37,079 nt of DNA from the NCBI RefSeq assembly GCF_039536245.1, contig NZ_BAAAYN010000024.1, forward strand, positions 94,417-131,495, given 5' to 3'. The notes beneath the pieces were generated by a model. The model was not told where the DNA came from and did not search any database. It saw nothing but the letters and a program-made list of their open reading frames with translations. Source of the stretch: Cryptosporangium minutisporangium (GTDB taxonomy: Bacteria > Actinomycetota > Actinomycetes > Mycobacteriales > Cryptosporangiaceae). The translations under genes were made by a program, and so were the position numbers. This document shows positions 1-37,079 of this stretch, piece by piece; positions within the stretch are counted from its first letter, which is position 1, and every line of letters starts with the position of its first letter.

Positions 1-818
1 GCGCCAGCGGCCGCGCGGGCCGCGTCCCAGGCCGTGGCCGTCGCCGCCTCGGCGTTGACCAGCATGTTGGCCAGGTGGTGCTTCACCGCCTGGAAGCTGC
101 CGATGATCCGCCCGAACTGCTCCCGAACCTTCGCGTACTCCAGCGCCATGAACAGCGTCGCCTGCGCGCCGCCCGCGGCCTCCGCCGCGGCCAGTGCCCG
201 CCCGATCCGCACGGCCACCGGCGCGGCACCGGCGAGCACCGGGGCGCTGACGCCCGACACGTGCACCCGCGCGCTCCCCAGCGCCGGATCGAGGCCAGGG
301 GCCGGCTCGACCGTCACGTCCGCAGCGCGGAGGATCACCAGGTCGTCGGCCCCGACCCGGACCACCAGGTGGTCGGCCCACACCGCGCCCGGAACCGGGC
401 CCACCGACCCGGACAGCACACCCTCGGCCGCCGTCAGCGAACCGACCAGCCCGAGCGCGGCGATCGCGGAGCCGTCCGCCAGCGCGGGCAGCAGCGCGGC
501 CTTCACGTCGTCGGGTGCGACGGCGTCGATCACCGCCGCACCCGCCACCGCGGCGAGGAACGGCCCGGGTGCTGCGACCGCTCCGAGCTGCTCGGCGACG
601 ACGGCGAGCTCCGGCAGCCCGGCGTCCGAGCCGCCGACGGCCTCCGGCAGGTGCAGGCCCGCCCAGCCCAGGTCGGCGATCTGCTTCCAGGCCGCTCCGG
701 GCACCTCCGGCACCTGCGTCAGCGCTTCCCGCGTCGCGGCCCGCAGGTTCAGGTCTTCGGCGAACGAGCGGACGACGTCGGCCAGTTGCCGGTGATCGTC
801 GGTGAGAGCGAGGGGCAT
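1..818 (-). CDS. Acyl-CoA dehydrogenase family protein (partial, C-terminus beyond window)
   Basis: The 272 visible codons begin MPLALTDDHRQLADVVRSFA, the typical N-terminal helix of acyl-CoA dehydrogenases (FAD-dependent alpha,beta-desaturation of acyl-CoA thioesters). Further on comes the GWAGLHLPEAVGG segment and, near residues 230-260, EYAKVREQFGRIIGSFQAVK, the family's C-terminal-domain hallmark. The gene runs off the window, so the region that carries the catalytic glutamate in many members cannot be inspected. Start ATG at 818 is preceded by a GGAG ribosome site 8-9 bases upstream and by a plausible promoter (862-890). The middle domain is compact and alanine/valine rich, as in the smaller subunits of actinobacterial heteromeric steroid acyl-CoA dehydrogenases; that assignment is only a suggestion. 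It lies downstream of the LysR gene on the same strand. Confidence 0.88.
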   Translation of the reverse strand, partial: MPLALTDDHRQLADVVRSFAEDLNLRAATREALTQVPEVPGAAWKQIADLGWAGLHLPEAVGGSDAGLPELAVVAEQLGAVAAPGPFLAAVAGAAVIDAVAPDDVKAALLPALADGSAIAALGLVGSLTAAEGVLSGSVGPVPGAVWADHLVVRVGADDLVILRAADVTVEPAPGLDPALGSARVHVSGVSAPVLAGAAPVAVRIGRALAAAEAAGGAQATLFMALEYAKVREQFGRIIGSFQAVKHHLANMLVNAEAATATAWDAARAAAG

Positions 819-861
819 CAGGGCCTCCGAGAACGGCGGTGTTCCAACAGTCCACGCTGAC

Positions 862-890
862 CGTATAAAAAATATGGACGCCGATGTCAG
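862..890 (-). promoter_or_regulatory. Probable sigma-70-type promoter of the acyl-CoA dehydrogenase gene
   Basis: On the minus strand CTGACA (885-890, five of six to the -35 consensus) is followed by a 17-base spacer, part of it a run of six T, and TATACG (862-867) as the -10 element. Transcription would start near 855, leaving a leader of about 37 bases before the ATG at 818. The AT-rich patch stands out against its surroundings. Confidence 0.5.
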
Positions 891-957
891 GAGTTGAGGT
901 ACGCGAGGACGGCCAGAACCTGGGCGATGCTGCGCGCCGCCGGGGCAGGTCCGGAAC

Positions 958-1902
958 TCAACCCAGCTCCGGAACCCGCTCGGCGATCAGTTCGCGACCG
1001 GCCTCGGCCAGGATGCCGCGGAGCCAGGTGTGGGCCACGTCGGTCCGGTACATCGGGTGCCACCAGAACGCCTCGGCGAGCGGAACCGCTTCGAACGGGC
1101 ACTCGACGACGCGGACGCCGGCGGCGGGACCGATCCGACGGGCCAGGTGCTCCTGCAGCAGCGCCACCCGCTCGGTGCCGGCCACCAGGAACGGCATCTG
1201 CAGGAAGCCGTCGACCACCACCTCGACGCGCGGCTCGACCCCGAGCATGCGGAGCTGCTGCGCCGCGGGGGCGAACGCCGTGGGCCGGTGGAACAGCACC
1301 ACCCAGGGCGCCTGCTCCAGCTGCGCCATCGTGATCGTGTCGCCGACGACCGGGTTGTCCTGGGCCACGATGCAGACCCACCGGTCACCGAAGAGATCGG
1401 TGTACGGGAAGTCGGTGAGGATCCCGTGCGGCAGCAGGAAGCCGTCGACCGTGCGGAGCGTCTCCTGGGCGTGGTTGACCACCTCGGGCGTCGTCTGCTG
1501 AAGGCGCAGCCGGATTCCCGGTGCCCGCTCCGCGACCAGCCGGGCGACGATCGGCCCGAGAACCGACGCCGCGTAGTCCGACGTCACGATCGTGAACTCG
1601 CGCTCGATCGTCGCCGGGTCGAACTCCATCCGGACGTCGAACACGCGCCGCACGCCCTCGATCGCGGGCGGCGTGCGCGCGGCGAGCTGCACGGCCAGCG
1701 GCGTCAGCTCGTAGCGGTTGCCGATCCGGTGCAGCAGCTCGTCGTCGAAGTACCGGCGCAGCCGGGCCAGCGCCGTGCTCACCGTGGGCTGGCTGGAGCC
1801 GAGCAGCTCCGCGGCGCGGGTGACGTTCCGCTCGCGGAGCAACGCGTCCAGCGTGACCAGGAGATTCAGATCGAGGTTGATCAGGAGACGATCCACCGCC
1901 AT
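958..1902 (-). CDS. LysR-type transcriptional regulator
   Basis: A 314-residue protein with an N-terminal winged helix-turn-helix (residues about 10-55: LNLLVTLDALLRERNVTRAA then SSQPTVSTALARLRRYF) and a type-2 periplasmic-binding-fold effector domain, the standard LysR length and layout. The sequence resembles the NodD/PcpR branch, whose members often answer to aromatic compounds. Start ATG at 1902 is chosen because the LysR DNA-binding domain begins right after it; the reading frame is open further upstream, but that part has no family similarity. The gene diverges from the flavin hydroxylase operon at 2076, the classic arrangement for a LysR activator of the neighbouring catabolic operon; control of that operon is inferred from position. 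Confidence 0.9.
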   Translation of the reverse strand: MAVDRLLINLDLNLLVTLDALLRERNVTRAAELLGSSQPTVSTALARLRRYFDDELLHRIGNRYELTPLAVQLAARTPPAIEGVRRVFDVRMEFDPATIEREFTIVTSDYAASVLGPIVARLVAERAPGIRLRLQQTTPEVVNHAQETLRTVDGFLLPHGILTDFPYTDLFGDRWVCIVAQDNPVVGDTITMAQLEQAPWVVLFHRPTAFAPAAQQLRMLGVEPRVEVVVDGFLQMPFLVAGTERVALLQEHLARRIGPAAGVRVVECPFEAVPLAEAFWWHPMYRTDVAHTWLRGILAEAGRELIAERVPELG

Positions 1903-1918
1903 GCGCTCACCATAGGGA

Positions 1919-1963
1919 GCCGATATAGGCGGCATCAATAGATTGGGGTTCCCGATAGGCGGG
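1919..1963. promoter_or_regulatory. Candidate LysR binding region between divergent genes
   Basis: The 173-base divergent gap contains TAT-N11-ATA (1924-1940), which fits the loose T-N11-A rule for LysR sites, then the near-palindrome ATTGGGGTTCCCGAT (1942-1956). A direct repeat CCGATA(TA)GGCGG occurs at 1920-1932 and 1952-1962, about three helical turns apart. Assignment to the adjacent regulator is inferred. Confidence 0.4.
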
Positions 1964-2075
1964 CCATCGCGGACAGTGGTCGGCATCACCTCGTAACTCC
2001 CCTGGAATGCCGCGTTCCGACCGCCGTAACCGTGCGGTCGCACGCGCCTCGGTCGGCGACGAAGGAGTCTCTGAC

Positions 2076-3206
2076 ATGTCTGCTGTGAGCAGCGTCCTCG
2101 TGGTCGGCGCCGGCTTGGCCGGGACCGCGACCGCCATCTCCCTCGCCGCTCGCGGTGTCGCCGTCGACCTCGTCGAGATCAAGCCCCAGGCGGCCGCGCT
2201 CGGATCCGGCATCACGCTGCAGGGCAACGCGCTCCGCGAACTGCGCTCGCTCGGCGTCTGGGACGCAGTCCGGGAACACGGCTACTCGTTCGACGTCACC
2301 GGGATCCGGGCTGCCGACCTGTTCGGCAGCGTCGTGGCGGAGATCCCGGACGCCCGGACGGGTGGGCCGGACCTGCCTGCGGTGCTCGGCATGCCGCGCC
2401 CGGAGCTGGCGCGGATCCTGCTCGACCGCGCGGCCGCCGTCGGCGTCAAGATCCGCACCGGCCTCACCCACACCGACCTGCAGCCGGACGACCACGGGGT
2501 GGACGTCACGTTCTCCGACGGGTCGGCGGCACGCTACGACCTGATGGTCGGCGCCGACGGGATCCGGTCGTGGACCCGCCGTGCGCTCGGTATCGACCTG
2601 GAGACCAGGGCGGTCGGCATGGGCATCTGGCGGGCGTTCGGACCGCGCCCGGCGTCGGTGACGCGTACCGACCTGTACTACGGCGGGCCGTCGTTCATCG
2701 CCGGTTACTGCCCCACCGGTGACGACTCCCTCTACGCCTACATCGTCGAGACGGCGCAGGATCGCTCCACCCTCTCCCCCGCCGAACAGCTGGCGACGAT
2801 GAAGGAGCTGTCCGCCGCCTACCACGGCCCCTGGGACGAGATCCGCGAGACGCTCACCGACCCCGACCGCGTCAACTACACGTGGTTCGAGACGCACGTG
2901 CTGCCCGCGCCGTGGAACCGGGGTCGGGTCGTCCTGATCGGCGACGCCGCCCACACCTGCCCACCCACGCTGGCCCAGGGCGGTGCCCAGGCCCTCGAGG
3001 ACGCCGCCGTGCTCGCCGAGCTGCTCGTCGAGCGCCCGGCGCTGGACCGGGCCCTGTGGGACGAGTTCCACGCCCGCCGCGTGGACCGGGCGACCGCGGT
3101 GGTCGAGGCCTCGAACCAGCTGTGCCAGTGGCAGCTCGACCACGTCCAGGGCGACGTGCCGTCGCTGATGCACCGCATCGCCGAACTCGTCAGCCGCCCC
3201 GCCTGA
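2076..3206 (+). CDS. FAD-dependent aromatic hydroxylase (class A flavoprotein monooxygenase)
   Basis: A 376-residue single-component flavin monooxygenase of the p-hydroxybenzoate hydroxylase type, which uses NAD(P)H and O2 to hydroxylate a phenolic or N-heteroaromatic ring. Visible motifs are the Rossmann GAGLAG (residues 11-16), the DG motif in VGADGIRSW (about 157-165) and the GD motif in VLIGDAAHTCPP (about 286-297). Length is normal for short members. Start ATG 2076 has a textbook GAAGGAG site eight bases upstream, so an in-frame upstream ATG at 2007 is rejected. It is first in a three-gene plus-strand operon with the dioxygenase at 3224 and the hydrolase at 4184, which points to ring hydroxylation before extradiol cleavage. 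The substrate is unknown. Confidence 0.88.
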   Translation: MSAVSSVLVVGAGLAGTATAISLAARGVAVDLVEIKPQAAALGSGITLQGNALRELRSLGVWDAVREHGYSFDVTGIRAADLFGSVVAEIPDARTGGPDLPAVLGMPRPELARILLDRAAAVGVKIRTGLTHTDLQPDDHGVDVTFSDGSAARYDLMVGADGIRSWTRRALGIDLETRAVGMGIWRAFGPRPASVTRTDLYYGGPSFIAGYCPTGDDSLYAYIVETAQDRSTLSPAEQLATMKELSAAYHGPWDEIRETLTDPDRVNYTWFETHVLPAPWNRGRVVLIGDAAHTCPPTLAQGGAQALEDAAVLAELLVERPALDRALWDEFHARRVDRATAVVEASNQLCQWQLDHVQGDVPSLMHRIAELVSRPA

Positions 3207-3223
3207 ATCCCTTGGAGACTTCG

Positions 3224-4162
3224 ATGACCCAGCGCCTGATCACCCACCTGCGCCACGTCGACCTGGCCGTGCCCGACTACCGCCAGCAGCTCGAGTTCTA
3301 CACGAACACCTGGGGCCTCAAGCCCGAGCACAACGACACCGGCCTGACGTTCCTCGCCGCCGAGGGCAGCCCCGAGCAGTACGTCGTCCGGCTCCGCGAG
3401 TCCGACGACAAGCGGATCGACCTGATCGCGTTCGGCGCCGCGAACGCCGCCGACGTCGACGCGATCGCCGCCCGCCTGGCCAGCGACGGCGTGCGGCTGG
3501 TGAGCGAGCCGGGTGCCCTGCAGACCCCGGGCGGTGGGTACGGGTTCCGGTTCTTCGACAACGAGGGCCGCACGGTCGAGATCTCCGCCGACGTCGCCGT
3601 CCGGCAGCACCGGGCGATCGAGGAGGGCGAGTCGATCCCGGTCCGCCTCTCCCACGTCGTGATCAACTCCGCGGACCCCGAGGGCACGCGGGCCTTCTAC
3701 GAGAAGCACCTCGCGTTCGCGCTGTCGGACACGCTGATGCATCCCCGGATGGGGGAAATGATGTACTTCATGCGGATCAACGCCTGGCACCACAGCCTCG
3801 CGATCGCCCGCGGCCCGCACCCGTCGCTGCACCACGCCAGCTTCGAGCTGCGCGGCCTGGACGAGTACATGCGCGGCACCGGCCGGGTGCTCCGCGCCGG
3901 CGTCGAGAAGATCTGGGGACCGGGCCGCCACCTGGCCGGCAACAACACGTTCAGCTACTTCCTCGACCCCTCCGGCAACACGATGGAGTACACCACCGAG
4001 CTGGAGCTCGTCGACGAGGACACCTGGCACCCCCACCTCTACGACTTCACCCAGCCCGAGGTCTCCGACCAGTGGGGCACGGCGAACGCGATGAACGAGT
4101 TCGTCGCCCAGAAGTCGTTCAACGACCCGGACAAGGGCCTGTTCCTCGCTCCGCCGGTCTGA
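3224..4162 (+). CDS. Type I extradiol ring-cleavage dioxygenase (VOC family)
   Basis: A 312-residue two-domain vicinal-oxygen-chelate protein, the size of 2,3-dihydroxybiphenyl 1,2-dioxygenases and catechol 2,3-dioxygenases that open catecholic rings next to the hydroxyl groups using Fe(II) or Mn(II). The C-terminal domain keeps a full 2-His-1-carboxylate triad: H144 (LSHVVINS), H204 (HHASFEL) and E255 (MEYTTE). The N-terminal domain (about 1-125) has the fold but not the complete ligand set, as usual. ATG 3224 follows a TTGGAG site and lies 17 bases after the hydroxylase stop. Placed between a flavin hydroxylase and a C-C hydrolase, it should act on the dihydroxylated product. Substrate unassigned. 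Confidence 0.87.
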   Translation: MTQRLITHLRHVDLAVPDYRQQLEFYTNTWGLKPEHNDTGLTFLAAEGSPEQYVVRLRESDDKRIDLIAFGAANAADVDAIAARLASDGVRLVSEPGALQTPGGGYGFRFFDNEGRTVEISADVAVRQHRAIEEGESIPVRLSHVVINSADPEGTRAFYEKHLAFALSDTLMHPRMGEMMYFMRINAWHHSLAIARGPHPSLHHASFELRGLDEYMRGTGRVLRAGVEKIWGPGRHLAGNNTFSYFLDPSGNTMEYTTELELVDEDTWHPHLYDFTQPEVSDQWGTANAMNEFVAQKSFNDPDKGLFLAPPV

Positions 4163-4183
4163 CCTTTCGAAAGGGCTTGAATC

Positions 4184-5353
4184 GTGTTCGAGTACTTCCC
4201 GGGCAACTACGTCTGGAACTTGGGCGTCGTCGCCACGCTCAACTCCGGCGGTCTCATCGACGAGGTCGACCGCGCGTGCCGCCCGATCCGCGAGGCAGCC
4301 GCCCAGGGCGAGGACGCCGGCACCCCGGACTTCCTCCGCGCCTGGACGGCGCTGACCGACCAGCTCGTCGGCCAGGCCGAGGGCGCCGAGAAGGCCGGGC
4401 ACGCCCGCACCGCCGGCCAGCTCTACGCCCGGGCCACGAACTACCTGTGCCAGGCCGAGCGGATGCTCTCCAACTCCGACGCCAACCGGCTCCCCACCTA
4501 CCGGCGGGTGCTCGAACTCCAGCAGAAGGCGTTCGAGCTCAAGGACGGCGGCCGCGTCACCCGGGTGGCGATCCCGTACCAGGGCACCACGCTCCCGGCC
4601 TACTTCAGCGCCGCGCCGGTCGACGGCCCGGCACCGGTGATCGTGCTGGTCAACGGCTTGGACTCCACGAAGGAGCACCAGTACGCCTCTGCACACTGGG
4701 AGGAGCTGGCCGCGCGCGGCATCTCCTGCCTCATGCTCGACCAGCCCGGCACCGGCGAGGCCCTCCGCCTCCAGGGCATTCCGGCCCGGCTCGACACCGA
4801 GGCGTGGGCCGCCGCGTGCGTCGACTGGCTGGAGACCCGCGACGACGTCGACCGCGCGCGGATCGGCATCACCGGCTGGTCCCTCGGCGGCTACTACGCC
4901 CCGCGGGCGGCGGCCTTCGAGAAGCGTTTCGCGCTCTGCGTCGCCTGGGGCGCCAACCACAACTGGGGCGCGGTCCAGCGTCGCCGGCTCGAGCGCGAGG
5001 GCGAGCGGCCGGTTCCGCACTACTGGGAGCACGTGCTCTGGGTGTGGGGCCACACCGACCTGGACGAGTTCATCGCGTTCGCCGACGACGCCCACCTCGA
5101 CGGCGTCGTCGAGAACATCACCGTGCCCTTCCTGATCGCGCACGGTGCGAACGATCGCCAGATCCCGCTGGAGTACGCGCACCGGTCGTACGACCAGGCG
5201 GTGAACTCGCCCAAGCGCGAACTCCGGGTCTTCACGCCGGAGGAGGGCGCGACCGAGCACATCGGCCTCGACCACCTGCCCTACGTGAGCACGTTCATCG
5301 CCGACTGGGTCGCCGACACGTTCACCGAGCTGGCGGCGAGCCGCGTCGGATAA
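4184..5353 (+). CDS. Alpha/beta-hydrolase of the FrsA/DUF1100 type, probable C-C bond hydrolase
   Basis: A 389-residue hydrolase with a helical N-terminal extension (about 1-125) before the alpha/beta core, the layout of 2,6-dihydroxypseudooxynicotine hydrolase and FrsA-like proteins and unlike the roughly 285-residue classical meta-cleavage hydrolases. The apparent triad is S233 in GWSLGG, D324 in HGANDRQIP and H359 in GATEHIG. GTG 4184 is the start: a GAAAGGG site lies eight bases upstream. As the last gene of the hydroxylase-dioxygenase operon, it probably cleaves the ring-opened diketo product at a carbon-carbon bond; this rests on context and on the known activity of the nicotine-pathway relative. 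It could instead be an esterase or amidase. Confidence 0.82.
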   Translation: MFEYFPGNYVWNLGVVATLNSGGLIDEVDRACRPIREAAAQGEDAGTPDFLRAWTALTDQLVGQAEGAEKAGHARTAGQLYARATNYLCQAERMLSNSDANRLPTYRRVLELQQKAFELKDGGRVTRVAIPYQGTTLPAYFSAAPVDGPAPVIVLVNGLDSTKEHQYASAHWEELAARGISCLMLDQPGTGEALRLQGIPARLDTEAWAAACVDWLETRDDVDRARIGITGWSLGGYYAPRAAAFEKRFALCVAWGANHNWGAVQRRRLEREGERPVPHYWEHVLWVWGHTDLDEFIAFADDAHLDGVVENITVPFLIAHGANDRQIPLEYAHRSYDQAVNSPKRELRVFTPEEGATEHIGLDHLPYVSTFIADWVADTFTELAASRVG

Positions 5354-5360
5354 GCCGCGG

Positions 5361-5414
5361 CGAGGCGTTGCACGGAATTCGCCGTGATACCGGCCAATTC
5401 CGTGCAACGCCTCG
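5361..5414. terminator. Long hairpin between convergent operons, probable bidirectional terminator
   Basis: Arms CGAGGCGTTGCACGGAATT (5361-5379) and its exact complement (5396-5414) give 19 perfect pairs. The 16-base interior holds a further GCCG/CGGC stem after a single mismatch. It starts eight bases after the hydrolase stop and ends 11 bases before the stop of the convergent alcohol dehydrogenase. There is no U tract, as is common in actinomycetes. Confidence 0.75.
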
Positions 5415-5425
5415 GCGGCGTCGCC

Positions 5426-6535
5426 TCAGGCGCCCGCAGGCGGCTCGAGCAAAAGGACGGGCTTGATCGCCGTTCCCGCGTTGGCGTCGGCCTCCGCCTG
5501 GTCGATCGCCTCGAACGGATACTCGGTGATCAGTCGATCGAACGGGAACAGCCCGCGCTTCCAGAGATCGATCAGGCGCGGGATGAACACCTGCGGCACC
5601 GCGCTGCCCTCGTAGACGTAGGTCACGGTCTTCCCGGCGAGCGCGGCCGGGTGCACGGTGAGCGAGTCGAGCCCCGCGCCGACCAGGATGCACTTCCCGG
5701 GGCGCCGGAGGGCGTCGACCGCCGCGCTCATCACGCTGCTGACGCCGGTGGTGTCGAACGTGACGTCCAGGCCGGGCCCGTCGCCGCGCACCGCCGCCAC
5801 CAGCTCCGCGTCCTTGCCGTCGACGACCCGGGTGGCGCCCAGCTCCTGGGCGAGCTCGAGTCGCGCCGGGTGCAGGTCGACCGCGACGATCTCGCTCGCC
5901 CCGGAGAGCTTCGCGGCCATCACCGCGGCGAGCCCGACCGCACCGACGCCGAAGACGCCGATCGACTGCCCCGGCGCGAGCCGCGCCGTGTTGAGCACGA
6001 CCCCCGCGCCGGTCTGGATGCCACAGCCGAGCGGACCGAGCAGCGTCAGCGGCACGTCCTGGCCGACCTTCACCATGTTCCGCACGGTCGCCAGCGTGAA
6101 CTCGCCGAACGACGACTGCCCGAACCACCGGCTGGTCACCCGCGCTCCGGACGCGTCGGTGACGCAGCCGCTGCCGTCGGGGCGCGCACCGGTGATGTTG
6201 TGCAGCTCGAACGAGACGCAGTTCGTCGGCTCACCGGCGATGCAGGCGTCACAGGAACCGCACGAATCGAAGGAGAGGACCACGTGGTCGCCGGGCGCCA
6301 CCGTGGTGACCCCGGGTCCGACCGCCTCCACGATCCCGGCTCCCTCGTGGCCCAGGATCGCCGGGAGGAACGTGTCGCCGAGGAAGCCGCTCCGGCCGAA
6401 CTGATCGGTGTGGCACAGTCCGGCCGCCACGATCCGGACCAGCGCCTCCCCCGGACCGGGTGGATCGACGGTGACGGTCTCGATCGAGAACGGACCGGCC
6501 AGGTCGCGGAGGACGGCGCTGCGTGAGGAGGTCAT
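5426..6535 (-). CDS. Zinc-dependent alcohol dehydrogenase (aryl/benzyl-alcohol type, MDR superfamily)
   Basis: A 369-residue medium-chain dehydrogenase that interconverts an alcohol and its aldehyde with NAD. Catalytic zinc ligands are recognisable as C41 (GLCHTD), H63-E64 (GHEGAG) and C171 (GPLGCGIQTGAG). Structural zinc cysteines are C92, C95, C98 and C106. The nucleotide-binding GVGAVG spans 196-201, followed by an acidic VAVDLHP segment that favours NAD. The subgroup resembles benzyl-alcohol and class III-like enzymes. ATG 6535 lies three bases after the stop of the P450 at 6539, so the two are cotranscribed and the ADH probably oxidises the alcohol made by the P450. Confidence 0.9.
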   Translation of the reverse strand: MTSSRSAVLRDLAGPFSIETVTVDPPGPGEALVRIVAAGLCHTDQFGRSGFLGDTFLPAILGHEGAGIVEAVGPGVTTVAPGDHVVLSFDSCGSCDACIAGEPTNCVSFELHNITGARPDGSGCVTDASGARVTSRWFGQSSFGEFTLATVRNMVKVGQDVPLTLLGPLGCGIQTGAGVVLNTARLAPGQSIGVFGVGAVGLAAVMAAKLSGASEIVAVDLHPARLELAQELGATRVVDGKDAELVAAVRGDGPGLDVTFDTTGVSSVMSAAVDALRRPGKCILVGAGLDSLTVHPAALAGKTVTYVYEGSAVPQVFIPRLIDLWKRGLFPFDRLITEYPFEAIDQAEADANAGTAIKPVLLLEPPAGA

Positions 6536-6538
6536 GGA

Positions 6539-7795
6539 TCAGGCTCCGATGTGGGCGGGCAGGGACGCGATGCCGTGGATGAAGTTGCTCTCCAGCGGAA
6601 CCGGCTCGCCGAACTCGATCGCCGGAACCCGGGTGAGCAACTGGCCGATGATCGCGCGCAACTGGGTCTTGGCGACACCGCTGCCCAGGCAGAAGTGCGC
6701 GCCGCCGCCACCGAATCCGACGTGCGCGCTCTTCGGTCGCGTCAGGTCGAAGACGTCCGGCCGGTCGAAGACCCGCTCGTCGCGGTTGCCGGAGCAGTAG
6801 AACAGCGCGACCTTGTCGCCGGCCGCGATCCGTCCGCCGTTCAGCACGACGTCGCGGGACGCGGTCCGGGTGAACTGCATGACCGGGGTCGCGTAGCGGA
6901 CGAACTCCTCGATCGCCGGCATGATGCGGCCACCGAAGTCCTCCCTCAGCCACTCGCGCTGCGCGGCGTGCGCGTGCAGCGCGAGCATCGTCCGCGTCGT
7001 CGCCTGCTTGGTGGTGTCGTTGCCCGCGACGCTCATCAGCACCATGAACGCGCCGATATTGTCGTCGGTCAGCCGGTGCCCGTCGATCTCGGCCTGGACG
7101 AGGTTCGTCATCAGGTCGTCGGCGGGGTTCTTCCGCCGGTGGGCGGCGAGGTCGGCGCCGACCTGGAACAGGTAGAGCACCTCGCCGAACGCGAACGAGT
7201 GGAACTCCTCGCGCGACAGGCCGGCCGCGTCCCCGCCGCCGACCAGGTGCTCGGCCGCGCGGGAGACCCGGTCGCGCTCGGACTCCGGCACCCCGACGAT
7301 GTCGGAGACCGTGGTCATCGGCAACCGGCTGGAGCAGGCCTCGACGAAATCGACGTCGCCCGCCCCGATCAGCCCGTCGACGATCGACGCCGCGTTCCGC
7401 TCGATCCGTTCGGTGATCCGCCCGATCGCCTTCGGCGTGAACGCCGCGCTGATCAGCTTCCGGTACCGGGTGTGCTCGGGCGGGTCCATCGCGAGGAAGA
7501 ACGAGACCGCGACGGACTCCTCCGGCGACACCGGGTCCAGCGTGATGCCGTGTTTGGACTCGAACACCTCGCTGTCGCGGCTGACGGCCGTGATGTCCTC
7601 GGCGCGGGTCACCGCCCAGAATCCCCGCTGGTCGTGCGGGAAGTCGACCTCGACCGGCGGGTGCCAGCTGACCGGCGCCTCGGCGCGTAACCGGGCGAAC
7701 GACTGCTCCCGCTCGGCGAACGGGAGCGCCCAGAACCGCTGGGAGGAGATGTCGACCTCGGTCGTCACCGGGTGGGGCGTCGCGAACAGGGGCAT
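6539..7795 (-). CDS. Cytochrome P450 (first of three)
   Basis: A soluble bacterial P450 of 418 residues from ATG 7795. Oxygen-activating I-helix motif AGNDTT (about 257-262), ExxR in EEFVR (297-300) and haem loop FGGGGAHFC with C369 as thiolate ligand are all intact. The I-helix form AGNDTT recurs in actinobacterial steroid and terpene hydroxylases. GAGGAG lies eight bases before ATG 7795 and only two before ATG 7801, so 7795 is preferred; the frame is open to 7888 but without a ribosome site. It is the first gene of the operon with the ADH and diverges from the acyl-CoA ligase; its promoter carries the operator at 7892-7906. No ferredoxin or reductase is adjacent. Confidence 0.92.
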   Translation of the reverse strand: MPLFATPHPVTTEVDISSQRFWALPFAEREQSFARLRAEAPVSWHPPVEVDFPHDQRGFWAVTRAEDITAVSRDSEVFESKHGITLDPVSPEESVAVSFFLAMDPPEHTRYRKLISAAFTPKAIGRITERIERNAASIVDGLIGAGDVDFVEACSSRLPMTTVSDIVGVPESERDRVSRAAEHLVGGGDAAGLSREEFHSFAFGEVLYLFQVGADLAAHRRKNPADDLMTNLVQAEIDGHRLTDDNIGAFMVLMSVAGNDTTKQATTRTMLALHAHAAQREWLREDFGGRIMPAIEEFVRYATPVMQFTRTASRDVVLNGGRIAAGDKVALFYCSGNRDERVFDRPDVFDLTRPKSAHVGFGGGGAHFCLGSGVAKTQLRAIIGQLLTRVPAIEFGEPVPLESNFIHGIASLPAHIGA

Positions 7796-7887
7796 GGACA
7801 TCGCTCCTCGATGAGCGAGAGAGCGGCGGGACGCCGGCACCGCCGGCCACCCTCTAATCGGAATCGGATACGTGCGGTTGGTGGGCA

Positions 7888-7916
7888 ACTCTGAACTCGG
7901 AGTTCAATCTTGTCAA
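7888..7916 (-). promoter_or_regulatory. Promoter of the P450-ADH operon with embedded palindromic operator
   Basis: A perfect -35 TTGACA (7911-7916, minus strand) is separated by 17 bases from a poorer -10 CAGAGT (7888-7893). Inside the spacer sits TGAACTCGGAGTTCA (7892-7906), a palindrome with 7-base arms around one central base. Such placement fits a TetR-family repressor. The same 15-mer with one change recurs at 7949-7963 in the divergent promoter. Confidence 0.6.
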
Positions 7917-7943
7917 GCGGCTAGGACGCCGTCGGAGCATCCG

Positions 7944-7972
7944 TTGACTGAACGCGGAGTTCAGTTTAGTGT
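7944..7972 (+). promoter_or_regulatory. Promoter of the acyl-CoA ligase operon with embedded palindromic operator
   Basis: TTGACT (7944-7949) and TAGTGT (7967-7972) are spaced by 17 bases. Between them lies ACTGAACGCGGAGTTCAGT (7947-7965), whose core TGAACGCGGAGTTCA differs at one base from the site at 7892. The two operator centres are 57 bases apart. A shared repressor for both divergent operons is inferred; none is encoded next to them, the nearest TetR gene being at 11549-12151. Confidence 0.6.
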
Positions 7973-8024
7973 CGGCGCCCCGATCGAGGCGGCACTTTCG
8001 CCCGGCCAGGAAGGGCGGCCATCG

Positions 8025-9560
8025 ATGTCCACACCCGACCAGGCACCACCCGGCGCTTACGTGCTCGCCGCCGACGATCCGCAGCGCCTCGCGCTCGTCG
8101 GGCCGGACGGCCGCGAGGTGACGTTCGGCGAACTCGGCGAGGCGGCGAACCGCCTCGCCGATGCGTTCCGCGCACGGGGCCTCGGCGCCGGTGACGTGGT
8201 CGCCACGATGCTGCACAACTCGGTCGAGCACTTCGAGGCGGTGCTGGCCACGACGCAGATCGGCCTGTTCCAGGTGCCGATCAACGTTCACCTCACGCCG
8301 GAAGAGGCCGCGTACATCGTCACCGACAGCGGCGCGAAGGCGCTGATCGCGCACGACGACCTCGCGCTCGGATTGGCGCCGGTCGCGGATCAGTTGCCGG
8401 TCGCGCGGTTCGCGGTGGGCACCCCGGTCGCGGGGTGGGCCGACTACGACGTCTGGAAGGCCGAGGGATCAGCGAACCCACCCGACGACCGCGTCGCCGG
8501 GGCGTACCTGGGTTACACCTCGGGCACCACCGGCCGACCCAAGGGTGTCCGGCGGGAGATTCCGCCGATCCCGCCGGAGCTGATGATCACGTTCTTCGGC
8601 TCCCTCCTGAGCGGATTCGCGCTGTATCCGGGGCCGGGTGTGCACCTGGCGTGCTCCCCGCTCTACCATGCGGCACCGGGCAACATCGCCGCGCAGTCGC
8701 TGCACCTCGGCCACACCGTCGTGATCCTGCCGAAGTTCGAACCCGAGACCGTCCTCCGCACGATCGAGCGGTACCGGGTCACCAGCTCGCAACTGGTGCC
8801 GACCCATGTGCACCGCCTGTTACGCCTTCCCGCCGACGTCCGGGGACGCTACGACCTGTCCAGCCTGACGAACCTCCTGGTGGCCGGTGCACCGTTCGGG
8901 CCGGAGACCAAGCAGGCCGCGCTCGACTGGCTCGGCCCGGTCGTCTGGGAGTACCTCGCCTCGACCGAGGGCATGGTCGCGATCGCCTCCCCCGCCGACG
9001 CGCGGTCGCACCCGGGAACGGTCGGGCGGCCGACGTCGGAGGTGCGCATCCTCGACGACGACGGCGAGCCGGTTCCGGTCGGGGAGGCCGGGCGAATCTT
9101 TTTCGCCTCGCCCTCGGCGTTCGTGTACCACAACGATCCGGAGAAGACCGCGGCCGCGGTTCGTCCGGACGGCTTCGTCACCGCTGGTGACCTGGGGCAG
9201 CTCGACGAGGACGGGTACTTGTACCTGCTCGACCGGCGCGACGACCTGATCATCTCCGGCGGCGTCAACGTCTACCCGTCCGAGGTCGAGCAGCGGCTCC
9301 TGCTGCACCCGGCCGTCGCCGATGTCGCGGTGATCGGCGCGCCCGATCCGGAGTGGGGACAGACGGTCGTCGCGATCGTGCAGACCGAACCGGGGACGAC
9401 GCCGGGCGAAGCACTGGTCGGGGAACTCGACCGGCACTGCCGTCAGGGCTTGGCGGCGCAGAAGTGTCCCCGCCGCTTCGAGTTCCGCGAGGCGCTGCCC
9501 CGGACGCCTACCGGGAAACTGCTCCGCCGGACGCTCCGCGAGGAGGTGTCCGCAGCATGA
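8025..9560 (+). CDS. Acyl-CoA synthetase / AMP-dependent ligase
   Basis: A 511-residue ANL-superfamily enzyme that activates a carboxylic acid to an acyl-adenylate and then the CoA thioester. The P-loop YTSGTTGRPKG begins near residue 164, STEG follows at mid-protein, and GDLGQLDEDGYLYLLDRRDD with GGVNVYPSEVE mark the hinge and C-terminal domain. The catalytic lysine is K498 in PTGKLLRR. The FadD/CaiC-like short N-terminus argues for a medium-chain, aromatic or terpenoid acid. ATG 8025 follows a GGAAGGGCGG purine run. Its stop overlaps the start of the downstream kinase gene (ATGA), so the two are translationally coupled. Confidence 0.92.
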   Translation: MSTPDQAPPGAYVLAADDPQRLALVGPDGREVTFGELGEAANRLADAFRARGLGAGDVVATMLHNSVEHFEAVLATTQIGLFQVPINVHLTPEEAAYIVTDSGAKALIAHDDLALGLAPVADQLPVARFAVGTPVAGWADYDVWKAEGSANPPDDRVAGAYLGYTSGTTGRPKGVRREIPPIPPELMITFFGSLLSGFALYPGPGVHLACSPLYHAAPGNIAAQSLHLGHTVVILPKFEPETVLRTIERYRVTSSQLVPTHVHRLLRLPADVRGRYDLSSLTNLLVAGAPFGPETKQAALDWLGPVVWEYLASTEGMVAIASPADARSHPGTVGRPTSEVRILDDDGEPVPVGEAGRIFFASPSAFVYHNDPEKTAAAVRPDGFVTAGDLGQLDEDGYLYLLDRRDDLIISGGVNVYPSEVEQRLLLHPAVADVAVIGAPDPEWGQTVVAIVQTEPGTTPGEALVGELDRHCRQGLAAQKCPRRFEFREALPRTPTGKLLRRTLREEVSAA

Positions 9561-10699
9561 CGCGGCTTCCCTTACCCACCGTCAGCGACCCCGAGCTGCT
9601 GATCGATGATCCGGCCGCGCTCACGCCGGAGTGGCTGAGCCGGGCGCTCGGCCTCCCGGTGCGGGCGACGCGGCACGCGCCGATCGGCACCGGCCAGATC
9701 GGCGGAAGCTACCGGGTGGAGTTGGAGTACGCCGGGCCGGTCCCGTCGGAGGCGCCGACGAGTGTCGTCGCCAAGATCGCCGTCGGCACCGAGGCGCAAC
9801 GCGCGCAGGTCAGCCGCGCGTTCGTCTCGGAGGTGGGGTTCTATCTGCACCTCGCCGACCGGGTCAAGGCCCGCATCCCGCACTGCTGGTACGGCGCGAT
9901 CAGTACCGACCACACCCGCTTCACGCTGATCCTCGAGGACCTGACGCCCTCGGTGCCGGGCAACCAGGCCGCCGGGTGCACGCTGGAGCAGGCCCACGAC
10001 GCCGTGCAGAACCTCGCCGCGCTGCACGCGTCGTTCTGGAACGACGAGTTCCTCGTGAGCGGGCTGGAGTGGCTCACTCTTCCGACGACCGAACTCGCCC
10101 AACTCGCCGGGGTCGCCCTCCAGGGCGCCACCGAGACGTTCGTCGAGCGCTTCGGCGCGGACCTGGCGCACGAGGACGCCGCGACGCTCGCCGCCGCGGC
10201 GACGGTGGTGACCGAGTGGGTGCTCTCCCACCAGACGCCGTTCTCACTGGTCCACGGCGACTACCGGCTGGACAACCTGATGTTCCCGCGGTCCGGAACC
10301 GGCTCGGCGGCCCTGGACTGGCAAGGGCTCTCGATCGGCCATCCGGGGCGGGACCTCGCCTACTTCGTCGCGCTGTCGCTCCCGCCGGACCTCCGGCGGG
10401 AGCACGAGCACGAGTTGGTCGCCGCCTACCACTCCGCGCTGGTCGGCCACGGGGTGCGGGGCTTCTCCCCCGACGACTGCCTGGCCGGTTACCGGGTCGG
10501 AATGCTGCAGGGACCGCTGATCACCGTGCTCGGCTGCGTCTACTCCCCGGCGGAGCGGACCGCCGACGCCGACGCGATGTTCCTGTCGATGGCGTCGCGG
10601 TCGGCGCGCGCCATCCGGGACCTGGGCACCGTGGAGCTGATCAGCGCTCCGCGGCACGAGCCCGCTGCTGACCGACGAAGCGGGTCGCCGCCCGGTTGA
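9557..10699 (+). CDS. APH/EcKinase-like phosphotransferase
   Basis: A 380-residue small-molecule kinase of the aminoglycoside-phosphotransferase/ecdysteroid-kinase-like fold. The catalytic loop VHGDYRLDNLMF has H233-G-D and the downstream N, and ALDWQGLSIGHPGRDLAYF carries the Mg-binding DxD-type aspartate. An N-terminal lobe with VVAKIAVGTEAQRAQVSRAF supplies the nucleotide lysine. Coupling by ATGA to an acyl-CoA ligase and the P450 neighbourhood argue against antibiotic resistance and for phosphorylation of a catabolic alcohol or CoA-pathway intermediate; this is inference. Its last 59 bases overlap the 3' end of the convergent SDR gene. A second member of the same fold is at 30988. Confidence 0.82.
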   Translation: MTRLPLPTVSDPELLIDDPAALTPEWLSRALGLPVRATRHAPIGTGQIGGSYRVELEYAGPVPSEAPTSVVAKIAVGTEAQRAQVSRAFVSEVGFYLHLADRVKARIPHCWYGAISTDHTRFTLILEDLTPSVPGNQAAGCTLEQAHDAVQNLAALHASFWNDEFLVSGLEWLTLPTTELAQLAGVALQGATETFVERFGADLAHEDAATLAAAATVVTEWVLSHQTPFSLVHGDYRLDNLMFPRSGTGSAALDWQGLSIGHPGRDLAYFVALSLPPDLRREHEHELVAAYHSALVGHGVRGFSPDDCLAGYRVGMLQGPLITVLGCVYSPAERTADADAMFLSMASRSARAIRDLGTVELISAPRHEPAADRRSGSPPG

Positions 10700-11444
10700 G
10701 CAGCAGCGGTGCGGCCCGGCCGAAGCGCCAGGCGAGCCGGCCGCTGCGCGGCGTCACCACCATCGCCCGGTCGGCGGCGACCGCGCGCAGCACCTCGGCG
10801 GCCAGCCGGTCGACGTCGTACGGCCGCTGCTTGCCCTGCAGGAACAGGTCGCGGGCGACGATGCGCCCCACCGAACCCTTGTCGAGGATCGGGGTGTCCA
10901 CCGCGCCGGGACAGACGACGGTCACCCCGACGCCGTGCGCGGCGGCCTCCGAGCGCAGCGCCAGCGACAGCCCGACGATCGCGTGTTTGGTCGTGACGTA
11001 GCTGGTCAGCAGCCCGGAGGGGAGCAGTCCGGCGAGCGAGGCGACGTTGACGATGTGCCCGGAGCCCCTCGCGACCATCCGCGGGTACGCCGCAGCGATC
11101 CCGTGGACGACGCCGCGCAGGTTGACGTCGATGATCTGGTTCCACTGGCCGAGCGTCAGGTCCGTGGTCTCGCCGCCGAACACGATGCCGGCGTTGTTGA
11201 ACAGCAGATCCGGGCAGTCGACGTCGTCGACCACCCGCTGGACGGCGTCGGCGTCGGTGACGTCGAGGCGGGCCGAGCGAGCGTCCGGCAGGTCAGCGGC
11301 GACCCGCGCGGCCGCGTCGCCGTCCAGGTCGGTGCAGACCACCTGGGCGCCGCCGACGGCCAGTGCGCGGCAGAGTGCGGCGCCGATCCCGGAGCCGCCG
11401 CCGGTCACCAGCGCCGTCCGTCCGGAGAACTTGTTCTTGTCCAC
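10641..11444 (-). CDS. Short-chain dehydrogenase/reductase
   Basis: A 267-residue classical SDR that oxidises or reduces a hydroxyl/keto group with NAD(P). The cofactor motif TGGGSGIG spans 14-21, with an aspartate after beta-2 (VVCTDLDGD) that favours NAD; NNAG lies near 84-87, and the catalytic S136, Y149 and K153 are all present (SYVTTK). The C-terminus RFGRAAPLLLNRAATRFV resembles SDRs that touch lipids or the membrane. GTG 11444 is chosen because GAGGG lies five bases upstream and the SDR fold begins immediately. It is the last gene of the minus-strand block and has its own operator-bearing promoter after the TetR gene. Confidence 0.9.
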   Translation of the reverse strand: MDKNKFSGRTALVTGGGSGIGAALCRALAVGGAQVVCTDLDGDAAARVAADLPDARSARLDVTDADAVQRVVDDVDCPDLLFNNAGIVFGGETTDLTLGQWNQIIDVNLRGVVHGIAAAYPRMVARGSGHIVNVASLAGLLPSGLLTSYVTTKHAIVGLSLALRSEAAAHGVGVTVVCPGAVDTPILDKGSVGRIVARDLFLQGKQRPYDVDRLAAEVLRAVAADRAMVVTPRSGRLAWRFGRAAPLLLNRAATRFVGQQRARAAER

Positions 11445-11457
11445 GCACGCCCTCACT

Positions 11458-11471
11458 GAACTTTGCAGTTC
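11458..11471. promoter_or_regulatory. Palindromic operator in the SDR leader
   Basis: GAACTTTGCAGTTC has 5-base perfect arms around four bases and ends 13 bases before the SDR start. Its GAACT/AGTTC half-sites match those at 7892-7906. Confidence 0.45.
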
Positions 11472-11483
11472 TCGATCTATGTC

Positions 11484-11519
11484 AGAACCGGTTCTAGTAT
11501 CTGCCCGGCGTACTGTCCA
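11484..11519 (-). promoter_or_regulatory. SDR promoter with AGAACCGGTTCT operator
   Basis: The perfect 12-base palindrome AGAACCGGTTCT occupies 11484-11495. It overlaps a candidate -10 TAGAAC (11491-11496), which is 17 bases from TGGACA (11514-11519). The palindrome differs at one fixed base from the published mycobacterial KstR consensus TnnAACnnGTTnnA. The TetR gene ends 29 bases further upstream, so this is the natural operator of that regulator. Confidence 0.55.
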
Positions 11520-11548
11520 GCCGCGGCCGCCCGCCCCGGAGAGCGGCC

Positions 11549-12151
11549 TCAGCGCAGCTCGGGCGCGAGCGAGTCGATGAACCGGTCGGCGAGCCGGTAG
11601 ACCTTCTTCATGTCGCCGCCGTGGAAGATCGCCCGCATCGAGCCCCAGTTGACGATCGAGAAGAGAATGTCCGCGGCGTCGGCGGCTCGGTCGGGCCCGA
11701 GCACCGCGAGGTGCTGCGTCAGTCGCGACAGTGAGGCCAGGGACATCTCGGCGAGGATCCGGGTGGCTTCCGGATCGGCGCTGTGCTGCAACGCCAGCGA
11801 CGCCCGGAAGAACTGCGGCTCCCGCTCGAACGCACGGATCAGCCGGCGGATCCAGGTCCGGACGCGCTCCTCCGCCGTGGCCTTCCGCAGCGCCGGGTCC
11901 GGACGGTCGAGCGCCGACCACTTCTGGAGCACGCACGCGTAGAGGTGGTCTTTGGACGCGAAGTAGCGGTAGAGCGTCGCGCGGGCGACGTCGGCGGCCT
12001 CGGCGACGTCGCGGATCTGGATGCGCTCGTACTCGTGCTGCCGCAGCACGGCGAGCCCCGCGTCGATGATCCGCTCCCGTCGGGCGCGCTGCCACGGCGG
12101 CAGGCCTTCCACCGGCAGGCCGCCGGTCCCGCCCTCTGTCTGCGCCGTCAT
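11549..12151 (-). CDS. TetR-family transcriptional regulator
   Basis: A 200-residue TetR protein: N-terminal helix-turn-helix at about 25-72 (IQIRDVAEAADVARATLYRY then FASKDHL), followed by an all-helical ligand domain. The DNA-binding domain resembles KstR and related regulators of steroid and lipid catabolism in actinobacteria, including the TLYRYFASKDHL turn. It sits 13 bases after the CMD-like gene on the same strand, so it is read with the P450 operon and probably autoregulated. ATG 12151 has only a weak GGGG upstream. Palindromes with AGAAC/GTTCT arms at 11484, 14688 and 16178 are its probable sites; this link is inferred. Confidence 0.88.
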   Translation of the reverse strand: MTAQTEGGTGGLPVEGLPPWQRARRERIIDAGLAVLRQHEYERIQIRDVAEAADVARATLYRYFASKDHLYACVLQKWSALDRPDPALRKATAEERVRTWIRRLIRAFEREPQFFRASLALQHSADPEATRILAEMSLASLSRLTQHLAVLGPDRAADAADILFSIVNWGSMRAIFHGGDMKKVYRLADRFIDSLAPELR

Positions 12152-12164
12152 CGCGCCCCGGACT

Positions 12165-12530
12165 TTAGCGCGCGCCCTTGGCGATCGTCTGCTCGACCAG
12201 CGTGTTGAGCTTCGCCCCGGTCGGCCAACCGACGTAGTGACTGAGGAAGATGACGATCTCCCGCAGCTCGTCGTCGTCGAGTTCGCCGTTCTGGTAGGCG
12301 GCCGGGATCTGGAGTCCCAGCACGTCCATGGTGCCGGTGGCGGCGAGCAGCCCGATGAGCATGAGCCGACGGTCGCGGGTGCTCAGCCCCGGCCGGTTCC
12401 AGATGTCGGCGAAGAGGTGATCGGCGGTGTAGCGCCAGAATTCACCTTCGCCGTCCTGGAACTCGAAGCCGTAGACCTCGGCCATCCGCTCCAGGCCACG
12501 GCGGCGTAACTCGTCCGGCTGCTCGGTCAT
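12165..12530 (-). CDS. Carboxymuconolactone decarboxylase-like protein
   Basis: A 121-residue all-helical protein matching the gamma-carboxymuconolactone decarboxylase family: LSTRDRRLMLIGLLAATG, then a helix with LGLQIPAAYQNGELDDDELR and HYVGWPTGAKLN near the C-terminus. The AhpD CxxC pair is absent, so a peroxidase role is unlikely. The family includes true decarboxylases and many uncharacterised members in catabolic operons. Its ATG overlaps the upstream dehydrogenase stop (ATGA), and the TetR gene follows at once. Confidence 0.8.
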   Translation of the reverse strand: MTEQPDELRRRGLERMAEVYGFEFQDGEGEFWRYTADHLFADIWNRPGLSTRDRRLMLIGLLAATGTMDVLGLQIPAAYQNGELDDDELREIVIFLSHYVGWPTGAKLNTLVEQTIAKGAR

Positions 12531-13417
12531 GCGGTGCCCTCCGCGGGTTCGTCGGTACTGTCCGGAACATCCGGCGGAAGGCCCAGTGCACGGGCGAGGT
12601 TGGCGAGCGAGTAGCGGGCGAGCGGGACGTCGACCCCGAGCCGTTCGGCCATCCCGACCGCGAGGCCGAGGTCCTTCTCCCCGAGCGCCCGGACGTGCGC
12701 GAAGATCCCGTGCCAGGGGTCCTCCGGCGCGAGCTGCGCGGTCGAGTCGCGGTACATGATGGCGCCGGGGCCGCCGGTGATCGCGTCGGTGTGGCGTACG
12801 ACGTGGCCCAGCTCCACCAGGTCGATCCCGGCCGCCTCGGCCAGCCGCTGCGCTTCGGCGACGGCGGTGAACGAGACGAAGTGCAGCAGGTTCCGGGCCA
12901 CCTTCATCCTGGTCCCGGCCCCGATCGGCCCGGCGTGGATCACCCGGGTTCCCATCCTGGCCAGCACGTCCGCGGCCGCGGCGTACGCGTCGTCCGCGCC
13001 GCCGACCAGGATGGCCAGCGTGCCGTTCGCGGCGCCGATCGTGCTTCCGCTGACCGGCGCGTCGATCACCCGGACACCGGAGCGCGCGGACAGCTCCGCG
13101 AGCCGCGCCGGGGTCTCCGGTGCGACCGTCGAGTGGATCGCGACCACGAGCCCGGGAGAGGCCGCCCCGAGGATCTCCGCGAGCACGTCGCGTACCTGGT
13201 CGTCGTCGCGCACCATGACGCAGACGGTGCCGGCGCCGCCCACCGCTGCGGCCAGCTCCGCCACGCTCGTCGCCACCTTCGCCCCGGCCCGCACGAATTC
13301 GGCGAGTGGCTCCGGTGCGACGTCGTAGACGAACAGCCCATCGGGCCAGTCCAGCAGCCGCCGGGCCATCGGAGCGCCGATCGCCCCCAGCCCGACGAAC
13401 CCCACCGGACCCGTCAT
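12527..13417 (-). CDS. 3-Hydroxyisobutyrate dehydrogenase-type NAD(P)-dependent reductase
   Basis: A 296-residue beta-hydroxyacid dehydrogenase. The Rossmann motif GLGAIG (9-14), substrate-binding DAPVSGS (about 119-125) and catalytic lysine K172 in GAGTRMKVARN are present; the usual KxxNN is KVARN here, so one asparagine is replaced by arginine. The family oxidises beta-hydroxyacids or reduces semialdehydes. The start is ATG 13417, which overlaps the P450 stop as TGATG; the frame continues upstream without function. The gene sits between a P450 and the CMD-like gene in a tightly coupled operon, suggesting work on a short hydroxyacid fragment or a hydroxylated product. Substrate unknown. Confidence 0.88.
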   Translation of the reverse strand: MTGPVGFVGLGAIGAPMARRLLDWPDGLFVYDVAPEPLAEFVRAGAKVATSVAELAAAVGGAGTVCVMVRDDDQVRDVLAEILGAASPGLVVAIHSTVAPETPARLAELSARSGVRVIDAPVSGSTIGAANGTLAILVGGADDAYAAAADVLARMGTRVIHAGPIGAGTRMKVARNLLHFVSFTAVAEAQRLAEAAGIDLVELGHVVRHTDAITGGPGAIMYRDSTAQLAPEDPWHGIFAHVRALGEKDLGLAVGMAERLGVDVPLARYSLANLARALGLPPDVPDSTDEPAEGTA

Positions 13418-14646
13418 CAGCGCACTTCCGCCGTGACCGGGAGGTACGCGTAGCCGCGCACGTTGGCGGAGTAGAAGCGCAGGCACCGCTCGTGGTCCAC
13501 CTCGACGGTGCGGAACCTCCGGACGACTTCCCGCAGCACGATGTTCGCCTCCAGCCGCGCCAGGCTCGCCCCGAGGCAGTAGTGCCGCCCGCCCCCGAAG
13601 CTCAAGATCCGGGCGAGCTCGTCCTTGGACCGGGTGACGTCGAACGTGTCCGGCGCGGAGAAGACCGCGTCGTCCCGGCCGGCCGAACCGAGCGCGAGGA
13701 GCACCTGGGCGCCGGCCGGGGCCGTGACGTCGTGCAGCGTGACGTCCTCGACGAGATGCCGGGCCAGCAGCTGGGTGGAGGTGTCGAACCGCAGGGTCTC
13801 CTCGACCCACGCCGGGATCAGCGTCGGGTCGCCGAAGACCAGGTCGCGCTGCTCCGGGTGCGCGGTGAGCTGGTAGATCGCGTTGCCGAGCAGCTTCGTC
13901 GTCGTCTCGTTGCCGGCGACGACCATGAGGAACAGGAACGCGACGACCTCGTCGTCGGTCATCCGCTCGCCCCCGTCAGCACCTCCGTCCGTGCCCTCGC
14001 CATCCGCAGCGAGCAGTGCCGACGTCAGGTCGTCCGTCGGCCGCCGGTGTCGCTCGGCGACGTGGTTGCGGTAGTACTCCATCAGCCGGAGCCCGGCATC
14101 GAGGCCGGCGGAAGGCACGTCCCGCAGCCCGTCCTCGCGCTGGACCAGCAGGTCGGCGAGGCGACGCACCTCGACGCGATCGGGCTCGGGCACGCCGAGC
14201 ATCTCGGAGATGACGTCCATCGGCACCTTGCCCGCCAAGTCACCGATCCAGTCGAACGACGCCGTCGCGCCGGGTCCGGCGCCGGTCAGCAGCCGGTCGA
14301 GGTAGTGGTCGGTGATCCGCTGGATCCGTGGCTCCATTTCGGCGACCCGACGCGGCGTGAAGCCCCGGGAGACCAGTTTCCGCAGCCGGGACTGCTCGGG
14401 TGGGTCCATCGCCAGGAACGACATGACGACGTGCGCGTGCGGGCTCCAGGCGCTCTTGTCCATCGAGACGCCCATCGTGTTGCTGTACGCGCGATCCGCA
14501 CGCAGGGCGGCGCTGACGTCGGCGTGGCGCGTGAGCACCCAGAAGTCGTGCTCGGTGTTGTGGTGGAGCGGGCTCTCCCGCCGCAGCCGCCGGTAGACCG
14601 GGTACGGATCGTCCTGGAGCAGGTGGTCGTACGGGTCGAAGTTCAT
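13417..14646 (-). CDS. Cytochrome P450 (second of three)
   Basis: A 409-residue P450 with I-helix AGNETT, ExxR in EETLRF and haem loop FGGGRHYCLG (thiolate C357). The threonine pair follows an acid (NETT) rather than the NDTT of the first P450, so the two are from different families. Residues about 215-230 hold a glycine-rich acidic insert (DGEGTDGGADGGE) before the I-helix. ATG 14646 follows GGGGAG with six bases between; an in-frame extension to 14940 overlaps the upstream gene and is rejected. It leads the coupled operon P450-dehydrogenase-CMD-TetR. Confidence 0.92.
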   Translation of the reverse strand: MNFDPYDHLLQDDPYPVYRRLRRESPLHHNTEHDFWVLTRHADVSAALRADRAYSNTMGVSMDKSAWSPHAHVVMSFLAMDPPEQSRLRKLVSRGFTPRRVAEMEPRIQRITDHYLDRLLTGAGPGATASFDWIGDLAGKVPMDVISEMLGVPEPDRVEVRRLADLLVQREDGLRDVPSAGLDAGLRLMEYYRNHVAERHRRPTDDLTSALLAADGEGTDGGADGGERMTDDEVVAFLFLMVVAGNETTTKLLGNAIYQLTAHPEQRDLVFGDPTLIPAWVEETLRFDTSTQLLARHLVEDVTLHDVTAPAGAQVLLALGSAGRDDAVFSAPDTFDVTRSKDELARILSFGGGRHYCLGASLARLEANIVLREVVRRFRTVEVDHERCLRFYSANVRGYAYLPVTAEVR

Positions 14647-14680
14647 CGGTGGCTCCCCGGAGCAGTCGGCAGCCGGACGC

Positions 14681-16153
14681 TCAAAGTAGAACACGTTCTT
14701 GCCCGAGGCGAGCCGCGTGGCGTCCGCAGCGCCTGCCGAAGAACGACGCCTCACCCAGCTGGGTGCCGGACGCGTACCCGCGCCCGTCCACCGCGATGTT
14801 CGACGCGCAGGCGCCCGCCGCGTAGACACCGGCGACGACCGACCCCTCGGCGCGCAGCAGCTGGCCGTCCGGATTGACCCGCAAGCCCCCGCAGCTGAAG
14901 CCGGAGTAGAAGCACGCACCGGGGGTGAGGTCGTAGGCACCCCACGGGCCCTGGTCGAGTGGGACGACGTACTGCTCGGCCTTGTGGAACTCCGGGTCGT
15001 CGCCGGTGGCGGCGGCCGTGTCGTACGCCCGCATCGTGGCCACCAGCGCCCCGGCGGGCATCCCCAGCGCCCGCTCCATCTCCTCGATCGTGTCCCACCC
15101 GTCGACGAGCGGCTGGAACTTGTAGCTCGGCTGCGTCATCGTCGCCGAGTCGAGGATCAGGTACGCGGCCTGGTCGGGCTGGTCGAAGACGAACGCCGCG
15201 ACCCGGGAGTGGTAGACGTCCTCGCTGACGAACCGCCGGCCGAGCTTGTTCACCACGATGCCCCGCAGGGTCTCCTCCGGCGGGTAGAACGGCGAGGTGA
15301 AGAAGGCCCCCTCCATGTGGTCGGCGATGCCGCCCACCGACTCGCCGAGCCGGATGCCCAGTCCGTCGTCGTAGGTGTTGCCCAGGGCCATTCCCCGGGT
15401 GAACAACGCGCCCAGCTGCGGCGCGTAGGCGTCGACCATCTCCGGGTTGAGGACGAACCCACCTGCGGCGAGTACGACGCTCCGGGCCCGGATGACGCCT
15501 TCGTCCGCGTAGCGGCGCCAGCGCGCGCCGACCACCGTGTCGTCCCGCACCACCAGCGCGCTCGCGCCGGTGTCATAGCGGACCTCCACGCCGAGTTCGG
15601 CCAGCCGGTTGAGCGCCCGTTCGACGACGAACGAGCCACCACCGATGTCGCCCACGACCGGCGGCTTGTGACCGCGCGGCGCCGGCCGGGCGATCTCCCG
15701 GAACGGCCAGCACTTCTCGTTGCCGGTGAACATCAGGCCCTGGGTTCCCGGCTGCACCACGGCCTTGTGCGGGTAGTACGAGCGCTCGAACTCGAACCCG
15801 AGCGACTCCAGCCAGCCGAAGTGCTCGACGCTGCCTTCGGCGTAGAGGCGGATCTTCTCCGGATCGCACTCCGGCGACATCTGGGCCAGGTACGCGGCCA
15901 TCTCGGCCGGAGTGTCCTCCCACCCGGTGGCCTGCTGGACCGGCGTGCCGCCACCGAGGTAGAAGTGCCCACCGGACATCGCGCTGGTGCAGGTCAGCCG
16001 TCCGCCGCGGTCGATGACCAGGACGCGGGCACCCGCCGTCGCCGCCTCGATCGCGGCGCTCACCCCGGCCATCCCGGCGCCGATCACCAGGACGTCGACG
16101 TCGTCGGACCAATCCGTCACCTCGTCCGCCGCGACCGCCGGAACCGGCTCCAC
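14681..16153 (-). CDS. FAD-binding dehydrogenase of the 3-ketosteroid dehydrogenase/fumarate reductase family
   Basis: A 490-residue flavoprotein. VLVIGAGMAG (glycines 25-30) binds FAD, GGHFYLGGG follows, and the C-terminal GYASGTQLGEASFFGRRCG is the family's FAD-closing motif. Relatives include 3-ketosteroid Delta1- and Delta4-dehydrogenases and soluble fumarate reductases; without alignment the reaction cannot be fixed, but C=C formation next to a ketone fits the neighbourhood. Three GTG codons are possible; GTG 16153 is preferred because AGGAG lies eight bases upstream, whereas 16159 and 16162 are too close to it. An operator-bearing promoter lies just upstream (16178-16214). The P450 operon starts 34 bases after its stop. 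Confidence 0.87.
   Translation of the reverse strand: MEPVPAVAADEVTDWSDDVDVLVIGAGMAGVSAAIEAATAGARVLVIDRGGRLTCTSAMSGGHFYLGGGTPVQQATGWEDTPAEMAAYLAQMSPECDPEKIRLYAEGSVEHFGWLESLGFEFERSYYPHKAVVQPGTQGLMFTGNEKCWPFREIARPAPRGHKPPVVGDIGGGSFVVERALNRLAELGVEVRYDTGASALVVRDDTVVGARWRRYADEGVIRARSVVLAAGGFVLNPEMVDAYAPQLGALFTRGMALGNTYDDGLGIRLGESVGGIADHMEGAFFTSPFYPPEETLRGIVVNKLGRRFVSEDVYHSRVAAFVFDQPDQAAYLILDSATMTQPSYKFQPLVDGWDTIEEMERALGMPAGALVATMRAYDTAAATGDDPEFHKAEQYVVPLDQGPWGAYDLTPGACFYSGFSCGGLRVNPDGQLLRAEGSVVAGVYAAGACASNIAVDGRGYASGTQLGEASFFGRRCGRHAARLGQERVLL
14688..14699. promoter_or_regulatory. AGAAC-AC-GTTCT palindrome ahead of the second P450 operon
   Basis: AGAACACGTTCT has 5-base arms around two bases and lies 42-53 bases upstream of the P450 start, inside the last codons of the FAD dehydrogenase gene. 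It shares half-sites with 11484 and 16178 and fits TnnAACnnGTTnnA except for the last position. No clear -35 was found here. Confidence 0.45.
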
Positions 16154-16177
16154 ACTCACCACTCCTCGACGCCGAGC

Positions 16178-16214
16178 AGAACAGAACTGAAACCTGTTCT
16201 CGTCAGAGTGTCAA
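16178..16214 (-). promoter_or_regulatory. FAD dehydrogenase promoter with AGAACAG/CTGTTCT operator
   Basis: The arms AGAACAG (16178-16184) and CTGTTCT (16194-16200) are perfectly complementary across nine bases. A perfect minus-strand -35 TTGACA lies at 16209-16214. The best -10 at 17-base spacing, TTCAGT (16186-16191), is poor and lies inside the operator. This is the arrangement expected for repression by the nearby TetR protein. Confidence 0.55.
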
Positions 16215-16260
16215 ACGCGGGTGAGCGCCCGCAAGCGTTGCGGCGAGGACCGGCGAGCGA

Positions 16261-17451
16261 TCAGAGGAGTCCGTGGCGCGGGGGCGGTGCGCCGGTCAGC
16301 GTCCAGCGGCCGATGTGCTGGACCTTCCACCGCTCCGGGTCGTGCAGGGTGTGGGTACGGGCATCCCGCCAGTACCGGGAGAGGTTGAGCCGGTCGGCGG
16401 CCGAGCGCGTACCGCCCAGGTCGAACAGCGCGGAGGACACCGCGATCGACGCCCTGGCGGCGGCGACCTTCGCGACGGCGGTGGCGACCGACGCCCCCGC
16501 GGTCGTGGCGTCGGTGCGATCGGACTCCGCGGCGTCGATAGCCACCGCGGCCTCCCGTACCAGGGCCTCCGCGCCGCGCACGGCGATCTCCAGCTCGCCG
16601 GCCTGCTGAACGAGCAACGGATCCTCGGCCGCGGTCTCGACTCCCGCCTCGAACCACGGCCGGGCCCGGCCGACCAGGTCGGTCGCGGCGGTGAGCGCGC
16701 CGCGGGCGATGCCGACGTCGAGCGCCGCGTGCAGCACCTGCGCGCGGGCGCCGTACGTGGTCGGGCCGGCGAAGATCGGCGTGTACGGCACGAGTTGCTC
16801 GGACGTCACGGGGACTTCGTCGAGGCGGACGGTGCCGCTCGCCGTGGTGCGCTGCCCCATGCCGTCCCAGTCGTCGGTCACGGTGACGCCGGGGGCGTCC
16901 CGAGGGACGTACGCCAGCACCTTCGGGCGCGGCTCCCCCGGCTGCTCGAGGACCGCACGCACGACCAGCCAGTGCGCGAAGAGCGCACCGGTGCTGTAGA
17001 ACTTCTCGCCGGTCAGCACGTACTCGCCGTCGGGGCGACGCCGCACGCTGGTCGTGTCGTCCACGACCGTGCGTCCGGACCGCTCGGACTGCGCGTTGGC
17101 GAACCGGGCGCCGTCCAGCGCGGCCGCGAACCAGCGGGCCTGCTGGTCCTCGGTGCCCTGCAGGCGCAGCGCCTCGAGGAACACGAAGTGGCTGTGCGGG
17201 ATCTGGGCGAGGCTGGCATCCGCCGTGGCGAGCAGCCGGAAGACCTCGGCCACGGTGGTGACCGGCACCTCCGCACCACCGAAGCGGGCAGGCACGGTGA
17301 TGCCGAGCAGCCCGGAGGCCGACAGCGCGTCCAGCTCGGCGTGCGGCAGCCGTCGGTCCCGATCCCGCTCGGCGGCCTCCTCGGCGTAGATCGCCGCGAG
17401 CTTGCGGGCGATCTCCTCTGCCTCCGCGCCGGAGCGAACGACGTGGGTCAT
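16261..17451 (-). CDS. SfnB/DszC-type flavin-dependent sulfur-acquisition oxidoreductase
   Basis: A 396-residue acyl-CoA-dehydrogenase-fold flavoprotein. The N-terminal GLLGITVPARFGGAEVP, central ANAQSERSGRT and LTGEKFYSTGALFA, and C-terminal FDLGGTRSAADRLNLSRYWR are the pattern of the SfnB/DszC monooxygenase group, which oxidise organosulfur compounds with reduced flavin rather than dehydrogenating CoA esters. The protein has no cysteine and only two methionines. ATG 17451 has no ribosome site; it overlaps the stop of a 16-codon leader ORF (ATGA), so it is probably translated by coupling. It diverges from a MetQNI-type importer, supporting a role in using organic sulfur taken up by that importer. 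No flavin reductase is in the window. Confidence 0.82.
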   Translation of the reverse strand: MTHVVRSGAEAEEIARKLAAIYAEEAAERDRDRRLPHAELDALSASGLLGITVPARFGGAEVPVTTVAEVFRLLATADASLAQIPHSHFVFLEALRLQGTEDQQARWFAAALDGARFANAQSERSGRTVVDDTTSVRRRPDGEYVLTGEKFYSTGALFAHWLVVRAVLEQPGEPRPKVLAYVPRDAPGVTVTDDWDGMGQRTTASGTVRLDEVPVTSEQLVPYTPIFAGPTTYGARAQVLHAALDVGIARGALTAATDLVGRARPWFEAGVETAAEDPLLVQQAGELEIAVRGAEALVREAAVAIDAAESDRTDATTAGASVATAVAKVAAARASIAVSSALFDLGGTRSAADRLNLSRYWRDARTHTLHDPERWKVQHIGRWTLTGAPPPRHGLL

Positions 17452-17498
17452 CGAGCGGGCACCGGTCGCTCGGCAGGGGTGGACGCGAAATCCGGCAT
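17448..17498 (-). CDS. 16-residue leader peptide translationally coupled to the SfnB-type gene
   Basis: ATG 17498 opens MPDFASTPAERPVPAR and the stop TGA overlaps the SfnB-type start as ATGA. A strong GAGGGGG ribosome site lies six bases upstream of the leader ATG, while the main gene has none. The peptide holds three prolines near its end (ERPVPAR) and no cysteine, so it is not a cysteine-run attenuator of the mycobacterial kind. Its role (coupling only, or ribosome-stalling control) is unknown. Confidence 0.6.
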   Translation of the reverse strand: MPDFASTPAERPVPAR

Positions 17499-17542
17499 GA
17501 AGTGCCCCCTCGGGAAATTGCCTACTTGATTGGTCGAGAAAG

Positions 17543-17570
17543 TCTGTATCTTCCGGCCGCGAGCCGTCAA
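17543..17570 (-). promoter_or_regulatory. Possible promoter of leader peptide and SfnB-type gene
   Basis: TTGACG (17565-17570, minus strand) with TACAGA (17543-17548) at 16-base spacing. The -10 matches poorly, so this is tentative. The surrounding 17512-17560 is AT-rich relative to the neighbouring DNA. Confidence 0.3.
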
Positions 17571-17599
17571 CCGCCCCCCGGTGTCATTCCAGAGCTTCT

Positions 17600-17614
17600 C
17601 TATCGGACTGATAG
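17600..17614. promoter_or_regulatory. Inverted repeat CTATC-N5-GATAG in the sulfur divergon
   Basis: CTATCGGACTGATAG has perfect 5-base arms and lies in the 210-base gap between the leader peptide start and the importer start, 95 bases upstream of the latter. It is a candidate operator for sulfur control. No regulator gene adjoins it, and I cannot assign it to a known consensus. Confidence 0.4.
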
Positions 17615-17708
17615 GCTTCGCGCCGCCGAACCGTCGTCTGGCCGCTGCCTCGCCGGTCCGCGCACACCCGTGCGCGTGCCCGGCGCCACCCCACCGGAGG
17701 TACTTGTC

Positions 17709-18683
17709 GTGACCGAGCCAACCCCGCCCAACGGATCGTCCGAGGAGCTGCCGGACGAGCCTCGGCTGCCGTCGCGCGGCACCGGCCGGCGCCGCGTCGT
17801 GTGGATCGCGGCCGCCGCGGTCGTGCTCGTCGCCGCCCTGGTGATCGGCCTGGTCGTGTCGCTCGGCGACGACCCGGAGGAAGCGTCCGCGACGACGGTC
17901 CGCATCGGCGTCGTCGACGCGTCCCAGCCGTACTGGAAGACCTACGCCGAGCTGGCGAAGGAAGAGCTCGACGTCACCGTGAAGTACGTCAACTTCAACG
18001 ACTACAGCCAGCCCAACCCGGCGCTGAAGGAGAAGCAGCTCGACCTCAACCAGTTCCAGCACATCCAGTACCTGGCGAACTACAACGTCACCGCGAACGA
18101 CGACCTGCAGCCGATCGGCGCGACCGCGGTGTATCCGCTGCCGCTCTACTCGCTGAAGTTCACCGACCCGTCCGCACTGCCGAAGAACGCGAAGATCGCG
18201 ATCCCGAACGACGCGATCAACGAGGCCCGCGGCCTGCTCGTGCTCCAGGCGGCCGGGCTGCTCACGCTGAAGGACGGCGGCGGCGCGTTCTCCACCGTCG
18301 AGGACATCGCGACCAAGAAGGTCGACGTCACCACGCTCGACGCCTCGCAGACGGCCGGTGCCCTGCAGAACGGCTCGGTGGTCGCCGCGATCGTGAACAA
18401 CAACTACGCGACGAACGCCGGGCTGAAGCCGGCGCAGGCCATCTTCAAGGACGACCCGGGCAGCCCCAGCGCCGCGCCGTACGTCAACATCTTCACTGCC
18501 CGGAGGGCCGACGCGACGAACGAGACGTACCTGAAGCTCGCCGAGCTGTACCACGATCCGGCCGTCGAGAAGGGCGTGCAGGAGGCGAACAGCGGCACGG
18601 CCGTGTTCCGCACCACCTCCGCCGAGCAGCTCCAGAAGGACCTGGCGACCGTGGAGCAGCAAGCCCGCGACGCGAAGAAGTAG
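17709..18683 (+). CDS. metQ: MetQ/NlpA-family substrate-binding protein with a transmembrane anchor
   Basis: A 324-residue extracytoplasmic binding protein of the MetQ family: TTVRIGVVDASQPYWKTY opens the domain, followed by VKYVNFNDYSQPNPALKEKQ, LDLNQFQHIQYLANYN and the IAIPNDAINEARGL strand. Family members bind D/L-methionine or related sulfur compounds. Instead of a lipobox, residues 1-29 are cytoplasmic and proline/charge rich, and about 30-52 form a hydrophobic helix, so it is membrane-anchored by a helix rather than by lipid. The only sulfur residue in the whole protein is the initiator methionine. GTG 17709 has GGAGG eight bases upstream. It is followed by metN and metI. Confidence 0.88.
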   Translation: MTEPTPPNGSSEELPDEPRLPSRGTGRRRVVWIAAAAVVLVAALVIGLVVSLGDDPEEASATTVRIGVVDASQPYWKTYAELAKEELDVTVKYVNFNDYSQPNPALKEKQLDLNQFQHIQYLANYNVTANDDLQPIGATAVYPLPLYSLKFTDPSALPKNAKIAIPNDAINEARGLLVLQAAGLLTLKDGGGAFSTVEDIATKKVDVTTLDASQTAGALQNGSVVAAIVNNNYATNAGLKPAQAIFKDDPGSPSAAPYVNIFTARRADATNETYLKLAELYHDPAVEKGVQEANSGTAVFRTTSAEQLQKDLATVEQQARDAKK

Positions 18684-18700
18684 CCCTCCTCCGAGCGAGT

Positions 18701-18726
18701 CCGGCCCGGCGGGATCGCCGGGCCGG
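18701..18726 (+). terminator. GC-rich hairpin between metQ and metN (processing or attenuation)
   Basis: CCGGCCCGGCG (18701-18711) and CGCCGGGCCGG (18716-18726) form 11 perfect G-C pairs around the loop GGAT in the 62-base gap between metQ and metN. There is no U tract. Such stems often stabilise the binding-protein message or lower expression of the distal genes, matching the need for excess binding protein. Confidence 0.6.
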
Positions 18727-18745
18727 CGTCGAGTAAGGACGATTC

Positions 18746-19801
18746 ATGCCCGCCGAGGAGCCCGTCCCGGTGCACGTGCGGTTCGAGCACGTCGGCAAGA
18801 CCTTCCCCGGGCGAGGCCGCCGGGCCGCGCCGCAGGTGGCACTCCACGACGTCGACCTGGAGATCCGCCGCGGCGAGGTGTTCGGCGTCATCGGCCACTC
18901 CGGGGCCGGCAAGAGCACGCTGGTGCGGCTGATCAACGGTCTGGAGACCCCGACCACCGGCCGCGTCCACGTCGGTGAGCACGAGCTGACCGCCCTCACC
19001 GAGCGCGGCCGGCGCGCGGTGCGGCGGGACATCGGGATGATCTTCCAGCAGTTCAACCTCTTCCGGTCCCGGACGGTGGCGGGCAACGTCGCGTACCCGC
19101 TGAAGGTCGCCGGGGTACGGCAGCCCGAGCGCGACCGCCGGGTGGCGCGGCTGCTGGACTTCGTCGGGCTGCTCGACCGCGCCCACGACCACCCGGAACA
19201 ACTCTCCGGCGGGCAGAAACAGCGAGTCGGCATCGCCCGGGCACTCGCCACCGAACCGTCGCTGCTGCTGGCGGACGAGGCGACCAGCGCGCTCGACCCG
19301 GAGACCACCGGCGAGGTGCTGACGCTGCTGCGCCGGATCAACCGCGACCTCGGCGTGACGATCGTGATCATCACCCACGAACTCGACGTCATCCGCTCGG
19401 TCGCCGACCGGGTCGCGGTGCTCGACGCGGGCCGCGTCGTCGAGACCGGCAGCGCCTACGACGTCTTCGCCCGCGCACAGACCGAGGCCGCCGCGCAGTT
19501 CGTCCGCACCGCGCTGCGCGACCGGCCCTCCCCGGAGACGCTGGCCCGGCTGCGCGCCCGGCACCCCGGGCGGCTGATCACCGTCCGGATCCGCGACGAG
19601 GAAGGGCTCCAGACCCGGCTGGCCCGCACGTTCCTCGATCACCAGGTCGCCGCGGACATCGTGTTCGGCGGCATCAGCGAACTGCAGGAGCGGCCGGTGG
19701 GCAGCTTGACGTTCGAGCTCACCGGCCCGGACGGCGCCGTGGACGCCGCGCTCACGACGCTGCGCGCGGACGGCGTCGACCTCGTCGAGGAGAAGGCCTG
19801 A
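18746..19801 (+). CDS. metN: MetN-family ABC transporter ATP-binding protein
   Basis: A 351-residue ATPase of the methionine-uptake family. Walker A GHSGAGKST (50-58), the Q-loop in FQQFNLF, signature LSGGQKQR and Walker B LLLADEATSALD are intact, as is the H-loop in IITHELDV. The C-terminal 90 residues, including VAADIVFGGISELQERPVG, form the regulatory NIL/ACT-like domain that senses substrate in MetN. The protein has no cysteine and two methionines. ATG 18746 follows AAGGAC. Its stop overlaps the metI start (TGATG). Confidence 0.93.
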   Translation: MPAEEPVPVHVRFEHVGKTFPGRGRRAAPQVALHDVDLEIRRGEVFGVIGHSGAGKSTLVRLINGLETPTTGRVHVGEHELTALTERGRRAVRRDIGMIFQQFNLFRSRTVAGNVAYPLKVAGVRQPERDRRVARLLDFVGLLDRAHDHPEQLSGGQKQRVGIARALATEPSLLLADEATSALDPETTGEVLTLLRRINRDLGVTIVIITHELDVIRSVADRVAVLDAGRVVETGSAYDVFARAQTEAAAQFVRTALRDRPSPETLARLRARHPGRLITVRIRDEEGLQTRLARTFLDHQVAADIVFGGISELQERPVGSLTFELTGPDGAVDAALTTLRADGVDLVEEKA

Positions 19802-20460
19802 TGGACGAGTTCCTCTCGAACCTGCCGGTGTACCGCGAGGCCATCTGGCAGACGTTCTACATCGTCGGCATCTCGCTGGCGGCAGGCGGAGTGCTCGGCC
19901 TCGTCCTGGGCCTGGTGCTCTACGCGACGCGCCCGGGCAATCTGCTCGGCAACCGGGCGGTGTTCCTCACCGTCAACGTGGCGGTCAACGTGGTGCGGCC
20001 GGTGCCGTTCGTCATCTTCATCACCGCGATCCAGCCGCTGATGCTGCACACGATCGGCACCACGATCGGCACCAACGCGGTCACGTTCGCGCTCTCGCTC
20101 TCGGCGGCGTTCGCGATCAGCCGGATCGTCGAGCAGAACCTCCTCACGGTCGACCCGGGTGTGGTGGAGGCCGCCCGCGCGGCCGGAGCCCGGCCGATCG
20201 GGATCCTCGTGACGGTGCTGATCCCGGAGGCGCTGGGGCCGCTGATCCTGGGCTACACGTTCATCTTCGTCGCGGCCGTCGACATGTCCGCGCAGGCCGG
20301 GCTGTTCGGCGGCGGTGGTCTCGGTGACTTCGCGATCACCTACGGCTCGCAGCGCTACAACTGGCCGGTCGTTTACATCACCGTCGCGACGATCGTCGTG
20401 ATCGTCCAGGCCGGCCAGTTCCTCGGCAACTGGCTCGCCCGCCGCGCCCTCCGCCGCTGA
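19801..20460 (+). CDS. metI: MetI-family ABC transporter permease
   Basis: A 219-residue inner-membrane permease with about five membrane segments, the normal MetI size and topology. The EAA loop that contacts MetN is visible as VVEAARAAGARPIGILVTVL. It begins MDEFLSNLPVYREAIWQTFY. There is no cysteine and there are three methionines. The start overlaps the metN stop by one base. It completes the MetQNI-type importer opposite the SfnB-type gene; the substrate may be methionine or another organosulfur compound. Confidence 0.93.
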   Translation: MDEFLSNLPVYREAIWQTFYIVGISLAAGGVLGLVLGLVLYATRPGNLLGNRAVFLTVNVAVNVVRPVPFVIFITAIQPLMLHTIGTTIGTNAVTFALSLSAAFAISRIVEQNLLTVDPGVVEAARAAGARPIGILVTVLIPEALGPLILGYTFIFVAAVDMSAQAGLFGGGGLGDFAITYGSQRYNWPVVYITVATIVVIVQAGQFLGNWLARRALRR

Positions 20461-20538
20461 GGATCGCCGCACGAATACTGCCCCTGCCGCGCCGCCGCTG
20501 ATCGGAGGAAGCTCGGACGTATCGGAAGGGAGGCAGAC

Positions 20539-21495
20539 ATGTCCGAGACCCACGCGGTGACGGTCGGTGTGGACGGTTCGGCACCCGCGATCGCCGCGCT
20601 CGACTGGGCCGCGCAGTACGCACAGGCCCACTACGTCCCGCTGCAGGTGCTGACCGCGGTCGGCTGGCCGGGAGAGCGGCCCGGGTACGGCGGGTCCCAG
20701 CTCGCCGAGCTGAAGGAGGCTGCCCGGATCGACGGCCGGCGGACGCTGGACCGGGCGCTGAAGCGGGTTCGTGCGGTATTACCCCAGCTGGCCGTCTCCG
20801 GATACGTCAGCGACGAGCCCCCGGCCCGGGCACTGCTCTCGGCCTCCGAGTCCAGCGGTCTGATCGTGGTCGGCTGCCGGGGCCTCAACCCGACGGCGAG
20901 CGTGATCCTCGGGTCGGTCTCCGCCGCTCTCACCGGGCACGCGAAGTGCCCGGTGGTCGTCGTCCGGTCGGACCCGCGCATCGGCCCGACCGTGCCGCCG
21001 GCACCGGTGGTCGTGGGAATCGACGGCTCGGAGGCGGACGAAGCCACCCTGGGGGCCGCGTTCGCCGAGGCCGACCGGCGCGGCGCCCCGCTGATCGTGG
21101 CGCACGCGTGGAGCGACGCCTCGCTGGTCGGCGTCTTCGGGGCCGGTGCGGTACCGAGCTGGATCGAAGCCCGTCAGCACGCCGAGGCCCTGCTGCAGCG
21201 GCAGCTCGCCGCGTGGCGTCCGAAGTATCCGGACGTCCGGGTCGGCACGGTCGTGGAGCGGGAGCAGCCGGCGCGGATGCTGCTGGAGCTGGGGCGAGCC
21301 GCCGGTCTGGTCGTCGTGGGGTCGCACGGGCGCGGCGGGTTCGCGGGCATGCGGCTCGGCTCGGTCGCGCGGCGGCTGCTGCACCACGCCGACGCCCCGG
21401 TGCTCGTCGTCCGCCGAGGAGCCCGAGCCACCGCGCACTCCGACGCGTCGCAGCACGCAGTGCCCAGCGTGCCCGCACAGCGCCGCGGCGGCTAG
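20539..21495 (+). CDS. Tandem-domain universal stress protein
   Basis: A 318-residue protein with two UspA domains. The first (about 1-145) starts VTVGVDGSAPAIAALDWAA and ends with VVGCRGLNPTASVILGSVS. The second (about 155-300) starts VVVGIDGSEADEATLGAAF and ends with VVGSHGRGGFAGMRLGSVA. Both keep the ATP-binding G-x2-G-x9-G(S/T) pattern. Such double-domain proteins are typical of actinobacterial hypoxia and dormancy responses. ATG 20539 is preceded by GGAAGGGAGG. Its stop TAG directly abuts the stop of the convergent gene within GCTAGCTAGC. The 78 bases between metI and this gene show nothing else recognisable. Confidence 0.92.
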   Translation: MSETHAVTVGVDGSAPAIAALDWAAQYAQAHYVPLQVLTAVGWPGERPGYGGSQLAELKEAARIDGRRTLDRALKRVRAVLPQLAVSGYVSDEPPARALLSASESSGLIVVGCRGLNPTASVILGSVSAALTGHAKCPVVVVRSDPRIGPTVPPAPVVVGIDGSEADEATLGAAFAEADRRGAPLIVAHAWSDASLVGVFGAGAVPSWIEARQHAEALLQRQLAAWRPKYPDVRVGTVVEREQPARMLLELGRAAGLVVVGSHGRGGFAGMRLGSVARRLLHHADAPVLVVRRGARATAHSDASQHAVPSVPAQRRGG

Positions 21496-21933
21496 CTAGC
21501 GCTCGATGACCTCGCCGGCCGGGCGGCGAGGCGTGTCCGGGGCCGAGTCGTCGGTCGCCGGGACACCGATGCGCAGCGCGGCCTGCGCCTCGCCGAGGTT
21601 GTCCAGGAGCCGGTGCAGCAGGGCACGCGACGCCGGCACCTCGACCACGTCGGTCATCGGCGAGACGGCCAACCCGGCCGCGGTGGTCTCCAGCAGCGCG
21701 GAGCTCATCGCCTCGCCGGCGGCCAGCCAGTCGGTCGGCTCGTCGTCGCGGGTCCAGAGCACCAGGTAGCGGGCTCCGCCGTCGTGGCCGGGGCCCGGCA
21801 GCAGGCCCTCGCCGCCCTCCGGGAAGAACGACCGCAGCGGAATCTTGCGCGGGGTGCCCGACACGGCCGTCTCCACCGGTACGCCTGAGCGGTGCTCATC
21901 GTGCCGGTCCCCTCGGCTCGGTGCTCGGTACAC
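21496..21933 (-). pseudogene. C-terminal remnant of an Acg-family nitroreductase
   Basis: A 145-codon frame from GTG 21933. From about residue 30 it matches the C-terminal part of Acg-like FMN-binding nitroreductases as I know them: IPLRSFFPEGGEGL, then ARYLVLWTRDDEPTDWLAAG, EAMSSALLETTAAGLAVSPM and a TPRRPAGEVIER end. Full Acg proteins are about 330 residues, so the first 190 or so are missing. The N-terminal 25 residues look unrelated. In mycobacteria, Acg and Usp genes belong to the DosR dormancy regulon and are often neighbours, as here. It may be a decaying gene or a short functional protein; the DosR-like box at 21967 would favour continued expression. Confidence 0.55.
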
Positions 21934-21966
21934 CCCCAGTGTGTTCGACGGGCGGGTCGGCGATCA

Positions 21967-21980
21967 GGGTCGGAAGTCCC
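21967..21980 (-). promoter_or_regulatory. DosR/DevR-like box upstream of the Acg remnant
   Basis: Read on the minus strand, GGGACTTCCGACCC resembles the 20-base DosR/DevR consensus core GGGACT-N3-GTCCC, with one arm altered (GACCC for GTCCC). It ends 33 bases upstream of the remnant's start codon, in the 67-base gap after the GntR gene. Assignment is by motif and neighbourhood only. Confidence 0.4.
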
Positions 21981-22000
21981 GACCTGCCGACGCTCCTGCC

Positions 22001-22708
22001 TCACTCGCCGAGGACCCCGCGGTGCCGGAGGAGCCGGACCGCGCTCTTGCCCGCGCGGCGGAAGGTGTCGACGAGTTGCCGCTCGGCACCCTCGCCGTCG
22101 CCGGCCTCGATGGCGGTGACGACGCCGTGCATCGCGGTCTGATGAGCCTGCAGGGTCTCGGGAACCTCGACGAAGAAGTTGCCGGGGATGATCGTGCCGG
22201 TCAACAGTCCCCCGACCGCGGTGAGCCGGTGGGAGTGCGCCGCACCGAGCAGCCGGGTGAGTAGTCGGCGGTTCGCCGCCCAGAACTCGTCGGCGTCGGT
22301 GACCGATCCCAGCACGCCGTCGAGCGCGCGGAGCTCGGCGAGGTCCTCGGGCGTGCCGCGCTCGGCGGACCGGCGCGCGGCCAGGCCGTAGACCAGCCCG
22401 ATGATCTCGTAGTGGTCGTGGACGGTGTTCTCGTCCAGCCCGGCGACGTAGGCGCCGCGGTGGGCCTCGGCCCGCAGCCACCCTTCCCGGTCCAGCGCGA
22501 TGATGGCTTCCCGCACCGGAAGGCGGCTCACGCCGAGCCGGTCGGCGAGTTCCTCCTGCCGGACGCGATCGCCGGCCCGCAGCTTGCCCTCGAAGATCAG
22601 GCGCCGGATGGCGGCGGCGACCCGCTGGGCGCCGGTCTGGCGCACCGTGCCGGGGAAGTGCCCGCTGTCCCATCCGCTGACGTACTCGTTGTCCGGCGTC
22701 TTGCGCAC
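22001..22708 (-). CDS. GntR-family regulator, FCD subfamily
   Basis: A 235-residue GntR protein. The winged helix-turn-helix covers about 25-90 (AAAIRRLIFEGKLRAGDRVR, EELADRLGVSRLPVREAI, LDREGWLRAEAHRGAYVAGL). A helical FCD effector domain follows. FCD regulators usually repress catabolic operons and are released by an acid intermediate. GTG 22708 has AGGGAAG five bases upstream and overlaps the DUF35 gene stop by one base. It is the fourth gene of the CoA transferase-thiolase-DUF35 operon; the palindrome TTGGATCCAA at 25550 in that operon's promoter is its best candidate site. Confidence 0.9.
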   Translation of the reverse strand: MRKTPDNEYVSGWDSGHFPGTVRQTGAQRVAAAIRRLIFEGKLRAGDRVRQEELADRLGVSRLPVREAIIALDREGWLRAEAHRGAYVAGLDENTVHDHYEIIGLVYGLAARRSAERGTPEDLAELRALDGVLGSVTDADEFWAANRRLLTRLLGAAHSHRLTAVGGLLTGTIIPGNFFVEVPETLQAHQTAMHGVVTAIEAGDGEGAERQLVDTFRRAGKSAVRLLRHRGVLGE

Positions 22709-23154
22709 TAGGACTTCCCTTCGTCCGCCGTCGGAGGCTCACCCGGTGCGTCCCGGGGCCGGAAGCGCGGTACCACGACGTCGGGTCGAACGGTGTCGTA
22801 GACGACCTCGACCGGCAAGCCGACCCGCACGTCGCCTGGATCACACCCGACCAGATCGCTGTGGAAGAACGGACCCTCCGCCAGCTCGATCACCGCGAGC
22901 ACGTACGGCACCTCGTCGGCCAGGTCGCGGTCGTAGGCGTGGTGGTAGACGGTCCAGGTGTGGACCGTTCCCCGTCCGGAGGCCGGCTCCCACGCCATCG
23001 ACGCGGCACCGTGCTGCGGACAGCTGGACGCCGGCCAGAACGCGCGGCCGCAGCCACCACAGCGCTGGACGAGGAACTCCGCGCGGAGGCACGCGTCCCA
23101 GAACGGCGCGTCGAGGTCGTCCGGGACGACGTCCCGGGGCCCGGGCCTGCTCAC
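22708..23154 (-). CDS. DUF35 / OB-fold zinc-ribbon protein, thiolase partner
   Basis: A 148-residue protein with an N-terminal rubredoxin-like zinc ribbon and a C-terminal OB fold (GRGTVHTWTVYHHAYD, then VPYVLAVIELAEGP). Zinc ligands are C32, C35, C45 and apparently H48 (CPQHG), where four cysteines are usual. DUF35 proteins bind CoA esters and partner thiolase-fold enzymes, for example ChsH2 DUF35 with Ltp2 in the cholesterol side-chain aldolase. GTG 23154 overlaps the thiolase stop as GTGA, supporting complex formation. Confidence 0.87.
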   Translation of the reverse strand: MSRPGPRDVVPDDLDAPFWDACLRAEFLVQRCGGCGRAFWPASSCPQHGAASMAWEPASGRGTVHTWTVYHHAYDRDLADEVPYVLAVIELAEGPFFHSDLVGCDPGDVRVGLPVEVVYDTVRPDVVVPRFRPRDAPGEPPTADEGKS

Positions 23155-24314
23155 GCCGCACCGAGCAGCATCGTCGCGTGCGACCAGGTGTTCTGCACGC
23201 CCCCGTTGCCACCGTGGCCGCTGACCAGCGCGATCCGTGCGCCCGGCACCTGGGTGGCGCCGCCGTCGCCGCGCATCTGCAGCACCCCTTCGACGATCGC
23301 GGTGAAACCGGCAGCGTAGTAGCCGGAGAGCTGACCGCCGCCGGTATTGGTCGGGATCAGACCGCCGAGCCCGGTCTGGCCGGCGGCGTGCAGCGGGCCG
23401 CCGTCGCCGGGCGCGCAGAAGCCGTACGCCTCCAGCTGCATGATCGGCGAGATCGTGAACGGGTCGTAGAGCGCGGCCACGTCGACGTCGCCGACGTCGA
23501 TGCCGGCCTGGCCGAACGCGGTCACCTTCGCGGTGGCGACGTCGTCGTGGTGGTCGAAGACCTCGCCGGTCCACCAGTTGCGGAGGTTGTGGCCGGTGCC
23601 GAGGCCCAGGATCGGGACGTGGCGTCCGGGCAGGTCGCGGGCCTGTTCGGTGCTGGTGACCACGAGCGCGACCCCGCCGTCGGTGTCCCGGCAGCAGTCC
23701 AGCCTGCGGAACGGATCGACGACCAGCGGCGAGGCCTGGTGGTCGGCCGGGGTGAGCGGTGCGCCGTACCCGAGCGTGCCCGGCCGCACGGCGGCGTGGG
23801 CGCGCTGCGCCACCGCGACCGCGGCGAGGTGCTCGACCGTGGTGCCGTAGCGGTGCATGTGCCTGCGGGCGTGCAGCGCGTGCGCGCCGGCCGCGCCGAT
23901 CAGCCCGTACATCGCCGGGTAGCCGTAGCGGAAGCCGCCGTAACCGCCGACGCGCCCGTCCGGCCGGCGAACGCCCGCCGTCGGTGCCGCGCCGTACACG
24001 CACACCACCGTCGTGGCCTGTCCGGTGAGGATCGCCCCGATCGCGTTCAGCACCGACCAGATCGCGGTGGCGCCACCGGCCTGCATCGTCCAGGCGAAGT
24101 GTGGCGCGAGGCCGAGGTAGCGGACGTCGTCGAAGGCCTCGCTGGAGGTGCCGATGTACCCGTCGACGCGACCGCGCTCGACGCCCGCGTCGGCCAGGGC
24201 CAGTTCCAGCGCGCGGCGGCGCAGTTCGCGCGGTGGGACGCCCAGCCGCCGCCCTTGCTCAGTCACCCCGAGCCCGGCCACGGAGAACGCTCCGGAACTC
24301 CAGTGATCAGCCAA
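23151..24314 (-). CDS. Thiolase-fold protein of the lipid-transfer/Ltp2 type, probable retro-aldolase
   Basis: A 387-residue thiolase-superfamily protein from TTG 24314 (ADHWSSGAFSVAGLGVTEQG). The nucleophilic cysteine of true thiolases is replaced (QAGGAT, about 79-83), and the usual GHP histidine motif is SGYYAAG. Tyrosines Y283 (LYDPFT) and Y333 (SGYY) are 50 residues apart, the same spacing as the catalytic pair I recall for Ltp2 aldolase (Y294/Y344). With the coupled DUF35 partner, a CoA-dependent retro-aldol cleavage of a side chain is more likely than thiolysis. TTG 24314 gives a family-like N-terminus and overlaps the CoA transferase stop; GTG 24281 is the alternative start. Confidence 0.82.
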   Translation of the reverse strand: MADHWSSGAFSVAGLGVTEQGRRLGVPPRELRRRALELALADAGVERGRVDGYIGTSSEAFDDVRYLGLAPHFAWTMQAGGATAIWSVLNAIGAILTGQATTVVCVYGAAPTAGVRRPDGRVGGYGGFRYGYPAMYGLIGAAGAHALHARRHMHRYGTTVEHLAAVAVAQRAHAAVRPGTLGYGAPLTPADHQASPLVVDPFRRLDCCRDTDGGVALVVTSTEQARDLPGRHVPILGLGTGHNLRNWWTGEVFDHHDDVATAKVTAFGQAGIDVGDVDVAALYDPFTISPIMQLEAYGFCAPGDGGPLHAAGQTGLGGLIPTNTGGGQLSGYYAAGFTAIVEGVLQMRGDGGATQVPGARIALVSGHGGNGGVQNTWSHATMLLGAA

Positions 24315-25527
24315 CGACGCCCGCCGATCGGAGCGTCTCGATGTCGGCGGGGGTGTAGCCGAGCCACGACAGGACGTCCTCCGTCTGTGCTCCCAGGGCC
24401 GGTGCCGCCGCCCGGGGACCCACCGGCGTGTCACCGAAGTCCAGCGGGGTGTTCACCGTCAGCGTGCCGGTACCGGGCAGCTCGACCAGGCCCCCTGCCG
24501 CGAGGAACTGCTCGTCGACGAGCACGTCCTCGATGGTGTTGACCGGCTCGGCCCAGACGTCGCACTCGTCGAAGATCGTGAGCCACTCCGCACGCGACTT
24601 CTCCGCGAAGAGGGCGTCCAGCGAGGCGATGAGTTCCTGGGCGTGCTGCTGACGCGCGGAAGACGTCGCGAAGCGTTCGTCGGTGAGCCACGAGGGCCGC
24701 CCGACCGCCCGGACCAGCGGTGGCCAGTGCCGGTCACGCTCGAGGCCGATGAGCCAGACCCACCGATCGTCGGCGCAGCGGTAACAGTTGACCGTGGGGC
24801 TCGCCATCACGTCCCGGCGCGCGGTGGCCATCGGCGCACCGAACTGCAGCGCGATGCTCAAGTCCGACGCGAGGAGATAGGTGCCCCAGCGGTAGAGGGA
24901 GGAGCTGACCAGCTGTCCCCGGCCCGTCCGTTCCCGGGCCAGCAGCGCCGCCGCCACCCCGCCGGCCAGCGCCACCGCCGCCGAGCGGTCTCCCATCGCG
25001 CCCCGCTGGAACGGTGGCGTGCCGCCGGGAACGGTCAGCGACGCCGCGATTCCACTGCGGGCCCAGAACGCGCCGGTGTCGTAGCCGGGCGCGTCGGCGT
25101 GCGGACCGCGGAGGCCGTAGCCGGTCATCAGCGCGTAGACCAGCCGGGGGTGGCGCCCGAGCGTGGATTCGTGGTCCAGCCCGAGCCGCGCCAGTGCCGG
25201 CATCCGCATGTTCGTGACCAGGACATCGGCCTGCCCGAGCAGCTTCTCGACCACCTCGCGCCCCTGGTCGGACTTCAGGTCGACCGCCACCGAGCGCTTC
25301 CCCCGGTTGCTGACGTCGAACGTCGGGTTGCCGCCCTCGGCCGGAGCGCCGGGCGGGCGCAGCCCTTCCAGGTGCCGCTGCGGGTCGCCGCCGAGCGGCT
25401 CGACCTTGACGACGGTGGCTCCCCAATCGGCGAGGACGGCGGCCGTGGCCGGTCCCGCGACCCAGAGCGCGATCTCCACGACCACGACGCCCTCGAGCGG
25501 ACGAGACCCCGGCGGAGCTCCGCACAT
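24307..25527 (-). CDS. CaiB/BaiF-type (class III) CoA transferase
   Basis: A 406-residue class III CoA transferase. It opens PLEGVVVVEIALWVAGPATA, then LADWGATVVKVEPLGGDPQR and FDVSNRGKRSVAVDLKSDQG. The catalytic aspartate is D180 in GAMGDRSAAV, and the C-terminal LVELPGTGTLTVNTPLDF is also typical. The enzyme moves CoA between carboxylic acids and so activates a substrate without ATP. ATG 25527 follows GGGGAG. It leads the minus-strand operon with thiolase, DUF35 and GntR genes, so it probably supplies the CoA ester for the aldolase. Confidence 0.93.
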   Translation of the reverse strand: MCGAPPGSRPLEGVVVVEIALWVAGPATAAVLADWGATVVKVEPLGGDPQRHLEGLRPPGAPAEGGNPTFDVSNRGKRSVAVDLKSDQGREVVEKLLGQADVLVTNMRMPALARLGLDHESTLGRHPRLVYALMTGYGLRGPHADAPGYDTGAFWARSGIAASLTVPGGTPPFQRGAMGDRSAAVALAGGVAAALLARERTGRGQLVSSSLYRWGTYLLASDLSIALQFGAPMATARRDVMASPTVNCYRCADDRWVWLIGLERDRHWPPLVRAVGRPSWLTDERFATSSARQQHAQELIASLDALFAEKSRAEWLTIFDECDVWAEPVNTIEDVLVDEQFLAAGGLVELPGTGTLTVNTPLDFGDTPVGPRAAAPALGAQTEDVLSWLGYTPADIETLRSAGVVG

Positions 25528-25544
25528 CGTTTCTCCCCATGGCC

Positions 25545-25586
25545 TTGACTTGGATCCAATATAAAGTCCAAATATACAGTAGCCAA
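25545..25586. promoter_or_regulatory. Overlapping divergent promoters with TTGGATCCAA operator
   Basis: The minus-strand promoter for the CoA transferase is TTGGCT (25581-25586), 17 bases, TATATT (25558-25563). A weaker plus-strand promoter for the amidohydrolase may be TTGGAT (25550-25555), 17 bases, TATACA (25573-25578). The perfect palindrome TTGGATCCAA (25550-25559) covers the start region of one and the -35 of the other, and a further TCCAA half-site is at 25567-25571. Its form suits a GntR/FCD repressor. Confidence 0.55.
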
Positions 25587-25606
25587 TTCAGCCATTGGAG
25601 GAACGC

Positions 25607-26827
25607 GTGTCGAAGGACACCAGCAAGCCGGACCTCACCTGGCTCATCTCGGTGGACGACCACATCCTGGAGCCCCCGAACGTGTGGCAGGACCGGGTGC
25701 CCGCCAAGCACAAGGACCGCGCACCGCGGATGGTCCCGGGCGAGCACGGCGAGGTCTGGGTCTACGAGGACAAGCGGATCCCCACCTCGGGCCTGTCCGC
25801 CGCAGCGGGGCGCAAGAAAGAGGAGTTCAGCCCGAAGCCGCTCAGCTACGGCGACATGCGACCCGGGTGTTACGACTCGGCCGCGCGCCTCGACGACATG
25901 AACCAGGCCGGCATCCTGGCCTCGCTCTGCTTTCCGTCCTTCCCCCGGTTCTGCGGCCAGATCTTCGCCGAGGCGCAGGACAAGGAGCTCGCCCTGCTCT
26001 GCGTTCAGGCGTACAACGACTGGCTCATCGAGGAGTGGTGCGGAGCCGCACCGGGCCGCTACATCCCGATGACGCTGATCCCGCTCTGGGATCCGGTCGC
26101 CGCCGCTGCGGAGATCGAGCGCTGCGCAGGCAAGGGCAGCCGGGCGATCGCGTTCTCCGAGAACCCGGCGCCGCTGGGCTTACCCACGATCCACGACCCG
26201 TCCGGTTACTGGGACCCGGTGATGTCGGCCGCGCACGACGCCGACCTGGTGGTGTGCATGCACGCCGGCTCCTCGTCGACGATGCCGAAGATCTCGCCGA
26301 ACGCCCCGGTGCTGGCGAACATGGCCTGGGGGCCGGTTCGGGCCAGCGGCGCGATGCTGGAGTGGCTGTTCAGCCCGTACCTGCAGAACCTGCCGAACCT
26401 CCGCATCGCGCTGTCGGAGGGCGGCGTCGGCTGGATCCCGTACTTCCTGGAGCGCGCCGAGCAGGTACTCGACAAGCAGCGTCACTGGGCCTCGAAGGCG
26501 GCCGGTGTGGACCTCTACGGCGCGATGGGGCAGAGCGGCCGGCAGGTCGACCTGCACGCGCTGGACCTGCGCACGACGTTCCGCGAGCACGTCTACGGGT
26601 GCTTCATCGACGACATCCACGCGATGAACAGCGTCGCGGAGATCGGCGAGGACAACGTGATGATCGAGACCGACTACCCGCACACCGACTCCACCTGGCC
26701 GGACAGCATCCACCTGGCCCACGAACGGCTGGCGCACCTGCCGGAGTCCACCCAGTACAAACTGCTGCGGGGCAACGCCGAGCGGGTGTTCCGGTTCACG
26801 CCGGCCGAGCCTCCCGTACCGGCGTAG
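25607..26827 (+). CDS. Amidohydrolase-2 family metal hydrolase or decarboxylase
   Basis: A 406-residue TIM-barrel protein of the ACMSD/amidohydrolase-2 family. The N-terminal metal motif is SVDDHILEP (D17-H19, in place of HxH), a further histidine is H219 in CMHAGSS, and the late aspartate is D356 in ETDYPHTDS. Members hydrolyse or decarboxylate cyclic and aromatic acids; this VDDH-type subgroup is very common and mostly uncharacterised in actinobacterial steroid and terpene regions. GTG 25607 follows GGAGG at six bases. It is the first gene of the plus-strand operon running to the P450 and kinase, divergent from the CoA transferase. Confidence 0.85.
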   Translation: MSKDTSKPDLTWLISVDDHILEPPNVWQDRVPAKHKDRAPRMVPGEHGEVWVYEDKRIPTSGLSAAAGRKKEEFSPKPLSYGDMRPGCYDSAARLDDMNQAGILASLCFPSFPRFCGQIFAEAQDKELALLCVQAYNDWLIEEWCGAAPGRYIPMTLIPLWDPVAAAAEIERCAGKGSRAIAFSENPAPLGLPTIHDPSGYWDPVMSAAHDADLVVCMHAGSSSTMPKISPNAPVLANMAWGPVRASGAMLEWLFSPYLQNLPNLRIALSEGGVGWIPYFLERAEQVLDKQRHWASKAAGVDLYGAMGQSGRQVDLHALDLRTTFREHVYGCFIDDIHAMNSVAEIGEDNVMIETDYPHTDSTWPDSIHLAHERLAHLPESTQYKLLRGNAERVFRFTPAEPPVPA

Positions 26828-26830
26828 CCG

Positions 26831-28306
26831 ATGGCCTCGCATCTCACGGCCGGGCAGCTGTACCTCGGCGGCCGGCCGGTGCCCGGACGAGGCAACCCGT
26901 TGCCGGTCGAGGACCCCGCCACCGAGGAAGTCTTCACCACGGTCCCCACCGCGGACGCCGCACAGGTCGAGGCGGCGATCGCCGGATCGTACGACGCCTT
27001 CGTCTCCGGCGTGTGGGCGTCCGTTCCGGTCGCGGGCCGCGTCGCGGCGCTCGGCCGGATGGCGGACTGGCTGGACACCCGCCGCGAGGAGCTCGTCGAG
27101 ACCGCGGTCCGGGAGGTCGGTGCGCCGCTGCGGCTGGCGCAGTGGGCGCAGGTCGGCATGTCGATCGACCAGGCACGGCAGCTCCCCGCGCTGTTCGCCA
27201 CGCTGCCCGAGTGGGAGCACAACGAGCTGCCGCTCGCCGATCTGGTCGGCGCGAAGGACGTGCTGCTCAGCATCCGGCGCTACGAGCCGGTCGGGGTCGT
27301 CGCCGCGATCACCCCGTACAACTTCCCGCTGCAGACGAACGTCTGGAAGGTCTTCTCCGCGCTGGCCGCGGGCTGTTCGGTGATCCTGCGGCCGAGCCCG
27401 CTGACGCCGCTGACCGCGCTGGCGCTGGGCGAGGCGGCCGTCGCGGCGGAGCTGCCGCCCGGCGTCCTGAACGTGATCGTCGAGGAGGGCACCCACGGCG
27501 CGGAGAAGTTGACCTCCGATCCACGGGTCGACTGCGTCTCGTTCACCGGCTCGACGACGGTCGGGCGGCGGATCGCGGCGCAGGCGGCCCCCACCGTCAA
27601 GCGGCTGGTGCTCGAGTTGGGCGGCAAGTCCGTGCAGCTCTACCTGCCGGACGCCGTCGAGCGGGTCGGGGCCGGGGCGGCGACGGTCTTCGCGTCCCAC
27701 TCCGGCCAGGCCTGCACCGCGCAGACCCGCGTGCTGGTCCCGCGGGACGCGCTGGACGCGACGCTGGAGCGCCTGGCGGGCACCGCCGCGGCGCTGTCCC
27801 CCGGTGATCCGCGCAATGCCAACACCCTGGTGGGGCCGCTGATCAGCGCCGCCCAGCGGCAGCGGGTCGAGGGCCTGGTCGCCGAAGGGATCAAGGCAGG
27901 CGCCACGCTCGTCGCCGGGGGCGGCCGGCCTTCGCACCTCGACCGGGGCTACTTCGTCGAGCCGACCGTCCTACTCGTCGAGGACAACTCGAACCCCGTC
28001 GCGCAGCGCGAGGTGTTCGGCCCGGTGGTCACCGTTCAGGGTTACCGCGACGTGGACGAGGCGATCGCGATCGCCAACGACACCGAGTACGGGCTGGGCG
28101 GCGGCGTCTACACCGCGGACCTGTCTGCCGGGCTGGCGCTCGCGGGGCGCATCCGGTCGGGCACCGTGCAGGTCAACCGGTCGGCCGCGACCGCCTACAC
28201 CCCGACCGGCGGGGTCAAGCAGAGCGGCATCGGCCGCGAACGGGGGGTCGCCGGTCTGCGCGAATACCAGGAGACCAAACACGTCGTCGTGGGGCCGGCG
28301 TCGTGA
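26831..28306 (+). CDS. NAD(P)-dependent aldehyde dehydrogenase
   Basis: A 491-residue ALDH that oxidises an aldehyde to the acid. The N-terminal YEPVGVVAAITPYNFPLQTN, cofactor-loop FTGSTTVGRR, general base E262 (LELGGKS) and nucleophile C295 (SGQACTAQ) are all present. The C-terminal TPTGGVKQSGIGRERG is normal. ATG 26831 is three bases after the amidohydrolase stop and lacks a ribosome site, so translation is probably coupled. The next gene, the ferredoxin, overlaps its stop (GTGA). Confidence 0.93.
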   Translation: MASHLTAGQLYLGGRPVPGRGNPLPVEDPATEEVFTTVPTADAAQVEAAIAGSYDAFVSGVWASVPVAGRVAALGRMADWLDTRREELVETAVREVGAPLRLAQWAQVGMSIDQARQLPALFATLPEWEHNELPLADLVGAKDVLLSIRRYEPVGVVAAITPYNFPLQTNVWKVFSALAAGCSVILRPSPLTPLTALALGEAAVAAELPPGVLNVIVEEGTHGAEKLTSDPRVDCVSFTGSTTVGRRIAAQAAPTVKRLVLELGGKSVQLYLPDAVERVGAGAATVFASHSGQACTAQTRVLVPRDALDATLERLAGTAAALSPGDPRNANTLVGPLISAAQRQRVEGLVAEGIKAGATLVAGGGRPSHLDRGYFVEPTVLLVEDNSNPVAQREVFGPVVTVQGYRDVDEAIAIANDTEYGLGGGVYTADLSAGLALAGRIRSGTVQVNRSAATAYTPTGGVKQSGIGRERGVAGLREYQETKHVVVGPAS

Positions 28307-28506
28307 GCGTGGCCGTCGCCGTGGATCGAGACCGGTGCCAGGGCAGCGGCGCCTGTCTCTTCCACGCCGAGATCACGTTCGGCCTCGACGCCGACGACCG
28401 CGTCGTCCTGGGGGACGACCGCGACCCCGAGGCGGCGCTGCGCGCGGCCGCCGACGCCTGTCCGACGCAGGCGATCAGCCTCGCCGACCCTCATCAGGAG
28501 GCCTGA
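28303..28506 (+). CDS. [3Fe-4S] ferredoxin, P450 redox partner type
   Basis: A 67-residue ferredoxin with C12, C18 and C53 (CQGSGAC and ACPTQAI). The position that would hold the second cysteine of a 4Fe-4S cluster is S15, so a [3Fe-4S] cluster is expected, as in actinobacterial P450 partners. GTG 28303 overlaps the ALDH stop. The P450 at 29726 in the same operon is the likely client; the other two P450s may share it. No ferredoxin reductase is in the window. Confidence 0.92.
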   Translation: MSVAVAVDRDRCQGSGACLFHAEITFGLDADDRVVLGDDRDPEAALRAAADACPTQAISLADPHQEA

Positions 28507-28507
28507 G

Positions 28508-29275
28508 ATGCGGCTCACCGACAAATCCGTCGTCATCACCGGCGCCGGCTCCGGGGTCGGCCGCGCGTCGGCCCTGCTGTTCGCCGCCGAGGGCGCCCGG
28601 GTGGTCTGCGCCGACCTGCGGGCGGATTGGGCCGCCGAGACCGTCGAGTTGGTCATCGAGAACGGCGGTACCGCGGTCGCGCAGCACTGCGACGTCACGC
28701 GCGAAGGCGACGTCGAGGCGGCCGTCGCGACCGCAACGGAGAGCTTCGGGCGCCTGGACGTCATGTTCAACAACGCGGGGGTCACCGGTCTGAAGCCCGG
28801 GAGCACGTTCGAAGTGGACACCGCCGAGGACTTCGAGCGGCTGACGGCGATCAACGTCCGCGGCGTGTTCTTCGGCTGCAAACACGCGGTCCGGACGTTC
28901 AAGGCCCAGGGCGGCGGCGGGGTGATCGTGAACACCGGGTCGATCGCCGGGATGGTCGGCTTCGGCAGCGTGCTCTACGGCGCCACCAAAGCGGCGATCA
29001 ACCAGCTCACCCGCGGGGTCGCGATCGAGTGCGCCGCGGAGGACATCCGCTGCAACGCGATCTGCCCCGGGACGATGCCGCTCACCAACTTCATCCGGAT
29101 CGGTGCGGGCCCTCCTCCGGAGGACTACCTGCGGATGGCGGCCGGCCTCCAGCCCAACGGGCGCTACGTCACCGCCGAAGACTGTGCGGCGGCCGCGCTC
29201 TTCCTCGCCTCCGACGACGCCAAGAACATCACCGGCGTTCTTCTGCCGGTCGACGGCGGCTACGTCGCGCGCTGA
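28508..29275 (+). CDS. Short-chain dehydrogenase/reductase
   Basis: A 255-residue classical SDR: TGAGSGVG (11-18), an aspartate after beta-2 (VVCADLR) favouring NAD, NNAG (88-91), S145, and Y157-K161 (YGATK). The C-terminal NITGVLLPVDGGYVA is the usual family end. AGGAGG lies upstream of ATG 28508, two bases after the ferredoxin stop. It probably oxidises the secondary alcohol produced by the operon's P450. Confidence 0.93.
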   Translation: MRLTDKSVVITGAGSGVGRASALLFAAEGARVVCADLRADWAAETVELVIENGGTAVAQHCDVTREGDVEAAVATATESFGRLDVMFNNAGVTGLKPGSTFEVDTAEDFERLTAINVRGVFFGCKHAVRTFKAQGGGGVIVNTGSIAGMVGFGSVLYGATKAAINQLTRGVAIECAAEDIRCNAICPGTMPLTNFIRIGAGPPPEDYLRMAAGLQPNGRYVTAEDCAAAALFLASDDAKNITGVLLPVDGGYVAR

Positions 29276-29279
29276 TTCA

Positions 29280-29314
29280 GGAGCCCCCATGGAACTGGAG
29301 CCCCGTATGGAACT
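29280..29314 (+). repeat. Tandem duplication of a ribosome site and start codon
   Basis: GGAGCCCCCATGGAACT (29280-29296) is followed directly by GGAGCCCCGTATGGAACT (29297-29314). Each copy has its own GGAG and ATG in the same reading frame, adding MELEPR to the longer product. Confidence 0.7.
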
Positions 29315-29729
29315 GGATCTTTCGCTCTTCGGCGCCGAGCACGTCCGCCGCTACCGGGAAACCGGCGGCGCGGAGGGCTATCTCTGGAACGGCGTCCCGA
29401 CCCTGATCCTCACCACGACCGGGCGCCGCAGCGGCCTCCCCCGCGACACCCCGCTGATCTACGGCGACGACGGCGGCACCGGCGTGGTGATCGCGTCCCA
29501 AGGGGGCGCACCGACCCACCCGCAGTGGTACCTGAACCTGGTCGCCGACCCGCAGGTCCGAGTGCAGGTCGAAGCGGATCGGTACACCGCCGTCGCGCGC
29601 ACCGCCGAGGGCGCCGAACGCGAGCGGCTCTGGCGGCTGATGGCCGCCGTCTGGCCCAGCTACGACGTCTACCAGCAGCGGACCGACCGGATCATCCCGG
29701 TCGTGGCCCTGGAACGGACCACCCGATGA
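29289..29729 (+). CDS. Deazaflavin (F420)-dependent nitroreductase-like protein, DDN family
   Basis: A 146-residue split-barrel protein with the DDN/F420H2-dependent reductase pattern: LILTTTGRRSGLPRDTPLIY, then IASQGGAPTHPQWYLNLVAD and VQVEADRYTAVARTAEGAER. Related proteins use F420 to reduce enones, quinones or nitro compounds. Two start codons, ATG 29289 and ATG 29307 (140 residues), each have their own GGAG because an 18-base unit is tandemly duplicated here; either or both may be used. Its stop overlaps the P450 start (ATGA). Confidence 0.85.
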   Translation: MELEPRMELDLSLFGAEHVRRYRETGGAEGYLWNGVPTLILTTTGRRSGLPRDTPLIYGDDGGTGVVIASQGGAPTHPQWYLNLVADPQVRVQVEADRYTAVARTAEGAERERLWRLMAAVWPSYDVYQQRTDRIIPVVALERTTR

Positions 29730-30991
29730 CCGTCAACGACCATCCGCTGCTCGACCCCGCCCGGCTGCGCGAACTGTTCGACCTGCGCAGCAGCGTCTAC
29801 GCGAGCCGAGGCGGCGCGTTCGAGGGTGATCCCTACCCCGCCTTCCACGCGCTGCGCGAGAGCGGACCGGTCCACCCGGGTACTCCCGGCGAGCTGGTCG
29901 GCTTCACCGGGCCGGCGTTCTTCTCCGGTCTGCCGCACCCCGACCGGCCCCACTTCACCGTGTTCGACTACGCGACGTGCAACGAGGTCGTCCGCGACGT
30001 CGACACGTTCTCGGCCTCGGAGCACGCACCGGGCACCGAGGCGCACGAGCGCGAACGGATGCTGCTCTACATGGACGGTGACCGCCACAAGCGGCACCGC
30101 ACCCTGGTGCAGTCCGCGTTCGTACCGAAGCGCGCCCGCTGGTGGATCGAGAACTGGATCGACCAGACCGTCCACGCGCTCATCGACACGTTCGAGGCCA
30201 ACGGGAAGGCCGACCTCAACGTCGAGTACTTCGCCGCGATCCCGCTGCTGACGATCTGCGGGAGCTTCGGCATCGGCGTGCCCGACGCACTGGACATCCG
30301 CGCCGCGGTCACCGCGGACGGACAGGGCATGGAGCTGTTCGGCCGCCTGGTCAAGCCGATCATCGAGGCCCGCCGGATCGAGCCGGCGGACGACCTGATC
30401 AGCGTCCTGGTGCAGGCCGAGGTGGACGAGGAGACCGGGGACCGGCACCGGCTGTCCGACTCGGAGGTGCTGATCTTCGCCTACCTCCTGCTGGCCGCGG
30501 GCTCCGGGACCACCTGGAAGCAGCTCGGAATCACGATGCTGAGCCTGCTCGGCCACCCCGTCTGGCTGGAGCGCGTGCGCGCGGAGCCGGAGCTCCTGCG
30601 CGCCGTGGTCGAGGAGTCGATGCGGTGGATGCCGACCGACCCCGCCTTCGGCCGATTCGCGACCCGCGACACCGCGCTGCACGGCGTGCCGATCCCGCGC
30701 GGAGCGGTCGTACACGTCTGCTTCGGCGCGGCCAACCGCGACCCGCAGCGCTGGGAACGTCCCGACGAGTTCGACCCCGGCCGGCCGCTGCAGGCCAACC
30801 TGGGCTTCGGCGGCGGCGCGCACATCTGCCTCGGTATGCACGTCGCCCGTGCCGAGATCCGGACCGCGATCGCCGCGCTGCTCCAGCGCCTGCCCGGCCT
30901 CCGCCTGGATCCCGACGCCGAGCCGCCGCGCATCATCGGCATGTACGAGCGGGGCCCGACCAGCGTGCCGGTGGTCTGGAGCGTGCCATGA
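29726..30991 (+). CDS. Cytochrome P450 (third of three)
   Basis: A 421-residue P450. The I-helix motif is AGSGTT, lacking the usual acid before the threonine pair; ExxR is in EESMRW, and the haem loop is FGGGAHICLG with thiolate C368. The N-terminal part has an extended YPAFHALRESGPVHPGTPGE before the B region. The acid-less I-helix suggests altered proton delivery or a different oxidation. ATG 29726 overlaps the nitroreductase stop, and its own stop overlaps the kinase start. The ferredoxin at 28303 is its likely electron donor. Confidence 0.92.
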   Translation: MTVNDHPLLDPARLRELFDLRSSVYASRGGAFEGDPYPAFHALRESGPVHPGTPGELVGFTGPAFFSGLPHPDRPHFTVFDYATCNEVVRDVDTFSASEHAPGTEAHERERMLLYMDGDRHKRHRTLVQSAFVPKRARWWIENWIDQTVHALIDTFEANGKADLNVEYFAAIPLLTICGSFGIGVPDALDIRAAVTADGQGMELFGRLVKPIIEARRIEPADDLISVLVQAEVDEETGDRHRLSDSEVLIFAYLLLAAGSGTTWKQLGITMLSLLGHPVWLERVRAEPELLRAVVEESMRWMPTDPAFGRFATRDTALHGVPIPRGAVVHVCFGAANRDPQRWERPDEFDPGRPLQANLGFGGGAHICLGMHVARAEIRTAIAALLQRLPGLRLDPDAEPPRIIGMYERGPTSVPVVWSVP

Positions 30992-32034
30992 CCGTTCCGA
31001 TCCCCCGTGAGCTCGACGAGCTGCTCTCGCCGGAGTGGCTCACCGCCGCACTCGGGCGCCGGTTCCCGGGTGTCGTCGTCACCGCCGCCGTCCCGGGGCC
31101 GGTGATCAGTCGGGTCGCGACCAACGCCCGGTTCCGGATCGAGTGCGCGGGCGGCGTACCGGACGGCCTCTCCTCCGATCTCTGCGCCAAGGGATACTTC
31201 TCCGACGCCGGCCGCGCCTTCCGGCACGCCGGGATCCCGGAGGCCGGTTTCTATCGGGACGTCGCGGCCTACGCCGGCGTCCGCACGCTGCACAGCGTCT
31301 ACGCGGACGTCGATCCCGCGGACGGCTACGGCGTGGTGATCACCCACGACGTGATCGCCGAGGGCGGTACGTTCCTCGACGCGCTCAGCGAGTACACCCC
31401 CGACCAGGCCGCCGAGAGCCTCGCGCAGCTGGCCGCGCTGCACGCAAGCACCTGGGGTGATTCCCGGCTCGCCGGCCTCCGCTGGCTGGCACCGCGGCTC
31501 CGCAGCTACCTGCAGCTGCGCGGCGTCACCGAGATCCGGGACAACTTCGCCGGGCCGATCGGCGCGGGCGTTCCGGCCGAGGTGCGCGACGCCGACCGGC
31601 TCGTCCGGGCGTATCGGGCGCTCGCCGACGAGGCGTCCGGCTCGGCGCCCTGGTCGGTCATCCACGGCGACGCCCACGTCGGCAACGTCTACCTCGACCG
31701 CGCCGGCTGCCCCGCGTTCCTCGACTGGCAACTGGTGCAGCGCGGGCCGTGGTACCTCGACGTGGGCTATCACCTCGCGTCCGCGCTGACCGTCGACGAC
31801 CGGAGGCGGACCGAGCGGGACCTGGTCCGGCACTACCTCGACCGGCTCCGCGCGGGCGGCGTCGAGACGCCGTCCGAGGCGGACGCGTGGCGCGGGATCC
31901 GGCGCGGCTTCGTCCACGGCTTCTACCTGTGGGGCATCACGCTCAAGGTCGACCCGGCGGTGACCAGCGTCCTGCTGACCCGCCTCGGCACAGCGGCCGC
32001 CGACCACGACGCGTTCGGGACGCTCATTCCCTGA
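30988..32034 (+). CDS. APH/EcKinase-like phosphotransferase (second copy)
   Basis: A 348-residue kinase fold with catalytic VIHGDAHVGNVYLDRAG and Mg-binding FLDWQLVQRGPWYLDVGYHL. The N-terminal lobe keeps DLCAKGYFSDAGRAF, with the nucleotide lysine. It is only distantly similar to the copy at 9557. ATG 30988 overlaps the P450 stop as ATGA, so hydroxylase and kinase are made together; phosphorylation of the P450 product or of a related alcohol is a reasonable guess. Nothing points to antibiotic resistance. Confidence 0.8.
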   Translation: MTVPIPRELDELLSPEWLTAALGRRFPGVVVTAAVPGPVISRVATNARFRIECAGGVPDGLSSDLCAKGYFSDAGRAFRHAGIPEAGFYRDVAAYAGVRTLHSVYADVDPADGYGVVITHDVIAEGGTFLDALSEYTPDQAAESLAQLAALHASTWGDSRLAGLRWLAPRLRSYLQLRGVTEIRDNFAGPIGAGVPAEVRDADRLVRAYRALADEASGSAPWSVIHGDAHVGNVYLDRAGCPAFLDWQLVQRGPWYLDVGYHLASALTVDDRRRTERDLVRHYLDRLRAGGVETPSEADAWRGIRRGFVHGFYLWGITLKVDPAVTSVLLTRLGTAAADHDAFGTLIP

Positions 32035-32070
32035 TCACGCGCTCACCAGCCACGACTGCGAGGAGGCAGC

Positions 32071-32871
32071 GTGTCCGATGACGATGCGGAACACGAGAGA
32101 TCGCCGGTGCTCCGGCTGCGGGACGTCACGGTTCGCTTCGGTGGCGTCGTCGCGCTCGACGCGGTGGACCTCGACCTGTCCCCCGGCGAGACGCTCGGCA
32201 TCATCGGTCCGAACGGCGCCGGCAAAACCACGCTGTTCGACGTGGTGTCCGGGCTCCGCGCGCCCGCGACCGGCACGGTGGAGTTCGCCGGTGACGACAT
32301 CACCCGCCGCTCCCCCGCCACCCGCGCCCGGCTCGGGCTGCGCCGGACCTACCAGGCGACGCAGGTGTTCGGCTGGCTGTCGGTGGAGGACAACGTCCTG
32401 ACCGCGCTGGAGTGGCGCGGCGGAGGCGGTGGGTTCGTCAGCGACCTGCTCCGGTTACCGGCGCGGCAGCAGCGGGAGCGGAGCCGGCGCGAGCGCGTCC
32501 GCGAGGTACTCGACCTCTGCGGTATCAGCGAGTACGCCGCCCGGAACGCCGGAGGCCTACCACTCGGTGTCGCCCGTCTGGTGGAGCTGGCTCGGGCGAT
32601 CGTCGATCCGCCCGCGGTGTTACTGCTCGACGAGTCGACCTCCGGCATGGACGCCGACCAGGCCGCGATCCTGATCAGCCGGATCGAGGCGGTCGGACGC
32701 GAGACCGGCTGCGCGATGCTCCTGATCGAACACGACATGGAGTTCATCGTCGGGCGCTGCGACCGGATCGCCGTCCTGGACTCCGGTCGCCTGCTCGCGC
32801 AGGGCACGCCCGCGGAGATCCAGGCGAATCCGGACGTCCGCCGCGCCTACCTCGGCGAGGTGGCCGCGTGA
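32071..32871 (+). CDS. livG: Branched-chain-type ABC transporter ATP-binding protein (LivG)
   Basis: A 266-residue ATPase of the LivG subfamily: Walker A GPNGAGKTT, the family-specific RRTYQATQVF Q-loop region, a shortened signature in GGLPLGVARLVELARAI, where the canonical LSGGQ reads LPLGV, Walker B VLLLDESTSGMD and the H-loop IEHDMEF. The altered signature is common in LivG but noticeable here. GTG 32071 follows AGGAGG. Its stop overlaps the start of the fused transporter gene (GTGA). Likely cargo is the substrate of the surrounding pathway rather than leucine. Confidence 0.9.
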   Translation: MSDDDAEHERSPVLRLRDVTVRFGGVVALDAVDLDLSPGETLGIIGPNGAGKTTLFDVVSGLRAPATGTVEFAGDDITRRSPATRARLGLRRTYQATQVFGWLSVEDNVLTALEWRGGGGGFVSDLLRLPARQQRERSRRERVREVLDLCGISEYAARNAGGLPLGVARLVELARAIVDPPAVLLLDESTSGMDADQAAILISRIEAVGRETGCAMLLIEHDMEFIVGRCDRIAVLDSGRLLAQGTPAEIQANPDVRRAYLGEVAA

Positions 32872-35741
32872 TCGAGCTCCTCGCGCTCGTCGTGTCGGGT
32901 GCGGTGACCGGTGCGCTCTTCGCGATCATGGCGTCCGGCATCGTGCTGACCTACCAGTCGTCCGGCACGCTCAACTTCGCCCACGGCGCGATCGCGTTCG
33001 TCACCGCGTACCTCTTCTACCAGCTCAACACCGGGCTGGGCGTGCCGCGGTGGGCGGCGTTCGTGATCTGCGTGCTGCTGTTCGCGCCCGGCCTCGGCAT
33101 CCTCCTCAACCGCCTGTTGTTCCGACGCCTGGCCACCGCGCCGGTCTACGCCCGCATCGTCGGCACGATCGGCATCTACGTCGCCCTCCCCGCGCTGGCG
33201 CAGTTCGTCGTCAAGCAGATCAACGAACACGGCGGCACGCTCCCGACCACGGACAACGTGTACGAGACGCCGGGCCTGGGCCCGGTGCCCGCCGAACGGT
33301 GGACGCTCTTCACCGGCGTCGTGCTCGACACCGACCAGATCGCGGTGCTGGTGGTGGCGGCGCTGACCGCCGCCGGTTTGTGGTTGCTGATGAACCGCAC
33401 TCGGATCGGCTTGGCGATGCGGGCCGACGTCGACCGCCGCGAACTGGCGATCCTGCGCGGCATCGACACCGCACGCGTCTCCGATACCGCCTGGGCGGTC
33501 AGCAGCGGGCTGGCCGGGCTCGGCGGCGTCCTGATCAGCCCGTTGTTCGGGCTCGGCGACACCCTCTACACCCTGCTCGTGCTGGGCTCGCTCGGCGCGG
33601 TCGTGCTGGCCCGGTTCCGGTCGATTCCGCTGGCGCTGCTCGGCGGACTGTTGCTGGGCGTCGTCGCGAACCTGGTGGCGGGGTACGCGGATCGGGTGCT
33701 GCCGGACGTCATCGCCGGTCTCTCGGGGCTGCGCTCGGCCGTGCCCTACCTGCTGACGCTCATCGGCCTGCTGATCCTGGCGCGGCGGCAAGGGCGGCTC
33801 GGTGGGCTGTCCGCGCGGGAGAGTCCCCCACCCGATCACCGCGACGATCTGCCGGTCTGGCGTCGCCGACTGCCCTGGCTGGTCGTCGTCGCCGCGTTGT
33901 TGGTGTTCGGATTGTTCCTGGCGTCGCCGCTGTGGCAGAACCTGCTCGCGCTGGGCGCGGTGTTCGCCGTCATCTATCTGTCGTTCGTCGTGGTCACCGG
34001 GATGGGCGGCATGGTGAGCCTGGCTCAGGCCATGTTCGTGACCACCGGGGCCTTCCTCACCGGCTGGCTCTTCAACCACCAGTTCCCGGTCGGAGTCCTC
34101 GGCGTCCTGCCCGACGGCTACCTCCACGAGATCCCGATCGTCGTGCTCTCCGCCGTGGTCGCCGGGTCGGTCGGCGCCCTCATCGCGTTGCCGATCCGCC
34201 GCCTCGGTGCCCTGGCACTGGCGCTGGCGACCCTCTCCCTGGCGTTCGTCGCCGACCTGCTGGTGTTCAAGGTCGACGCGATCCGCAATACCACCGCCGG
34301 GTGGACGGTCACGGCGGGGTCGCTCGGACCGGTGGACTTCTCGGACCAGCGCGTCATGTTCGTCGCGGTACTCGTCCTCTTCGGCGGACTCACCTGGACG
34401 ATCACGAACCTGCAGCACTCGGCGTCTGGCCGGGTGATCTACGCGGCACGCAGCTCGGACATCGCCGCCCGCACGGTCGGCCTGGCTCCGGACCGGACAC
34501 GGGTCCTCACGTTCGCCTTCTCGGCGGCGATCGCCGGGCTCGGCGGGTCGCTCTACGTTCTCCAGGCCGGCTCGTTCACCGACAGCACCACGCCGCCGAT
34601 CGCCGGGCTGATCTGGCTCGTCACGATCGCGACCCTGGGGGTACGGCGCCCGGCGGGCGCGCTGCTGGCCGGATTCCTCACCGCGGCCGGGAGCGAGTTG
34701 CTCGTGGCGCTGTTCGGCTGGACCGAGGGCGCGGAGTCGTTCGTCGGGGATCCCGAGTTCCTCGCGGCCCTGCTGGGTCTGGGCGCCATCGGACTGGCGC
34801 AGAACCCGGACGGCGCGCTCGCGCTCAGCGGCGCCCACCGACGCGAACGCAAGGCACGCCGGGAGCGGCGGTTGCGGCCGGCCACCACGGATGAGGTGGC
34901 CGCATCGGTGTCGCTCTCCGACCCTCCGCGGACGCCGCCCACGCTCGCGGCGGCGCCCGTCTCGCCCGCACCGGCGGGGACCACCGGGCCGGTTCCGGAG
35001 CCGGGAGCCGCGGCACCCGCACTGCGGCTGCACGACGTCCACGCCGGCTACGACGGGCGCGAGGTCTTGCACGGCGTCGACCTGACGCTCACCGCGGGAC
35101 GCGTCGTCGCGCTGGTCGGGCCGAACGGCGTCGGCAAGACCACGCTCTGCAACGTCGCCGGAGGCCTCGTCGTGCCGACGTCCGGCGCGATCGACGTCGC
35201 GGGCTCCGACGTCACCGGCGAGCCGGCCTTCCGCCGCAGCGCGCGGGGCATCTTCGTCGCCCCCGAGGGGCGGGGCATCTTCCCCGGCCTCACCGTCGAG
35301 GAGAACCTGGCGATCCGGATGCGTAGCGCGGAGCTTCGGACGGCCGCCTACGACCGGCTCCCGGCGCTCCGGAACCGCCGCGGGGTCCGCGCCGGCGCGC
35401 TCTCCGGCGGCGAACAGCAGATGCTGGCGCTGGCGCCAGCGCTGGTCAGCCCGCCGTCCGTGCTCCTCGCGGACGAACCGACGCTCGGCCTCGCACCGAA
35501 GGTGGCCGAGCAGATCTTCGCGGCCATCGTCGAGCTGCGGGAGCAGGGCACCGCGATCCTCCTGATCCAGGAGCGGGCCGCCGAGGCCCTCCGGCTGGCG
35601 GACGAGGTCGTGCTGATGGCGCCCGGCCGCGTCGTCTGGACCGGTCCTCGCTCGGAGATCGACCTCGACCGGATCGCCGAGGACTACCTGGCGGTCCGCG
35701 CTGCCACGGTGACCCCCACGAATCCCGTGCCCGCCGAGTGA
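32868..35741 (+). CDS. Fused LivH-LivM-LivF transporter (two permeases and an ATPase in one chain)
   Basis: A single 957-residue reading frame. Residues 1 to about 310 are a LivH permease (GALFAIMASGIVLTYQSSGT, NFAHGAIAF). About 330-650 are a LivM permease (FVVVTGMGGMVSLAQAMF, then AARSSDIAARTVGLAPDRTR, its EAA-like loop). A basic, then proline/alanine-rich linker spans about 660-715. About 717-950 are a LivF ATPase with GPNGVGKTT (near 750), LSGGEQQM (near 844), VLLADEPTLGLAP (near 864) and LLIQERAAEAL. No frameshift is needed. GTG 32868 overlaps the livG stop. With livG and the lipoprotein at 35771 it completes a branched-chain-type importer. Confidence 0.9.
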   Translation: MIELLALVVSGAVTGALFAIMASGIVLTYQSSGTLNFAHGAIAFVTAYLFYQLNTGLGVPRWAAFVICVLLFAPGLGILLNRLLFRRLATAPVYARIVGTIGIYVALPALAQFVVKQINEHGGTLPTTDNVYETPGLGPVPAERWTLFTGVVLDTDQIAVLVVAALTAAGLWLLMNRTRIGLAMRADVDRRELAILRGIDTARVSDTAWAVSSGLAGLGGVLISPLFGLGDTLYTLLVLGSLGAVVLARFRSIPLALLGGLLLGVVANLVAGYADRVLPDVIAGLSGLRSAVPYLLTLIGLLILARRQGRLGGLSARESPPPDHRDDLPVWRRRLPWLVVVAALLVFGLFLASPLWQNLLALGAVFAVIYLSFVVVTGMGGMVSLAQAMFVTTGAFLTGWLFNHQFPVGVLGVLPDGYLHEIPIVVLSAVVAGSVGALIALPIRRLGALALALATLSLAFVADLLVFKVDAIRNTTAGWTVTAGSLGPVDFSDQRVMFVAVLVLFGGLTWTITNLQHSASGRVIYAARSSDIAARTVGLAPDRTRVLTFAFSAAIAGLGGSLYVLQAGSFTDSTTPPIAGLIWLVTIATLGVRRPAGALLAGFLTAAGSELLVALFGWTEGAESFVGDPEFLAALLGLGAIGLAQNPDGALALSGAHRRERKARRERRLRPATTDEVAASVSLSDPPRTPPTLAAAPVSPAPAGTTGPVPEPGAAAPALRLHDVHAGYDGREVLHGVDLTLTAGRVVALVGPNGVGKTTLCNVAGGLVVPTSGAIDVAGSDVTGEPAFRRSARGIFVAPEGRGIFPGLTVEENLAIRMRSAELRTAAYDRLPALRNRRGVRAGALSGGEQQMLALAPALVSPPSVLLADEPTLGLAPKVAEQIFAAIVELREQGTAILLIQERAAEALRLADEVVLMAPGRVVWTGPRSEIDLDRIAEDYLAVRAATVTPTNPVPAE

Positions 35742-35770
35742 AACCCCCGTACATCGAACAAGGGAGTCCG

Positions 35771-37057
35771 ATGGCACCGACACGCACGATGGCACCCAGC
35801 GGAAGATGGCGCCGAGCCGGAGGGCGCGCGCTGTGCGCCGCCGTCACCGTGGCGGCCGTACTGGCCGGCTGCACCTCGACCTCCACCGACGGTCGCCGCG
35901 ACACCGACAAGGCGGTCGTCGGCGACGACTCGGCCGGCCTGAGCGACACCGAGATCCACGTCGGTGTGGTGGTGGGCAACAAGCAGTTCGCCGACGCGGC
36001 CGTCGGTATCCAGGCCCGGTTCCAGCAGGCCAACGACGCCGGCGGGGTCCACGGCCGGAAGATCGTCGTCGACAAGGTCGCCGACGACGGCGGGACCGCC
36101 GCCTCCGCGGTCACCGCGGTACGGTCGCTGGTCCAGCAGGACGGGGTCTTCGCGCTGGTGACGACGTCGAGCTTCCTCGCGAACACCAAGCCGTTCATCG
36201 AACAGCAGGGGGTGCCGACGTTCGGATTCGGATTCGACGACGCCTGGTGCAACAGCGACTACACGTTCGCCTACAACGGCTGCCCCGCGGGCACCACGGC
36301 GCACACCTCGAACATCGCCCACTTCGTCGGCCAGCTCTTCCCGGACAAGACCGTCAAGGGCCACACGATCGCGGTCGTCGGCGACGACGGCGCGTCGTCG
36401 ATGCGGACCGCACGCCTCTACGCGAGCGTCATCAAGGCCCAGGGCGGCAACCTCGTCCTGACGCAGAACACGATGCCGGGAGCGACGTCTGCGCCGGTCT
36501 CGGACTACACCCCGTACGCCACCGAGGTGATGCGCAGCGCCGGCGGCAAAGCGCCCGAGTACGTCATGACGATCACAACGGCGCAGAACACGCTCGGTAT
36601 GACCAAGGCGCTGCTCGGCGCCGGCTACCGCGGCATCCGCCAGGACTTCACGATGTACGACCCGCGCCTGGTCCGGGCGGCGGCCGGTGGCAACGAGCTG
36701 ATGTCGATGCAGCCGTGGGAGGTCGACACGCCCCGGATGAAGGAGTCGATCGCGGCGATCCGGGCCGTGAAGGCGGATCAGCGGCTGACGCTTCCGCTCG
36801 GGTACGGCTACTGGTCGGCCGACATGTTCGTGAAGATGCTGGAGAAGGCCGGTAAGGACCTGTCCCGCAGTTCACTGGTGACGATGCTCAACGACGACTT
36901 CAGCATGGTCGACGGTGAAGGGGTCGGGAAGCTGGAGTTCCCGCGGATGCACGGCGAGTCGGCCGGCTGCCTCGCCTGGGTCAGCAGCGACGGGAAGAAG
37001 TACACGGTGCGGGCGAAGCTGTCCTGCGTCGAGCTGATCGACAACCCCGTGGCCTGA
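35771..37057 (+). CDS. LivK-type substrate-binding lipoprotein
   Basis: A 428-residue type I periplasmic-binding-fold protein with a lipoprotein signal: basic GRWRRAGGRAL, a hydrophobic core and the lipobox LAGC with C34. The mature part begins with IHVGVVVGNKQFADAAVGIQ and contains IVVDKVADDGGTAASAVTAV and GHTIAVVGDDGASSMRTARL. ATG 35771 is preferred because AGGGAG lies four bases upstream; an in-frame GTG at 35738 that overlaps the fused transporter stop would put 11 extra residues before the signal peptide. It delivers the ligand to the LivG/LivHMF importer. Sequence after the stop is too short to judge for a terminator. Confidence 0.9.
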   Translation: MAPTRTMAPSGRWRRAGGRALCAAVTVAAVLAGCTSTSTDGRRDTDKAVVGDDSAGLSDTEIHVGVVVGNKQFADAAVGIQARFQQANDAGGVHGRKIVVDKVADDGGTAASAVTAVRSLVQQDGVFALVTTSSFLANTKPFIEQQGVPTFGFGFDDAWCNSDYTFAYNGCPAGTTAHTSNIAHFVGQLFPDKTVKGHTIAVVGDDGASSMRTARLYASVIKAQGGNLVLTQNTMPGATSAPVSDYTPYATEVMRSAGGKAPEYVMTITTAQNTLGMTKALLGAGYRGIRQDFTMYDPRLVRAAAGGNELMSMQPWEVDTPRMKESIAAIRAVKADQRLTLPLGYGYWSADMFVKMLEKAGKDLSRSSLVTMLNDDFSMVDGEGVGKLEFPRMHGESAGCLAWVSSDGKKYTVRAKLSCVELIDNPVA

Positions 37058-37079
37058 GCGACGCGACGCCCGGGGGGGA

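Follow-up and report, generated by a model that had tools for sequence, protein, structure and literature searches.

The window analysed here, a stretch of 37,079 nucleotides from Cryptosporangium minutisporangium, contains four genes arranged as a divergon, with the following features.

16261-17451, minus strand: relative of the SfnB-family flavin-dependent oxygenases, 396 aa, no Cys, two Met (Met 1 and Met 198)
17452-17708, no strand: divergent promoter region of 257 bp common to SfnB and MetQ, deduced from sequence
17599-17615, no strand: putative operator with the inverted repeat TCTATC-GGACT-GATAGG, which fits the pattern YCTAYC-N5-GRTAGR; 93 bp upstream of MetQ and 147 bp upstream of SfnB
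17709-18683, plus strand: MetQ/NlpA-type substrate-binding protein, 324 aa, GTG start, no Cys, one Met (the initiator)
18746-19801, plus strand: MetN-type ABC ATPase with a NIL domain, 351 aa, no Cys, two Met (Met 1 and Met 98)
19801-20460, plus strand: MetI-type permease, 219 aa, no Cys, three Met (Met 1, 81, and 162)

The coordinates and residue counts bear out what the initial annotation had said of these proteins, i.e., lengths of 396, 324, 351, and 219 residues, no cysteine, and eight methionines including four initiators, with the MetQ-type protein free of sulfur residues beyond its first methionine.

The SfnB relative matches TIGR04022 with 494.1 bits over residues 3-395 (curated cut-off 430.9), which makes it a member of that family; its closest solved structures are those of TdsC/DszC and methanesulfinate monooxygenase. 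MetQ matches PF03180 (203 bits, cut-off 27), MetN matches PF00005 and the NIL domain profile PF09383 (46.3 bits for the latter, cut-off 24), and MetI matches PF00528. Scores were below the cut-offs for MetN with TIGR02314 (284.4 bits, cut-off 499.7), for MetQ with TIGR00363 (MetQ/NlpA; 142.3 bits, cut-off 228.85), and for MetI with NF008049 (133.6 bits, cut-off 212). Judging from these matches, the importer probably functions like MetNIQ, but it lies outside the curated NCBIfam MetN/MetQ membership. There being no Cys in the protein, MetQ has no lipobox Cys, and carries a single N-terminal hydrophobic segment instead. Riboswitch control of the divergon was rejected, since a scan of positions 15500-21500 gave no Rfam match up to an E value of 1. 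An SfnG partner for SfnB in the source genome was rejected as well: no SfnG-type gene scored above the cut-off in any of four genus genomes (the source genome and three congeners). Many names of genes outside the window were given by eye or carried over from a congener's scanned copy, while profile-scanned ones are firm; gene starts outside the window come from our own caller, and some MetQ orthologue lengths are short for this reason.

The methionine-contact residues of Neisseria (Nm) MetQ, as given in PMC6739813, are Y81, F98, H100, Y103, R156, N213, and N238. All seven are present in the window MetQ (Y99, F116, H118, Y121, R174, N230, and N260), and the full set is found in 75 of 80 MetQ orthologues; the contact mapping pools 21 loci, namely 19 of these 80, plus G395 and G396. 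Since the seven contacts are kept, methionine is the likely predicted cargo, and the organosulfur compound that the initial annotation had proposed in its place was rejected on the same ground. The fuller version of that proposal, in which SfnB would desulfurise an organosulfur compound brought in by the MetQNI-type system and the four genes would form one dedicated pathway, is unlikely, although the divergent pair does share a single operator in the window and possible parallels exist elsewhere. At L167, a locus from a different genome of this order, SfnB occurs together with MetN/MetI-like genes and an oxygenase of the NtaA/DmoA type (490.8 bits against a cut-off of 279.7); there, the NlpA-type binding protein (304 aa, no Cys, no Met) has five of the seven methionine contacts substituted, and no NIL domain was seen in the ATPase. 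In G396, the gene facing SfnB across the operator encodes a binding protein resembling a family-5 (PF00496) one scanned at L307. Against the proposal stand the complete set of contacts and the NIL domain in the window, an NlpA-type protein ~4.4 kb from SfnB at L169 that keeps six of the seven contacts (with Tyr replaced by Phe at the seventh), and the separation of the two genes in other genomes.

The MetQ orthologue set consists of the best 80 of 99 loci found, 40 of them from Curtobacterium. No SfnB gene lies near MetQ at any of the 80 loci within the available flanks (~6 kb on each side at 67 loci, shorter at 13), and in two congeners that possess both SfnB and MetQ the genes are on different contigs. 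A conserved SfnB-MetQNI unit was therefore rejected. Similarly, the window's type of MetQ was absent from all 20 SfnB neighbourhoods sampled from 71 genomes with an SfnB match; two of the 20 neighbourhoods carry distant NlpA-type proteins. The claim that composition marks an SfnB-MetQNI module does not survive this comparison, since 70 of the 80 MetQ orthologues, though unlinked to SfnB, have no internal Cys or Met either. E. coli MetQ, a distant relative, likewise has no Met past its first residue. At the 20 SfnB loci, pooled Cys and Met amount to 0.51% in SfnB and to 1.6-2.0% in genes four to five places away, i.e., SfnB neighbourhoods elsewhere are sulfur-poor and the minimum is at SfnB itself. 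The comparisons indicate that sulfur poverty is inherited family by family.

To place the four proteins within their own genome, 40 stretches of 20 kb were combined with the window (in total 837 kb, ~9% of the 9.23-Mb genome; 741 genes called). In the 737 other genes of this 9% sample, Cys makes up 0.75% of residues and non-initiator Met 1.28%. The four proteins, with no Cys and four non-initiator Met, contain 4 sulfur residues in 1286, compared with 26.1 expected (binomial p = 9e-8; the true value is larger, because proteins are over-dispersed). Their joint density of 0.31% is lower than in any of the 614 background four-gene runs of the 9% sample, the lowest of which has 0.67%. Among 604 background proteins of at least 150 aa, as poor or poorer ones number 3 for SfnB, 3 for MetQ, 3 for MetN, and 67 for MetI. 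SfnB, MetQ, and MetN are thus extreme relative to both the sample and their own protein classes, while MetI, matched or undercut by 67 of 604, is ordinary. The contrast with neighbouring proteins drawn in the initial annotation holds for most of those counted: a P450-like protein (by eye) at 13417-14646 has two Cys and ten Met, and a lipoprotein-like one at 35849-37057 has five Cys and 14 Met; the GntR-type neighbour at 22001-22708, with no Cys and one Met in 235 aa, is nearly as poor as the four.

Could protein fold, location, or base composition account for the poverty as a by-product, for instance through avoidance of Cys by an exported MetQ, high GC content, or richness in Ala and Val, so that it says nothing about sulfur starvation? 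The ordinary MetI and the poor GntR-type neighbour would fit such a view, as would the presence in the sample of some other proteins with one sulfur residue or none. Internal Cys and Met are also missing, for example, from a protein without an evident sulfur role at L150:15359-16282, which we take to be an ABC ATPase belonging to a metal-importer-like cluster. Proteins of the same families in the same genome are, however, of normal composition (in the family-control count, 30 matches each were taken from families with 36 and 50). Thirty of the genome's 36 PF08028 (acyl-CoA-dehydrogenase-type) proteins have a pooled Cys and Met content of 2.76%, the lowest two among the 30 being SfnB (0.25%) and a DszC-like paralogue (0.24%). 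Pooled content is 2.04% in the sample's 17 other ABC ATPases, versus 0.29% in MetN, and 1.71% in 21 lipoprotein-like proteins once the lipobox Cys is set aside, versus none in MetQ, although two of these 21 contain no sulfur residue besides the lipobox. All five Cys of E. coli MetN are substituted or gapped in the window MetN, and the site of E. coli M201, occupied by Met in 8 of 14 aligned MetN sequences, is Leu in the window MetN and five relatives. Together with MetY, a protein under the same operator pattern that also has no internal Cys or Met, these data make a by-product origin quite improbable.

The pattern YCTAYC-N5-GRTAGR occurs at eight sites in the 9.23-Mb genome, compared with 0.9 expected under a first-order Markov model; in the window site, which the initial annotation does not mention, the first position is T rather than C. 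One site lies upstream of MetY (455 aa; 824.5 bits, cut-off 703), where it overlaps the final bases of the preceding gene. Sites also precede a relative of alkanesulfonate monooxygenase, a TauC/TauA-like (taurine-type ABC) importer, and a cysteine-dioxygenase (CDO)-type gene, the last in all four genus genomes examined. The remaining sites of the source genome lie within a gene, ahead of what by eye is a sugar-type ABC binding protein, and ahead of a carbonic-anhydrase-type gene. In other genomes, the pattern is located 20 bp upstream of the unlinked SfnB of G396, and all 12 pattern positions are matched upstream of Actinoplanes MetQ at L041 (5 bp) and L045 (46 bp), while the region upstream of SfnB in G395 matches 8 of 12. 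In a scan from which regions shorter than 60 bp were dropped, 10 of 12 positions were reached in 9 of 77 MetQ and 3 of 11 SfnB upstream regions, the background being 3.3%. The strictest form, CCTATC-N5-GATAGG, the only one scanned in 60 genomes of the class, was found in the source genome alone. From these distributions, the putative operator appears to be lineage-limited and not general for SfnB or MetQ.

Genes located behind the pattern in the four genus genomes, with the window omitted, are themselves sulfur-poor (n = 29, median 1.02% versus 1.95%, p = 1.1e-4, orthologues not being independent); the same test in the source genome, again with the window omitted, is weak (eight genes, p = 0.04). 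In addition to the window divergon, the test leaves out genes shorter than 100 aa, two in-gene sites, and one site lying more than 200 bp from any gene start. The presence of the pattern ahead of sulfur genes and the sulfur poverty of the genes behind it support a sulfur regulon. The LysR gene adjoining Actinoplanes metQ was rejected as the regulator, having no clear orthologue (at most 36% identity). That two unrelated sulfur-poor units became neighbours by chance, with a fortuitous palindrome between them and no joint regulation, is very improbable, for although linkage is not conserved and the window site has T for C at its first position, the pattern is about nine times over expectation, is clustered ahead of sulfur genes, and recurs upstream of SfnB in G396 and of MetQ in Actinoplanes, where the two genes are not linked.

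We therefore favour, with a probability of roughly 0.7, the reading that two back-to-back sulfur-acquisition units lie behind one sulfur-regulated operator and that starvation has driven the loss of Cys and Met from their products. The observations behind it are the composition, the family matches, the methionine pocket, and the operator pattern with its other sites. Upon sulfur shortage, a putative regulator acting at the 17-bp repeat (17599-17615) would permit transcription in both directions, so that sulfur limitation would induce both units. In one direction, metQNI would provide for high-affinity uptake of methionine, or of a compound closely derived from it; MetQ would be anchored by its N-terminal membrane segment in place of a lipid. 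In the other, sfnB would provide a DszC/MsuC-like oxygenase for oxidising some small organosulfur molecule, such as a sulfinate, in the direction of sulfite; the reduced flavin it needs would come from a reductase encoded elsewhere. Each family would have shed Cys and Met under selection during long use in starvation; on this proposal the proteins are sulfur-poor because of that loss, and the cell would consequently be able to make them when both amino acids are scarce. Of the sulfur-starvation system proposed in the initial annotation, the link to sulfur limitation is retained, through the TIGR04022 match, the sulfur-poor SfnB loci, and the operator ahead of sulfur genes; composition as the mark of one dedicated divergon module is not.

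The odds seem evenly balanced for a wider proposal, that this lineage of actinobacteria possesses a sulfur-limitation regulon not described before, whose mark is the 17-bp inverted repeat CCTAYC-N5-GRTAGG and whose members (SfnB, MetQNI, MetY, sulfonate and taurine systems, and the CDO-type gene) have been shuffled among species while tending to stay under the operator and to remain depleted of Cys and Met. If so, the combination of sulfur poverty and the repeat could be used to find sulfur-scavenging genes from sequence alone; sulfur poverty by itself would flag the oxygenase island on C22. The findings predict further genes responsive to sulfur limitation. They also separate two importers that are alike by annotation, the window MetQ with its methionine pocket and its relative at L167, in which the pocket residues are mostly gone. 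The old idea that proteins of starvation are spare in the very element they acquire gains a probable actinobacterial example, with controls from the same genome and an operator that can be tested.

Among known systems, the oxygenase resembles the SfnB/DszC/TdsC/MsuC group in both its TIGR04022 match and its nearest structures. It differs from SfnB at loci where SfnG is nearby, e.g., L152 (631.7 bits), in that the genus genomes have no SfnG-type gene over the cut-off. The importer resembles MetNIQ in its NlpA-type protein with the complete set of contacts, its NIL-domain ATPase, and its MetI-type permease, and differs in the hydrophobic N-terminus of MetQ without a lipobox Cys and in the scores of MetN and MetQ under the NCBIfam cut-offs; N295 of E. 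coli MetN, the position of an inhibition mutant, is Asp in the window MetN. Sulfur-starvation regulons of the Cbl/CysB, CymR, and SsuR types are known in bacteria. The case described here may be similar to them, in that one regulator site would stand ahead of sulfonate, taurine, methionine, and MetY-type genes, but the putative 17-bp site CCTAYC-N5-GRTAGG is distinct, no earlier description of it having been found in a literature search. Poverty in Cys and Met is on record for sulfur-assimilation proteins (Baudouin-Cornu et al. 2001) and for a cyanobacterial case of sulfur-depleted proteins (Mazel and Marliere 1989), both as cited in PMC5513900. As with those assimilation proteins, the predicted sulfur-acquiring proteins of the divergon contain little Cys and Met; unlike in the published cases, they are an actinobacterial oxygenase and importer, and their poverty is seen in the SfnB and MetQ families of many genomes and is tied to a putative operator.

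The window (positions 94417-131495 of contig C24 of the source genome G000, a draft of 9.23 Mb, 71% GC and 152 contigs) matched actinobacteria only, and all four genes lie as drawn in the initial annotation:

16261-17451, minus strand: SfnB-type gene; scores 494.1 bits on the curated SfnB model, above its cut-off of 430.9
17709-18683, plus strand: MetQ-type gene, the sole MetQ of the genome (search at E up to 0.01); matches NlpA lipoprotein
18746-19801, plus strand: MetN-type gene; ABC ATPase plus NIL domain
19801-20460, plus strand: MetI-type gene; binding-protein-dependent permease

Between sfnB and metQ-metN-metI lie 257 intergenic bp. The 1286 residues of the four proteins contain no Cys and four internal Met, while 26.1 sulfur residues were expected from 737 other genes in 837 kb sampled from this genome, and the run was lower in sulfur than all 614 background four-gene runs. 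The sulfur poverty claimed for the set is thus real. Taken singly, SfnB, MetQ and MetN are extreme (each matched or undercut by 3 of 604 background proteins), but MetI is ordinary and contributes nothing to the signal, since 67 of the 604 match its poverty.

Protein class does not account for the sulfur poverty. The genome holds 36 acyl-CoA-dehydrogenase-type genes; the 30 examined pooled at 2.76% Cys+Met, and SfnB (0.25%) and a DszC-like paralogue on contig C31 (0.24%) were the two lowest. Other ABC ATPases (n = 17) pooled at 2.04% and lipoprotein-like proteins (n = 21) at 1.71%. Exceptions were two of the 21 lipoprotein-like proteins, which had no sulfur residue past the lipobox, and an ABC ATPase (L150:15359-16282) free of internal Cys and Met though without an evident sulfur role, in what we take to be a metal-importer-like cluster. 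A GntR-type regulator in the window (22001-22708; 235 aa, no Cys, one Met), with distant likeness to phosphonate-use regulators, is nearly as sulfur-poor as the four genes.

The composition had been read as the mark of one SfnB-MetQNI module, and this reading did not survive. No SfnB was found near MetQ at any of 80 orthologue loci (the best 80 of 99, 40 of them from Curtobacterium; about 6 kb inspected per side at 67, less at 13 at contig ends), yet MetQ lacked internal Cys and Met in 70 of the 80. Conversely, window-type MetQ was absent from all 20 SfnB loci drawn from 71 genomes with matches, two of which encode NlpA-type proteins that match only distantly (39 and 100 bits). SfnB pooled at 0.51% over these loci and was within the three poorest genes in 15; the two upstream genes stood at 0.94 and 1.04%, the one downstream had already reached 1.57%, and those at a distance of four to five genes lay at 1.6-2.0%. 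In the congeners G395 and G396 both orthologues are present on separate contigs and still sulfur-poor; G394 has distant relatives only. Because SfnB and MetQ are unlinked elsewhere yet poor, we read the divergon as two sulfur-poor units that have come together locally.

Pooled Cys+Met over 21 chosen loci was 0.12% for MetQ, 0.77% for MetN, 1.44% for MetI and 1.89% for neighbours. In E. coli, the only MetQ sulfur is the lipobox Cys, while MetN contains 11 sulfur residues and MetI 9; the distant MetQNI of the congener G394 has 1, 5 and 5 in Q, N and I. Since both MetQ proteins are poor and their MetN partners are not, MetQ poverty looks old and MetN poverty looks like a trait of the window's clade.

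Excerpts of PMC6739813 describe Neisseria MetQ as holding the amino and carboxyl groups of methionine by R156, N213 and N238, with Y81, F98, H100 and Y103 surrounding the thioether. The window equivalents are R174, N230, N260, Y99, F116, H118 and Y121, and all seven contacts so described are kept in 75 of the best 80 of 99 MetQ orthologue loci. Because all seven are kept in the window MetQ, its cargo is likely methionine or a derivative sharing the head group, which speaks against the suggested import of an organosulfur compound instead. An SfnB locus in another genome of the same order (L167:1839-8160) has an NlpA-type importer whose binding protein contains no Cys or Met. Five of the seven contacts are lost there: F and H are kept, and S, W, Q, Y and S replace Y69, Y91, R144, N202 and N229 (E. 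coli numbering). No NIL domain was seen in its ATPase, and an NtaA/DmoA-type oxygenase adjoins the binding protein. The idea that an importer of the MetQNI build carries another organosulfur compound may hold at this locus, not in the window. At L169, an NlpA-type protein near SfnB keeps six contacts, the seventh being Tyr to Phe.

A putative operator, the inverted repeat CCTAYC-N5-GRTAGG, was spotted in MetQ promoters of Actinoplanes and the window. At least 11 of its 12 positions were present in 5 of 77 MetQ upstream regions, against 1.0% of 1287 background regions, and in 2 of 11 SfnB upstream regions, one being the window site itself. The relaxed form YCTAYC-N5-GRTAGR occurs 8 times in the genome against 0.9 predicted by a first-order Markov model built from a genome sample (reversed-pattern control, 0 against 3.4). 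Six of the 8 are clear of called genes, one is inside a gene, and the MetY site overlaps the last bases of the upstream gene. Congeners G394, G395 and G396 have 2, 10 and 6 relaxed sites (control 0, 2 and 0) and G397 has none (control 3); of 60 class genomes, 59 lacked the strictest form. Genes behind own-genome sites are:

SfnB/MetQ: site 17599-17615, between the divergent genes
MetY: 824.5 bits, cut-off 703; MetX adjoins
Alkanesulfonate-monooxygenase relative: 454.7, under the cut-off of 510
TauC-like permease and TauA-like binding protein: 213.3 and 209.8 bits, both under cut-off
Cysteine-dioxygenase-type gene: domain PF05995
Carbonic-anhydrase-type gene
Sugar-type binding protein, named by eye

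With congener copies identified by their similarity to the scanned gene, the site is kept before the cysteine-dioxygenase-type gene in 4/4 genus genomes (the source genome plus three congeners), before the monooxygenase relative in 3/4 and before MetY in 2/4. The region upstream of SfnB in G395 lacks a good copy; in G396 one lies 20 bp upstream of the unlinked SfnB. With the window omitted, 22 sites were followed within 200 bp by 29 genes, each orthologue counted separately; the median Cys+Met content of these genes was 1.02%, compared with 1.95% (p = 1.1e-4); for the 8 such genes of the own genome, p = 0.04. MetY (455 aa, no internal Cys or Met) is the clearest case. Copies also precede a thioesterase-type gene in three congeners (L300:4443, L303:4661, L305:4657; scanned in L303 only).

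The nearest solved relatives of SfnB are TdsC, DszC and methanesulfinate monooxygenase. No SfnG exceeded its cut-off in the genome, where the operator-linked alkanesulfonate-monooxygenase relative is present. SfnB would, as predicted from sequence, turn a small compound such as a sulfinate into a sulfonate by oxidation, and the predicted monooxygenase relative would then cleave that sulfonate.

Further loci were noted. On contig C31, a DszC-like gene (L194:3376-10415; 413 aa, no Cys, one Met) adjoins an ABC importer and a methylthioribose kinase; three congeners have a like arrangement (L199, L200, L201), one with a 12/12 operator copy (L200:11688). In G396, away from SfnB, an operator copy precedes an importer resembling that beside the kinase of L194. 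A sulfur-poor island on contig C22 (L263:4254-16378, ~44-56 kb) encodes two NtaA/DmoA-type oxygenases (443 and 466 aa) without internal Cys or Met, an FAD oxygenase-type protein (564 aa, no Cys, one Met), a flavin-reductase-type gene, a peptide/nickel-type ABC importer and a LysR gene. The operator search gave no copy with at least 11 positions there. Tandem 301-aa genes (L265:8640-9545 and 9765-10670) share their first 50 residues and Cys/Met counts, precede a stretch with an unread base, and may reflect either an error of assembly or a genuine duplication.

Among the matches listed in an open-access library, we found nothing on the putative operator or its regulon. In E. coli and yeast, the pathways that assimilate sulfur are established as sulfur-depleted, according to the citation of Baudouin-Cornu 2001 in PMC5513900; the four-gene set is a new case of such depletion.
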